Shown one piece after another: positions 1 to 49,104 of a stretch of 49,104 nt of DNA (positions are counted from its first letter, which is position 1; each line of letters opens with the position of its first letter). The notes under the pieces are model-generated. The model saw only the letters and a program-made list of their open reading frames with translations. It was not told the origin of the DNA and did not search any database. The position numbers and the translations under genes were made by a program. The stretch is from an uncultured Clostridia bacterium (GTDB lineage: Bacteria; Bacillota; Clostridia; Peptostreptococcales; Anaerovoracaceae), in NCBI GenBank assembly GCA_947426455.1, contig CANEEC010000003.1:1-49104 (forward strand), in the 5' to 3' direction.

Positions 1-113
1 TGATTTCGCAGTTCCTCCAGCGTACTTCCCTCATCTACCTGCAAGGCAAGCCATTCCCCATCGGGATGCAGCTTCAGTCGAATGTTGATTTTTTCCCTCT
101 TATTATTTTCCAT
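1..113 (-). CDS. Partial hypothetical protein (N-terminal 37 residues)
   Basis: The gene runs off the left edge, so only its first 37 codons are visible. It starts with ATG at 111-113, preceded by a clear AGGGGA ribosome binding site about 8 bases upstream. The visible peptide begins MENNKREKINIRLKLHPDG and continues with alternating hydrophobic residues and the stretch VDEGSTLEELR. That pattern would suit the first strands and helix of a beta-grasp (ubiquitin/ThiS-like) fold, but 37 residues are too few to assign a family. A TGG-TATAAT promoter lies about 140 bases upstream on the same strand and probably drives it. Confidence 0.6.
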   Translation of the reverse strand, partial: MENNKREKINIRLKLHPDGEWLALQVDEGSTLEELRN

Positions 114-123
114 AAGTTTTCCC

Positions 124-318
124 CTATTTTTCTAATCGGTTGATGTCATCCATCATTTTCTTAAACGTACCGGACGATAAAAAAACTTCGTCCGCGGCCT
201 TATCTTGTCCGCCGACAAATTGAACAACGCCGCAGGTCAATCGTGGGATAACAACATTATACCACATTAAGCATGCGCTGAAACTCAATACGACGCAAAT
301 TACCTCAAAATACGACAA
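124..318 (-). CDS. Doubtful small ORF upstream of the edge gene
   Basis: This 64-codon frame would begin with TTG and has no convincing ribosome binding site. A strong TATAAT promoter (256-261) lies inside it, so a transcript from that promoter would miss its first third. The N-terminal part is hydrophobic and could be a membrane anchor, and the C-terminal part is charged (ending NRLEK). It stops 10 bases before the next gene's ATG, which would suit translational coupling. A shorter product from an internal start is possible. I do not recognise a family, and it may equally be 5' untranslated sequence. Confidence 0.25.
   Translation of the reverse strand: MSYFEVICVVLSFSACLMWYNVVIPRLTCGVVQFVGGQDKAADEVFLSSGTFKKMMDDINRLEK
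256..264 (-). promoter_or_regulatory. Extended -10 promoter for the left-edge gene
   Basis: On the minus strand the sequence reads TGG-TATAAT, a perfect -10 hexamer with an extended TGn element. No good -35 is visible at 17 bases. Transcription would start near 249 and run towards the edge gene. Confidence 0.55.
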
Positions 319-387
319 ATGCTTGTCCCATGTCTAATAAAATTTCGCTTTGAATGAAAATGCCGGTTTGTGGGCGGCGCGACAATA

Positions 388-424
388 GGGGTTCTCCGTC
401 TCTTATGAGATAGAGAACCCTTTT
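388..424. terminator. Stem-loop after the Cys-rich peptide gene
   Basis: GGGTTCTC pairs with GAGAACCC around a smaller inner stem (TCTC/GAGA). The T run (421-424) lies on the plus-strand side, while the gene that ends next to it (434-568) is on the minus strand, so the direction of termination is unclear. Confidence 0.5.
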
Positions 425-433
425 GATGCATTT

Positions 434-568
434 TTAGCAGCAGCAGTTACTGTTGGAGTCGTTGTTACATCCTCCGCACATTCCGGGCATGCACAGAATG
501 ATCAGTAACAATAAAAAGAAGAACAGCAGACTGTCGTCGATGCCACATCCATTATTGCAGTAACCCAT
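434..568 (-). CDS. Cys-rich 44-residue membrane peptide, YjcZ-like
   Basis: The gene encodes 44 residues and starts with ATG at 566-568 behind an excellent AAGGAGG site 7 bases upstream. The architecture is a short N-terminus with two Cys (MGYCNNGCG), one very hydrophobic segment at residues 14-27, then a Cys-rich tail ending NCCC. It contains eight Cys in all. This matches the layout of the small YjcZ/YnzH-type sporulation peptides of Bacilli and Clostridia, which often end in Cys- or Gly-rich tails, although the family assignment is by architecture only. It stands alone and is followed by a stem-loop. Its likely place is the membrane or spore envelope; function unknown. Confidence 0.7.
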   Translation of the reverse strand: MGYCNNGCGIDDSLLFFFLLLLIILCMPGMCGGCNNDSNSNCCC

Positions 569-730
569 ATGTTTACCTCCTTATACCTTTCAGGGTTGGT
601 TTATGGTAACAGAGTATGCCGAAACCGTATATTTGGTGACACTGCCGCCGGGCGCTCCCGTTTTCGGCAAAGAAAACGGGTTGTGTTTCGGAAAAAATAA
701 ACAAAAACTGGACAGCCTCCTGCAAATTAG

Positions 731-739
731 TGGTATACT
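731..739 (+). promoter_or_regulatory. Extended -10 promoter of the CapK-like gene
   Basis: TGG-TATACT gives an extended -10 at 731-739. A near-consensus -35 TGGACA lies 19 bases upstream, a long spacer that the extended -10 would compensate. The transcript would start about 80 bases before the ATG. The rest of 569-828 shows no gene. Confidence 0.5.
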
Positions 740-828
740 TATCATTGGCAGAGCATGAAGCGTCGCCGGCGGGTGACTGAAACCAGCGTTCTGCCGACGA
801 TACAAACGAATTGGAAAGGGCGACAGCT

Positions 829-2223
829 ATGGATTTCATCAAACCTTGGATCGAGGGCATCGTATACCCTCTGATGGAAATAAAAAACGGAAATCGCATC
901 CGTCAATACCTTGCGGATCTGAAAACAACACAGAATTACACCAAAAGCCAGCTGATTCAGCTTCAACGGGATAAATTGACCTCCCTTTTGCTGGACTGTG
1001 CGGAAAACGTCCCCGCCTATGAAGGGTTAGGCCTTGAAAAGCAGTACATCATCCAGGATCCCTTTGCTGCGCTGCAGCGGGTTCCCATCCTTACGAAAAA
1101 GCAATTTCAATCCGAAGCCGAACAGTATATCAGCAAAAAGGCGGATATTTCCAGCCTGATCACCAACAAATCCGGCGGTTCCACCGGTGAACCGGTAATC
1201 TTCTACATGGATCGTTATACCGTAGAACACTATGAAGCCGCCCGTTGGCGCGGTCTTTCCTGGTGGGGCATCACTCCCGGAAGCCGCAGCGTGATGATCT
1301 GGGGAAACCCCATCGAACTTGCTGCCAATCAGGCGGAAAGCTACCGCAAAAAAGATAAATACCTGAAAAACCGGATTACCATTTCCGCTTATCAGCTGAA
1401 TCCCGGCCGATTGCAGGAATATGTAAACACCATCAATAAATATCGTCCGGAATATCTGTACGGTTATGCTACGGCCATTTTCGCTTTTGCCCAGATGATG
1501 GAGGCAGCCGGACTTCGCCTTTCCCTTTCACTGAAAGCTGTCGTCTCCACCTCGGAAACTCTTCACGATCACCAAAGACAGCTGATCGAACGGGTTTTCT
1601 CCTGTCCCTGCATCAACGAATACGGCGCCAGAGATGCAGGTATTCTGGGATACGAGGCTCCGGATCGAAAAATACACGCCACCTTTGAAAACGCTGTCAT
1701 TGAACTGCTGGATCCCATTACGCTAACACCCGTTTCGGACGGTGAAAGCGGTTTGATCTGCGTCACCGATCTGAACAACGCAGTACAGCCTCGCCTTCGT
1801 TACATCTTAGGCGACCTGGCAACCTGGGATCCCGCTTCTTCGCCAGAAAGCGATCAACCCGATGAAAGCTATACCAACGCTCTGCCTGTTTTGCAGAGCC
1901 TGGACGGACGGCAAGATGCCCTGTTGATCGCCGCCGACGGCACGCTGGTACACGGAAACTTCGTCAGCCAGTTGACCAGAAAATACCCGGATATTCTAAA
2001 GTTTCAGGTGGTTCAGCACTCGCGCGAAGCCGCTACGGCCAAGGTGATCCTTCGCGCTCAATCCGCTGACCCACAGCGGACGCTGGCCGCTTACCAACAG
2101 GATCTGGAAACCCTTCTTCCCGGCGTCTCCTTCACCATGGAACAGGTGGAAGAACTTCTGCCCAGCAAATCGGGAAAATACCGTTACACCATTCGCGAAT
2201 TTGAAGATGTTAAAGGAATCTGA
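829..2223 (+). CDS. CapK/PaaK-like phenylacetate-CoA ligase family protein
   Basis: The protein has 464 residues and belongs to the adenylate-forming superfamily, in the PaaK/CapK branch. The phosphate-binding loop is visible as KSGGSTGEP near residue 115, and the conserved NEYGARDAG segment (the usual adenine-binding Y/F-G-x-[ST] region) follows near residue 270. A C-terminal small domain ends in the typical SGKYRY segment. I chose ATG 829, preceded by GGAAAGGG, over an upstream TTG at 811. PaaK enzymes make aryl-CoA thioesters, while CapK-type homologues sit in polysaccharide loci and have no settled substrate. No capsule or phenylacetate genes are nearby, so the substrate is unknown. It is followed after 41 bases by the DUF3842 gene, probably in one transcript. 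Confidence 0.8.
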   Translation: MDFIKPWIEGIVYPLMEIKNGNRIRQYLADLKTTQNYTKSQLIQLQRDKLTSLLLDCAENVPAYEGLGLEKQYIIQDPFAALQRVPILTKKQFQSEAEQYISKKADISSLITNKSGGSTGEPVIFYMDRYTVEHYEAARWRGLSWWGITPGSRSVMIWGNPIELAANQAESYRKKDKYLKNRITISAYQLNPGRLQEYVNTINKYRPEYLYGYATAIFAFAQMMEAAGLRLSLSLKAVVSTSETLHDHQRQLIERVFSCPCINEYGARDAGILGYEAPDRKIHATFENAVIELLDPITLTPVSDGESGLICVTDLNNAVQPRLRYILGDLATWDPASSPESDQPDESYTNALPVLQSLDGRQDALLIAADGTLVHGNFVSQLTRKYPDILKFQVVQHSREAATAKVILRAQSADPQRTLAAYQQDLETLLPGVSFTMEQVEELLPSKSGKYRYTIREFEDVKGI

Positions 2224-2264
2224 ATCTCGCAAAACGAATCAAAACATCTGGAAAGGAGCCCTAC

Positions 2265-2681
2265 ATGAACATTCTCATCATCGACGGCCAGGGCGGTCGT
2301 CTGGGAAAACTGATCATCGAACGTCTGAAGGAATTCCAGTTATCAGAATACGTCACTGCCGTAGGAACCAACAGCGCAGCCACCACAGCCATGATGAAGG
2401 CCGGTGCATCTCAGGGCGCCACCGGCGAAAACGCGGTGATCGTCAACAGCAGACACGCCGACATCATCGCAGGTCCTCTGGGAATCATCTGCGCCGACGC
2501 CCTTTTAGGCGAGGTTACCGCCGCTATGGCCGTGGCCGTAGGGCGAAGCAGCGCCCGTAAGCTGTTAATTCCCACCAATCGCTGCAACCATCAGATCATA
2601 GGCGCGTCCGAAACCCTTTCCATGAACGATCTGGCGCAGAAGGCCGCGGAGCAGATCCGTCAGCTATGCGCAGAGAAATAA
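2265..2681 (+). CDS. DUF3842 family protein
   Basis: The 138-residue protein matches the DUF3842 pattern from end to end: the N-terminal MNILIIDGQGG loop, then TAVGTNSAAT, KAGASQGATGENA, a GPLGII segment and the IPTNRCNH motif near the C-terminus. The start has a strong GAAAGGAG site 7 bases before ATG. The first 12 residues look like a nucleotide-binding Rossmann-type loop. The family is widespread in Clostridia and has no established function. It is probably co-transcribed with the CapK-like gene 41 bases upstream, and a GGAAAGCAG/CTGCTTTCC stem-loop follows the stop. Confidence 0.85.
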   Translation: MNILIIDGQGGRLGKLIIERLKEFQLSEYVTAVGTNSAATTAMMKAGASQGATGENAVIVNSRHADIIAGPLGIICADALLGEVTAAMAVAVGRSSARKLLIPTNRCNHQIIGASETLSMNDLAQKAAEQIRQLCAEK

Positions 2682-2722
2682 ACGATTTTGACAGTCTGCG
2701 CAATCCGCCTGAATACAGGCAC

Positions 2723-2754
2723 GGAAAGCAGGTTATCTCGATGATCTGCTTTCC
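2723..2754 (+). terminator. Stem-loop after the DUF3842 gene
   Basis: GGAAAGCAG pairs perfectly with CTGCTTTCC around a 14-base loop. No strong T run follows, so it is a weak terminator or an mRNA 3' end structure. Confidence 0.4.
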
Positions 2755-2805
2755 TTGCTCATACCACGTATCGGCAAATCCTGCAGACTACCTTAAAAAA
2801 CGGTT

Positions 2806-2860
2806 TTTGGGAAAAGAGGACGTGCGTAGGTCATCCCGCGACTTACAGCGCGTCCTCTTT
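2806..2860 (-). terminator. Long imperfect hairpin, probable terminator of the YdbC-like gene
   Basis: AAAGAGGACG (2813-2822) pairs perfectly with CGTCCTCTTT (2851-2860), and an inner GTAGGTC/GACTTAC stem extends it. Read on the minus strand it is followed by TTTTCCC, which suits termination downstream of the minus-strand gene ending at 2909. Confidence 0.5.
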
Positions 2861-2908
2861 CCTGTCTGAAAGAAAATTTAGAATATGGGTGATAGTTCAG
2901 CCGTCCCT

Positions 2909-3280
2909 TTAAAAGGGAACATGCTGAACAAAGCCTTCGCCCACCGCCTGTTCTTCCGTGGCGGTAAGCGGCTCTTCCTTTTTTCTGCGGCTTTTCGCCT
3001 TTGGCACTTCCACCATCTGCAAATCCACATCCGCCAAAATATTGCGCAGTTCGCGAATCTCACTCTTTGTAAAGGTAATTCCCTTCTTCATGTGTTCGTG
3101 GTACTCATCCCATTCTCTGATATCGAATTTTGCCGGCATCTGATTCCATGACACGATATTCAATTCTTTTTTCCAACCCTTGGACTCGCTCAATACGCCT
3201 ATGTGTTCGACGATTTTCACCTGAATTCGATCTCCCCTGTCCTGAGTTTCTGCCATTTCCATTCGTTCTGTACGTTCCAT
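2909..3280 (-). CDS. YdbC/PC4-like ssDNA-binding protein
   Basis: The 123-residue protein carries the PC4/YdbC core: VKIVEHIGVLSES-GWKKELNIVSWN-KFDIREWD-HMKKGITFTKSE. This fold is known from the eukaryotic coactivator PC4 and from bacterial YdbC proteins, which bind single-stranded nucleic acid. After the fold there is a basic RRKKE stretch and an acidic tail not needed for the fold. I chose the ATG at 3278-3280, which has AAAGGAG 7 bases upstream, over an upstream GTG. It is transcribed alone from a near-perfect promoter (3390-3418) through a leader containing a CCTCCGAA/TTCGGAGG hairpin. Its cellular role (replication, repair or transcription) is not settled. Confidence 0.82.
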   Translation of the reverse strand: MERTERMEMAETQDRGDRIQVKIVEHIGVLSESKGWKKELNIVSWNQMPAKFDIREWDEYHEHMKKGITFTKSEIRELRNILADVDLQMVEVPKAKSRRKKEEPLTATEEQAVGEGFVQHVPF

Positions 3281-3308
3281 TGTTTCTCCTTTCCCAATGC
3301 GCGGCACC

Positions 3309-3358
3309 CCTCCGAAGCGTTATATCAATTACCCCTTTTGAACCTCTCTTTTCGGAGG
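3309..3358 (-). promoter_or_regulatory. Leader hairpin upstream of the YdbC-like gene
   Basis: CCTCCGAA (3309-3316) and TTCGGAGG (3351-3358) form an 8-bp inverted repeat in the 5' leader. Read on the minus strand its 3' arm runs into GGAGGGG, an SD-like run ahead of the real ribosome binding site, so it could affect translation. Confidence 0.4.
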
Positions 3359-3389
3359 TCGCCGGATTTACAATATTTGGTTCATTTAA

Positions 3390-3418
3390 AATATACCATA
3401 TTAAGAAAAATATGTCAA
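3390..3418 (-). promoter_or_regulatory. Strong promoter of the YdbC-like gene
   Basis: On the minus strand there is TTGACA (3413-3418), a 17-base AT-rich spacer, and TATATT (3390-3395) with an extended TGG. The surrounding 3370-3480 is very AT-rich and holds no gene. Confidence 0.75.
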
Positions 3419-3506
3419 TTAATATTTTCTAATATTTTACATTTTATTTTTGTCATTTCTTTTTCTCATTTTAAATGCGATCTTTTGCAAGAAACCGTCT
3501 CCCCCT

Positions 3507-3565
3507 GCGAAAATCGTTAACATCATTGCCGTCCAATCGCGCGAAAATCGTTGACACGATTGCCG
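3507..3565 (+). repeat. Direct repeat overlapping the ABC-F promoter
   Basis: Two 25-base copies (3507-3531 and 3541-3565) start GCGAAAATCGTT and end ATTGCCG, differ at three positions and are 34 bases apart. In the second copy AATCGT and ACGATT form an inverted repeat that includes the -35 TTGACA. Confidence 0.7.
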
Positions 3566-3580
3566 CTCAGCCGCTAAAAT
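3551..3580 (+). promoter_or_regulatory. Promoter of the ABC-F gene
   Basis: TTGACA at 3551-3556, an 18-base spacer and TAAAAT at 3575-3580. The -35 lies inside the second copy of the direct repeat, so a protein bound there would compete with RNA polymerase. Confidence 0.65.
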
Positions 3581-3610
3581 GATACATAGTGCTAAGAAAA
3601 GGAGTTTTTT

Positions 3611-5167
3611 ATGAGCGAATTGATCGTAGAACACGTTTCTCACGGATTTGGAGGACGAAAGATTTTAGAAAACGCATCCTTCCGGCTTCAGAAGGGCGAA
3701 CACGTGGGATTGGTAGGCGCCAACGGCGAGGGAAAATCCACCTTTTTAAATATCATCACCGGCCAGCTGATGCCGGATGAAGGAAATATCACCTGGGGAA
3801 AGCGAACCACCGTGGGATATTTGGATCAGCATTCCTCTTTAAAGGCGGGAACCACTATCCGCCAGGTTCTGCGTCAGGCCTTTCAGAGTTACACCCTCCT
3901 GGAACAGGAGATGCTGAAACTGTACGAAGATATGGCTACAGCGCCGGAGGATAAAATAGAAAAGATGATGGAAGACGCCGGTGAAATTCAGGCGCTTTTG
4001 GATCACAGCGGCTACTACGCGCTGGATTCTAAAATCGAAGAGGTGGCCAACGGTCTGGGTTTGGGTTCCATCGGTCTGGATCGCGACGTTGCCGACCTGT
4101 CCGGCGGCCAGCGAACCAAGGTTCTGCTGACAAAGCTGCTGCTTTCTGATCCCTCCATCCTAATTTTGGACGAACCTACCAACTATCTGGATGTGGAACA
4201 CATTCAGTGGCTGACCCGCTATCTTCAGGAATTTGAAAATGCGTTTTTGCTGGTCTCCCACGACGTGGGCTTTCTCAACGATGTGGTCAACGTCATCTAC
4301 CATGTAAACGATGGGGAACTGACCCGCTATACGGGCAACTACGACCAGTTCACCCGCATGTACGAAATCAAAAAGCGACAGGAGCTTGCGGCCTACGAAA
4401 AGCAGCAGGCGGAAATCGAACGCATGGAGGATTTCATCGCCCGGAATAAGGCTCGCGTCGCCACCCGGGGCATGGCCAATTCCCGTCAGAAGATGCTGGA
4501 TCGCATGGAGGTTTTGGAAAAGCCTAAGGAAAAAATCAAACCGGTCTTTGGCTTCCAAGAGGCGCGCACACCCTCCCGTTTTATCGTCCGCGCAGAGAAT
4601 CTGGTTCTGGGTTACGACGAACCGCTGACCAGACCTGTAACCTTCAACATCGAACGCGGCCAGAAAATCGCCATCATGGGAACCAACGGTCTGGGCAAGA
4701 CCACGCTTTTAAGAACCATCCTCGGAGAAATCCCCGCGATTTCCGGAAAGAGCGAACTGGGCGATTTCCTGATCCCCGGCTATTTTCAGCAAGAGGCGGA
4801 GCGAGACAACGATCAGACCGCTTTAGAGAGTTTCTGGGCGGAATTCCCCACTCTGACCAACGGCGAGGTGCGCAACGCCCTGGCCCGCTGCGGGCTTACC
4901 AGCGAGCATATCACCTCTCAGATGCGGGTATTGTCCGGCGGTGAAAACGCCAAGGTACGCCTTGCCAAGCTGATGCAGCGTCCGGCCAACTGGCTGGTAT
5001 TGGACGAACCCACCAATCATCTGGATGTGGACGCCAAGGAAGAATTGAAACGCGCGCTGAAAGAATATAAAGGAAGCGTTCTTTTGGTCTGCCACGAACC
5101 GGACTTCTACCGGGACTGGGTAACCGACATCTGGAACGTAGAGGACTGGACGACGAAGATCGTATAG
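3611..5167 (+). CDS. ABC-F family ATPase (YbiT/YkpA-like)
   Basis: The 518-residue protein has two ABC ATPase domains and no membrane domain, which defines the ABC-F class of ribosome-acting translation factors. Domain 1 has Walker A GANGEGKST (residues 36-44), signature LSGGQ and Walker B ILDEPTNYLD. Domain 2 has Walker A GTNGLGKTT, signature LSGGE and VLDEPTNHLD. The charged linker between them (AAYEKQQAEIERMEDF region) corresponds to the P-site tRNA interaction motif. Some ABC-F proteins give resistance to ribosome-targeting antibiotics, but the long tandem layout and conservation fit a housekeeping YbiT/YkpA-like member better. The start has AAAAGGAG 6 bases upstream. Transcription is from the 3551-3580 promoter over a duplicated element. 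Confidence 0.88.
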   Translation: MSELIVEHVSHGFGGRKILENASFRLQKGEHVGLVGANGEGKSTFLNIITGQLMPDEGNITWGKRTTVGYLDQHSSLKAGTTIRQVLRQAFQSYTLLEQEMLKLYEDMATAPEDKIEKMMEDAGEIQALLDHSGYYALDSKIEEVANGLGLGSIGLDRDVADLSGGQRTKVLLTKLLLSDPSILILDEPTNYLDVEHIQWLTRYLQEFENAFLLVSHDVGFLNDVVNVIYHVNDGELTRYTGNYDQFTRMYEIKKRQELAAYEKQQAEIERMEDFIARNKARVATRGMANSRQKMLDRMEVLEKPKEKIKPVFGFQEARTPSRFIVRAENLVLGYDEPLTRPVTFNIERGQKIAIMGTNGLGKTTLLRTILGEIPAISGKSELGDFLIPGYFQQEAERDNDQTALESFWAEFPTLTNGEVRNALARCGLTSEHITSQMRVLSGGENAKVRLAKLMQRPANWLVLDEPTNHLDVDAKEELKRALKEYKGSVLLVCHEPDFYRDWVTDIWNVEDWTTKIV

Positions 5168-5176
5168 TCAACAAAA

Positions 5177-5215
5177 AAGGACTTGCCGCCCGCAAAAAGC
5201 AGACAGCAAGTTCTT
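5177..5215. terminator. Terminator between convergent genes
   Basis: AAGGACTTGC pairs with GCAAGTTCTT (one G-U) between the converging ABC-F and MerR-methyltransferase genes. It is flanked by A-rich and T-rich sequence and could act in both directions. Confidence 0.6.
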
Positions 5216-5216
5216 T

Positions 5217-6242
5217 CTATTCGTTCACCGTAATCCGAAAGGATCGCACAAAAGCGCCGGTCTTTTTCATTTCCACGCTGCATCCCTTTCGTTTCAGCAT
5301 ATCGCAGAAATCGCCCACGATCAGAAAATATTCCGTATCCACAGAGCGCAGTCCCTTTCTGTCCTCCATCTCCTGATAAATCCACTTGCGGCACTGCTTT
5401 TCCTCCTGGGACAGAAAACATCGATCCACAATGTAAAGCACCCCGCCTGGCTTCGTCCAGCCAAGCAGACGGTCCACCGCCCGCTCCTGAAAAGGATAAG
5501 CGATATGGTGCAGCAAAAATGTGGAAATCACCACATCGTAGTGTTCACCGTTCAAAATCTTTTCCGCCGCCGGTTCTGCCACGTCACCCAAAACGTATTT
5601 CCGCCCGGGAAAGTTCTGGCGGCCCGATAGCAGCATGGGAAGACTGTTGTCTAAAATCGTCACATCACGAAATTCCGGAAGTTCCTCCCACAGATGGCAG
5701 GTGCCGCCGCCCACGTCCAAAATGCGGCAATCCTGCGGAAGCGTTCGGAGAAAATTTCTGGCGTCCTCGATACCGCTTTGATAGGCCAAATCCTTTTCCA
5801 GAAAGCGCTGGACGTAGTTTTCCGCCATCTCGTCAAAATTCCACTGATCGCGAATCACTTCGTACATGGGCGACGTTTCGCTCTGTTTCAGGCTCTCCAT
5901 GGGATCGGTTCCCGCAAGCATCTGATTGATAGCCGCCGTGATGTTTCTGTGATTCTGCGTAAGCTGACATTGCTGCATCTCGATGGCCTTCAACTGAAAA
6001 TAAAAGGCGTACAGAACGCTGTCCGCCTGATCTTCCTTTTCCCGAAAGATTCTTTCGATCTCCTTCACGGAAAATCCCAAATTCCGCAGCATCACAATCA
6101 ATTGAATCCGCAGCACATCTTCTTCCGAATATTCCCGATAATTGTTGTCGCCCCGTTTCGGATGAATCAAACCGCCGTCCTCATACACCCGCAGCATCTT
6201 CGTTGTCACCGAAAGCCGCCGGCAAATTTCCTTTGTATTCAC
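5217..6242 (-). CDS. MerR-type regulator fused to a SAM-dependent methyltransferase
   Basis: The 341-residue product begins with a MerR winged helix (residues 2-70: TKEICRRLSVTTKMLRVYE, then NNYREYSEEDV and LGFSVKEIERIF) followed by a dimerisation helix to about residue 110. Residues 130-340 form a class I methyltransferase: ILDVGGGTC (motif I, 174-182), TILDNS (acidic loop end), DVVISTFLLHHI and KPGGVLYIVD. I chose the GTG at 6240-6242 because GGGAGG lies 5 bases upstream; longer frames overlap the PHP gene upstream. MerR proteins usually carry small ligand-binding C-termini, so the enzyme domain is unusual and could sense or modify the inducer. It is the last gene of a minus-strand run with the PHP and DJ-1 genes. 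Confidence 0.82.
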   Translation of the reverse strand: MNTKEICRRLSVTTKMLRVYEDGGLIHPKRGDNNYREYSEEDVLRIQLIVMLRNLGFSVKEIERIFREKEDQADSVLYAFYFQLKAIEMQQCQLTQNHRNITAAINQMLAGTDPMESLKQSETSPMYEVIRDQWNFDEMAENYVQRFLEKDLAYQSGIEDARNFLRTLPQDCRILDVGGGTCHLWEELPEFRDVTILDNSLPMLLSGRQNFPGRKYVLGDVAEPAAEKILNGEHYDVVISTFLLHHIAYPFQERAVDRLLGWTKPGGVLYIVDRCFLSQEEKQCRKWIYQEMEDRKGLRSVDTEYFLIVGDFCDMLKRKGCSVEMKKTGAFVRSFRITVNE

Positions 6243-6265
6243 AACATCCTCCCGCCATAGAACCT

Positions 6266-7207
6266 TTACCGGCGCATGTTTAAAAGCGCATCGGCTGCCG
6301 CCTTTGCCGCTTCCTCTACTGCCCATGGCAGCTGTTCTTCCTCCCAGCCTTGAAAGCAACCCGCCAGGCGAACGTCCTCCCGCATTTCCGAGCCGTGGTA
6401 GTCCGACCCCGCGGTGATCCTCAGTCCCCGCTGCTGCGCCAGCCGGCACAGGTATTCGGTCTCCTCTCGACCGTGGGAAGAATAAAAGCATTCCATGCCG
6501 TCCAGTCCCAACGCCACCAGCTTATCCAAAATCACAGTCATTTTTTCCCGATAAGCCAGATGCGCCGGATCGTCAAATTGCCGGCCGGCCGGAGAAATTC
6601 GCCCTTCCCAAAACACCTTGTAGGGATGTGCCAGCACCGCCATTCCGCCGGCGCCGTGAATGAGATCGATGGCCTCCGCAGCTGTTACCCGATCTCTGCG
6701 CACGATTTTAAGCTGGGGAGACGCCAAAAGCCGCTCCGAGCGAAACACCTGAGCAACCGACGCCGCATAGCCGCGCTTTACCAGCGCTCTGGCGATGTTG
6801 GGTTTTCCGATGTATTCCTGTCCCGGATATACCTGCAATTCTTCCTTTGTCAGCGAAATGCCCATCTGGCGAAAGATATCCAGCATGCGATCGTTGCGCT
6901 CTTTTCGCTTTTCTCTCATCCAGAGGATGCGCTCCCGCATGTGTTTTTGCCGGTGGTCGATGCCCAGTCCCAAAATGTGCATGGTGCAGTCCAGCGTTTC
7001 CAAATAGCTGGAAAACTCCACGCCGCCGATGACCTGCACGCCAAAGCGCTCTCCCGCCGCCAGCGCTTCATCGATGCCGAAGGTGCCGTCGTGATCGGTG
7101 AGCGCCACGATTTCCAGTCCTTTGCGAGATGCTTCTTCCACCAAAGCACAGGGAGACAAATTTCCGTCGGAATACCAGCTGTGAGTGTGGAGATCGATTT
7201 TTTTCAT
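6266..7207 (-). CDS. PHP-domain phosphoesterase (TrpH/RNase AM-like)
   Basis: The 313-residue protein has the full set of PHP metal motifs: DLHTHSWYSDG at the N-terminus, ALTDHDG, GVEFSS, VLAHPYK and a C-terminal AGSDYHG. The order and the insertion after the GVEF motif fit the TrpH/YciV class, some members of which degrade 3',5'-bisnucleotides or short RNA 5' ends (RNase AM). I chose the ATG at 7205-7207, just after the stop of the DJ-1 gene (7215-7217), over an upstream TTG that overlaps it. The ribosome binding site is weak (AGGCCGG), so translation may be coupled to the upstream gene. Confidence 0.82.
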   Translation of the reverse strand: MKKIDLHTHSWYSDGNLSPCALVEEASRKGLEIVALTDHDGTFGIDEALAAGERFGVQVIGGVEFSSYLETLDCTMHILGLGIDHRQKHMRERILWMREKRKERNDRMLDIFRQMGISLTKEELQVYPGQEYIGKPNIARALVKRGYAASVAQVFRSERLLASPQLKIVRRDRVTAAEAIDLIHGAGGMAVLAHPYKVFWEGRISPAGRQFDDPAHLAYREKMTVILDKLVALGLDGMECFYSSHGREETEYLCRLAQQRGLRITAGSDYHGSEMREDVRLAGCFQGWEEEQLPWAVEEAAKAAADALLNMRR

Positions 7208-7214
7208 GGCCGGC

Positions 7215-7760
7215 CTACGCAATCAGCATTCCGGATCTCACGGCATCCGCCGCAGTCTGATCCTTCAAAAGAGCTAAAAGTTCCAAAGCAAAGGGGAGCG
7301 CCGCGCCGGGGCCTTTCCCCGTGATGACGGAACCGTCCCTCACCACCAACCCGCCGGTGGCTTCTGCACCCTTCAGTTCTTGCTCCATGCCCGGATAGAT
7401 GGTAGCCTTTTTCCCCTCTAAAATTCCCAGGGCGCCGAATACCATGGGAGCGGCGCAAATGGCAGCGGTGTACTTTCCGACCTTATGAAATTCCAGTATC
7501 TTTTCGCAAAGTCCCTCATGCAATCCCAAATTGGCGGCGCCGGGCAGTCCGCCGGGCAGCACGATCATCTCACAATCGTCATAATCCGCCTCAGAAAACA
7601 GAAGATCCGCCGTTACCAAAATGCCGTGGGAACCGGCCACCGTTTTCTCCTCCATGACGGATACGGTTTTCACATCCACACCGCCACGGCGAAGAACGTC
7701 CACGGGACTTAACGCCTCCAGCTCTTCAAAACCTGTAGCTAAATGTACATATACGCTCAT
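7215..7760 (-). CDS. DJ-1/PfpI family protein (YajL-like)
   Basis: The 181-residue protein has the DJ-1 features: a conserved acidic FEELEA segment near the N-terminus, MIVLPGGLPGA, and the nucleophile elbow YTAAICAAP whose Cys is the reactive residue. A GKGPGAALPFALELL segment closes the domain. Start ATG 7758-7760 has GGAAAGGAG 6 bases upstream, so a longer frame is unlikely. Members act as redox-sensing chaperones or as glyoxalase/deglycase-like enzymes; the exact activity is disputed. It heads a run with the PHP and MerR-methyltransferase genes. Confidence 0.83.
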   Translation of the reverse strand: MSVYVHLATGFEELEALSPVDVLRRGGVDVKTVSVMEEKTVAGSHGILVTADLLFSEADYDDCEMIVLPGGLPGAANLGLHEGLCEKILEFHKVGKYTAAICAAPMVFGALGILEGKKATIYPGMEQELKGAEATGGLVVRDGSVITGKGPGAALPFALELLALLKDQTAADAVRSGMLIA

Positions 7761-7882
7761 ATCCTTCTCCTTTCCAAACAGCGAAAAATCGCCCTTGCAC
7801 AATTTCTTCGCCCTTTTTTCGTCCTTTTTTACACGTCAACCACACTCTCTGCCGCAAAGCCGCATTCACATTTCCATGGCGG

Positions 7883-8557
7883 CTATTCCATGGGCAGCTG
7901 CCAATGGATGGGTTCCATCCCCTGTTCCTCTAAGAACAGATTCGTTCTGGAAAAGTGCCGGCAGCCGAAAAATCCGTTGTGCGCCGACAGAGGACTGGGA
8001 TGCGCCGCCGTTAAAATCAGATGCTTCGGATTGGTAATTAACTGACGCTTGGACTTGGCGTTGGCTCCCCACAGAAGAAACACCATGGGCTGCTCCCGCC
8101 GGTTCAAATGATAGATCACCTGATCGGTAAAGGTTTCCCAGCCCTTTCCCTTATGAGAATTGGCCTGTCCTGCACGCACAGTCAGCACCGTATTCATCAG
8201 CAGCACGCCCTGATCCGCCCAGCTTTCCAAAAATCCGTGATCGGGAATGACAAATCCCACATCCTCTTTTAACTCTTTGTAAATATTCAAAAGCGACGGC
8301 GGCACCGCCACGCCCTTTTTTACGGAAAAGCACATGCCGTGCGCCTGCCCGGGGCCGTGATAGGGGTCCTGCCCCAGAATCACCGCCTTTACGTCCTTGT
8401 AGGCCGTATGCTTCAGAGCGTTGAAAATATCGTACATGGACGGGTAGATGGTGCGGGAAAAATATTCGTTTTTCAAAAACTGACGAAGCCTGCAATAATA
8501 TTCTTTCTCAAATTCGCCGGCCAACACTTCATCCCAGTCATTTCCAAAATGTACCAT
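7883..8557 (-). CDS. ung: Uracil-DNA glycosylase, family 1
   Basis: The 224-residue protein removes uracil from DNA at the first step of base excision repair. The water-activating loop GQDPYHGPGQAHG is present with the catalytic Asp at residue 64, the uracil-binding LLMNTVLTV region follows, and the C-terminal HPSPLSAHNGFFGCRHFS loop supplies the catalytic His and the minor-groove intercalation loop. Length is normal for the family and no key residue is missing. A 74-base gap separates it from the hydrolase gene upstream, and it may share that transcript. Confidence 0.95.
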   Translation of the reverse strand: MVHFGNDWDEVLAGEFEKEYYCRLRQFLKNEYFSRTIYPSMYDIFNALKHTAYKDVKAVILGQDPYHGPGQAHGMCFSVKKGVAVPPSLLNIYKELKEDVGFVIPDHGFLESWADQGVLLMNTVLTVRAGQANSHKGKGWETFTDQVIYHLNRREQPMVFLLWGANAKSKRQLITNPKHLILTAAHPSPLSAHNGFFGCRHFSRTNLFLEEQGMEPIHWQLPME

Positions 8558-8631
8558 GTGTCATCTCCTTCTCCCGACAGAGGCATTTCCCGTCCGCCGA
8601 GCCGTCGTCACATCGATTATGACGCAGCGCT

Positions 8632-10227
8632 TTATTTCAGTTCCGCAATCAGATTCGCCACTTCCTTTTTAGCCGCGTCCGTTGCGAATATGTCGTACCG
8701 GAAGAAGGCAAATCCGCCGACCTCTCCGGAATTGCGGCCGGTTCTCACCTGACGGGCGAGTATATTATCGTAGCGCATCCACTCCGACACCGCGTTGTTG
8801 TCCTGTACCGCGCTGCCCGCGTTTGCCACGTTGAGACCGATATAGAGATCCACGTTGCCCTTCTTTTTCAGCGCAATCCAGGTTTTCAGGTTGGCTTCGT
8901 AGGCGTAAGGAGCGGCAGCTCCCTGAGCTGTCTTGGTCTCAAATCCCCAGTACAGCTGGGGCATGATGTAGTCGATGTATCCTTCCCTGCTCATCCAGGT
9001 ATCCACGTCGGCGAAGTGAGCCGAGTTGCTCCGCAGACTTTCCACATTGCCCGCAGGACTGATTCCGAACAGGATATTCTCGTCGTATTTCTTAATGGTG
9101 CGGTACACTTCACGTACCAGCATATTCACATTTTCCCGACGCCATGCGGTAATGGTCAGGGAACTTCCGGAACTGTCGTACTCCGGTTTGTCGAACCAAA
9201 GGGACTCCGTGCTGTTGCTCAGACTGGGATAGAAATAATCGTCGAAGTGAATTCCGTCCACGTCGTACTTTTCTATGATCTCCTTTACGCCGTCCACAAC
9301 CAGCTGCCGAACCTCCGGCACCGAAGGATTGTAATAGTAGAAACCGTTGTGCAAAAGCACGTTGCGGTCGTTTTTCACGCTTCCGTCGGTGCGCCATACC
9401 TTGGCCGGATTGTCCGCAGACACTTCGTTCCAGCTCATCTTGTAACCGGTGACGCGATAAGGGTTGATCCACGCGTGAAATTCCAAACCACGCTGATGCG
9501 CCGCGTCCACCATGTATTTGGTGGGATCGTAGCCGGGACTTTTGCCCTGGGTTCCGGAAGCGAATTTCGACCAGGGGAAGATGTCCGATTCGTACATGGC
9601 GTCACTGTCGGGTCGCACCTGCACGATCACCGCGTTCATGCCGTATGCTGCACACTGATCGAACATGGCATCCACCGCCTTCTGAAAGCCGGCTTTGTCC
9701 TTGGGCATGTCCATGAATTCCAGATAGGAAATCCACATGGCTTTCAATTCTTCGTCTCCGGTTTTGATGATCACCGTTCGGGTCTTTCCATTCCAGCCTA
9801 CAGTGGCGGCAAAGGCTTCCATGACCACTCGAATGGGCAGATAGGTTCTCTGATCTTTTATGATGGCTTCCGTGTCGTTATTGATTCGCGTTCCGTTTTT
9901 GACTATGTAACTCTTTCCGATGGGAACCTCCACCGTGATATTTTCCTTCTTCACCACGGCAATCCGTTGCTGCGCGTCCCAGCTCACATCAGCGCCGATG
10001 GCGTTCATGACCGCAGCAAGCGGCACCTGCGTCCGCTGGTTTGCATCGATGAACGGCGCGCCCATAGCAGAATCGATCTGCAGCGTTTTCCCGTCGATGG
10101 TAACGGTGACGTCGCCGCTGGCCGCCGACGGCAGCGTCATGATCAACATGCTTGCGAAAAGCAGCGCCAGAATCAGAAGGACGCCAAGTCCCACCTTTCT
10201 CTTTTCATTGACATTCTGTTCTCTCAT
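8632..10227 (-). CDS. Secreted GHL10/YngK-type glycoside hydrolase-like protein with copper amine oxidase N-domain repeats
   Basis: The 531-residue protein starts with a signal anchor (residues 10-35, ending PSAASG). Residues about 38-160 are a copper-amine-oxidase-N-like domain (VPLAAVMNAIGADVSWD, then YLPIRVVMEAFAATVGWN), a cell-surface module common in Clostridia and Bacilli. The rest is the GHL10 (DUF187) domain: ELKAMWISYLEF, VIVQVRPDSDAMY, FHAWINPYR, DGIHFDDYFYP with acidic residues in the barrel, and DYIMPQLYWGFE. The substrate is not established but cell-wall glycans are likely. ATG 10225-10227 has GGGGAAAAGGG upstream; upstream in-frame codons lack a site. An extended -10 promoter lies 83 bases upstream. 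Confidence 0.85.
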   Translation of the reverse strand: MREQNVNEKRKVGLGVLLILALLFASMLIMTLPSAASGDVTVTIDGKTLQIDSAMGAPFIDANQRTQVPLAAVMNAIGADVSWDAQQRIAVVKKENITVEVPIGKSYIVKNGTRINNDTEAIIKDQRTYLPIRVVMEAFAATVGWNGKTRTVIIKTGDEELKAMWISYLEFMDMPKDKAGFQKAVDAMFDQCAAYGMNAVIVQVRPDSDAMYESDIFPWSKFASGTQGKSPGYDPTKYMVDAAHQRGLEFHAWINPYRVTGYKMSWNEVSADNPAKVWRTDGSVKNDRNVLLHNGFYYYNPSVPEVRQLVVDGVKEIIEKYDVDGIHFDDYFYPSLSNSTESLWFDKPEYDSSGSSLTITAWRRENVNMLVREVYRTIKKYDENILFGISPAGNVESLRSNSAHFADVDTWMSREGYIDYIMPQLYWGFETKTAQGAAAPYAYEANLKTWIALKKKGNVDLYIGLNVANAGSAVQDNNAVSEWMRYDNILARQVRTGRNSGEVGGFAFFRYDIFATDAAKKEVANLIAELK

Positions 10228-10309
10228 TCCCTTTTCCCCTTTTTTCCTTTCTTCGTACAACAACAAGTCACTTCTTCGGCGCATCCGCGCCAAACTCCTT
10301 TGATACTCT

Positions 10310-10318
10310 ATTCTACCA
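10310..10318 (-). promoter_or_regulatory. Extended -10 promoter of the hydrolase gene
   Basis: On the minus strand TGG-TAGAAT is present, without a good -35. A GGCGC/GCGCC hairpin lies in the leader (10281-10294). The remaining GC-rich stretch (10330-10490) shows no gene. Confidence 0.45.
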
Positions 10319-10496
10319 TATTCCATCCCGACGTGATATTACATTTTTCTATCTTTTCTGTGGAAAGAAAAGCCAGCGGCGGACGCGGGACGAACGGCGC
10401 GGGATAACAGGCTCGGGACGGCGAACGTACCAAAATTCCCCTGCCGCGCCGGAGAGTGCCGGCCGACCGCACCGCAGTCGTTCTCGCCGGCAAAAA

Positions 10497-10526
10497 ATAA
10501 AAATTGTCCCGAAGGACAATTTTTAT
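10497..10526 (-). terminator. Terminator after the small protein gene
   Basis: A perfect 13-bp stem (AAAAATTGTCC with its complement inside) around a CGAA loop, flanked by T runs in both directions. It overlaps the stop codon of the 48-residue protein at 10523. Confidence 0.85.
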
Positions 10527-10669
10527 TGTTCCATCATGTGAGTGGCCACCTGCTTCAGCTCGCCCAACGTGGCGATTTCCACGCCGGATTCCACCAGCTG
10601 CACGCGCACCTGCTGGGGCAGCGACTCAAAGTATTCCCGCAGTTCGGGATTTTCTTCATAGGAAACCAT
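10523..10669 (-). CDS. Small acidic protein of 48 residues after the anti-sigma gene
   Basis: The gene encodes 48 residues starting MVSYEENPELREYFESLP and ending with VATHMMEQ. ATG 10667-10669 has GGGGAGG 5 bases upstream, which supports this short form over a longer frame that overlaps the anti-sigma gene. The sequence is predicted helical and acidic with no membrane segment or Cys. Similar short proteins with a PELxxYFxSLP opening occur in Clostridia, as I recall, without an assigned role. It follows the anti-sigma gene after 49 bases and shares its terminator, so it may belong to that regulatory unit. Confidence 0.65.
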   Translation of the reverse strand: MVSYEENPELREYFESLPQQVRVQLVESGVEIATLGELKQVATHMMEQ

Positions 10670-10718
10670 GGCATCCTCCCCGTATCGAATTTCCGCAGTG
10701 CGGATGCCTTTAGTATGC

Positions 10719-11693
10719 TCAGTTTTCGCCGTTCCATTTAAAATAATCGGCGGGAATGACGAATTCCGGAGAACCGTAAGCGCCGGGAGCCACTTCGTAC
10801 TTGTCAAAGCAGATCACCAGTTGGCCGTCTTCATTGACGTAAAACAGCTGTTCTTCTCCGATCTTTGTGAAATACTCCAGAAAATAAACGCCGTCGCCGC
10901 TTTCGTTGGTCTTTTCCATCTCTTTCCGAATATAATCGCTCAGCTCCGTTACATAATCGGGATGGTCCGCCATCAGTTCCGGAAGGGTCAGCAGCTTGCT
11001 GTTTTTCTTATCCACATTGTAATATTTGTGAACGGTGGAGGAAGAACCCACCACGTTGTAGAGATACGTGTCAACCACCAAAAGTTCCTCCGTATCCGTC
11101 TTGATATCGTAATTGAATTCCCATCCCATATGAGCTTCTTCGGCCAGACCCATCTCTTCCATAGCCTGTTTTTCCTCTTCGAACAGGGCGATGGCTTCTT
11201 CGCTGTCCTTGCGCAGCTGTTCGTTGATCATGGCCTGTAATTTTTCATCCGCCAGTCCCTCGATCTGAGGCGTGACGATATCCGCCTGCATGTATCCGTT
11301 ATCGAAGTGATAGCGATCCAAGGTCAGAACGCGGACGATGCCCTCCATTCCCGGAAGGGACGCCACCGTAGCCGCAAAGGATTCGCTGGTGTGCAGGCCT
11401 CCCACAAAGGCAACCACGGCAACCGCCGCCGCCGCAACCCAGCGCTTCCAAAGGGCATGCCGCCCAGCCGATGACTTCCTCCCGGCCTCTCCGCGCTTCG
11501 TTCTTTCGGCCGTAGGCTGCTCGCCGTCCATGGGTTGCCGCGCGTCACCGGTCGCCGGCTGCGCTTCGCTTGCCCGTTGTTTCGCTTCGCCGACCGGTTG
11601 CTTGGCAAACAGCGCCTCGGCTCTTTCCCGCAGTTCCTCCGAAGCCTTGATTTCTTCGTACTGCTCTTTTAAATGGTCGAGTTTTTTATTCAT
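10719..11693 (-). CDS. RsiV-like transmembrane anti-sigma factor (DUF4163/DUF3298)
   Basis: The 324-residue protein has a cytoplasmic N-terminus of about 80 residues rich in charged and Gln/Ala residues, one membrane segment (about 84-103, WVAAAAVAVVAFVGG), and an extracellular part with a DUF4163-like then DUF3298-like region. The C-terminal CFDKYEVAPGAYGSPEFVIP is typical of DUF3298. In Bacillus subtilis RsiV this domain binds lysozyme, which triggers proteolysis and frees SigV. The start ATG overlaps the sigma gene's end by 8 bases, so translation is coupled. By analogy it holds the 11686-12171 sigma factor inactive until an envelope signal arrives; lysozyme as the signal is inference. Confidence 0.85.
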   Translation of the reverse strand: MNKKLDHLKEQYEEIKASEELRERAEALFAKQPVGEAKQRASEAQPATGDARQPMDGEQPTAERTKRGEAGRKSSAGRHALWKRWVAAAAVAVVAFVGGLHTSESFAATVASLPGMEGIVRVLTLDRYHFDNGYMQADIVTPQIEGLADEKLQAMINEQLRKDSEEAIALFEEEKQAMEEMGLAEEAHMGWEFNYDIKTDTEELLVVDTYLYNVVGSSSTVHKYYNVDKKNSKLLTLPELMADHPDYVTELSDYIRKEMEKTNESGDGVYFLEYFTKIGEEQLFYVNEDGQLVICFDKYEVAPGAYGSPEFVIPADYFKWNGEN

Positions 11694-12171
11694 AAGTATC
11701 CTCCATTTCTATTCGCAGAAGTTTTAATCCCCGGTACAGTCTGGTCTTTACCGTATTGATGCTTTCGCCGGTAACATCGGCGATTTCCTTCAGGCTCATG
11801 TCCTCGAAGAACCGCAGAATCAACACCGTTTTGTATTTCGGCTCCAGCATTTCGAGAAATTCCGCGATCATTAGATCCGATGAATCTTCTTTCCCAGGAA
11901 GAATCTGTTCCATTTCCTCCGGTCGTTCAAAATATACGATTCGCTTCTCCTTTCGCAGATAGGACAGCGCCGTATTGACCAGGATGCGGAAAAACCACGG
12001 CTTGACAGCCTCCAGTTTTTGCAGCGTCTCAATATTGGATAACGCTTTCACAATACTATCGCTGACTACATCCTCTGCCGACGCAGATTCCCTGGTGTAA
12101 GAATACGCCAATCGGTACGCCCGATCCAGATTATCGTGGATAAATGATTCTAACAGCTGTTTCTTTTCCAT
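11686..12171 (-). CDS. ECF sigma factor, SigV/SigW type
   Basis: The 161-residue protein shows sigma region 2 (residues about 10-75, with RLAYSYTRESASAEDVVSD and KPWFFRILVNTALSYLR) and region 4 (about 108-155, with YKTVLILRFFEDMSLKEIA then INTVKTRLYRG). There is no region 1 or 3, as expected for ECF factors. I chose ATG 12169-12171 with GAGGAG 6 bases upstream; a longer frame lacks a site. It is coupled to the RsiV-like gene. A TGAAAC element with CGCATC 15 bases on lies 58 bases upstream and resembles ECF-type promoters, so it may regulate itself. Confidence 0.9.
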   Translation of the reverse strand: MEKKQLLESFIHDNLDRAYRLAYSYTRESASAEDVVSDSIVKALSNIETLQKLEAVKPWFFRILVNTALSYLRKEKRIVYFERPEEMEQILPGKEDSSDLMIAEFLEMLEPKYKTVLILRFFEDMSLKEIADVTGESINTVKTRLYRGLKLLRIEMEDTYE

Positions 12172-12207
12172 TCTCACTCCTCTTCCCTTTTGATATATCA
12201 CTTATAA

Positions 12208-12234
12208 GATGCGCAGATTCCCCGATAAGTTTCA
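12208..12234 (-). promoter_or_regulatory. Possible ECF-type autoregulatory promoter
   Basis: On the minus strand TGAAAC (12229-12234) is followed after 15 bases by CGCATC (12208-12213). Bacillus ECF promoters typically read TGAAAC then CGT about 16 bases later, so this is a near match. Confidence 0.4.
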
Positions 12235-12251
12235 AACTCTGTCCACTTTTT

Positions 12252-12285
12252 AAAAAAAACATCTTCTCCCCAAAGGAAGAAGATG
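12252..12285 (-). terminator. Terminator of the first MATE gene
   Basis: CATCTTCT pairs with AGAAGATG, with an inner CC/GG, followed on the minus strand by eight T. It ends the 12297-13667 transcript ahead of the sigma factor gene. Confidence 0.9.
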
Positions 12286-12296
12286 CACTGTTCTCT

Positions 12297-13667
12297 TTAT
12301 TCCGCAGCCGGCCGGGACGTTTGTTCCTCGTCGAACCGGTGCATCCAATTGGATTTCTTGACGTAGATCAGATAACATGCCGCCGTCACAAACCAGCTCA
12401 CCGTGTAGCACACCGACACCACTCGAAAATCGTTGAATATGGGCATCACAACGGCCAGCCAGACCAGGCGCAGCAAACACATATTCGCCATGGAAATGAT
12501 CATGGGCGCCACGGAAATTCCCGAACCGCGAATGCTTCCCGACAGCACCTCGGGAACGGCTAAAAGCCAGTAGGTCAGAGCCAGAATGCGCAGCTGCACC
12601 GTACCGACGGCAACCACCTCCGGTTCATTGTTCACCAGACGAATCAGCTGGGGCGCGAAAATCGCCACGATGCCGCCAAAGATGACCACCGCGCCCACCG
12701 CCAGTCCGATGATGTGCTTCACACCCACGCGAACGCGTTCATACTGTTTGGCTCCGATGTTCTGCCCCACAAATGTGGTAGCCGTCAGTCCCAAAGCATT
12801 TTCCACCATGTAGATAAAACTGTCGATTTTTCCCGAAGCCGCAAAACCCGCCATGGTGACCGCGCCAAAGCGGTTGACGTTGGACTGCACCACCACGTTG
12901 GAGAAGGAAATTACCATGGATTGAATGCCCGCCGGAATTCCGATGTTGACGATTTTCAGAAAGACATCCTTGTGAAAACGTATCTTCGACAGGTGCAACT
13001 TGTAAATATCCGTCGTGTGAATCAGATTGTACAACACTAAAACGGAAGATATGGATTGGGCGATGATCGTTGCAACGGCAACCCCCGTCACTCCCATATG
13101 CAAACCCACGACAAACACCAGGTTAAGAACCACATTGAGCACCGCGCAGACCGCAAGGTAGATCAGCGGCCGGGTGGAATCGCCCACAGCGCGCAGAATA
13201 CCGCTTCCCATATTGTACAGCGTCATGAAAATCACGCCGCCGAACAGGATGCGCAGATAAAGCACCGCCTGATTCATCACGGCCTCCGGCGTTCCCATCC
13301 ATATGAGAAAATAGGGCGCGCCAACGACGCCGATCACAGCGATGATGGCCGCGGAAGCCAGACTGATGGCCATGCCGGTATGGATGGACTTATGCAGCTG
13401 TTCTTCGTTTTTCGCTCCGTAGTACTGGGCGATGACCACGCCGGCGCCGGTGCTGAGACCGATGTAAAACCCGATGACCAGGTTCACCAGCGCTGTGGTG
13501 GAACCCACGGCGGCCAGCGCCGTGCTGCCCACAAAGCGTCCCACCACCACGGTGTCCAGCGTGTTATACAGCTGCTGCAATAAATTGCTCAATAAAATCG
13601 GAATGGCAAATTCGATGACCCGCGTCTCGATTCGTCCTTCCGTCATTGTAATCATACCTCTGCTCAT
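12297..13667 (-). CDS. MATE family efflux transporter
   Basis: The 456-residue protein has about 12 predicted membrane segments in two similar halves. The first half opens VIEFAIPILLSNLLQQLYNTLDTVVVGRFVG, and FVGQNIGAKQYERVRVGVK marks the second-half loop, both typical of MATE antiporters that export drugs or metabolites against Na+ or H+. ATG 13665-13667 has TAAGGAG 7 bases upstream. It is a single-gene transcript with its own promoter (13738-13766) and a strong terminator. The substrate cannot be inferred. Confidence 0.88.
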   Translation of the reverse strand: MSRGMITMTEGRIETRVIEFAIPILLSNLLQQLYNTLDTVVVGRFVGSTALAAVGSTTALVNLVIGFYIGLSTGAGVVIAQYYGAKNEEQLHKSIHTGMAISLASAAIIAVIGVVGAPYFLIWMGTPEAVMNQAVLYLRILFGGVIFMTLYNMGSGILRAVGDSTRPLIYLAVCAVLNVVLNLVFVVGLHMGVTGVAVATIIAQSISSVLVLYNLIHTTDIYKLHLSKIRFHKDVFLKIVNIGIPAGIQSMVISFSNVVVQSNVNRFGAVTMAGFAASGKIDSFIYMVENALGLTATTFVGQNIGAKQYERVRVGVKHIIGLAVGAVVIFGGIVAIFAPQLIRLVNNEPEVVAVGTVQLRILALTYWLLAVPEVLSGSIRGSGISVAPMIISMANMCLLRLVWLAVVMPIFNDFRVVSVCYTVSWFVTAACYLIYVKKSNWMHRFDEEQTSRPAAE

Positions 13668-13693
13668 TCCACTCTCCTTACAAACAGAACAAA

Positions 13694-13766
13694 GCGCAGG
13701 ACGCTACGCATCCCGCGCTCATCCTCTCACAAGGAGTAGTATATTCTATTTTCCGCTCCACTTCAA
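13694..13766 (-). promoter_or_regulatory. Promoter and leader hairpin of the first MATE gene
   Basis: On the minus strand TTGAAG (13761-13766), a 17-base spacer and TATACT (13738-13743). The leader holds a GCGC-GGA/TCC-GCGC hairpin at about 13694-13719 without a T run, so possibly regulatory. Confidence 0.6.
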
Positions 13767-13772
13767 GCTTTT

Positions 13773-15248
13773 CTATTGCTTTTCATTCCATGCGGCGCAA
13801 AGGCCGCCATCGCCGTACCACGGCCGGATCCTGTCGTCGTATCGCCGCTTGCCTCCGTAGGTGTCCGGCCTGCTGTAAACCCCCGCGTAGTCCAGGCTTC
13901 CCTCACGGCAGATCAGCACGTAGACGTCGCAGGAATCCCGGTATTCTTCCCACTGCACCACGGCAAGCCGCGTTCCGTCGTAGGCCAGTTCCGTCAGATC
14001 GTTTATGCCAAAACGGGACTGGCCGCCCTCCCCGTCGTCCCAGGTCAATGGCGCGTGCAGTTCTACAGACCAGCCCTGATCTTTGCGCTCCAATAGCACC
14101 ATGCGCAGCGGCTGGGTTTCCGCCGCTTCATCGTACTCGCCCTCCAGGGCAATGGCCGCCAGCCGGGATTTCACAATCGCCGCGGAAACATATTCATTGC
14201 CCTCGCTCTCTCCCAGATCCAGCCTCTGCAGCTGTTTCATGGTCTTTCGCTGGATGACGGTGACCCAGAGGTGATTTTCTTCCTCCGTGAGAAGCAGCAG
14301 TTCATCTTCGTCGGAATCGTAGAACAAATGCAGAGCATCGGCGCCTTTCTTTATGGGAAAGACATTGCAAAGTCCTGCCAGATCCGGCTCGTACAGCCGG
14401 CCCCACTCTTCCTGCCGCCATTGCAGCGGGAAGTAATAGATTCCGTAGTCCTCCGCCAATCGTGGGGAATTGACAACCTCCGCGTACCGCTCCTGACCGC
14501 TTAAATTTTGGGAGATGACAAAATAGCCGCCCTGCTGGGTCATCACTCCTTCCAATCCGATTCCGTCGGGAAACCAGGTTCCCGCGGCATCCTGACATTG
14601 GGACTCTACGGATATCACCGTGCCGTCCCGGTTCTTTTCAACGGTCACGGTCAACATCTGTTCTTCCGGCACGGGGATGGCAAAATACTCCGTCAAGGTC
14701 TCCGATTTCCCCATGTTCCGGTCGTCCATCAGCCATTCGCCGTCTCCCAGATCCAGAGATAAGGTCATGGGATAATGATCGTAATACTTTCGCAGAGGGA
14801 CGGTTTCCGTGTGCCGTTGGCCGTTTTCCGTACGGCTTGCCACATCCACCACAGGCTCCCACAGCATCCTCGTTCCATAATCATTCGTCTGTCGCCGTTC
14901 CGCCTCTAAATCGATGGCTCCGCTCACCCCAAAGTTTCCGGAGACCAGCTCCACCGAAAGCTGCGGCCGATTCTCTTGGATATCGATTCGTTCCTGCTGC
15001 GCAAAGGTGAAGTCGGTGGCAGGCTCTGCATCCGTTGCCGGCCAGAAATCGGTTTTCCAAAACAAATGATGATCCATGTGGGTGGTGGCTTCGATAGCAA
15101 GACCCTCTGCAGCGGAAACGTCCCCCCACTGCGTCCTTTCATAAAGCTCCACCGCATTTTTCTGTTTTTCTACCTGCGTATGCGCCCAGGGCAGACATGC
15201 CACAGCCAGGGTCAGCATCAGCAAAAACAGCACAAAGCTTTTACGCAT
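13773..15248 (-). CDS. Exported protein of unknown function in the YtrA-type ABC operon
   Basis: The 491-residue protein has an N-terminal export signal (residues 1-24, RKSFVLFLLMLTLAVACL). The Cys at 18 in AVAC could be a lipobox Cys, but the -3 residue is not ideal. The rest is soluble, rich in Trp, Glu and Asp with alternating strands (WDDGEGGQ, YFPLQWRQEEW), suggesting a beta-propeller-like fold; I see no catalytic motif. Its ATG directly follows the stop codon of the ABC ATPase gene, so it is the last gene of the GntR-regulated operon. A surface partner or sensor of the transporter is a reasonable guess only. Confidence 0.7.
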   Translation of the reverse strand: MRKSFVLFLLMLTLAVACLPWAHTQVEKQKNAVELYERTQWGDVSAAEGLAIEATTHMDHHLFWKTDFWPATDAEPATDFTFAQQERIDIQENRPQLSVELVSGNFGVSGAIDLEAERRQTNDYGTRMLWEPVVDVASRTENGQRHTETVPLRKYYDHYPMTLSLDLGDGEWLMDDRNMGKSETLTEYFAIPVPEEQMLTVTVEKNRDGTVISVESQCQDAAGTWFPDGIGLEGVMTQQGGYFVISQNLSGQERYAEVVNSPRLAEDYGIYYFPLQWRQEEWGRLYEPDLAGLCNVFPIKKGADALHLFYDSDEDELLLLTEEENHLWVTVIQRKTMKQLQRLDLGESEGNEYVSAAIVKSRLAAIALEGEYDEAAETQPLRMVLLERKDQGWSVELHAPLTWDDGEGGQSRFGINDLTELAYDGTRLAVVQWEEYRDSCDVYVLICREGSLDYAGVYSRPDTYGGKRRYDDRIRPWYGDGGLCAAWNEKQ

Positions 15249-15980
15249 TTACTCCTCCTCCGTCATCTGCGACAGCGCCTTAGCGACGCGATTCCCCTCA
15301 TACTGATACGTTTCTTTCACATAGTCCATCAGGCTGCGCCCTGACTCTTCCAGTTCCAGTGTGGTCACATCTCCGGCAATCTTTCCCTGATGCAAAAGCA
15401 CCGCCCTGCCGATGAAGCTCTCCACCTCCGCAAGCAGGTGGGTGGAGAGCAAAATGGTTTCGGTGGGTTCCAGAATTCCCAGCAGTACTTTATAAAAATC
15501 CTCCCGATTGAACACGTCGTTTCCGGCGAAGGGTTCATCCATTAAAATGTAATCCGCCCCCTGACAAAGCGCCAAAATCACTTCGAACTGATTTTGCTGG
15601 CCGACGGAGAACCGTTTTACGGCCCGGTTTTCCGGCAGCTGAAAGAATTCCATCAAGCCGTGAAACCGCTTTTCCCGAAAAGCAGGGAAATTCATTTCGT
15701 AGAAGGTCTTGTGTTCTGCAGGCGTCAGATTGGGAAAAAAGGAGTGCTCGCAGGTAGCGAAGGACAGCCGGTGAATGTTCCGGCCGGTGATCGGCTCACC
15801 GTCCAAAGCAATCGCTCCGCTGTATTTCAAATATCCCAAGATACATTTCAGCAATGTGGTTTTCCCCGCGCCGTTTTCTCCAAACAGGCCGACCACCTCT
15901 CCCTGACCCAGTTTCAGATTCACGGAAGAAACTCCTCTGTGTCCGGCGTACTGTTTCGATACGTTTGTGATCTCCAACAT
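15249..15980 (-). CDS. ABC transporter ATP-binding protein of the YtrA-type operon
   Basis: The 243-residue ATPase has Walker A GENGAGKTT (residues 34-42), a Q-loop region, Walker B YILMDEPFAG and the H-loop LLSTHLL. The signature motif is FSVGQQNQ instead of LSGGQ, a deviation seen in some bacitracin/lantibiotic-type exporters of the YtrB/BcrA kind. It should power the two membrane proteins encoded just upstream (15994-16524 and 16525-17367). The substrate is unknown; YtrA-regulated operons in Bacillus respond to cell-wall antibiotics. Spacing to the upstream gene is 13 bases. Confidence 0.85.
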   Translation of the reverse strand: MLEITNVSKQYAGHRGVSSVNLKLGQGEVVGLFGENGAGKTTLLKCILGYLKYSGAIALDGEPITGRNIHRLSFATCEHSFFPNLTPAEHKTFYEMNFPAFREKRFHGLMEFFQLPENRAVKRFSVGQQNQFEVILALCQGADYILMDEPFAGNDVFNREDFYKVLLGILEPTETILLSTHLLAEVESFIGRAVLLHQGKIAGDVTTLELEESGRSLMDYVKETYQYEGNRVAKALSQMTEEE

Positions 15981-15993
15981 AACACGTTCCTCC

Positions 15994-16524
15994 TTATCCC
16001 GCAGTTCCTATACTCCACAGCTTCGCCCACTGATTCGCCGTCAGGCAGTCCTGCGGGGTCACCTTCATGTAGATGAAAAAGTAAATCAAAGTCAAAAGGA
16101 AGGCCATCCCCAGGCTGAATACCACGATGACGGCAGGCAGCGCCAGGCATCTTCGCCACCATTGGCTTCTCTCAGGCAGCCGCTTCATGAGATAAATGCT
16201 CTTGCTGCCCTGAAAATAGTAGAAATAGTGGGAAGCCGCAATGCCCAGAGCCGAGGCGGCAACAGCGAAAAATCCCACCATCCGACCCATGATCAGGACA
16301 TCGAAATCCATCATGACGGCTCCCTGCCGCAGCGTTTTTTCTCCCATATACACGCTTTCAAACAAAGCACTGTACTGATCCGCATATCCGATAAAAAAGG
16401 TCAGACTCCAGAGAAAACTGATCAGTTCCGCCCATAAAACGCCCTTTACCATGCTTCTCCAGGGAAACCCCGGGGGCGTGTTGCGATCCAGCCATCTGGA
16501 CAATCCCATGATTTTTTCTCTCAT
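15994..16524 (-). CDS. Membrane protein, probable ABC permease subunit (short)
   Basis: The 176-residue protein has about four hydrophobic segments (WAELISFLWSLTFFIGY, VGFFAVAASALGIAASHYF, LPAVIVVFSLGMAFLLTLIYF among them). It lies between the longer permease gene, whose stop is immediately upstream, and the ATPase gene, so it is most likely the second membrane subunit. The SKSIYLMKRLPER segment is shared in style with the ABC-2-type permease loop (SRYTLQRLSLGER) of its neighbour, which suggests the two arose by duplication. No specific family recognised. Confidence 0.65.
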   Translation of the reverse strand: MREKIMGLSRWLDRNTPPGFPWRSMVKGVLWAELISFLWSLTFFIGYADQYSALFESVYMGEKTLRQGAVMMDFDVLIMGRMVGFFAVAASALGIAASHYFYYFQGSKSIYLMKRLPERSQWWRRCLALPAVIVVFSLGMAFLLTLIYFFIYMKVTPQDCLTANQWAKLWSIGTAG

Positions 16525-17367
16525 TTAAACCGCCTCCGCTTCCTGCATTTCCTTCGCTTCTTTTGCTTCCTGCGTACCCAGACGCAAAATATAGTAAGCA
16601 CACCATGCGCAAAGAACGATGCTCAGACAGATCAATAATCCATCCAAAAAGCCTTCACCCGTTTTTACGTCGAATCCCAGGGTAAATCCCATGACGCACC
16701 ACAGAGCGGCAATTCCATTGCCGGCGCCTTTTTTCCCCTGATGATCCCAGAAATTCCACAGGGTGGCGACGAGAGCTAAAGCCGCAAACATGAATACGTT
16801 TCTCACGTAGCGAGTCGTTTCCGCCAAAGGCAGCAGGCTATGAAACAATTTGTTTCGATAAAAGGCGAGGAAGGTGCTCTGCACTCCGAAAGCATCCGGC
16901 TGCGCCCACCCGTAATACAGATGGCACAGCACCAGCGCCATCCCTACGCTGAACGCCCAAAAGAGAACCAGCACGGCGAAGTTGTACGCCGCAAAGTGGG
17001 CGGCCACCACCCGTTCCCCAAGGGAAAGCCGCTGCAGCGTATAGCGGCTCTTGCTTCCGTTTTTCAGAGATATTCCGTTGGTAGCCAAAACCACCAAAAG
17101 CAGCACCAGGGCGATTTTCCAGACCAGCGTAATATTGATATACCCGCTTTCAAGAACATCCTCCAGCGTGGGATAGGGCACCTCCCAGACGCCGTATTCC
17201 GGGTGGAGAAGCTGACCCGCAAGTTCCTCCTGCCGCGCTGACAGCTCTGCGTTAAACCGCAGATGAAACACACCGATCTGACCGGCGGCCAGCAGCAGGA
17301 AGACGCCCATGACTTTGTAAATCGTGCCCCGTGCCGCCAGCATCCACACCGACGCATATTTTTTCAT
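16525..17367 (-). CDS. ABC transporter permease of the YtrA-type operon
   Basis: The 280-residue protein has about six membrane segments: one at residues 15-35, then ITLVWKIALVLLLVVLA, a pair around residue 120-150 and a C-terminal LLICLSIVLCAWCAYYIL. A cytoplasmic SRYTLQRLSLGER loop is typical of ABC-2-type permeases in GntR-linked operons. ATG 17365-17367 has AAGGGGG 8 bases upstream, so the longer frame reaching into the GntR gene is unlikely. It follows the GntR gene by 14 bases. The C-terminus ends in an unusual EAKEAKEMQEAEA run, probably a short helix. Confidence 0.72.
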   Translation of the reverse strand: MKKYASVWMLAARGTIYKVMGVFLLLAAGQIGVFHLRFNAELSARQEELAGQLLHPEYGVWEVPYPTLEDVLESGYINITLVWKIALVLLLVVLATNGISLKNGSKSRYTLQRLSLGERVVAAHFAAYNFAVLVLFWAFSVGMALVLCHLYYGWAQPDAFGVQSTFLAFYRNKLFHSLLPLAETTRYVRNVFMFAALALVATLWNFWDHQGKKGAGNGIAALWCVMGFTLGFDVKTGEGFLDGLLICLSIVLCAWCAYYILRLGTQEAKEAKEMQEAEAV

Positions 17368-17381
17368 ATTGCAACCCCCTT

Positions 17382-17756
17382 TTACTCTTTCCACAGCCGC
17401 TGCATCAGCGACAGCGCTTCTTCTTTGGAAACGCCCGACTGCTGCATGGCGCCGATCAGCGCCCCGATCTCGCTTTCAATCAACTCCGCCCTGATGGACG
17501 ATACCGCAGCCGAATCCAACTGTACAAAGCTCTTGGCTCCGGCGTGAGATCGGATGATACCTTCTTCTTCCAGAATCCGATACGCCTTTTGGATGGTGTT
17601 GGGATTGACCCCCAGCGTCGCGGAAAGCACCCGCCGGGAGGGCATTTCCTCTCCATCCTGAATGGTTTCGGCCACGATTCCCCTCTTTACAAACCTGACG
17701 ATCTGCGCATAAATAGGCTCGCTGTCATTCAGTATCAACTTTTCAAAAGAAATCAC
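17382..17756 (-). CDS. GntR family regulator, YtrA subfamily
   Basis: The 124-residue protein is the short YtrA type: a GntR winged helix (residues about 10-75, with PIYAQIVRFVKRGIV, PSRRVLSATLGVNPNTIQKAYRIL and EEEGII) and only a small C-terminal dimerisation region. I chose the GTG at 17754-17756 with AGGTGA upstream; longer frames have no site. YtrA regulators repress their own ABC transporter operons. Here two copies of a palindrome cover the promoter (17858-17911), so autoregulation of the whole five-gene operon is strongly indicated. Confidence 0.9.
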   Translation of the reverse strand: MISFEKLILNDSEPIYAQIVRFVKRGIVAETIQDGEEMPSRRVLSATLGVNPNTIQKAYRILEEEGIIRSHAGAKSFVQLDSAAVSSIRAELIESEIGALIGAMQQSGVSKEEALSLMQRLWKE

Positions 17757-17857
17757 CGTATCACCTGCATTTCTTCGCCCGTTTCGTTCTTTCGTTTTTC
17801 TGTTTTCGTTCCGCCGTTCCGGCCATCCAGCGCTCTGCTGTTCTGTCATTTCGGCAA

Positions 17858-17920
17858 AACTGTATTATTCAGCTAATACAGTTTCTAACTGTATTATATC
17901 ACTAATACAGTCCATGTCAA
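17858..17920 (-). promoter_or_regulatory. Promoter with two tandem palindromic operators for the GntR/ABC operon
   Basis: Two palindromes of the form ACTGTATTA-N6-TAATACAGT lie at 17859-17882 and 17889-17911, one helical-turn multiple apart. The promoter is TTGACA (17915-17920), 16 bases, TATAAT (17893-17898) with an extended TGA, on the minus strand. One operator covers the -10 and spacer and the other the transcription start, as expected for repression by the GntR protein. Confidence 0.85.
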
Positions 17921-17967
17921 TCCCCATCTTTTGTTACAACATCTTCTTATCGGTGTACCGCACCCAT

Positions 17968-18001
17968 AAAAAAGAGAAGCGCTGCTTTCGTTCGCTTCTC
18001 T
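17968..18001 (-). terminator. Terminator of the PG deacetylase gene
   Basis: GAGAAGCG pairs with CGCTTCTC around an 11-base loop, followed on the minus strand by six T. Confidence 0.85.
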
Positions 18002-18023
18002 CGTTTTCTCTTTATTTTCGATT

Positions 18024-18989
18024 TTATTCCCGATAGCTGAACAGCACCGGCTGAATCTCCGGCGACAGCCTATCAAAGATGTAGCCAGCTTCCTTCAGCT
18101 GGACGATGGCGCTCTCCAGTCCCTTGACCGTTTCCGTCTTCGCAGAAGCGTCGTGGCACAACACGATGCCCCGATGGGTTTTTTTGCCGCCGGCGACGAT
18201 ATTTTTCGTGATATCGGAGGCCTTCACCTTTGCCTTTGCCGCGTCTCCGCTGGAGGCGTTCCAGTCGTAGGGAACGAAGCCACGGCGCAGCATTTCCGCC
18301 GAAATCTCCTGATAGATATTGTAATTGTAAGCGTTGATGCTTCCTCCCGGGAAGCGGAACATGGTGGGCGTCTGCCCCGTAGTATCGCGAATCAGGCAGA
18401 AGATCTGGTACATATCATCCAGGTAGGCGTCCACGGAGGCGTAGATTTTTTTGTAGTCGTGGCTGTAGGAATGCATGGCCAAAGCATGACCGTCCTCCAC
18501 GATGGCCTTCATTCGCTTTCTGGCCGCCTCGTCGGTTTTTCCAATGACAAAAAAGGTGGCTTTCACGTCCTGACGTTTTAAAATCTCCAAGATTTCATCC
18601 GTTCGCTCCGAAGGGCCGTCATCGAAGGTGAGGTAAATCGTCTTTTTCTCCGGAAGACCCGTCTGTTCCGGCGGCGTTACATAAAAATCCGGATACTTCG
18701 TCTGATAGGGCAGTGCTTCCGCTCCCGGCTCTCTGTTCTGCGCCTTGGTCAGTTCCTCCTGTAGTCCTGTCAGTTCCTCCTGCAAGCGCGCAATCTCCCC
18801 GGCCAGCGCTCTGGCCTCTTTCTGCTTTTCCGAAAGCCGATTATGATATCGAACCGTCGCAAGGGAAAGACCGGCGATTGCCGCAGCCATCAGCAATACC
18901 GCCGCTATTTGAAAAAAGCGCGCAGCTTCTTTTTCTTTCTTCATTACTTTGCTCTTCTCTTTTTTCACGTTGCGCTTTGCTTCTTTCAT
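18024..18989 (-). CDS. Membrane-anchored polysaccharide deacetylase (NodB domain)
   Basis: The 321-residue protein has a basic N-terminus, one membrane segment (about 24-45), a Leu/Glu-rich coiled coil (about 50-85) and a NodB deacetylase domain outside the cell. All five motifs are present: YLTFDDGPS, HSYSH, RFPGGS, DWNASSGD and IVLCHD. Such enzymes deacetylate peptidoglycan GlcNAc or MurNAc and raise lysozyme resistance. ATG 18987-18989 has GAGGAAGGG upstream; an earlier frame has no site. A promoter at 19019-19047 and a terminator make it a single-gene unit. Target sugar is not decided by sequence. Confidence 0.88.
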   Translation of the reverse strand: MKEAKRNVKKEKSKVMKKEKEAARFFQIAAVLLMAAAIAGLSLATVRYHNRLSEKQKEARALAGEIARLQEELTGLQEELTKAQNREPGAEALPYQTKYPDFYVTPPEQTGLPEKKTIYLTFDDGPSERTDEILEILKRQDVKATFFVIGKTDEAARKRMKAIVEDGHALAMHSYSHDYKKIYASVDAYLDDMYQIFCLIRDTTGQTPTMFRFPGGSINAYNYNIYQEISAEMLRRGFVPYDWNASSGDAAKAKVKASDITKNIVAGGKKTHRGIVLCHDASAKTETVKGLESAIVQLKEAGYIFDRLSPEIQPVLFSYRE

Positions 18990-19018
18990 GACGACCCTTC
19001 CTCTGCTATGCACGTTTC

Positions 19019-19047
19019 ATCTTACCATTTCCTTCGACAAAATTCAA
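19019..19047 (-). promoter_or_regulatory. Promoter of the PG deacetylase gene
   Basis: On the minus strand TTGAAT (19042-19047), 17 bases, TAAGAT (19019-19024) with an extended TGG. Confidence 0.65.
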
Positions 19048-19143
19048 TCGCCTTTGTCAAACATTGCGCTTCCTTTTTTGTCCACCCGCAGCCGGCATTT
19101 TACCGTCGGGAAGTTTGGGAACTGCGCTTCTGTCTTTAATATA

Positions 19144-19185
19144 CGCAGCGCCCTCTGCGCTCATTCGCCCAGCGCACTCCTGCGC
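19144..19185 (-). repeat. Two GCGC hairpins next to the NhaC terminator
   Basis: GCAGCG-CCCT-CTGCGC (19145-19160) and GCGCA-CTCC-TGCGC (19172-19185) are short hairpins whose arms resemble the terminator at 19195-19210. Together they make three related stem-loops in 70 bases. Confidence 0.55.
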
Positions 19186-19189
19186 ATAC

Positions 19190-19210
19190 AAAAAGCGCAG
19201 TCTCCTGCGC
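19190..19210 (-). terminator. Terminator of the NhaC/MATE transcript
   Basis: GCGCAG pairs with CTGCGC around a 4-base loop, followed on the minus strand by five T. Confidence 0.8.
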
Positions 19211-19234
19211 CTTTCGCAAATCTCTTTTGTTGCT

Positions 19235-20548
19235 CTATCTTTCGCCAAACCATTTTTTCTTCGTCAGCCAGTAGCAGACGGGCAGTGCGTAGATGTAAAC
19301 CGCAAAAGGTATGGCGGTGAACTCCGCTCCCATAAAGGCCAAAGGCACCGAACAGCCGATAGCCCAGGGAACCATGGCTACCAGCGGAATCACGGAGTTT
19401 TCCATATCAATGGCCAGTTCTTCTTTCGTGCCGCCGCTTTCCAGATAGGGTTTTCTCATCAGTTCTCCGCACATCAGCGTGGAAATGGTCTGGTTGCAAA
19501 ATACCGAAAGCATGGCCAGGCTCATCATGACGGTGACCACAAACCGTCCCCATCTGGTACACGCCCGCCCCAACATATCCTGCAGCTCGTGCAGCATGTT
19601 GGTGCCGCTGAAAATGCCGGAATAGGAATTGGAAATCAGCAGGATCCCCACTACCTCCAGCATGGACACCAGTCCGCCGCCGTTGAGAATGGTTCCTAAT
19701 CCGTCGCCGGAAGCTTTATAACCGAAAATTGCCGCGTGAAGTACATCCAAAAGCGGCACTCCCTGCACCAGGCAGGCCACCAGAATTCCGCTTGCGATAC
19801 TGGCCAGCATGGCGTGTTTCACCCGCACCTTCAAAAGCGGCAGCACCAACATCAAAACGGCCGGAACGAAGGCCCAAAGGGACAGGGTGAAAGCCTCTTC
19901 AAAGGCCATCACCACAGCCTGATCCAAATGAGTGATGGGATTGGCGTAGGAAAATACGCCGTAGACCGCTAACGTCAGAACATAGGGAAAAATGGCCGTC
20001 TTTGTCATCAGCTTCACGTTTTCAAAAACGTCGGTATCCGTGACGCTTGCCACCAGATTGGCGCTGGAGGACACCGGCGAGCAGCGGTCGCCGAAATACA
20101 CGCCGGACAGCACCACGCCGGCGGTGATTGCCGGGTTGACGCCCCCGCTTCTGGCCAATGCCATAAAGATGACACCCACCGTACCCGACACGCCGAAGGA
20201 GGTTCCCAGCGCATAACTCAACAGGCAGGACAGCAGGAAGGTCACCACTAAAAACAGATGAGGCGTAATCACCTTCATGCCGTAGTAGACGAAGATGGTA
20301 ATGGTTCCGCTGATTCGCCAGGTGGCGGTGATCAGGCCGATGATAGCCATGATTTCAATGACCGCCCAGGATTTTTTCACCGATCCCCACCCCATGCGCA
20401 GCAGTTGATTCAGTGAAAATCCCTTTCGTACGCCCACGATAAGAAAAGCCGCAAGGCCGATGAGAAGCGGTGCAAGCATGGTGATATCCAGATAGATTGC
20501 CCCGATCATGGAGACGATAAATACGAGAAATGCAATTCCTAATTCCAT
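19235..20548 (-). CDS. NhaC family Na+/H+ antiporter
   Basis: The 437-residue protein has about 11 membrane segments and the NhaC signature YFGDRCSPVSSSANLVAS, with the GTSFGVSGTVGV re-entrant region before it. NhaC proteins exchange Na+ for H+, or in some members organic acids (malate/lactate type). Its ATG overlaps the 3' end of the upstream MATE gene by 10 bases, so the two are translationally coupled. Since MATE pumps may use the Na+ gradient, pairing with a Na+ exporter makes physiological sense, but this is inference. Confidence 0.88.
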   Translation of the reverse strand: MELGIAFLVFIVSMIGAIYLDITMLAPLLIGLAAFLIVGVRKGFSLNQLLRMGWGSVKKSWAVIEIMAIIGLITATWRISGTITIFVYYGMKVITPHLFLVVTFLLSCLLSYALGTSFGVSGTVGVIFMALARSGGVNPAITAGVVLSGVYFGDRCSPVSSSANLVASVTDTDVFENVKLMTKTAIFPYVLTLAVYGVFSYANPITHLDQAVVMAFEEAFTLSLWAFVPAVLMLVLPLLKVRVKHAMLASIASGILVACLVQGVPLLDVLHAAIFGYKASGDGLGTILNGGGLVSMLEVVGILLISNSYSGIFSGTNMLHELQDMLGRACTRWGRFVVTVMMSLAMLSVFCNQTISTLMCGELMRKPYLESGGTKEELAIDMENSVIPLVAMVPWAIGCSVPLAFMGAEFTAIPFAVYIYALPVCYWLTKKKWFGER

Positions 20549-21921
20549 TGTGTAACCTCCGTTTCCTTTCCCATGGTGCGCAGCTCCCTACTCAGCATGA
20601 CGGAAGCCACAACGGCCGCCAAAAGATCTGCAATGGGGCCGGCATACATGATGCCGTCGATTCCCAAAAATCGCGGAAAGATGATGATCAGCGGCAGGAG
20701 AAACAAAATCTGCCTGGTCAGCCCTAAAAACGTCCCCTTGGCCGGCTTACCGATGGAGGTAAAAAAGGTAGAGGACAGCGGTTGGATGTTATTGATAAAG
20801 GTAAAAAACATGTAGATGCGGAAATACCGCTGGGCAAATGTGAAATACATTTCCGACCCGTCGCCGAACAGGCCGATGATCTGCCGCGGAAACAGCTGAA
20901 ACAGCGCAAAAGCCGTGACGCAGATCACAGAGCCGCTGGCAATGCTCAGCTTGATGACTTTTTTCACCCGATCGTACTGCTCCGCTCCGTAGTTAAAGCT
21001 GGAAATGGGCTGCATCCCCTGAGAAATGCCGATGCAAAAAGCGAAGAACACAAAGCCTACTTTATTGATGATTCCGGCGCAGGCGATGGGAATGGACTGG
21101 CCGTATTGGGACATGGCTCCATAGTATTTCAGAGAATTGTTCATGACGATCTGCACCACCATCATGGCCATCTGGTTGCAAAACTGTGCCAGCCCCAGGC
21201 TCATCACATATCCGTACACCTGACGCTGCGGCCGCAGATGCTCACCGGTCAGAGATCCCGACTTGTATCTGCGCAGATACAGAAATACCATGCTGCCGGA
21301 GACGATCTGCCCGGCGATGGTGGCCAGGGCGGCTCCCTTCATTCCCCATTGGAATCCGAAAATGAACAGAGGATCCAAAATGCAGTTGATGACGGCGCCG
21401 GTCAAATTGCAGATCATGGAATAGCGGGGACTTCCGTCGGCTCGCACCAGATGAGCGCCGCCGTTGGACAAAATCAGAAAGGGAAAGCCAAAGGCCGTGA
21501 TGCGGACGTATTCCTTGGCCAGTCCCAGCACATTATCCGGCGAACCGAAGAACAGCAGCATGGGTTCTAAGAACAACTGGGTGACAAGGCACAGCACCGC
21601 GCCGCCGCCAAAGAGCAGCACCGCTGCGTTTCCTATGTAATACAGCGCCTTTTCCTTTTCACCCCGTCCCATGGCCAGATTGAAGGCCGACGCGCCGCCC
21701 ACGCCCAGCAGGAGAGCGATGGCCGTACAGCTTGTTGTCAGAGGAAAGGCCACGTTGGTAGCCGCGTTGCCCAGTTCGCCGATGCTCTGACCGATGAAAA
21801 ACTGGTCTACGATATTATAAAGCGCCCCCACCATCATAGCCACGATACTGGGAATGGCAAATTTGCGTAAAAGCGCCCCCACCGGCTCTGTTCCCAGGGG
21901 ATTTGTCATGGGTTGCTGCAT
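20539..21921 (-). CDS. MATE family efflux transporter (second copy)
   Basis: The 460-residue protein has about 12 membrane segments, opening LLRKFAIPSIVAMMVGALYN, with VDQFFIGQSIGELGNAA typical of MATE proteins, and a second-half SSFNYGAEQYDRVKK loop. It is not a close copy of the MATE at 12297. ATG has GAAAGGAGG upstream at good spacing. It precedes nhaC, overlapping by 10 bases, and both end at the 19190-19210 terminator. Substrate unknown. Confidence 0.88.
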   Translation of the reverse strand: MQQPMTNPLGTEPVGALLRKFAIPSIVAMMVGALYNIVDQFFIGQSIGELGNAATNVAFPLTTSCTAIALLLGVGGASAFNLAMGRGEKEKALYYIGNAAVLLFGGGAVLCLVTQLFLEPMLLFFGSPDNVLGLAKEYVRITAFGFPFLILSNGGAHLVRADGSPRYSMICNLTGAVINCILDPLFIFGFQWGMKGAALATIAGQIVSGSMVFLYLRRYKSGSLTGEHLRPQRQVYGYVMSLGLAQFCNQMAMMVVQIVMNNSLKYYGAMSQYGQSIPIACAGIINKVGFVFFAFCIGISQGMQPISSFNYGAEQYDRVKKVIKLSIASGSVICVTAFALFQLFPRQIIGLFGDGSEMYFTFAQRYFRIYMFFTFINNIQPLSSTFFTSIGKPAKGTFLGLTRQILFLLPLIIIFPRFLGIDGIMYAGPIADLLAAVVASVMLSRELRTMGKETEVTQWN

Positions 21922-21993
21922 TACCTCTCACCTCCTTTCACTTTTTTCATCTGTTTTTCTTTCATTCGCTTATCTTTTTCGATCCGCTTATGG

Positions 21994-22022
21994 AAAAAGT
22001 CCCTCGCCTGACGGCGAGGGAC
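21994..22022 (-). terminator. Terminator of the IMP dehydrogenase gene
   Basis: GTCCCTCGCC pairs perfectly with GGCGAGGGAC around TGAC, followed on the minus strand by five T. Confidence 0.92.
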
Positions 22023-22039
22023 AATGGTTAATCCAACCG

Positions 22040-23545
22040 TTATCTTCCGGAGTTGGAGGAATCCCGCAGCTGTACGTCGTGAGCTCCGCCCTCCACGATG
22101 CTGGTAGCGGATACCAGCGTCAGCTTCGCCTTCTGCTGTAATTCGGCGATGGTCAGCGCACCGCAGTTGCACATGGTAGAGCGAACCTTGGCCAGGGAAG
22201 CGTCCACGTTATCCTTCAGGCTTCCGGCGTAAGGAACATAGGAATCCACGCCCTCTTCGAAGGACAGCTTGCCCTTGCCGCCCAAATCGTATCTCTGCCA
22301 GTTTCTGGCGCGATTGGAACCTTCACCCCAATATTCTTTTACGTAATTGTTATTGATCTTCAGCTTTGCCGTAGGACTTTCGTCGAACCGCGCAAAGTAG
22401 CGGCCCAGCATCAGGAAATCCGCGCCCATGGCCAGCGCCAGCGTCATGTGATAGTCGTGAACAATACCGCCGTCGGAACAGATGGGAATGTAAATGCCGG
22501 TCTTTTTCAGGTATTCGTCTCTGGCCTTGGCCACCTCGATGACCGCCGTTGCCTGGCCGCGGCCGATGCCCTTCTGTTCTCTGGTGATGCAGATGGAACC
22601 GCCGCCGATGCCGATCTTGATGAAGTCGGCGCCGCAATCGGCCAGAAAATCAAAGCCTTCTTTATCTACTACATTACCTGCGCCCACCTTGACCGTATCG
22701 CCGTACTGCTGACGAATCCATTCGATGGCCAGCTTCTGCCACTCGGAAAATCCTTCGGAGGAATCCAGGCACAGGATGTCCACACCGGCGTCCACCAGCG
22801 CGGGAACCCGCTCCTTGTAGTCTCTGGTGTTGATACCGGCGCCCACGATGTAGCGTTTCTGGTCATCCAACAGCTCCAGCGGGTTGTTTTTGTGGGAATC
22901 GTAGTCCTTGCGGAATACGAAATATGCCAGATGTCCATCTTTGGCAATGATGGGCAGCGCATTCAGCTTGTGATCCCACAGAATATCGTTGGCTTCGGAC
23001 AGCGTTACGCCCTCTTCGGCATAGATCAGCTTTTCTCTCGGGGTCATAAATTCGCATACCTTAGTGTCCAGAGGCATTCTGGATACGCGATAATCGCGGC
23101 TGGTAACCAGACCGACCAGCCTTCCGCCCGCCGTACCGTCATCGGTAACAGCCACCGTGGAATGACCGCTCTGCTCTTTCATGGCCAAAACGTCGGCCAG
23201 CGTCTGATCGGGACGGATATTGGAATCGGAGCGGACGAATCCGGCCTTGGTGCTCTTGACTCTCCTTACCATCGCCGCTTCTTCTTCGATGGTCTGCGAA
23301 CCATAGATGAAAGAAATGCCGCCCTCACGAGCCAGCGCTACCGCCATCTTCTCGCCGGAAACCGCCTGCATAATGGCCGAAACCATGGGGATGTTCATCT
23401 CGATAGCCGGTTTTTCACCTACCTTAAATTTGGTGATCGGCGTCTTCAGGCTGACGTTCTCCGGACGACATTCCGAACTGGAATAGCCGGGAACCAGCAG
23501 ATATTCACTAAAGGTACGAGACGGTTCTTCGAAATAAAAAGCCAT
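22040..23545 (-). CDS. guaB: IMP dehydrogenase
   Basis: The 501-residue enzyme oxidises IMP to XMP with NAD+, the committed step of GMP synthesis. The N-terminal barrel segment [23 protein letters not shown] is followed by a CBS-domain pair (about residues 100-220, with [14 protein letters not shown]). The catalytic loop is present as [19 protein letters not shown] with the active Cys, and [28 protein letters not shown] follows. The mobile flap has [17 protein letters not shown] 23543-23545 has AAGGAGG 7 bases upstream; the longer frame is not used. Codons suggest high expression. It follows the VanY-like gene by 35 bases and has its own terminator. Confidence 0.93.
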
Positions 23546-23580
23546 TTGTTTTCCTCCTTCGTCATTTGCATCCTCTGTTT

Positions 23581-24342
23581 TTAGTCCAGAATGCCCAGAT
23601 ATTCTTCCAATGTAATTTGTTCCTGATAGATATAAGCAGCTGCTTCTTTTCCCACGTAGCGAATGTGCCACGGTTCGTACTGATATCCCGTGAGATCTTC
23701 TTTTCCTTCAGGATAACGGATGATGAAGCCGTACTCATGGGCGTGTTCCGAAAGCCACTTTCCTTCCGGCGACTGCCCGTACTCCGTGGTCAGCTGATAA
23801 TTGACGCTGGGCGAAGATACGTCGGTGCAAAGACCGCTCTGATGTTCGCTCTCCCCCGGTCTGGCGCTGAAAATATTGGCTTCTTCCTCGCCGTGCTTGG
23901 CCACGTAGTTGTTCCATAAAATCGTTTGAAATCCGTAGGAGCGGTAGGCCGTGGTCATGACGATCTCATGCCCCGCCTCGGCGGCTTTTTCCACCAGAAG
24001 GTGAAAATTGTCCGCCGCATCACCCACCATATACCGGGTAGAGGCGTCTCGATCTGAAGCGAAGTATTTGATTTCCTTCAATCCCTCCGGTTTATAGTCT
24101 TTGCCCACCGGATGAGTCTTATTTACCAGCAGCATGTACGGATCGTCCAAGTCAATCTCCGGCTTGGAAAGCTTCTCGTCGTCCGGCTCCTTTCCGGAAT
24201 TGCCGTTCTGGGAATCTCCTCCAACTGCAATCTGCTGGCCGTCGTCGGTCTGCTCCGTTCCGTTTTCCCCGCATGCCGCAAACAGCGACATCGCCAACAT
24301 CACACAGAGCAGAAGACACAAAAACCTGATTTTATCATACTT
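23581..24342 (-). CDS. VanY/M15B-type D,D-carboxypeptidase lipoprotein
   Basis: The 253-residue protein has a lipoprotein signal with lipobox LFAAC (Cys 25), then a disordered Gly/Asp/Asn-rich spacer to about residue 60 and a peptidase M15B domain. The zinc motifs are visible as [10 protein letters not shown] (SxHxxGxxxD) and EPWHIRYVG (ExxH). [10 protein letters not shown] and the [10 protein letters not shown] segment fit VanY/DacB-type D-Ala-D-Ala carboxypeptidases, which trim peptidoglycan stem peptides. ATG 24340-24342 is chosen because the signal peptide begins there, though its ribosome binding site is poor (an AAGGAG lies 14 bases upstream, and a TTG start 39 bases upstream is possible). 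Confidence 0.85.
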
Positions 24343-24400
24343 CATTTCCGATTCATCGTTCTCCTTCCCCGTACGCGCCAAGTTGATAAAATTATATTAT

Positions 24401-24429
24401 ATTGTACGATAAATTTCACTTCGATTCAA
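24401..24429 (-). promoter_or_regulatory. Promoter of the VanY-like gene
   Basis: On the minus strand TTGAAT (24424-24429), 17 bases, TACAAT (24401-24406). It may also serve guaB. Confidence 0.6.
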
Positions 24430-24443
24430 GGAAAAAGCGACAG

Positions 24444-24501
24444 TTTTCCGATTTTTTTCGTCACCGATACGGTTGAACCGCCGTCTCAGTTGATGTACAA
24501 T
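24444..24501 (+). promoter_or_regulatory. Promoter of the racemase gene with upstream T7 element
   Basis: TTGAAC (24473-24478), 17 bases, TACAAT (24496-24501). Just upstream is TTTTCCGA-T7-CGTCACC (24444-24465), a weaker version of the T7 element seen upstream of kce and both aminotransferase genes. Confidence 0.65.
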
Positions 24502-24556
24502 AAGAGGCGAAAACGAATCCTGCGAAGTTTATTCATAAAGAAAGGAATGTCTTATT

Positions 24557-25252
24557 ATGAAAACCATAGGTATCATCGGCGGCATGGGGCCGCTTGCCAC
24601 CGCCGATCTGTATAAGAAAATCACCGTCAACACCGCTGCCGACTGCGATCAGGAGCAGCTTCACATCGTCATCGACAGCAACAGCGCCATCCCCGACCGC
24701 ACGAAGCACATCATCGCCGACGGCGCTGATCCCGTTCCGGAAATGACCAAATCCATCCGACGACTGGAACAGTGCGGCGCCGATTTTCTGATCATGCCCT
24801 GCAATACGGCTCACTTCTTCTATGACCGGCTCTGCCAGATCTCTTCCGTTCCCATTCTGAACATGCTCAACGCCACCGTAGATCACATCAAGGCCACCTT
24901 CGGCTCCGGAAAAACCGTAGGGCTGCTTGCCACCGACGGCACCATCCAGTCCGGCATCTACGATACCTATCTGGAAAAGGCGGGCATGACCGTGGTAAAG
25001 CCGGTGAAACACCAGGCAAAGGTGATGGAATTCATCTATGACGGCATCAAAAAGAACAATTTGGATATCGGCATCGACGGTCTGATGGCTGCCGCCGATG
25101 AAATGAGCGCCATGGGCGCCGACCTGTTCATCTTAGGCTGCACGGAGCTTTCCGCCGCCACCGATTACTACCGCTTCGACGAGCGTTTCGTCGATCCCCT
25201 TTTGGTTCTGGCCAAAAAGAGCATCGCAGAAGCCGGCGGACGGGTGAGATAA
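24557..25252 (+). CDS. Aspartate/glutamate racemase family protein
   Basis: The 231-residue protein belongs to the PLP-independent Asp/Glu racemase family. It opens TIGIIGGMGPLATADLYKKI. The two catalytic Cys are present: MPCNTAH (Cys 82) and LGCTELS (about residue 194). The opening and the DSNSAIPDRT motif resemble aspartate racemases (RacD, EC 5.1.1.13) more than MurI glutamate racemases, but substrate cannot be fixed from motifs. ATG has AAGGA 10 bases upstream. It is a single-gene unit with its own promoter and a strong terminator. It could supply D-Asp for peptidoglycan cross-bridges. Confidence 0.88.
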   Translation: MKTIGIIGGMGPLATADLYKKITVNTAADCDQEQLHIVIDSNSAIPDRTKHIIADGADPVPEMTKSIRRLEQCGADFLIMPCNTAHFFYDRLCQISSVPILNMLNATVDHIKATFGSGKTVGLLATDGTIQSGIYDTYLEKAGMTVVKPVKHQAKVMEFIYDGIKKNNLDIGIDGLMAAADEMSAMGADLFILGCTELSAATDYYRFDERFVDPLLVLAKKSIAEAGGRVR

Positions 25253-25258
25253 GAAACG

Positions 25259-25295
25259 AACAGCATCTATCGGATTGGATAGATGCTGTTATTTT
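25259..25295 (+). terminator. Terminator of the racemase gene
   Basis: A perfect 13-bp stem, AACAGCATCTATC with GATAGATGCTGTT, around GGATTG, followed by ATTTTATTT. It also lies between convergent genes. Confidence 0.9.
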
Positions 25296-25303
25296 ATTTC
25301 AGA

Positions 25304-26491
25304 TCAACTGTATTCGACATGCCGATGCTCCTCCAGCCAGCGAACCGCACAGTGCGCCAGGCAGGCGGAGCCAATGGGACAGACATCCTCATTAAACTGA
25401 ACCTTCGGATTGTGGGCGGGAGCATCGCCCCGTTCGTCCGTGTATCCTGCCGAAAGATACATAAATACGCTGGGGACTCTCTCCGCAATCACTGCAAAGT
25501 CCTCAGAGGCGCTGGCCGACGTGTCGGGAACAGGAGTCAGACCGGGAATCGGCAGCTCTTCCATATAACCTGCGATCTCCTTTGTCATAGCAGGGTCACA
25601 TCGTAACGGCGGCACCTCAGAGATCATCTCGATTTTTGCCGTCCCTCCAAACACCTCCGCAGTTCTGTGAACGATCTCCTGCAGCCGCCGAACCAGCTTC
25701 TCCCGGCTGGCGCTGTCGTCGGTGCGCAGGGTTCCCTGGAGAACGGCGGTATCGGGGATGATGTTGGCCGCAGAACCCGCGGAAAAATTGCCGATGGTCA
25801 GCGCGCAGGCCTTGCCGGGATCCGTCTCCCGGGCAATCAGTGATTCCAGCGCCAGATACATATGAACGCCGATATTGATAGGATCGATGGCGCTTTGGGG
25901 GTATGCGCCGTGGGCGCCCTTCCCTCGAATTGTAATTCGAAAGCCGTTCATAGAGTACATCATGGTTCCGCCGCTGTTGTACATAAACAAACCCACAGGC
26001 ATCCTGCCGGAACCAACGTGGTAGGCCAAGGCGGCGTCCACGCCTTCCAATACGCCGTTTGCCAGCATATCCTTCGCGCCCTCTAAAGTTTCTTCCGCAG
26101 GCTGGAACATAAATCGAACCCTGCCGGACAGCATGGATTCCTTTTCTTTCAGCATCTTTGCCGCCGCCAGCAGCATGGCCGCATGGAAATCGTGGCCGCA
26201 GGTATGAGCCTCTTCCCCGGTGGGACAAGCGAAAGACTCGCCGCTTTCCTCCGGCATGGGCAGAGCATCCATGTCCGCTCGAAGCAGGATCGTCCTGCCT
26301 CCTTCCCGCCCCAGCTCTGCAATGACTCCATGGCCGCAGGGATGCGGATCCAATCCGTATCCTCTCAACTGATCCGTAACATAAGCTCGTCCTTTTGGCA
26401 TATCAAGACCCACTTCCGCGTTGCTGTGAAACCAGCGGCGGTGGGAAACGGTTTCCTCGCGCAGCGCCAGCGCCCGTTCATAAAAATCCAT
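25304..26491 (-). CDS. M20 family amidohydrolase (hippurate hydrolase/aminoacylase type)
   Basis: The 395-residue protein is a zinc amidohydrolase of the M20D group, which cuts N-acyl amino acids or related amides. Metal and catalytic motifs are present: AEVGLD near the N-terminus, RADMDALPM, CGHDFHAAML, QPAEETLEGAKDM, and a C-terminal SEDFAVIAERVPSVFMYL. The dimerisation insert FRITIRGKGAHGAYPQ is in the expected place. ATG 26489-26491 has AGGGAGG 8 bases upstream; an upstream frame is not used. A long non-coding region lies upstream with an A7/T7 element at 26602-26618. The substrate is unknown. Confidence 0.9.
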   Translation of the reverse strand: MDFYERALALREETVSHRRWFHSNAEVGLDMPKGRAYVTDQLRGYGLDPHPCGHGVIAELGREGGRTILLRADMDALPMPEESGESFACPTGEEAHTCGHDFHAAMLLAAAKMLKEKESMLSGRVRFMFQPAEETLEGAKDMLANGVLEGVDAALAYHVGSGRMPVGLFMYNSGGTMMYSMNGFRITIRGKGAHGAYPQSAIDPINIGVHMYLALESLIARETDPGKACALTIGNFSAGSAANIIPDTAVLQGTLRTDDSASREKLVRRLQEIVHRTAEVFGGTAKIEMISEVPPLRCDPAMTKEIAGYMEELPIPGLTPVPDTSASASEDFAVIAERVPSVFMYLSAGYTDERGDAPAHNPKVQFNEDVCPIGSACLAHCAVRWLEEHRHVEYS

Positions 26492-26601
26492 AATCGTACC
26501 TCCCTGATTTTCTTTGAAAAATCGGTAAATGCGTGCTGAGCAATGAGTGGATTGCCGCAAACATCGTCGATGACTCCAACAATGTTTCTAGTTTGTCCAC
26601 T

Positions 26602-26618
26602 GCCGCGAAAAAAACGCG
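26602..26618 (-). promoter_or_regulatory. T7 element in the M20 upstream region (weak match)
   Basis: On the minus strand CGCG-TTTTTTT-CGCGG is present about 115 bases upstream of the M20 start. It shares the CG-flanked T7 core of the sites upstream of amino-acid genes but lacks CAC. The rest of 26492-26770 shows only short palindromes such as GCTGCGCAGC and no gene. Confidence 0.3.
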
Positions 26619-26780
26619 AAAAACGCGTTTGACGATTGCAAAAGTTTTAGCAGCCGCATAATATCGATATGACAGAAAACGATGCTGCATCGAAAAACAG
26701 GGATGCTGCGCAGCAGTGTGCTAAACTATACAATAGCCGTACAATATAGATGGAACTTTTCCCGGCGAACAAGTCTCCTC

Positions 26781-26880
26781 CAAAAAAGAAAAAAGGCTCG
26801 GATACATCCAAGCTTTCTTTTCTGCAGTCGGGTTGGGAAACAGTAGGGCGACTACTGCTCCATCCCGTCCGCTCAGCATA
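26781..26880 (-). ncRNA. Candidate small structured RNA
   Basis: A minus-strand transcript of about 100 bases is suggested by CATAAT (26886-26891) as a -10, a long stem-loop at 26824-26872 (CAGTAG/CTACTG core, outer CGGG/CCCG with an internal loop) and an intrinsic terminator at 26781-26813 (GCTTGGAT/ATCCGAGC, then CTTTTTTC and six more T). No credible ORF fits. I do not recognise SRP RNA, 6S RNA, a T-box or a known riboswitch. It could be a stand-alone small RNA or a leader terminator. Confidence 0.4.
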
Positions 26881-27012
26881 TATACATTATGGGAAATATA
26901 CGACACTATCTGAAAGATAGCACATTTCCTTTTCATCGTAAAGTCATTTGTTTTACTTCCGAAGTGGAAAATGTTTTTTGTCCTCCACCTTATTTTATGA
27001 AACAGAAAATAA

Positions 27013-27075
27013 TTTCAACTTTGCTTTTTAAAGTTGAAAATTTCCATTGCTTTTTCCTCCTGTAGAATTTATAAT
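27013..27075 (+). promoter_or_regulatory. Promoter of the Lrp-type gene with upstream inverted repeat
   Basis: TTGCTT (27047-27052), 17 bases, TATAAT (27070-27075). Upstream, TTTCAACTTT (27013-27022) and AAAGTTGAAA (27030-27039) form a perfect 10-bp inverted repeat, a possible self-binding site of the Lrp protein. A GCGGAA/TTCCGC hairpin at 27103-27118 lies next to the ribosome binding site. The stretch 26881-27012 shows no gene. Confidence 0.65.
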
Positions 27076-27130
27076 GTCGATGGTGATAATTTTTTGAAAG
27101 ACGCGGAAACGGTTCCGCAGGAGCGAACGC

Positions 27131-27559
27131 ATGGACGAAATTGACAAGACCCTCTTGGCATTATTGCAGAAAAATGCCCGAATGCAGTTAAAGCAGCTGG
27201 CGCCTCACGTATTCCTATCGCCGCCGGCCGTCGCCGCCCGTATTGAAAAATTGGAGCAAAGCGGCATCATTACCGGATATCACGCCTCCATCAACCCGGA
27301 AAAATTGGGTTATCCCATCATGGCCTTCATCGAGCTGACCATGGCTCCGGAGATGAAGGGCGAATTCATCGAATTCATTGAAAAAGAAAAAAACGTCACC
27401 GAATGTTATCACGTGGCCGGCGCTTACTCCATGCTGATTAAGGCCGTCTACCCTACTCCCACGCAGCTGGATGCCTTCGTAGGCTCCCTGCAGCGTTTCG
27501 GCAAGACTCAGACTCAGGTGGTTTTTTCCACGGTCATCAAACCCCGCGGGATCATTTAA
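27131..27559 (+). CDS. Lrp/AsnC family transcriptional regulator
   Basis: The 142-residue protein has an N-terminal winged helix (residues 1-58: MDEIDKTLLALLQKNARM, LSPPAVAARIEKLEQSGII) and a C-terminal RAM/ActD ligand domain (about 62-140: AFIELTMAPE, ECYHVAGAYSMLIKAVY). The full family length and both domains are intact. Such regulators sense amino acids and form octamers on DNA. ATG has CAGGAG 7 bases upstream. It is followed by thrE after 224 bases; regulation of this exporter is a natural hypothesis, since Lrp proteins often control adjacent amino-acid exporters. Confidence 0.92.
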   Translation: MDEIDKTLLALLQKNARMQLKQLAPHVFLSPPAVAARIEKLEQSGIITGYHASINPEKLGYPIMAFIELTMAPEMKGEFIEFIEKEKNVTECYHVAGAYSMLIKAVYPTPTQLDAFVGSLQRFGKTQTQVVFSTVIKPRGII

Positions 27560-27692
27560 CCGTTCTGTTTACAGAAACATTCTTCGAGTTTTATTGTTTT
27601 TACAGAAATTTCCCTCGTTGCAAACGCAAATTGCTTCGCGTCTCGGGGGTTTCTTCATTTTTTGTCCAATGCCCTTGCCAAGAGGCCAATTT

Positions 27693-27745
27693 GGATGTAG
27701 AATACATCCGCAAGTTGCCGTCCCGCTCCATTGGGAACGGTTCCC
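27693..27745 (+). promoter_or_regulatory. Two palindromes upstream of thrE
   Basis: GGATGTA-GAA-TACATCC (27693-27709) and GGGAAC-G-GTTCCC (27733-27745) are perfect inverted repeats, 39 to 91 bases before the ThrE start. They could be operators or leader hairpins. No clear sigma-A promoter was found in 27560-27783. Confidence 0.45.
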
Positions 27746-27783
27746 TTTCCATCAGCGGATCTGCGAATCCTTTTGAGGTTGGT

Positions 27784-29019
27784 ATGAACAACAAAAACAA
27801 CGACCTGCTCACAGGTTTAATGAATATGGCGGAGGCCATGCTGATCAGCGGATCGGAGGTCACTCGTGTGGAGGACACCATCACCCGCATGGGTCTGGCC
27901 GGCGGCGCCGCTCACATGAATGTCTTCGTCATCACCTCCTGCATCATCGTCACCATGGGGATGCCCGACGGCGAGGAGCTGACCCAGACCCGCCGCGTCA
28001 TGACTGCCGGCGGTACGGATTTTACGAAAATCGAACGGTATAACGAGCTGAGCCGCAACTATTGCTCCGGGCAGGTACGCCCGCAGCATCTGGAAGCCGA
28101 GGTGAAAAAAATCGCCGATGCGAGACCCAACCGCTGGTACGCCTATTTAGGCAGTCTCCTGGCGGCAGGCGGTTTTGCCGTCTTCTTCGGCGGTACTCTG
28201 ATGGACGGCGCCGTAGCCGCCGTCTTCGCCTTGCTGATCTGTTGCTTTCAGGAGCGGCTTTTACCCGTCTCCATGAATCAGCTCAGCTTCAATCTGGTCT
28301 GCTCCATCATCATCGGCGCCGGCACCGCCATATGCGCCGACGTGTTTCCTTTCCTTCATCTGGATAAGATTCTCATCGGCTACATCATGCTGCTGATCCC
28401 CGGGATTGCCATGACCAACGCCGTGCGAAACATTCTGGTGGGCAACACCATCTCCGGCGTTATGCGCCTCATCGAGGCGCTGCTGTGGTCAGCGGCCTTA
28501 GCTCTGGGTTTCATGGCAGCCATGTTCATGACCGGCGACGCCTACTATCCCGACAGCGGCGTCACTCTCACCAGCGCCATGGAATTGATTACCGCCGGCG
28601 TCGGCGCTATGGGTTTTTCCCTGATGTTCAACGTGCGAAAAAGCCTTCTTCCCATCGCCGTTTTCGGCGGCGTATTGGACTGGGCTGTCTATCTGGGCGC
28701 GGACAGCATCCTCGGCGGCGTCTTTTTGCCCTCCGTAGCGGCGGCGGCCTTCGCTTCCCTCTACTCGGAAATCATGGCGAGAACGAAAAAGGCTCCCGCA
28801 ACCGTCTTTTACATTCCCGCTCTCGTTCCCATGATCCCCGGCGGTTCCCTGTTTTATACCATGAGCTACGCCGTATCCGGCCAGTGGGCAGAAGTGCGGC
28901 AAAGCGGTTCGGCCACCCTTACCTGCGCCCTGGGAATCGCCGTTGGCATGAGCCTTGTCCTGTCCATCGATTTTACCATGAGAAAAATCATGGGACTCAA
29001 ATCCAACAAAATCGGATGA
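27784..29019 (+). CDS. thrE: Threonine/serine exporter, fused ThrE
   Basis: The 411-residue protein joins both halves of the ThrE family. The N-terminal cytoplasmic/ThrE-N part (residues 1-115: EAMLISGSEVTRVEDTITRMG) is followed by about 10 membrane segments, the second half being the DUF3815-like ThrE_2 domain (IPALVPMIPGGSLFYTM near residue 340). Many Firmicutes carry the two halves as separate genes, so the fusion is complete here. ATG 27784 has TGAGG 6 bases upstream; an in-frame upstream extension to 27631 overlaps palindromes and is not favoured. It likely exports Thr/Ser or related amino acids by proton antiport. Confidence 0.85.
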   Translation: MNNKNNDLLTGLMNMAEAMLISGSEVTRVEDTITRMGLAGGAAHMNVFVITSCIIVTMGMPDGEELTQTRRVMTAGGTDFTKIERYNELSRNYCSGQVRPQHLEAEVKKIADARPNRWYAYLGSLLAAGGFAVFFGGTLMDGAVAAVFALLICCFQERLLPVSMNQLSFNLVCSIIIGAGTAICADVFPFLHLDKILIGYIMLLIPGIAMTNAVRNILVGNTISGVMRLIEALLWSAALALGFMAAMFMTGDAYYPDSGVTLTSAMELITAGVGAMGFSLMFNVRKSLLPIAVFGGVLDWAVYLGADSILGGVFLPSVAAAAFASLYSEIMARTKKAPATVFYIPALVPMIPGGSLFYTMSYAVSGQWAEVRQSGSATLTCALGIAVGMSLVLSIDFTMRKIMGLKSNKIG

Positions 29020-29026
29020 GTCCCAT
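28985..29026 (-). terminator. Hairpin in the 3' end of thrE, probable whiA terminator
   Basis: ATGGGACTC (28990-28998) pairs perfectly with GAGTCCCAT (29018-29026), with an inner ATCC/GGAT. Read on the minus strand it follows the whiA stop by 25 bases and is followed by GATTTTTC. The plus-strand side has no T run. Confidence 0.6.
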
Positions 29027-29051
29027 AAAGATACGTCTGTGAAAGATGCGT

Positions 29052-30002
29052 CTATTCTTTTGTCGCCTCAAGCTTTGAGGCGATTTCTTCTATTTTTTTC
29101 AATCGATGATTCAACCCCGATTTCGCCAACGGCGGGTCGGAAAGCTCCGCCAGCTCCGCCAGCGTCGCCTCCGGATTGGCAAGCCGCAGGTTTGCCGCCT
29201 CCATCAATTTGTCGGGCAACGACGCCAGCCCCCGCGTCCTTTGAATCTTCTCGATGGCCGCAATCTGCCGTCCCGCGGTATTCACCGTCTTGTCCAAATT
29301 GGCGCTTTCGCAGTTCATGATGCGGTTGGTCTTGTTGCGCATCTCCTTCATAATCTTGATGTTTTCAAAGGTCAAAAGCTGCCCGTGGGCTCCGAGAATG
29401 TTCAGCAGGTCGATGATTTGCTCGCTGTCCTTTAAATAAACCGCAAACTGTTCCTTTCTTCGGGTCACCTTGGCGTTGAGGTCAAAGCTGTGAATCAGCT
29501 TTCTCACGTCGGCGGCCAGGTATTCGCTGCTGCAGACAAATTCCATATGGTAACCCTTCTGGGGAGAGCTGATGGTGCCGGCGCCCAAAAAGATTCCGCG
29601 GAGATACGCCTTTTTGCAGCACTTTTTGCGGATCAGCTCCGGTTTGATTCCATCGGTGATGTAGTTGGAACCCTCCTTTACGCCCAGAATTCCCGTCTCC
29701 CGTAAAATCATCTCGGCGTTCATGTCCGGCGTAATGATCAACTGGTAAGCGTGACCCTTTTTCAGGGGCATGGCTTCCCCCACATTCAAATCGGCTCTCG
29801 TATCGAAATAGCTTTTCAGCAATTTGGCAAACAGTCTGGCCGTGGCCGGACTGTCGGTGGTCAGCCGCACGCCCATGCGTCCGCCCATCAGCGTAATGCT
29901 TCCGCACATGCGCAAAAAGCCGGCAATCTCCGCCAGCTGACAGCACTTCTTATCCACGCTGACCCGGGTCAGCTCCTGCTTCGTCTCCGAAGAAAATGAC
30001 AT
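29052..30002 (-). CDS. whiA: WhiA DNA-binding protein
   Basis: The 316-residue protein has the WhiA layout: a LAGLIDADG-like N-terminal fold (residues 1-195: MSFSSETKQELTRV, CCQLAEIAGFLRMCGS, KKAYLRGIFLGAGTIS) and a C-terminal helix-turn-helix (about 215-310: NRIMNCESANLDKT, NPEATLAELAEL, SGLNHRLKKI). It is a conserved Gram-positive regulator linked to cell division and, in Streptomyces, sporulation. ATG 30000-30002 has GAAGGAG 7 bases upstream. It usually sits directly after rapZ and yvcK; here kce intervenes and no yvcK is visible. Confidence 0.92.
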   Translation of the reverse strand: MSFSSETKQELTRVSVDKKCCQLAEIAGFLRMCGSITLMGGRMGVRLTTDSPATARLFAKLLKSYFDTRADLNVGEAMPLKKGHAYQLIITPDMNAEMILRETGILGVKEGSNYITDGIKPELIRKKCCKKAYLRGIFLGAGTISSPQKGYHMEFVCSSEYLAADVRKLIHSFDLNAKVTRRKEQFAVYLKDSEQIIDLLNILGAHGQLLTFENIKIMKEMRNKTNRIMNCESANLDKTVNTAGRQIAAIEKIQRTRGLASLPDKLMEAANLRLANPEATLAELAELSDPPLAKSGLNHRLKKIEEIASKLEATKE

Positions 30003-30052
30003 ATCGGCTCTCCTTCGCCCCAGGCAAACCTCGGCAACAACCAATCACATAC

Positions 30053-30087
30053 AAAAACGAGGACATCCCACTTGTGAAATGTCCTCG
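30053..30087 (-). terminator. Terminator of the kce gene
   Basis: CGAGGACAT pairs perfectly with ATGTCCTCG around a 12-base loop, then five T on the minus strand. It lies 51 bases before the whiA start, leaving little room for a separate whiA promoter. Confidence 0.88.
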
Positions 30088-30115
30088 CCGCTTTTCTCTT
30101 TTCCGCAGAAAATGA

Positions 30116-30946
30116 TTACTTCAGAGGAGCCAGACCCAGGATTTCACGAGCTTCTGCCGGAGTCGCAACCTCTCTGCCTAACAGCTTCGCCAGCTTAACG
30201 GCTTTTTCAACCATTTCGCCGTTGGACTTAGCTAACACGCCCTTTTCCAGATACAGATTGTCTTCGAAGCCGACTCTTACGTGACCGCCCATGGAGATGG
30301 TAGCCGCCGCAATGTGCCATGCGTTCTTACCAAGGCCGGTAGCCGTCCAGGTGGAACCTGCCGGAATGGATTCAACCATGTAAACCAGATCTCTTACGGT
30401 AGCGTTCATCTGCACGCCCAGTACGAAATCCCAGTGCAGGGGATGAACCAGCAGACCCTTCTTGTCAGCGGTCTTTAACGCCAGGTCGATCATACCCTTA
30501 TCGAATACTTCCAGTTCGGGTTTGATGCCTCTTTCCTTCATGATCTTGGCGAAATTGATGATGGTATCGTTGGAGTTGACGAAGATCTCGCTGCCGCCGA
30601 AGTTACAGGTACCGCAGTCCAGCGTAGCCATTTCCGGCGTGGGAACTACGTCGGTAGAAGCCAGTCTTTCCAGGTCGGTCATACCTACAGCGCCGCCGGT
30701 GGAGGGCTGAATGATAGCATCGGGGCATTCCTTTCTGATGGCGTCGATGCACTCCTGGAATCTTGCGGTATCCTGCGTAGGAGTACCGTCATCCCATCTT
30801 ACATGCAGATGGATCAGAGCAGCTCCTGCATCATATGCAGACTTTGCTTCTCTTACAATTTCTTCTACCGTATAGGGAACGGCAGGGTTCTGCTCTTTGG
30901 TAACTTCCGCACCGCAAATACATGCGCTGATAATTAACTTGTCCAT
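30116..30946 (-). CDS. kce: 3-keto-5-aminohexanoate cleavage enzyme (BKACE family)
   Basis: The 276-residue protein belongs to the BKACE family. The zinc ligands are visible as HLH (His 46 and His 48) and the Glu in GFEDN (residue 228), agreeing with the known Kce metal site (two His and a Glu). QPSTGG and HPLHWDF loops are in place. In lysine fermentation Kce condenses 3-keto-5-aminohexanoate with acetyl-CoA to give acetoacetate and 3-aminobutyryl-CoA. BKACE members vary in substrate, and no other lysine-fermentation genes (kamA, kdd, kal) are in this window, so the specific reaction is inferred. ATG 30944-30946 has AAAGGAG. Codon use suggests high expression. Confidence 0.8.
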   Translation of the reverse strand: MDKLIISACICGAEVTKEQNPAVPYTVEEIVREAKSAYDAGAALIHLHVRWDDGTPTQDTARFQECIDAIRKECPDAIIQPSTGGAVGMTDLERLASTDVVPTPEMATLDCGTCNFGGSEIFVNSNDTIINFAKIMKERGIKPELEVFDKGMIDLALKTADKKGLLVHPLHWDFVLGVQMNATVRDLVYMVESIPAGSTWTATGLGKNAWHIAAATISMGGHVRVGFEDNLYLEKGVLAKSNGEMVEKAVKLAKLLGREVATPAEAREILGLAPLK

Positions 30947-31030
30947 GTCAATCGTCTCCTTTTCAATGTTCTTCATTCTTTATGAAATACCCGTCTCTGC
31001 GACCGGTTTTCACTTTCTGGATATATTATC

Positions 31031-31087
31031 ATTATAGCATATTCTCCCATACCGATGAAGGGGGAATTTTCACTTTTTTTACGCTGA
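31031..31087 (-). promoter_or_regulatory. kce promoter with upstream T7 element
   Basis: On the minus strand TATAAT (31031-31036) with a weak -35 TTCATC (31054-31059). On the plus strand, TTTTCAC-T7-ACGCTGA lies at 31067-31087, immediately upstream of the -35. This matches the elements before the two aminotransferase genes. Confidence 0.6.
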
Positions 31088-31146
31088 TTTGTCCGCGCTC
31101 ATATCCATGTCCGCATTCGCGCCCGTAGCAGCGTACCGATAACAGG

Positions 31147-31998
31147 CTACGCCAAATCCCGATGAATGAGAATCGTCCGCTTTCCCTCTTCTTTGTAAAT
31201 TTCTGCGAATTTGTTGGCCATGGTCACGGAACGGTGCTGACCGCCGGTACATCCGAAAGCCAGTACCAGATGATACTTTCCCTCCCGGATGTAGTGGGGA
31301 ATCAGCTCGTTGATCAGCTGATGAACCTGCTTCACAAAGGCCTGGGATTCGGGAAACTTCATCACGTATTCCTGCACCTTTTTGCTGTTTCCGGTCAGGT
31401 TTTTCATGCTGGCCAGATAGAAGGGATTGGGAATGAACCGCACGTCAAAGACCCAGTCGGCTTCCTGAGGCATGCCGTGTTTAAAGCCGAAGGATTCCAC
31501 GGTGATGGTGAAATTCTCCTTGCTCTCCTCGCCCAAAAGCAGCACCTTCAATTCCTCATTGAGCTTTGCCGCCTTCATATTGGAGGTGTCCACCACATAA
31601 GTAGCCTCTTTGCGAATGGCCGACAGCCGCTTGCGCTCTGTGGCGATTCCCTCCTTGATGGAACCGGTTTTCGACAGGGGATGAGTACGGCGGGTTTCCT
31701 TGTAGCGCCGAATCAGGACGTCGTCGGAAGCCTCCAAAAACAGCAGCTGATACGGCGTATCGTGACGGCGCAGATCCTCCAGAACATTTTCCAGATCGGA
31801 AAAGAACTCGCCGCCGCGAATGTCCACCACAAAGGCCGCCTTTTCAATGGTCATCTTATCCTGCGCCGCTAAATTGACGAAATCCCGAATCAGCGCCGGA
31901 GGCAGGTTGTCGATGCAGTAGTAATTCATATCCTCGATGAAATGAATGGCCTGAGACTTTCCCGCTCCCGAAAGTCCCGTAACGATCAAAATCTCCAT
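31147..31998 (-). CDS. rapZ: RNase adapter protein RapZ (YvcJ)
   Basis: The 283-residue protein is a P-loop nucleotide-binding protein: Walker A GLSGAGKS (residues 8-15), a Walker B-like FVVDIRGG, and the C-terminal LAFGCTGGQHRSV motif of the RapZ family. In E. coli it links GlcN6P sensing to RNase E and GlmZ; in Bacilli (YvcJ) it binds GTP/UDP-GlcNAc and affects competence or envelope control. Its ATG is one base from the stop of the PHP gene, so the two are coupled. It is part of the murB-PHP-rapZ run. Confidence 0.95.
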   Translation of the reverse strand: MEILIVTGLSGAGKSQAIHFIEDMNYYCIDNLPPALIRDFVNLAAQDKMTIEKAAFVVDIRGGEFFSDLENVLEDLRRHDTPYQLLFLEASDDVLIRRYKETRRTHPLSKTGSIKEGIATERKRLSAIRKEATYVVDTSNMKAAKLNEELKVLLLGEESKENFTITVESFGFKHGMPQEADWVFDVRFIPNPFYLASMKNLTGNSKKVQEYVMKFPESQAFVKQVHQLINELIPHYIREGKYHLVLAFGCTGGQHRSVTMANKFAEIYKEEGKRTILIHRDLA

Positions 31999-31999
31999 A

Positions 32000-32809
32000 C
32001 TATTCTCCCCTTTCCAAATTCACCACCCGCTGCGGTTCCACGCCCGCTTCCAACAGGCGCGCAAGTCCTTCTTCGAAGCAGCCCACCCGCTCCGGCCGGT
32101 GGGCGTCGCTGCCGATGATGAATTTCACGTCGTACTTTGCCGCCCGCCGCAGGTTTTCCACCGTCAGATCCCGATGAAAGTTGTTGATTTCCAGCCAGGT
32201 TCCCGTCTCCTGACAAGCTCTGGCAACCTCCCGGATATCGCAGGGGGATTTGTCCCCCGGATGAGTAACCACCAGCGGCCGGTTCTTTAAAACAGCCTCC
32301 ACCATGCGCCGGGTATTGGCCGCAAACAACCCGCGGGAAACGTGGGCGGCGCTCTCGTCCTGCCGCTTGCAGTCCAGCTTCCGCTCAAGACGCTTACGGC
32401 CGCCCGACCGCTCCCACAGCCAATTTCCCGCGTGAAGAACCCCTGCGCCAAGAGGTTGTTCGCCAAACACGCCATAGTGATATCCGGCCATGACGTAATC
32501 GAACCGGCCAAATTCCTCGGCGGCCACATCCAGCCTTCCCGAAGCGTTGATGATGTTCGCCTCCACGCCGATGAGAATCCGGATATCGGGATACTTCTCC
32601 TGCAGGCGATCCCGTTCTTCCTTCAGCCGCAAAAGCGACTCCATGGGAAGTCCATAGGTTACGTGGCCGGGGCCGTGATTGGAAATTCCCACGGCCTTCA
32701 GTCCCCGCTTTCTGGCCGCCAAAACCACCTGCTCCACAGTGCTTACGGCGTGGGTAACTTCCCTGCCGCCCCGCACAAGCCGCGTATGAGTGTGAAGATC
32801 AAAAGTCAT
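32000..32809 (-). CDS. PHP-domain phosphatase (YcdX/HisK type)
   Basis: The 269-residue protein opens MTFDLHTHTRLVRGG and has the PHP motifs GISNHGPGH, ILIGVEANII, VMAGYHYG, VVTHPGDK and IIGSDAHRPE. The GSDAH ending and spacing resemble the YcdX/histidinol-phosphatase class. ATG 32807-32809 has GGTGG 4 bases upstream and follows the murB stop (32817) closely. The position between murB and rapZ is conserved in many Firmicutes, which points to a role tied to cell-wall precursor metabolism, but its substrate is unknown. Confidence 0.82.
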   Translation of the reverse strand: MTFDLHTHTRLVRGGREVTHAVSTVEQVVLAARKRGLKAVGISNHGPGHVTYGLPMESLLRLKEERDRLQEKYPDIRILIGVEANIINASGRLDVAAEEFGRFDYVMAGYHYGVFGEQPLGAGVLHAGNWLWERSGGRKRLERKLDCKRQDESAAHVSRGLFAANTRRMVEAVLKNRPLVVTHPGDKSPCDIREVARACQETGTWLEINNFHRDLTVENLRRAAKYDVKFIIGSDAHRPERVGCFEEGLARLLEAGVEPQRVVNLERGE

Positions 32810-32816
32810 GCGCCAC

Positions 32817-33746
32817 CTATCCAATGATGCGCACCTCCGGTTCTAACGCCACGCCGCTGGTTTCCAAAACCGTCTCCTGAACGATCTTCATTAAATCCAG
32901 AATATCCTGCGCCGTAGCGCCGCCCTCGTTGACGATAAATCCGGCGTGCATGGGAGACACTCTGGCGCCGCCCACCTGCAAACCCTTCAGACCGGCTTCC
33001 TCGATGAGCTGCCCGGCAAAATGACCCGCAGGACGCTTGAAAAAGCTGCCGGCGCTGGGAAGGCTCACCGGCTGCTTCTGATTTCGCTTTGCGTTCAGAT
33101 CGCTCATGGTCCGGCGAATCTGCTCGGAATCGCCGGACTTCAGCAAAAGCTTTACGCCGATTAAAATTTCATCGCTTTCCTGAAATACACTGCTCCGATA
33201 GCCAAAGATCAGCTTTTCGTCTCTGCGGTCGCACATCCTGCCGTTTCGTTTCAGCGCCGAAGTCCCGATGATCACATCCTTCATTTCGCCGCCGTAGGCT
33301 CCGGCGTTCATATATACCGCACCGCCCAGAGACCCGGGAATACCGCAGGCGAATTCCAATCCGGTCAGAGAGTGTTCCGCAGCGATCTTGGCAAGCTGGG
33401 ACAGCTTGACGCCCGGCTCGGCGAAGATCACGTTTCCCTCCACGAAAACCCGGCTCAAACCCTCGCCGATGCGGATGACCGCTCCGTCGTATCCCTCGTC
33501 TTTAAACAACAGGTTGGAACCGTTTCCCATGACCATGTAAGGCACCTTCTCCGCCCCTAAAATCTTCACCGCGGAAAACAGTTCCGCCATGGAACCCGGC
33601 TGAATCAGCAGCGCCGCCCTTCCGCCTGCGCGAAAGGAGGTGTACTGGCTCATGGCGCAGTCTTCCTCTAAATGCGTCGGATCCATTTCCTTCGCCAGCC
33701 TCTGCACGAGGCTGGCGTCAATGCTCTTCCATTCTCCCAATTCCAA
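32817..33746 (-). CDS. murB: UDP-N-acetylenolpyruvoylglucosamine reductase
   Basis: The 309-residue enzyme reduces UDP-GlcNAc-enolpyruvate to UDP-MurNAc, the second step of peptidoglycan synthesis, with FAD and NADPH. FAD-binding motifs MVMGNGSNLL and FACGIPGSLGGAVYMNAGAYGGE are present. Catalytic residues are visible as GYRSS (Tyr/Arg), GSFFKRP (the proton-donor Ser) and the C-terminal LEPEVRIIG (Glu). The start is TTG (33744-33746) with AAAGGA 5 bases upstream. It follows the degenerate Fic gene by 23 bases and precedes the PHP gene. Confidence 0.95.
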   Translation of the reverse strand: MELGEWKSIDASLVQRLAKEMDPTHLEEDCAMSQYTSFRAGGRAALLIQPGSMAELFSAVKILGAEKVPYMVMGNGSNLLFKDEGYDGAVIRIGEGLSRVFVEGNVIFAEPGVKLSQLAKIAAEHSLTGLEFACGIPGSLGGAVYMNAGAYGGEMKDVIIGTSALKRNGRMCDRRDEKLIFGYRSSVFQESDEILIGVKLLLKSGDSEQIRRTMSDLNAKRNQKQPVSLPSAGSFFKRPAGHFAGQLIEEAGLKGLQVGGARVSPMHAGFIVNEGGATAQDILDLMKIVQETVLETSGVALEPEVRIIG

Positions 33747-33769
33747 TGCTTCCTTTCTGTCTTTCGTCT

Positions 33770-34519
33770 CTATATTTCGTCCTCTGCCGCAATTTGCAGC
33801 ATGGTTTCCAATTTGTTGTAGACCGCCCGCTCCATCACCCTGTAAAAGGGTAAAATATCCCGGCTGCGCAGGAAATTCATAACGCAGACGTTATACTCCT
33901 GTTCGCTCATGGGAATCACCGTCACCGGCAATCCTGCGCACATCATCTCATAAAGCAGAGCGTACCTGGCCAAATCCTCGGTTTTTTCCTCGAAAGGATA
34001 TGCCTCAAGCAGTCCCATGTGAAGCAGACACGCCCGCAGCAGCGAATTGGCCTGCGTCCCGTCGGGAAGCTGTGCTCCGTCCTCCCACTGCGCCACCCTG
34101 CCATACAGACCGTTCATCTCCGTTTCCAAATCGGAAAAGTGAGGCGGCAGATAATCCCACTGGAGAATCACCGGATCCCTGCGGCGATAGTGAGGCTCTT
34201 CCTCAAAGACCGCCCGGTACAACGCGCGAATTCCGCTGCTGCAAAGGAGGTCGTATCGCATCTCCTTCATGTTTTCCAGCTTGTTCATGGCCTGTGCGTA
34301 GGCGTGGAGCTTCAGGTGATCCGAAAGCGCCACGTCAGCGACGATTTCTCCCCGAAGGATCTTCTGCACGCTTTCTCGGGTCAGGGCGCTTCCGGAAAGC
34401 CGCAGGCAGGAAAAGACCCAATCCGCCCGATCGGTTTCGCGGAAAAAGGCGCAAAGCCGTTCACCGTAAGGTTCTTTGGATTTCAACAGCGCCATTTTTC
34501 GTCGGATTTCTCCGTACAT
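33770..34519 (-). CDS. Fic-fold protein with degenerate catalytic and inhibitory motifs
   Basis: The 249-residue protein follows the Fic layout. Residues 36-58 (LRLSGSALTRESVQKILRGE) align with the Fic inhibitory helix S-x-x-I-E-G-N-T-L-T-x-E-E-V, but the inhibitory Glu is Ser 42. Residues 157-195 (LLRACLLHMGLLEAYPFEEK then LARYALLYEMMCAGLPVTVIP) align with the Fic core, but the catalytic HPFxxGNGR motif reads YPFEEKTED (residues 174-182): the His, Gly-Asn-Gly-Arg are all replaced. It should therefore be unable to AMPylate. ATG 34517-34519 has GGGAGGGAG upstream. It heads the murB-PHP-rapZ run, so a scaffolding or sensing role in wall synthesis is an inference. Confidence 0.65.
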   Translation of the reverse strand: MYGEIRRKMALLKSKEPYGERLCAFFRETDRADWVFSCLRLSGSALTRESVQKILRGEIVADVALSDHLKLHAYAQAMNKLENMKEMRYDLLCSSGIRALYRAVFEEEPHYRRRDPVILQWDYLPPHFSDLETEMNGLYGRVAQWEDGAQLPDGTQANSLLRACLLHMGLLEAYPFEEKTEDLARYALLYEMMCAGLPVTVIPMSEQEYNVCVMNFLRSRDILPFYRVMERAVYNKLETMLQIAAEDEI

Positions 34520-34559
34520 AAAACTCCCTCCCATCGTCTGTGACCAAGGTGTTTATTTT

Positions 34560-34590
34560 ATTATATCATATACCGTCGTCCATTACGACG
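34560..34590 (-). promoter_or_regulatory. Promoter of the fic-like/murB run with overlapping palindrome
   Basis: On the minus strand TGA-TATAAT (34560-34565) is an extended -10. The perfect palindrome CGTCGT-CCATT-ACGACG (34574-34590) overlaps the -35 region, as an operator would. Confidence 0.55.
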
Positions 34591-34665
34591 CTGTTTTTCA
34601 GGAAAAACCGGCCTCCCATCGTATTTATCGTTTCTATTCCGTCAGAAATGCGACACCAAAGAAAA

Positions 34666-34719
34666 TTTTCACGTTTTTTTACGGTGATACTTCTCAACTT
34701 CCTTATTTTTTGCTATACT
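34666..34719 (+). promoter_or_regulatory. Promoter of the first aminotransferase with T7 element
   Basis: TTTTCACG-T7-ACGGTGA (34666-34687) lies just upstream of TTCTCA (34691-34696), 17 bases and TATACT (34714-34719). The element is nearly identical to those at kce and the second aminotransferase. Confidence 0.6.
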
Positions 34720-34733
34720 GGTTTTAGTTTATA

Positions 34734-34779
34734 TGCGGAAGCGAATCCGCACAGTGTATGTATAACAAACCCACGTGGG
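34734..34779 (+). repeat. Leader palindromes of the first aminotransferase
   Basis: TGCGGA-AGCGAA-TCCGCA (34734-34751) and the perfect palindrome CCCACGTGGG (34770-34779) lie in the 5' leader, just before the AGGAGG site at 34790-34795. Confidence 0.5.
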
Positions 34780-34803
34780 AAAATCGTTCAGGAGGACACA
34801 TCA

Positions 34804-35997
34804 ATGAAATTTTCCAGCAAAATTGAACAATGTAATCTGTCTCCCATTCGTAAATTCTATCCGTATCAGGTAGAATGCAAGAAGCAGGGAAAGAAAATCT
34901 ACCCTCTGAACATCGGTCAGCCCGATGTAAAGACGCCGGAAGCTTATTTTGAAGCTGTGAAAAACTTCAACGCTCCCGTTTTGGAATACGCACCGTCTCC
35001 CGGTATTCCCGAAATGATCGAAGCCGTTAAAAATTACTACCACAACATCGGTATCGATTACGAAACCAGCGATATCTTCATCACCACCGGCGGTTCCGAG
35101 GCTCTGCAGATCGCTTTGAACTGCATCTTGGACGACGGCGATGAAATCATCATTCCCGAACCGTTCTATCCCAACTACAATACCTTCGTCAAGGTGACCG
35201 GCGCGTCCATCCGTCCGCTGACCACCACACCGGAGGAAGGCTATCACTACGCCGACAGAGAGCGGATCGAAGCGTTAATCAACGAACACACCAAGGCCAT
35301 CATGTTCACCAACCCCGGCAATCCCACCGGCGTCGTTCTGACTCCGGAAGAATTGCAGCTGATGGTTGACATCGCCGTAGAACACGACCTGTTCATCATC
35401 GGCGACGAAGTATACAGAGAATTCGTATACGGCGGAGAGCCTCTGATGTCTTTGGGTCAGTATCCCAAGGCCAACGAAAACGTCATCATCATCGATTCCG
35501 TTTCCAAGAGATTCAGCGCCTGCGGCGCCAGAATCGGTACGGTGATCACCAGAAACAAAGAACTGCAGGCTCACATGATGAAGATCTGCCAGGCCAGACT
35601 GTCCGTAGCTACTCTGGACCAAATCGCCTCCGCCGCCCTGTACTCCGTATCCTCTGACTACTTTGACGCCGTCAGAGCGGAATACAAAGAAAGACGAGAC
35701 ACCCTGTACAGAAAGCTGATGGAGATCCCCGGCGTAGTCTGCAAACAGCCTAAGGGCGCCTTCTACGTCATGGCCAAGCTGCCCGTAGACGATACGGAAA
35801 AATTCCTGGTATGGCTGCTCACCGAGTTCGAGGACAACAAAGAGACCCTGATGTATGCTCCCGGCGGCGGTTTCTACGCCACCGAAGGCAAAGGAAAGGA
35901 CGAAGTTCGCTTCGCCTACATCCTGAAGAAGGAAGATCTGGAACGCGCCATGGATCTGCTGGCTATGGCCATCAAAAAGTACAACGAGACCCACTAA
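34804..35997 (+). CDS. PLP-dependent aminotransferase, class I/II (aspartate aminotransferase-like)
   Basis: The 397-residue enzyme is fold-type I. Key motifs: PLNIGQPDVKTP, TTGGSEAL (PLP phosphate), FTNPGNPTG, IIGDEVYREF (Asp/Tyr of the pyridoxal contact), and SVSKRFSACGARIG with the PLP Lys. The C-terminal RFAY gives the Arg that binds the substrate carboxylate. Branch resembles the aspartate/aromatic class (subgroup I-beta/gamma), donor specificity not resolvable. ATG 34804 has AGGAGG; an in-frame extension upstream to 34540 is rejected. Heavy use of AGA and other favoured codons indicates high expression. Terminator at 36021-36058. Confidence 0.87.
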   Translation: MKFSSKIEQCNLSPIRKFYPYQVECKKQGKKIYPLNIGQPDVKTPEAYFEAVKNFNAPVLEYAPSPGIPEMIEAVKNYYHNIGIDYETSDIFITTGGSEALQIALNCILDDGDEIIIPEPFYPNYNTFVKVTGASIRPLTTTPEEGYHYADRERIEALINEHTKAIMFTNPGNPTGVVLTPEELQLMVDIAVEHDLFIIGDEVYREFVYGGEPLMSLGQYPKANENVIIIDSVSKRFSACGARIGTVITRNKELQAHMMKICQARLSVATLDQIASAALYSVSSDYFDAVRAEYKERRDTLYRKLMEIPGVVCKQPKGAFYVMAKLPVDDTEKFLVWLLTEFEDNKETLMYAPGGGFYATEGKGKDEVRFAYILKKEDLERAMDLLAMAIKKYNETH

Positions 35998-36020
35998 TTC
36001 CCCATCGACACAAAAACGCA

Positions 36021-36058
36021 AAAGAGAATCGTCTGCCGACGGTTCTCTTTTTTGTTTT
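36021..36058 (+). terminator. Terminator of the first aminotransferase
   Basis: AAAGAGAATCGTC pairs with GACGGTTCTCTTT (one G-U) around TGCC, followed by TTTTTTGTTTT. Confidence 0.92.
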
Positions 36059-36136
36059 ACAAATCCTTTCGACGGCGGCGCATACCGCCCCTGCGCAGGG
36101 TTCCCCACCCATGCGCAATGGTTTTCTCCCGCGAAG

Positions 36137-36820
36137 CTACAAGTACTCCGCGGGGTTTACCGCTTGTCCATCCTTCCATAATTCAAAGTGCAGATGCTCC
36201 GGATCCAACGTCTCAAACAGCGCGGAATTTCCCACGCCGCTGATCACCTGACCCCGCTCTACCACGTCGTTTTCCTCCACCATTTCCATGGTGCTCAGAT
36301 TGGAATACCGTGACACGTAGCCGTCTCCGTGGTTGATTTCAATGGTGATTCCCAGCTTGTCGTCTTCGTACACCGCCGTCACGGTTCCGCCTTCGATGGC
36401 CTTCACCTGAGTATCGGCAGGCGCCGCGATATCCACGCCGAAATGCACTTCATACTGCTCCAGCGTCTTGGAATACAACGGCGTTTCTGCGGAGAATTCC
36501 TTCTGTATCTCTCCCTTTACCGGCATTTCAAAGCCGTAATTGGATTTTCCGCCCTCCGCTTTTTTCGTAATAGCGCCGCCTCCCGTGGTATCCCGGCTGT
36601 CCACCGACGGCACGGTCTGGGAAACATTCACATCCTGTCCGCCTCCGCCGATTCCGGGATTCATCTCCACAGGATCCTGTGTTCGCATATTGCCGTCCGC
36701 CATACCGCGCATGGCATAAGCGATAATTCCTACGGCGATGAGAACGCCGATCACCGCCATCATGGTATATTGAAAGCTCTTGTTCTGGCTTTCATAGGTA
36801 TCCGTATTTTTTGAACGCAT
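36137..36820 (-). CDS. M23 peptidase, SpoIIQ-like
   Basis: The 227-residue protein has one N-terminal membrane segment (about residues 20-38, MMAVIGVLIAVGIIAYAM), a disordered Gly/Asn/Ser-rich linker to about 95, and a LytM domain. The zinc motifs are complete: VHFGVD (HxxxD) and HLHFE (HxH). The domain entry IQKEFSAETPLYSKTLEQYEVHF resembles SpoIIQ, which forms the forespore side of the SpoIIQ-SpoIIIAH channel; in Clostridia SpoIIQ keeps both zinc motifs, as here. ATG 36818-36820 has GGAGG 8 bases upstream. A cell-separation endopeptidase is the alternative. Confidence 0.78.
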   Translation of the reverse strand: MRSKNTDTYESQNKSFQYTMMAVIGVLIAVGIIAYAMRGMADGNMRTQDPVEMNPGIGGGGQDVNVSQTVPSVDSRDTTGGGAITKKAEGGKSNYGFEMPVKGEIQKEFSAETPLYSKTLEQYEVHFGVDIAAPADTQVKAIEGGTVTAVYEDDKLGITIEINHGDGYVSRYSNLSTMEMVEENDVVERGQVISGVGNSALFETLDPEHLHFELWKDGQAVNPAEYL

Positions 36821-36875
36821 GATTTCCACCTCCGATGGTAGTGTGGCCGCCGGACGTTGATTTCATTCATAAAAA

Positions 36876-37580
36876 TCAAAAGAAAATCGCCGCAAATACA
36901 GGAGCCAAAAAGGCCGTAATCATTCCCGCTAAGGCCATAGCCAGACTGCTCATCGAACCGCAGATCTCACCTTCCGTAAAAGCACGGGTCGTCCCGATGG
37001 CATGGGAAATGGTGCCCAGCGTCAGACCTCTGGCAATCTCGTGATCCACCTTGAGCAAATGCAAAAGCGCCGGGCCGAAAACCGCGCCGCTGATTCCCGT
37101 CAGCACCACCATGGCTACTGTAAACGCCGGAACGCCTCCCAGGGATTCCGATACGCCGTAAGCGATGGGCGTTGTACAGCTTTTGGGGATCAGTGAAATC
37201 AGGATCGACAGCTCCGTCCCCATGGCTTTTCCCACCAAAATCGCGGTGATGATGGTTGCCGCCGAACCCGCCGTGATTCCCAGGAAAATAGGCTTCCAAA
37301 ATTTCTTTAAAATATCCAGATTCCGATAGGCGGGCACGGCCAAAACTACTGCCGACAGAGACAATATGTAAGCTAAGAAGACGTTTTGATCGGAATACGC
37401 TTCGTAATTTTGCCCTGTGGCTTTCAAAAATACGATGATCAAAAGGCTTGCCGTCAAAATGGGCTGAAGCGCCATGATCTTCGTCTTTTGCTGAACGATG
37501 ACACCGATGATATAGGCTCCCAATGTAAGGGTCATGCCCCAGACGGGACTTTCAAATGCCACGGATAACAGTCGATCCAT
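36876..37580 (-). CDS. lrgB: LrgB/CidB family membrane protein
   Basis: The 234-residue protein has about seven membrane segments and matches LrgB: ALQPILTASLLIIVFL, IPKSCTTPIAYGVSESLGG near residue 140, GTISHAIGTTRAFTEGE near residue 190. LrgB/CidB modulate murein hydrolase export and in plants and some bacteria transport glycolate or pyruvate. Its ATG overlaps the lrgA stop by one base (TAATG), so it is translationally coupled. Confidence 0.9.
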   Translation of the reverse strand: MDRLLSVAFESPVWGMTLTLGAYIIGVIVQQKTKIMALQPILTASLLIIVFLKATGQNYEAYSDQNVFLAYILSLSAVVLAVPAYRNLDILKKFWKPIFLGITAGSAATIITAILVGKAMGTELSILISLIPKSCTTPIAYGVSESLGGVPAFTVAMVVLTGISGAVFGPALLHLLKVDHEIARGLTLGTISHAIGTTRAFTEGEICGSMSSLAMALAGMITAFLAPVFAAIFF

Positions 37581-37945
37581 TACGCCCTCCCCCTTTCTCT
37601 CTTCTCCTGGGCCCGGATGGCAAGCTGCGTTACCCAGCCGGTCACGGCATATCCCACGATACAGGCCAACGCCCAGGGAATGAGAATCTTGATGAAGTTT
37701 GCCTGAAACAGGCCGAAGTATTCCATGATCCCTACGGCGGAGGGGATAAAGATCAGCGCCAGGTGTGAGATGATGAAATCCGAAACCGCCTCCACATCGG
37801 ACAGCTTAATCCACTTCAACGCCAGGATCAAAAGCAGGAACAACATTCCCAAAACATTGGCGGGAATGGGCAGTCCCAATCCCTTCCACAGAAGGCATCC
37901 TGCAAAATACGAAATCAGTATCCAAAATAGCTGCTTAACATACAT
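37580..37945 (-). CDS. lrgA: LrgA/CidA family holin-like protein
   Basis: The 121-residue protein has four membrane segments, with GLPIPANVLGMLFLLLILAL and LALIFIPSAVGIM typical of LrgA/CidA, small holin-like proteins thought to act with LrgB in controlling murein hydrolases or pyruvate uptake. No lrgB-type regulator (LytSR) is adjacent. The charged C-terminus (RAQEKRERGRA) lies in the cytoplasm. Confidence 0.9.
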   Translation of the reverse strand: MYVKQLFWILISYFAGCLLWKGLGLPIPANVLGMLFLLLILALKWIKLSDVEAVSDFIISHLALIFIPSAVGIMEYFGLFQANFIKILIPWALACIVGYAVTGWVTQLAIRAQEKRERGRA

Positions 37946-37992
37946 TTGTCATTTCCTCATTTTCTTTTTTTTCGCAATCGCAAAACCTATTC

Positions 37993-38053
37993 TATCACAT
38001 TTTTTTACGTTTCCCATCTTTTTCTTGCGAAAAATTACGCCGCTCTATATAAT
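37993..38053 (+). promoter_or_regulatory. Promoter of the second aminotransferase with T7 element
   Basis: TATCACA-T7-ACGTTT (37993-38010) lies 15 bases upstream of TTGCGA (38025-38030), 17 bases and TATAAT (38048-38053). The leader holds an AAGGAC/GTCCTT hairpin at 38060-38077. The region is shared with the divergent lrgA gene. Confidence 0.7.
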
Positions 38054-38116
38054 CAAGGTAAGGACAGGATCGTCCTTGCGTTTTGACGTTTTTATGAAAT
38101 TAAGAGGTGACTTACT

Positions 38117-39364
38117 ATGGGAAGATTTGTTATGGTTCAGGAAAACCATCGTCCGATGATCGGCGCTCCTGACAAATTATTCGGCGTCAGCAGCCTGGCC
38201 AAGCAGCGCATCGCTGAGATCGGAAAAGAAAAGGTAATCGATTCCACCATCGGCGTTCTGCTGGACGACGACGGCGAGTTGATCGTTTTGTCCTCCGTGG
38301 TGGACGTTTTAAAGGATCTGGCTCCCAAAGACTACGCGGCCTATGCCCCCATCAGCGGCATCCCCGCTTATCTGGAAGCGGTTAAGACCGCCGTATTCGG
38401 CAGCATCCCCACCAAGGGTTACATTGAAGCATGTTACGCTCCCGGCGGCACCGGCGCTCTCAGAAACGCCGTTTCCTGCTACACCAAAGTGGGCGATTCC
38501 ATCCTGACCTCCGACTGGCACTGGAGTCCTTACAAGATGGTTGCCGCAGAACAGGAGCGCAACCTGGTTACCTACACGCTGTTCGACGAAAACGGAACGT
38601 TCAACCAGGCTTCCTTCGCCGAAAAGCTGAACGAACTTTTGAAAGTGCAGGATCAGGTGATGGTCATCATCAATACCCCCGCTCACAATCCCACAGGTTA
38701 CACCTTCACATTGGAGGATTGGGACAAGGTCAACGAAGTTCTGCTCAGCGTAGACCCCCGCAAGAACATCATCCTGGTAGTGGACATCGCCTATCTGGAC
38801 TTCGCCGGCGATGCCGATGAATACCGTCAGTTTATGAAAAAGCTGTTCGATTATCCGGAAAATATCCTGCCCATGTACGCTTTCTCCGCTTCCAAGGGTT
38901 TCACCATGTACGGAATGCGCTGCGGCGCTCTGGTCTGCGTGGCTCCCACGGCTGAAATCGCCAAGGAGTTTAAAGACGCCACCGCTGTGGCCAGCCGCGC
39001 TTCCTGGTCCAACGGCAACCGCTGCGCCATGGAAACCATCGCCCGCATCTTCAACGACGATGCGCTGAAGGCCAAGGTTACCGCAGAGCGGGAAGCCTAT
39101 GTGGCTATGCTGCGCAAGAGAGGCGCCGCCTTCACCGAAGCGGCCAACGCCGTAGGACTGAAAGCTTGTCCTTTCGACGCCGGCTTCTTCATCACCATCC
39201 CCTGCGAAAATGCAGAGGCCGTAGGTAAGGAACTGCAAAAATACGACATCTTCGCCGTCGTCTTAGGCAACGGCGTCCGCGTCTCCATCGCTTCTCTTTC
39301 CGAAGAAAAGTGCAGGATGGTTCCCGAAAAGCTGGTAGCAGCCATCAAGGCTGTCAACGGCTGA
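38117..39364 (+). CDS. PLP-dependent aminotransferase, class I/II
   Basis: The 415-residue enzyme is fold-type I. Motifs: PGGTGALRNAV (phosphate-binding loop), INTPAHNPTGY, VVDIAYLDFAGD (pyridoxal Asp and Tyr), and FSASKGFTMYGMRCG with the PLP Lys. It lacks the typical C-terminal RxAY form and ends VRVSIASLSEEKC. The branch resembles the aromatic/tyrosine aminotransferases of Clostridia; specificity is not resolved. ATG has AAGAGGTG 7 bases upstream. Codon use suggests high expression. It shares the T7 element with the first aminotransferase and kce and has a strong terminator. Confidence 0.87.
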   Translation: MGRFVMVQENHRPMIGAPDKLFGVSSLAKQRIAEIGKEKVIDSTIGVLLDDDGELIVLSSVVDVLKDLAPKDYAAYAPISGIPAYLEAVKTAVFGSIPTKGYIEACYAPGGTGALRNAVSCYTKVGDSILTSDWHWSPYKMVAAEQERNLVTYTLFDENGTFNQASFAEKLNELLKVQDQVMVIINTPAHNPTGYTFTLEDWDKVNEVLLSVDPRKNIILVVDIAYLDFAGDADEYRQFMKKLFDYPENILPMYAFSASKGFTMYGMRCGALVCVAPTAEIAKEFKDATAVASRASWSNGNRCAMETIARIFNDDALKAKVTAEREAYVAMLRKRGAAFTEAANAVGLKACPFDAGFFITIPCENAEAVGKELQKYDIFAVVLGNGVRVSIASLSEEKCRMVPEKLVAAIKAVNG

Positions 39365-39401
39365 TCGCCGCGCCATCCCTCGAACACAGAGTTTGCATGA
39401 G

Positions 39402-39437
39402 AAAGGACTGTTTGCGAAAAAGCAAACAGTCCTTTTT
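39402..39437 (+). terminator. Terminator of the second aminotransferase
   Basis: A 14-bp stem, AAAGGACTGTTTGC with GCAAACAGTCCTTT, followed by TT and AACG. Confidence 0.92.
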
Positions 39438-39492
39438 AACGTCCTCATAAAGCAAATGCGCCCTGACCCTGGCCTTGGCATTGACCTCGGTA

Positions 39493-39521
39493 TTGACTTT
39501 ATACTCCTTTAGGAGTATAAT
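39493..39521 (+). promoter_or_regulatory. Promoter with palindromic operator for the toxin-antitoxin pair
   Basis: TTGACT (39493-39498), exactly 17 bases, TATAAT (39516-39521). The spacer and -10 hold a perfect palindrome, TTATACTCC-TTTA-GGAGTATAA (39499-39520), an ideal site for the HTH antitoxin encoded in the operon. Confidence 0.8.
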
Positions 39522-39548
39522 TTATGCAAGAATGGAGATGATATATCT

Positions 39549-40226
39549 ATGATGAAAAAACTCTATCACGGTTCCCAAACGATCATCGAACGGCCGTTAT
39601 TTGGATACGGCAAACCCTATAACGACTACGGTCTGGGGTTTTATTGCACCGACAGCCTTGAAATGGCAAAGGAATGGGGCGTCGGCAAAAATCGGGACGG
39701 TTATGCCAACTGCTATGAAATACAATGCGGCGGCCTGCAGATTCTTGACCTGAATTCGTCCGAATACTGCATCCTGCATTGGCTTACAGTACTGCTGCAA
39801 AATCGGGAATTTGACATTCCCTCCGCTTTGGCGCTGGAAGCAAAAGAATATCTGCTTTCCCATTTTTCTGTCGATTATGAAAACTGCGATGCGATAATCG
39901 GCTATCGCGCCGATGACAGCTATTTTTCCTTCGCCCAGGATTTTATCAACGGCACGATTTCCTACCGTCAGCTTACCAACGCCATGCATCTTGGCAAACT
40001 CGGCCAGCAATTTGTTCTCAAGAGCAAGGCCGCATTTGAGCGAATCCGATTCACGAACAGCGAAATTGCCGAAAGCAGTCAATGGTATGCAAAAAAAATG
40101 CTGCGCGATAGAACCGCCCGTCGGGAGTATTTCAATGTAGAGAGAAACCGCCGTCAGCGCGGCGATTTATACATCACACAAATTATGGATGAGGAGATGA
40201 TGCCCCATGACCCGCGCTTACGATAA
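39549..40226 (+). CDS. DUF3990 protein, putative ADP-ribosyltransferase-fold toxin
   Basis: The 225-residue protein matches DUF3990, assigned by sequence analysis to the ADP-ribosyltransferase fold. Conserved pieces: KLYHGS (residues 4-9, the ART His), PYNDYGLGFYCTDS (23-36, the second ART motif), DAIIGYRADDSYFSFAQDFI and a late QQFVLKS stretch. It lacks an obvious signal or membrane segment. The start ATG at 39549 has a GGAG 12 bases away, a rather long spacing, and the next codon is also ATG. The gene overlaps the DUF3791-HTH gene by 20 bases, the usual arrangement of a toxin and its antitoxin. Catalytic activity and target are not known. Confidence 0.8.
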   Translation: MMKKLYHGSQTIIERPLFGYGKPYNDYGLGFYCTDSLEMAKEWGVGKNRDGYANCYEIQCGGLQILDLNSSEYCILHWLTVLLQNREFDIPSALALEAKEYLLSHFSVDYENCDAIIGYRADDSYFSFAQDFINGTISYRQLTNAMHLGKLGQQFVLKSKAAFERIRFTNSEIAESSQWYAKKMLRDRTARREYFNVERNRRQRGDLYITQIMDEEMMPHDPRLR

Positions 40227-40854
40227 GGTGTATCTCGATAAAGCCCGTACCGCCCTTGGCCGTATGCTGGACTTCGCGGTGCATGATCTCCATTATAGCG
40301 CCGCCGAGTTTTTCGATCTGTTTATCAGTTCCGGCGTTGCCGCCCGCTTTGAAACCGGCGATTTCGCCGTAATTGTGGGTATGTCCGGTGTGGAGCTCGC
40401 CTACGAGGTACTGGCGCAATCCGGTGTCAAACGTGAGCGCATTGCACCAAACTATACCGTCTGCCGAAGCGAGGAATTTTGGACGGGTTGGGCATTGGCA
40501 TATTATCAATGGGAAACGGCCATGAGCTTTGCGGAGATCGTAAAATATGTCCCCATTGAAGATATTATGGCTCTTTACCTGCCCTATCATGAAATGGATA
40601 TCCGCCAATTTTCGGATAAAATGAATGTACTGTATCGGGCAGCAAAACCGGAAACAAACCTGAAGTTCCTGCGAAAGGAAGCCGGTCTGAGCCAACGCGA
40701 GCTTGCGGATTTATCCGGCGTACCGGTTCGCACGATTCAGCAATACGAACAACGCCGTAAGAACATCAACAAAGCGCAGGCGGAATCTCTTGTAATGCTG
40801 TCCCAGGTTCTGTGCTGTGAGATCGATGCATTAATCGAAAAAAGCAATGTGTGA
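40207..40854 (+). CDS. DUF3791-HTH protein, putative antitoxin
   Basis: The 215-residue protein has three parts: residues 1-75, a DUF3791-like helical domain (AAEFFDLFISSGVAARFETG); 80-145, a conserved linker domain with WTGWALAYYQWETAMSF; and 150-212, an XRE-type helix-turn-helix (FLRKEAGLSQRELADLSGV, TIQQYEQRRKNINKAQAE). The HTH should bind the palindrome at 39499-39520. The first part presumably contacts the DUF3990 protein. ATG 40207 has GAGGAG 10 bases upstream. A shared terminator follows. Such DUF3990/DUF3791 pairs recur in gut Firmicutes, as I recall; I know of no mechanistic study. Confidence 0.8.
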   Translation: MTRAYDKVYLDKARTALGRMLDFAVHDLHYSAAEFFDLFISSGVAARFETGDFAVIVGMSGVELAYEVLAQSGVKRERIAPNYTVCRSEEFWTGWALAYYQWETAMSFAEIVKYVPIEDIMALYLPYHEMDIRQFSDKMNVLYRAAKPETNLKFLRKEAGLSQRELADLSGVPVRTIQQYEQRRKNINKAQAESLVMLSQVLCCEIDALIEKSNV

Positions 40855-40864
40855 TATGAGTAAG

Positions 40865-40893
40865 AAAAAAGACTGTTTCAAACAGTCTTTTTT
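40865..40893. terminator. Bidirectional terminator between antitoxin and MFS genes
   Basis: A perfect 13-bp stem, AAAAAAGACTGTT with AACAGTCTTTTTT around TCA, serving the convergent toxin-antitoxin and MFS transcripts. Confidence 0.92.
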
Positions 40894-40930
40894 ATCGCAA
40901 ATGTTTCAGCTGTAGTTTCATGGCTGCATT

Positions 40931-42157
40931 TTATGCCACAGTAGCGCCTTCACCGGCTTCGCCGGTTTCATCAATGGCAGCGGTTTCAAAATGCGTTGCC
41001 GGTGCATCGGGTACGAAGAAAGAGGCGATGCAGGCCACTACCGCCAGCGCTATAAGAATCCACATCACCGCCATCAGCCCCACGGTATCCGCTATCTTTC
41101 CCAATACGGGAGAGACCACGCCGCCGAAGCTGGCGGCCAAACCCATGGTAATGCCGGAAGCCAGACCCAAATGATTGGGAACGAACTTCTGTCCCAAGGC
41201 TACCGACGGACTGAAGGCGAAGTTCAGGAACATGGCGCAGGGAATCAACAGGAAGGTGGACAGCATCACATTTCGGGACAGCGTCAGGCAGATCAACGAC
41301 GGAATCACCAGCACCAAACCGGTGCGAATGGTCTTATTGAAGCCCACCCGATCCGCCAGATTTCCGCCGATCAGCGTAGCGATGGCTCCCGACAGCGCCA
41401 AAATCGTGGTTACAGAGCCGGACTTTGCCTCGCTCTGCATCAAAATGTGAAGCCAGATCATGGGAATGAAGGTGTTCATGCCGGTATTGATGGTAGAACG
41501 CAGGAAAACCACACCGGTCAGCTTACGGAAGGATTTCCAGTCGTCCTTCTGGCCTGCGGCGATGGCCGCCTTAGTGGCTTTGGTTCCCTCTGCGGCAAAC
41601 TCGCCCAGTCGGGACTGCTGCGTCATCAAAAACAGCGCCATCAGCACCGCCGGAATGGCCAAGATAGCTAAACCCCGCAAGCCGCCCATCATAGTGATGC
41701 CGAACACCGCCAGCATGGGTCCCACAGCGCCGCCCATATTACCGCCCACGGAAAACAGGCTGATGCCCCTTCCCTTCTTTTCGCCGGAAACGTAATTGGC
41801 CATGCGCCCGCCATCAGGATGGAACAGCGCCGAGCCGATGCCCGTGATCATGACGGCAACGAACATGGCGGCATAGCTATCCAGAAAACCCAGGGAAGAA
41901 ACGCCGCAGCCGGCCATGAAAATTCCCACCGCCATGAGCCATGGACGGGACGTCTTATCCGCCATATTGCCGCAGATCGGCTGAATGGCGGAACCGATAC
42001 CGCTGAGGGCAAAGGTCAGACCTGCCGCCTGGGTATAAGTAATTCCCTTCTGCACCATGAGGAAGGGAAGAATGGCGGGAAGCGCTCCCGTACCCAGATC
42101 CGCGCACAGGTGACCGATCATCATCACATAACTGTAAGCCGATTTTTTCAATTTCAT
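40931..42157 (-). CDS. MFS transporter, Fsr (fosmidomycin resistance)-like
   Basis: The 408-residue protein has about 12 membrane segments. Its opening HLCADLGTGALPAILPFL and GIGSALFHPDGGRMANYVSG match the Fsr branch of the major facilitator superfamily, whose namesake exports fosmidomycin. Real substrates in Clostridia are unknown. The C-terminus ends in a short acidic tail (ETGEAGEGATVA). The start ATG has AGAGG upstream. It is transcribed from a TTGAAT-17-TACAAT promoter through a leader carrying a GGTTTGAAGCC motif, which also occurs in the leader of the ABC importer next to it. Confidence 0.85.
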   Translation of the reverse strand: MKLKKSAYSYVMMIGHLCADLGTGALPAILPFLMVQKGITYTQAAGLTFALSGIGSAIQPICGNMADKTSRPWLMAVGIFMAGCGVSSLGFLDSYAAMFVAVMITGIGSALFHPDGGRMANYVSGEKKGRGISLFSVGGNMGGAVGPMLAVFGITMMGGLRGLAILAIPAVLMALFLMTQQSRLGEFAAEGTKATKAAIAAGQKDDWKSFRKLTGVVFLRSTINTGMNTFIPMIWLHILMQSEAKSGSVTTILALSGAIATLIGGNLADRVGFNKTIRTGLVLVIPSLICLTLSRNVMLSTFLLIPCAMFLNFAFSPSVALGQKFVPNHLGLASGITMGLAASFGGVVSPVLGKIADTVGLMAVMWILIALAVVACIASFFVPDAPATHFETAAIDETGEAGEGATVA

Positions 42158-42194
42158 TTTGTACCTCTTTTTGTCGTTTCACTACTCTCACAAC

Positions 42195-42262
42195 CATAGC
42201 CGTGACGGCTTCAAACCGCCCACTCCGTCATCCATTGTAATAAAAAAACTTCGAAAATTCAA
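42195..42262 (-). promoter_or_regulatory. MFS gene promoter and leader with GGTTTGAAGCC motif
   Basis: On the minus strand TTGAAT (42257-42262), 17 bases, TACAAT (42234-42239), then 16 bases later GGTTTGAAGCC (42207-42217), flanked by GC and GT so that CGG pairs with CCG, followed by GCTATG (42195-42200). The same order occurs in the leader of the importer gene at 45282. Confidence 0.6.
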
Positions 42263-42357
42263 CCTTTACGCAAAATTTTTCCTCATAAAAGCGCCCAGAT
42301 CACGGCGATCACAATGGCCGGAAGCATGTTGGCCACCTTGATTTTCTTTCATCCGCA

Positions 42358-42387
42358 GTGAAAAGCCTGCTGCATCCGCAACAGGCT
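42358..42387 (-). terminator. Terminator of the ABC importer operon
   Basis: AGCCTG-C-TGC pairs with GCA-A-CAGGCT, followed on the minus strand by TTTT. Confidence 0.7.
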
Positions 42388-42418
42388 CTGTTTCCAATGG
42401 TATCTCACCCAGGCGAAA

Positions 42419-43222
42419 TCACACAAACATCATTCTGTCGTTGGCAAACTCGCCGCCGCTGGCCTCTTCAAACTTCGCCAGAAGATCGCTCACCTTCAGC
42501 CTTTTCTTTTCCTCGCCGGCCACATCGTAGATAATGCGTCCCTCGTGCATCATCACCAGACGGTTTCCGTGGTTGATGGCATCCTTCATATTGTGGGTTA
42601 CCATCATGGCCGTCAACCCGTTCTCTGCGATGATCTTATCGGAGATTTCCAAGACCTTTGCCGCCGTCTTGGGATCCAGCGCCGCCGTATGTTCATCCAA
42701 AAGCAGAAGCTTCGGCTTCTGAATTGCCGCCATCAACAGGGTGATGGCCTGACGCTGGCCGCCGGATAAGAGTCCCACCTTGCTGGTCATCCGGTCCTCC
42801 AGGCCCAGACCCAAGTCTTTGAGCATCTCATAATATCTCTCTTTTTCCGCCTTGGTAATTCCCCAGCGCAGCGTGCGCCGTCCACCGCGCCGTGCGGCGA
42901 TGGCCATGTTTTCGTCGATTCCCATAGTGGCAGCTGTGCCGTTCATCGGATCCTGAAACACACGCCCCAAATAGGGTGCTCGCTTGTATTCCGGCAGGTT
43001 GGTCACATCGTCGCCGCCGATGATGATCTGTCCTCTGTCGATCTCCCACACTCCGGCAACAGCGTTGAGCATGGTGGACTTTCCGGCGCCGTTTCCGCCG
43101 ATGATGGTGACGAAATCTCCCTCATCCAGCTGTAAATTCACGCCGTTTAACGCCACCTTCTGATTGATCGTTCCGGCGTTGAATATCTTATGTACGTCTT
43201 TGATTTCTAACATGTGACTCAT
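42419..43222 (-). CDS. ABC transporter ATP-binding protein, TrpXYZ-like importer
   Basis: The 267-residue ATPase has Walker A GGNGAGKST (about residues 42-50), signature LLSGGQRQ, Walker B LLLLDEHTAALDP (His in place of the usual Pro, as in many branched-chain amino acid and TrpXYZ-type ATPases) and H-loop VTHNM. It powers the importer made with the permease upstream (overlapping ATGA, 4 bases) and the binding protein. Families with PF04392 binding protein import Trp or other amino acids in streptococci and Clostridia. Confidence 0.87.
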   Translation of the reverse strand: MSHMLEIKDVHKIFNAGTINQKVALNGVNLQLDEGDFVTIIGGNGAGKSTMLNAVAGVWEIDRGQIIIGGDDVTNLPEYKRAPYLGRVFQDPMNGTAATMGIDENMAIAARRGGRRTLRWGITKAEKERYYEMLKDLGLGLEDRMTSKVGLLSGGQRQAITLLMAAIQKPKLLLLDEHTAALDPKTAAKVLEISDKIIAENGLTAMMVTHNMKDAINHGNRLVMMHEGRIIYDVAGEEKKRLKVSDLLAKFEEASGGEFANDRMMFV

Positions 43223-44178
43223 GCCTTGGCCACCTCCTTATATCTTTTGCGCTGATGCTTTCCCTTTAAATGGGGAACCGCCAGGAAAGCGGCCACCACT
43301 ACGGCGGAGAACAGCTTCATATAATCGGAGGGCATTTTCAGCCACAGAACCACAGTGATCACTGTATAGTAGAGAATCGCTCCTACGGCCACGGCCATCA
43401 TGGTGTAAGCGAAGGTAAAGCTCTTGCCGGAAACCAGCTTGCCGAACAACACCTCGCCGATGATGACGGCCGCCAGGCCGATGACGATGGCGCCGCGGCC
43501 CATGTTCACGTCGGCTGCGCCCTGATACTGGGCGTAGATGCCGCCGCACAAACCCACCAAGCCGTTGGACAGCATCAGCGTCAGCACCGTCATGAAGTTG
43601 GTGTTGATTCCCTGAGCGCGCGCCATGTTGGAATTGCATCCCGTGGTACGCACGGCGGCTCCCAGCTCCGTTCCGAAGAACCAATACAGCAAAGCGATCA
43701 GCACCAGTATGCTGAAAATCAGAAACGCGAAAAACATCAGGCGCGTATGAGGATCACCCGTAACGTAACGCAGAGATGCGATCAGCTGATACTGATCCAC
43801 GTTGATGGCCTGATTGGATTTTCCCATGATTCCCAAATTCACCGAATACAGCGCAATCTGGGTCAAAATACCGGCCAAAATGCCGGGAATTCCCAGGGCA
43901 GTGTGGAGAAGTCCCGTCACCATACCCGCCAGCATGCCGGCGATAAATGCCAGCACCAGCGCCGCCGCCGGAGAAACTCCGCCGCGAATGAGCATGACCG
44001 CCACGGCTCCGCCGGTGGCCAGGGAGCCGTCCACCGTCAGGTCGGCAAAGTCCAACAGGCGAAAGGTGATGTAGACGCCCAGCGCCATAACCGCCCAGAT
44101 CAGACCCTGCGCCACGTTCCCGGGAAGGGCGCGCACCAGGGACATAGGATCCAACGAGGTAAAATACTCTAATAACAT
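43219..44178 (-). CDS. ABC transporter permease, branched-chain (BPD_transp_2) type
   Basis: The 319-residue protein has about nine membrane segments, with LLDFADLTVDGSLATGGAVAV near residue 45 and the conserved GLVGLCGGIYAQYQGAADVNMG near residue 210, typical of the single-permease importers paired with PF04392 binding proteins. It overlaps the ATPase gene by 4 bases. It is the second gene of the operon; the binding-protein gene lies upstream across an internal terminator-like hairpin. Confidence 0.87.
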   Translation of the reverse strand: MLLEYFTSLDPMSLVRALPGNVAQGLIWAVMALGVYITFRLLDFADLTVDGSLATGGAVAVMLIRGGVSPAAALVLAFIAGMLAGMVTGLLHTALGIPGILAGILTQIALYSVNLGIMGKSNQAINVDQYQLIASLRYVTGDPHTRLMFFAFLIFSILVLIALLYWFFGTELGAAVRTTGCNSNMARAQGINTNFMTVLTLMLSNGLVGLCGGIYAQYQGAADVNMGRGAIVIGLAAVIIGEVLFGKLVSGKSFTFAYTMMAVAVGAILYYTVITVVLWLKMPSDYMKLFSAVVVAAFLAVPHLKGKHQRKRYKEVAKA

Positions 44179-44210
44179 ACAGAAAACCTATCCTTTACTC
44201 GATTCGTCCG

Positions 44211-44270
44211 AAAAGCAAACCGCAGGGCGGCGTAAACGCTGATATTTCACAGTTTTCCACCGTCCTGCGG
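44211..44270 (-). terminator. Hairpin between binding-protein and permease genes
   Basis: CCGCAGGGCGG (44220-44230) pairs with CCGTCCTGCGG (44260-44270, one G-U), followed on the minus strand by TTTGCTTTT. As a partial terminator it would give more binding protein than permease and ATPase. Confidence 0.7.
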
Positions 44271-44298
44271 ACTTATGATTTCATTTGGCTAACGAACT

Positions 44299-45282
44299 TT
44301 ATTCAATCGCTACATAATCCTCCGGAACGGTGATTTTTAATGCATCACAGTTGGCCTTGTTGTACATCTTCGTCACTTCGGGAGCAGACTGGATTTCCAT
44401 GGTGGAAATGTCTGCACCGTTGACCAGAATGTCATAGGCCATCTGACCGGCAGCGTAACCGATGTCATAGTAGCTGATGGACAGCGTAGCTACACCACAG
44501 CCAGAGCAAATGCCTGCCTCACCGGCGATTACAGGAACGCCTGCGGGTACGCATACGTTATTCACCACTTCCGCGGCGCCGGCAATGGTATTGTCGGTGG
44601 GAACGTAGAGAACGTCGCAGCTTTCCACGGCGGCGGTGGCAACGGACTGCAATTCGTTGGAATCAGCAGCGGTAAATACCTGCCACGCCACGTTGTCCGC
44701 GTCTAAGGCTTCACCGAACACCTTTGCCTGATAAGCTGAGTTCGGCTCTGCGGAACAGTATAAAATGCCTACCTTCTTTACGTCCGGGAACAGTTCTAAC
44801 AGCATATCCTCCTGGAGATCGATGGGAGCCAGATCGGAAGTACCGGAAACGTTGACTCCGGTTACGCCTGTCCAGTCCGCGATATCCAGCGCCGTCGCAT
44901 AGTCGGTAATGGAGGTACCCAGAATGGGAATGGTGTCGGTAGCCGCCGCCGCGGTCTGCAACGCCGTGGTAGCATTGGCTAAAATCAGATCCACACCGTC
45001 GGTTACGAACTTGCTACTGATGGTGGCGCAGTTGGTCTGCTCGTTCTGCCCGTTCTGCAGATCGATTTCTACGTTGCCTTCGCCGAACAGTTCATTGCAG
45101 GCATCCATAAAACCCTCGGTAGCCTCATCCAGCGCGGGATGCTCCAGCTGCTGTACGATACCGATGCGATAAACCTTATCGCCATCGCCTTCGCCGCCCT
45201 GACCGGACTCGCCGCATCCAACCGCAAGTAACATGACCATAGCGCATGTCAATAGCAAAGCTGTCATTTTCTTCATTTTCAT
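44299..45282 (-). CDS. ABC substrate-binding lipoprotein, PF04392 family
   Basis: The 327-residue protein has a lipoprotein signal with LAVGC (Cys 23), a Gly/Glu-rich linker and a type I periplasmic-binding fold of the PF04392 family: RIGIVQQLEHPALDEATEGF, DLILANATTALQTA, VKKVGILYCSAEPNS, YVPTDNTI and a late YDIGYAAGQMA. In streptococci TrpX is the same family and binds tryptophan, so an amino-acid ligand is likely; no T-box was seen. ATG 45280-45282 has GAGGAG 7 bases upstream. Its promoter and structured leader lie at 45326-45427. Confidence 0.87.
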   Translation of the reverse strand: MKMKKMTALLLTCAMVMLLAVGCGESGQGGEGDGDKVYRIGIVQQLEHPALDEATEGFMDACNELFGEGNVEIDLQNGQNEQTNCATISSKFVTDGVDLILANATTALQTAAAATDTIPILGTSITDYATALDIADWTGVTGVNVSGTSDLAPIDLQEDMLLELFPDVKKVGILYCSAEPNSAYQAKVFGEALDADNVAWQVFTAADSNELQSVATAAVESCDVLYVPTDNTIAGAAEVVNNVCVPAGVPVIAGEAGICSGCGVATLSISYYDIGYAAGQMAYDILVNGADISTMEIQSAPEVTKMYNKANCDALKITVPEDYVAIE

Positions 45283-45325
45283 AGCTTTCTCCTCTTTCCT
45301 ACATAACCACAAAGGTCGTTAATTC

Positions 45326-45427
45326 CTATCGCGCCTACAGTTGAAAACACCTACATAGCTACTTATGGCTTCAAACCATTCGCGATAGCTCATTTCTGAT
45401 TATACTATCGAATTCCATTTCCTGCAA
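45326..45427 (-). promoter_or_regulatory. Importer promoter and three-way-junction leader RNA
   Basis: On the minus strand TTGCAG (45422-45427), 17 bases, TATAAT (45399-45404). The leader then folds with an outer stem (CTATCGCG/CGCGATAG, 45326-45388), an inner hairpin ATGG-TTTGAAG-CCAT (around 45365-45379) and a third hairpin (CTA...TAG). AGCTA near the 5' end can also pair with TAGCT inside, giving two exclusive folds as in riboswitches. I do not recognise a known class. Confidence 0.55.
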
Positions 45428-45470
45428 TATATTTTTTGTCGCCTTTTCCCGCCTTTTGACGCAGTGGAGA

Positions 45471-46691
45471 TTACGCCTCCGCCGCGACTACGGAACGGGC
45501 GATGGCGTCCGCCAGCCGATCCAGATCCGCCTCTCTTTCCCGGGAGAGATGGGATGTGATGGTCAGCGTTTCCGCAAGCACATTCATCTGCTTCATCTCT
45601 TCCAGAGACTTGCGCATCTTGTCACCGGCCTTGATCGCCCAGGTGCCGTTTTCCATCAGGGTAACCGTGCGGTTTTGCAGGTTCAAAGCCTGCATGTCAG
45701 CCAGGAAATTGTGCATCAGCGGATATACGCCCAGATTGTACGTTACCGAAGCCAGCACCAGATGGCTCACCCGGAAGGTTTCGGAAATCAAATAGGACAC
45801 GTGAGTATTGGACACATCATAAAGCACGGTGTTGGTCACGCCCCGCTCCACCAGCTTTCCGGCCAGCGCCTGTGCGGCGGATTCGGTATTGCCGTACATG
45901 GAGGCATAGGCGATCATAACGCCCTTCTCTTCCGGCTGATATGCGCTCCACAGCGCATACTTGTTCAGGAAGTCATCCAAATTCGTTCTCCACACCAGGC
46001 CGTGAAGGGGACAGATGTACTTGATCTGACCGGTGACAGCCGCGGCCTTTTTCAGCAGCGCCTGCACTTGAGGACCGTATTTTCCCACGATGTTGGCGTA
46101 ATATCTGCGGGCTTCCGAAAGCCAATCCCTCTCAAAATCCACTTCGTCGGCAAACAGCTTTCCGTCCAGCGCGCCGAAAGAGCCGAAGGCGTCCGCGGAA
46201 AACAGCACGCCGTCGGTGACGTCTAAGGTTGCCATAACCTCCGGCCAGTGAACCATGGGAGCGGTGATGAACTGCACGGTGTGTTTGCCGAAGCTCATGG
46301 TATCGCCCTCAGAAACCTCCGCTGTCTCGTGACCGTCAATATCAAAGCCAAACTGGCGCATCATGTCGAAGGCCTTTTTCGTAGCCACGATCTTCACCTT
46401 GGGATAACGCAGCAGAAGTTCTTCCATAGACGCGCCGTGATCCGGTTCCATATGGTTGACAACCAGCACGTCCAGAGGTTTTCCCTGCAAAAGAAATTCT
46501 AGGTTTTCCAGCATCTGGCGGCAACCCGTCCAATCGATGTTGTCAAATAAAACCGACTGTTCGTCCAACAGCAGATACGCATTATAAGACACTCCACGGG
46601 GAATGGGGTGAATATTTTCAAACAGGGACAGCCGGTGATCGTTGGCTCCCACCCAATAGATATCCTCTGTTACTTTTCTCACGTAGTGCAT
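45471..46691 (-). CDS. fprA: A-type flavoprotein (flavodiiron, O2/NO reductase)
   Basis: The 406-residue protein joins a metallo-beta-lactamase-like diiron domain (residues 1-250) and a flavodoxin domain (255-405). Diiron ligands HMEPDH (His 80, Glu 82, Asp 84, His 85), then APMVHWPEV, FSADAFGSFGA and PLHGLVW are intact, and the FMN-binding YASMYGNTE opens the flavodoxin part. FprA reduces O2 to water (and NO to N2O) using rubredoxin, protecting anaerobes. ATG 46689-46691 has AAGGAGG 6 bases upstream. It has its own promoter, no rubredoxin gene is nearby. Confidence 0.95.
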   Translation of the reverse strand: MHYVRKVTEDIYWVGANDHRLSLFENIHPIPRGVSYNAYLLLDEQSVLFDNIDWTGCRQMLENLEFLLQGKPLDVLVVNHMEPDHGASMEELLLRYPKVKIVATKKAFDMMRQFGFDIDGHETAEVSEGDTMSFGKHTVQFITAPMVHWPEVMATLDVTDGVLFSADAFGSFGALDGKLFADEVDFERDWLSEARRYYANIVGKYGPQVQALLKKAAAVTGQIKYICPLHGLVWRTNLDDFLNKYALWSAYQPEEKGVMIAYASMYGNTESAAQALAGKLVERGVTNTVLYDVSNTHVSYLISETFRVSHLVLASVTYNLGVYPLMHNFLADMQALNLQNRTVTLMENGTWAIKAGDKMRKSLEEMKQMNVLAETLTITSHLSREREADLDRLADAIARSVVAAEA

Positions 46692-46732
46692 CACAAACCT
46701 CCTTATTCGTATTCATAATCTATGCTTTCTCC

Positions 46733-46761
46733 ATTATATAATTTGACGCGCCATACTTCAA
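46733..46761 (-). promoter_or_regulatory. Promoter of the flavodiiron gene
   Basis: On the minus strand TTGAAG (46756-46761), 17 bases, TATAAT (46733-46738), lying directly after the stop of the membrane glycosyltransferase gene. Confidence 0.75.
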
Positions 46762-46769
46762 TCCATTCT

Positions 46770-48374
46770 TTATAAATTCTGCGAAAGCCGATGCCGCTCC
46801 AACCATTTTCCCACTTCATCCAAGCCGTAGGCCGCCAACAAAATCAGCACAAATATGTAGACGTAAACGTACTGGCTCTTGGCCTCCCACAGGATGTGAA
46901 ACAGAAAGCCGCCCATCAAAAAGATCACCGGAAACAGCGTCTCCGGCCGCCGTTTTAGGAAAGCGCTTTCTCTCCCGGGACTTTCACCCTCGAATCGTTC
47001 TCCCCGGCCGCGCATCAGCACCGCCAGCGCCGCCGCAGAAAAGGCCAGAACCCAGATGACCACCGCCTGACAGAAGGCCGCAATCGCGTGGTATGCGCTG
47101 CCTCCGCCGTATATGTTCCGCAAAAGCGGCGTGTAGGTCTCCTGATCCCTGTCGGGAAGCGGCCCCGACCAGATGGACTGAAAGGTCGGCTCGCACCAGG
47201 TGGACTGCACCTTCTTCAGGTAAAATTCCGCCGCATAAGAGGGATCGCTCTTAAATTCCTTCCACCGCAGGGCAATATCCTTCCTGGCAGCATCATCCGC
47301 CGCCTGACTGTCGTACCCCGCTTCTTCATAAGTGCGAATGCTGTAAGCGTTGTACCAGCCGTTTCCCCGACTTCCCTCCTGCATGGCCATGGCCACGTAC
47401 AGGCTCATGGGCATCCCATCGCCCACTTCTTTGCCGCTGACCCATTGATAATAGGGTTGTACGATCTTGGCCGGAACCAGAAGCGTCAGCGCCAGACATA
47501 ACAGCAGCGCCAGATCCCGCGGCCGTCGTTCCGCAAGCAGGTTTAAGAACACCACCGCTATCATAGCCAAAACGCCGATCATGTAGTTGTTTCGAATGAC
47601 CACGGCAGCCGCCGCAGCCACTGCGGTCAGGACAAAATACCTCCACCGCCGTTCTTCCTCTCCGCGCAGGTACCGCGTCAGGAAAAACAACGCCAAAAGC
47701 AGACAAACCAACCCCGGCAGCAGTCCGTAGGCGAACAGGATGAAAAAGAACTGGGGTAAAAACAAAAAGGACAGCACAATGGTGCATTTCGCCGTGGTTT
47801 CCCTCTGAAACCACATCCGGGACAAACGCCACATCAGAAAGTTGATGGCGATGACATAACACCAATTCGCCGCGAACAGCAGCCGGGTTCCCAAAGCCGC
47901 AGAGGACGCCGTGCCGTCGATTCGCGCAAGCGCAAGCCACAGCCTCTGCAAGCTCATCAGTCCCAGCTGATGAGGATGAGTCGCCATGTAGTTTCCCAAA
48001 TCCAAAGCGGAGGTGTCTCCCCGGTTGAATTGCAGCGCCGCGTCGAACACCGATTTTGCGTCCGCCCGCAGCACCGGCTCCACATTGGCGATCAGATAGA
48101 TTCCCGCCGCCAGATATAACGCCGTCCCCATGAGAAACAGCGTTCGCTCCGAAAGGCGGTTCCAGACCTTGTACAGAAGAAACAACGCGGCGGTTGCCGC
48201 CGCAAAAAACAGGTACATCCCGGGACTGATCCCCAAAAAGACCGCCTTCTCCTGAGCATTCTGCGCAATGTAAATCCTCTGTGTCAGACAGGAGGCCAGG
48301 AGAAACAGAAGGACGCCCATGCCAAGCGCCGCCGCTGCCCATCGAAATGCGTGATACGTTCGTCTTATTTCCAT
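46770..48374 (-). CDS. GT-C (GT39-like) membrane glycosyltransferase
   Basis: The 534-residue protein has about 12 membrane segments. The first external loop holds RADAKSVFDAA, the acidic site expected for GT-C enzymes that use lipid-linked sugars, and HPHQLGLMSLQRL follows in the next loop. Residues 325-440 form a larger extracytoplasmic loop (GNGWYNAYSIRTYEEAGY, TWCEPTFQSIW). The family resembles the GT39/PMT type of Clostridia, which decorates lipoteichoic acid, polysaccharides or proteins. Its ATG overlaps glgB's end by 10 bases, which couples the two. The specific target is unknown. Confidence 0.75.
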   Translation of the reverse strand: MEIRRTYHAFRWAAAALGMGVLLFLLASCLTQRIYIAQNAQEKAVFLGISPGMYLFFAAATAALFLLYKVWNRLSERTLFLMGTALYLAAGIYLIANVEPVLRADAKSVFDAALQFNRGDTSALDLGNYMATHPHQLGLMSLQRLWLALARIDGTASSAALGTRLLFAANWCYVIAINFLMWRLSRMWFQRETTAKCTIVLSFLFLPQFFFILFAYGLLPGLVCLLLALFFLTRYLRGEEERRWRYFVLTAVAAAAAVVIRNNYMIGVLAMIAVVFLNLLAERRPRDLALLLCLALTLLVPAKIVQPYYQWVSGKEVGDGMPMSLYVAMAMQEGSRGNGWYNAYSIRTYEEAGYDSQAADDAARKDIALRWKEFKSDPSYAAEFYLKKVQSTWCEPTFQSIWSGPLPDRDQETYTPLLRNIYGGGSAYHAIAAFCQAVVIWVLAFSAAALAVLMRGRGERFEGESPGRESAFLKRRPETLFPVIFLMGGFLFHILWEAKSQYVYVYIFVLILLAAYGLDEVGKWLERHRLSQNL

Positions 48375-49104
48375 TGCCGAATGCGCCCCTCTTTTAAAAC
48401 CACCGCCGTCCGCGCAGGCAGGTATAGCTGAATGACGTATTGCTCCCCGGATTTTCGGGCGGGATAGACCATGTGGGCAACGCGGTTTTGACCGCCGTAC
48501 TGCTCGTCGTCGCTGGACAGCTTCATCTCATAATCCGCATTGCGGGGAACAGAAATTTCCACGCCGGTAAAGGATGTTTCGGGATGGAAGTTAAAAGCGA
48601 ACAGCAGACCCCTGCGATAAAAGGCGATCACCTGATCGTCATTCCGGCACAGCCGCAGGTCGCCCATTCCCTGCTCAAACATGCGGTTTCGCTTGGTTAG
48701 GCGGATCATATCCTGATCGAACTGCCCCAGCCATTGGTATTTCAAATATCCGTTCCTCAGCAAGCTCCACTGACGGCGGCAGTAGTGAAAACTCCAGCCG
48801 TTTCCCTCTCTGGGAAAGTCAATCCACTCGGGGTGGCCGAATTCGTTTCCCATGAAATTCAGATACGCTTCACCGCCACCGGCTAAGGTGAACAACCGGA
48901 TCATCTTGTGCAGCGCAATGGCGCGGTCGATGACGGGATTGTGGCAGGCCTTATCCATGTCGGTGTACATATTGGCGTCCGCCAGGCGAAAGATCATGGT
49001 CTTGTCCCCCACCAGCGCCTGATCGTGGCTTTCCACGTAGGCCACCGACCGTTCCCCGGGACGGCGCAGGCACATGTCACTCCACATCTGCCCCACGTTC
49101 CATT
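48365..49104 (-). CDS. glgB: 1,4-alpha-glucan branching enzyme, C-terminal part (partial)
   Basis: The gene runs off the right edge, leaving the last 246 codons. The catalytic-barrel end has YVESHDQALVGDKT and the conserved FMGNEFGHPEWIDFPREGNGWS, followed by the all-beta C-terminal domain with LLFAFNFHP. The NGWSFHYCRRQW segment is typical of the GH13_8 branching-enzyme type found in eukaryotes and some Clostridia, rather than the GH13_9 GlgB. Glycogen or similar glucan branching is its role. The stop overlaps the GT-C gene by 10 bases. Confidence 0.9.
   Translation of the reverse strand, partial: WNVGQMWSDMCLRRPGERSVAYVESHDQALVGDKTMIFRLADANMYTDMDKACHNPVIDRAIALHKMIRLFTLAGGGEAYLNFMGNEFGHPEWIDFPREGNGWSFHYCRRQWSLLRNGYLKYQWLGQFDQDMIRLTKRNRMFEQGMGDLRLCRNDDQVIAFYRRGLLFAFNFHPETSFTGVEISVPRNADYEMKLSSDDEQYGGQNRVAHMVYPARKSGEQYVIQLYLPARTAVVLKEGRIRQWK

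What the first reader, a model, noticed from the sequence alone, without database searches (positions are those of the whole stretch)
33770..34519. Fic-fold pseudoenzyme in the murB-rapZ operon
The protein aligns along the whole Fic domain, yet the catalytic motif HPFxxGNGR reads YPFEEKTED and the inhibitory-helix Glu is Ser. Losing both together is what one expects when no activity remains to be restrained. Its place as first gene before murB, PHP and rapZ, with a palindrome-overlapped promoter, suggests a fixed role in wall synthesis rather than a decaying toxin.
Basis: partly seen in the sequence, partly recalled or inferred. Interest (0 to 1): 0.6.

Follow-up and report, generated by a model that had tools for sequence, protein, structure and literature searches.

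The report
Conserved degenerate Fic-fold protein family
An anaerobic bacterium and dozens of related genera carry a protein shaped like the Fic enzymes that attach AMP to other proteins, but its active site has been rewritten in much the same way in every relative, so it looks like a retained protein with a changed job rather than a decaying toxin.

Summary
ORF 33770-34519(-) is a full-length Fic-fold protein: AlphaFold pLDDT 92; all 44 Foldseek PDB hits at E<=1e-3 are Fic proteins; the family profile matches human FICD at 1.5e-26. HPFxxGNGR reads YPFEEKTED and the inhibitory Glu is Ser42. It is not local decay. Orthologues occur in roughly 170 of 350 searched genomes of its family (Anaerovoracaceae, judged by named relatives) plus a sister family; none of 77 nonredundant members has an intact motif. 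His is Tyr in 73/77, the GNG anion hole is gone, yet R112 and Y209 are invariant, R185 mostly kept, dN/dS about 0.1-0.3.

Two parts of the interpretation fail. Motif and inhibitory acid were not lost together: 48/77 relatives keep Asp/Glu there. Nor is murB the fixed partner: direct murB adjacency is seen in 16/70 loci; 22 have convergent argGH between, some precede argGH instead. argGH was lost in this genus, which explains the junction.

Best reading: a non-AMPylating Fic-derived binding/regulatory protein with a retained Arg-bearing pocket; main rival: an AvrB-like non-canonical transferase. In 11 of 21 relatives lacking R185 an Arg appears at position 42 (0 of 66 otherwise).

The parts
33770..34519 (-). 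Fic-fold protein without the canonical Fic motif, 249 aa
33965..34000 (-). position of the Fic motif, residues 174-185 YPFEEKTEDLAR (HPFx[D/E]GNGRxxR in true Fics)
34388..34411 (-). position of the inhibitory helix motif, residues 37-44 SCLRLSGS (SNAIEGN in true Fics); Ser42 at the Glu position
34184..34186 (-). Arg112, invariant in 77/77 and in true Fics
33893..33895 (-). Tyr209, invariant in 77/77 and in true Fics
34560..34565 (-). -10 box TATAAT of the presumed promoter, conserved in the genus
34574..34590 (.). palindrome CGTCGT-N5-ACGACG over the -35/spacer; right arm not conserved in congeners
32817..33746 (-). murB
32000..32824 (-). PHP-domain protein
31147..31998 (-). rapZ
30116..30976 (-). 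BKACE (beta-keto acid cleavage enzyme) gene
29052..30044 (-). whiA

Best explanation
The gene encodes a vertically inherited protein derived from a class II Fic AMPylase (inhibitory helix N-terminal) that lost AMP transfer at or near the base of Anaerovoracaceae and a sister family and was then kept for a binding task. Shown by sequence and model: Fic fold with the flap region, loss of the catalytic His and of the GNG anion hole, retention of R112, H167 and Y209, a near-fixed new Tyr174, purifying selection. Inferred: the old cofactor pocket, still holding Arg185 (or Arg42 in lineages that lost Arg185), binds an anionic small ligand or acidic side chain, and the protein holds or regulates a partner protein through its flap/target face without modifying it. 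The partner is unknown; murB/rapZ products are candidates, not demonstrated ones.
For: Fold: pLDDT 92.1, pTM 0.90; 44 PDB hits at E<=1e-3, all Fic proteins, TM up to 0.76. Uniform rewriting: Tyr at the His position 73/77, Glu at the last Gly of the anion hole 56/77, no Arg among the eight commonest residues at the first motif Arg, R112 77/77, Y209 77/77, R185 64/77. In FICD, changing His363 or Asp367 leaves about 4-6% activity (PMC4342408). The members form one side of a branch apart from true Fics, 100/100. dN/dS about 0.09-0.26 in the genus, near murB and PHP (synonymous sites near saturation). Pocket: Arg42 in 11/21 proteins without Arg185 and 0/66 with it, the strongest of 98 Arg-bearing positions tested, on at least three branches. 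Precedent for a FIC domain proposed to act without catalysis: BepC binding GEF-H1 (PMC7842960).
Against: No partner or ligand is known. Strict conservation of Tyr174 and of R112/Y209 would also fit an altered catalyst. The Arg swap is post hoc, rests on few independent events and on an alignment; related sequences inflate the Fisher test.
Confidence: 0.5

Rival explanations
1. Non-canonical transferase: like AvrB, the protein is an active Fido enzyme that uses another donor (for example a UDP-sugar), with Tyr174 and pocket residues in place of the Fic motif.
For: AvrB lacks the motif yet transfers rhamnose from UDP-rhamnose (PMC10866546) and keeps the Arg that organises the motif loop (PMC2686095). 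Here R112, Y209 and mostly R185, by alignment the counterparts of H. pylori Fic R50, Y132 and R107, are kept, and Tyr174 is near-invariant.
Against: Positions 42, 178 and 179 vary freely between lineages and R185 is lost in 13/77, more drift in the pocket than expected of a catalyst. Glu at the anion-hole Gly in 56/77 should repel a phosphate. No donor-binding motif is evident.
Confidence: 0.25
2. Dedicated regulator of cell wall synthesis acting on MurB, RapZ or the PHP protein.
For: MurB lies within 7 kb in 47/70 loci, same strand in 44; direct junction in 16/70, with gaps of about -40 to +120 bp, in several separate groups of genera.
Against: 22 loci have convergent argH-argG between FIC and murB, so the two are not co-transcribed there; L040, L041, L086, L121, L122 and L124 have FIC directly in front of argG-argH on the same strand; 26 loci show no murB downstream, several with ample sequence. 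The window genus has lost argG altogether, which explains the junction by deletion.
Confidence: 0.17
3. Antitoxin-like partner or antagonist of an active Fic paralogue.
For: Split Fic systems exist in which one Fic protein neutralises another (C. fetus Fic1/Fic2, PMC5651007). The window genome holds three other Fic matches.
Against: Several near-complete genomes have the family but no second match to its profile at E<=1e-3, e.g. G067 and G154 (98% complete), G006 (100%); no active fic gene was found beside it in the neighbour clusters.
Confidence: 0.05
4. Decaying remnant of a Fic toxin.
For: Motif lost; long branches in some genera.
Against: Open frames throughout the members read, invariant residues across dozens of genera, dN/dS far below 1. 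Fic genes with in-frame stops do occur, but in another family of the order (G524, G504).
Confidence: 0.02

Closest known systems
Class II Fic AMPylases (FICD/HYPE; B. thetaiotaomicron BT_2513, 3cuc; the order's Fics with HPFIDGNGR)
   Same: Whole-domain fold, N-terminal inhibitory-helix region, flap, R112, H167, R185, Y209
   Different: Catalytic His and GNG anion hole lost; inhibitory Glu mostly Asp or something else; Tyr174 near-fixed
AvrB (Fido protein without the motif)
   Same: Fic fold with the motif lost but the loop-organising Arg kept
   Different: No upper-lobe insertion here; chromosomal housekeeping-like gene, not an effector; no shown rhamnosyl transfer; different replacement residues
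Bartonella BepC FIC domain
   Same: FIC domain proposed to act by binding, not catalysis
   Different: BepC keeps HxFxKGNGRxxR with a single change and is a secreted effector with a BID domain
C. fetus Fic2 (degenerate core motif)
   Same: Fic protein with a degenerate core motif
   Different: Fic2 keeps the catalytic His and needs it for its effect; here the His itself is gone

Membership tests
Fic/Doc/AvrB (Fido) fold superfamily | Fic fold | tested here: met
   AF2 pLDDT 92; all Foldseek PDB hits with E<=1e-3 are Fic proteins
Fic/Doc/AvrB (Fido) fold superfamily | Sequence homology above chance | tested here: met
   Profile E 1.5e-26 to FICD; Pfam Fic in 20/21 members; window protein alone 14.3 bits, below the cut-off
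Fic AMPylases | HPFx[D/E]GN[G/K]R motif | tested here: not met
   YPFEEKTED here; absent in all 77 members
Fic AMPylases | Inhibitory [S/T]xxxE[G/N] (class II) | tested here: not met
   SCLRLSG in the window; acid kept in 48/77 relatives, mostly as Asp
Fic AMPylases | AMP transfer to a protein | not testable with these tools
   needs an assay
AvrB-type Fido glycosyltransferases | Upper-lobe insertion in the flap hairpin | tested here: not met
   249 aa protein aligned with true Fics without a large insert in the flap
AvrB-type Fido glycosyltransferases | UDP-rhamnose binding and transfer | not testable with these tools
   needs an assay
Fic toxin-antitoxin modules | Adjacent antitoxin gene | tested here: not met
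   No conserved small partner gene; conserved neighbours are oadA, mgtC, argGH, murB; ORFs under 90 aa were not examined

The most novel reading that the evidence does not exclude
A lineage-wide family of Fido proteins in Anaerovoracaceae with a Tyr-based rewritten active site that either performs a new transfer chemistry or senses an anionic metabolite through an Arg that has moved between two helices in several lineages.
Probability: 0.3. Interest if true: 0.7.

Novelty: new variant of a known kind. Interest (0 to 1): 0.45.

Why it matters
Fic-fold proteins without their motif are best known as single effectors such as AvrB. Here is a chromosomal, vertically inherited family in which the loss is old and uniform, so the question whether a motif-less Fic domain binds or catalyses can be tested on many natural variants, some of them from named species (Anaerovorax, Sinanaerobacter).

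Tried and rejected
Family-level decay (rejected: purifying selection, uniform rewriting). A link to arginine synthesis through the argGH neighbours (rejected: many genomes with the gene lack argG, including the window's genus, and many without the gene have argG). Regulatory palindrome (rejected: second arm not conserved). The genome-contig scan with the broad alignment A1 failed for want of a conserved stretch; the narrower A2 worked. One script stopped on an index error after printing the result used; one hmmscan call failed on a wrong frame and was repeated. No paper found in the held library that links Fic proteins to Anaerovoracaceae or to the rapZ-murB-whiA cluster.

Full report
Observation. 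The ORF at 33770-34519 (minus strand, 249 aa) is real and starts at the ATG at 34519. A single-sequence Pfam scan is weak (Fic, E 0.079, 14.3 bits against a cut-off of 24), but phmmer against solved structures finds human FICD over residues 33-245 at 7e-6, a profile of 16 orthologues finds FICD at 1.5e-26 and other Fic proteins below it, and AlphaFold2 on the window protein with 20 orthologues gives pLDDT 92.1, pTM 0.90, whose PDB matches at E<=1e-3 are all Fic proteins, TM-score up to 0.76. The motif HPFxxGNGR reads YPFEEKTED (residues 174-182) and the inhibitory Glu position is Ser42.

Extent. A first search found matches in 22 of 41 relatives. With the profile, 241 of 350 genomes of the family match at E<=1e-3; this includes ordinary Fic proteins, which in this family score around 1e-24 to 1e-31 and, where read, keep HPFIDGNGR. 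Counting by hand those at E<=1e-35 gives about 170 genomes. Outside the family, members occur in one other family of the order (f9: G032, G368, G379); the other order-level matches that were read are true Fics with HPFIDGNGR. In a class-wide sample of 391 genomes only two, both of the own family, pass 1e-46. Named carriers are Anaerovorax odorimutans DSM 5092, Anaerovorax sp. IOR16 and Sinanaerobacter chloroacetimidivorans, so the family is taken to be Anaerovoracaceae (inference from these names).

What was lost and what was kept. In 77 non-redundant members, His is Tyr in 73; Pro follows in 76; the Mg-binding acid position is Glu in 34 and Asp in 8 (Glu178 in the window); the three anion-hole positions GNG are variable, Ser/Asn/Thr (75/77) and mostly Glu (56/77); the first motif Arg is replaced by Ala, Glu, Met and others; the second (FICD Arg374; residue 185 here) is kept in 64. 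R112 and Y209 are invariant and H167 is kept in 76. By alignment R112, Y209 and R185 correspond to residues outside the motif that line the active site in H. pylori Fic (R50, Y132, R107; PMC2686095). The inhibitory position is Asp in 39 and Glu in 9. In FICD the inhibitory Glu234 competes with the gamma-phosphate for Arg374 (PMC4342408). Acid at 42 and Arg at 185 go together: 47 of 48 acid-bearing members keep Arg185, against 17 of 29 others. In an enlarged set of 87, Arg42 occurs in 11 of the 21 without Arg185 and in none of 66 with it; of 98 Arg-bearing positions this is the strongest association. On the tree Arg42 lies on at least three separate branches. H68 to Tyr also covaries. The simplest reading is a pocket that still needs one Arg; this is post hoc and rests on few events. 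The statement that motif and inhibitory Glu went together is therefore wrong for the family: the motif is lost in all, the acid only in some branches.

Selection and descent. Within the genus dN/dS of the gene is about 0.09-0.26 where it can be computed, near murB and PHP and above rapZ; synonymous sites are close to saturation, so these are rough. The members form one side of a branch against six true Fics, support 100/100; the root is not fixed.

Neighbourhood. In 70 loci (identities) the common order is moaA, oadA, mgtC (opposite strand), FIC, argH and argG (opposite strand), murB, PHP, rapZ, yvcK, BKACE, whiA. murB is found downstream with argGH between in 22 loci, directly in 16, with another gap in 6; in 26 it is not seen downstream, some of them on short contigs. 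In L040, L041, L086, L121, L122 and L124 FIC is the first gene before argG-argH on the same strand. The window genus has no argG (best hit 6.8e-6), so FIC next to murB follows from loss of argGH. The gene is thus tied to an old chromosomal block, not to murB alone. It stays in genomes with or without argG, so no link to arginine synthesis is seen.

Promoter. TATAAT and an upstream CGTCGTAA are conserved in four congeners counting the window (G000-G003; in G002 and G003 the first base or two differ); the second arm of the palindrome exists in the window only.

Function. Loss of the His and of the anion hole makes AMP transfer very unlikely (mutating FICD His363 or Asp367 nearly abolishes it: PMC4342408). 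Two precedents define the options: BepC, whose FIC domain is proposed to act by binding (PMC7842960), and AvrB, which lacks the motif but is a glycosyltransferase (PMC10866546). The variability of pocket residues other than R112, Y209 and Tyr174, and Glu in the anion hole, favour binding over catalysis. Steps shown: fold, loss, conservation, selection, synteny. Steps inferred: ligand binding, partner binding, regulation.

Noticed in passing
window 30116-30976: A BKACE (beta-keto acid cleavage enzyme) gene lies between rapZ and whiA and is found in the same block in 23 of 70 related loci.
   Followed up: partly
window 32000-32824: A PHP-domain protein of unknown substrate sits between murB and rapZ in about 41 of 70 related loci.
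   Followed up: partly
L172 (G524:C1:2192254-2192979) and G504:C9, G504:C62: Class II Fic-like genes with one in-frame stop codon in another family of the order, i.e. decaying or recoded copies.
   Followed up: no
window 39549-40226: Stand-alone DUF3990 protein, E 8e-42.
   Followed up: no
family alignment, residues 42, 68, 185 of window 33770-34519: Arg appears to move from residue 185 to residue 42, with His68 becoming Tyr, on at least three branches.
   Followed up: partly
L157, L158 (genus g36): Most diverged members, with Trp at the His position and Tyr at 185, on a very long branch.
   Followed up: no
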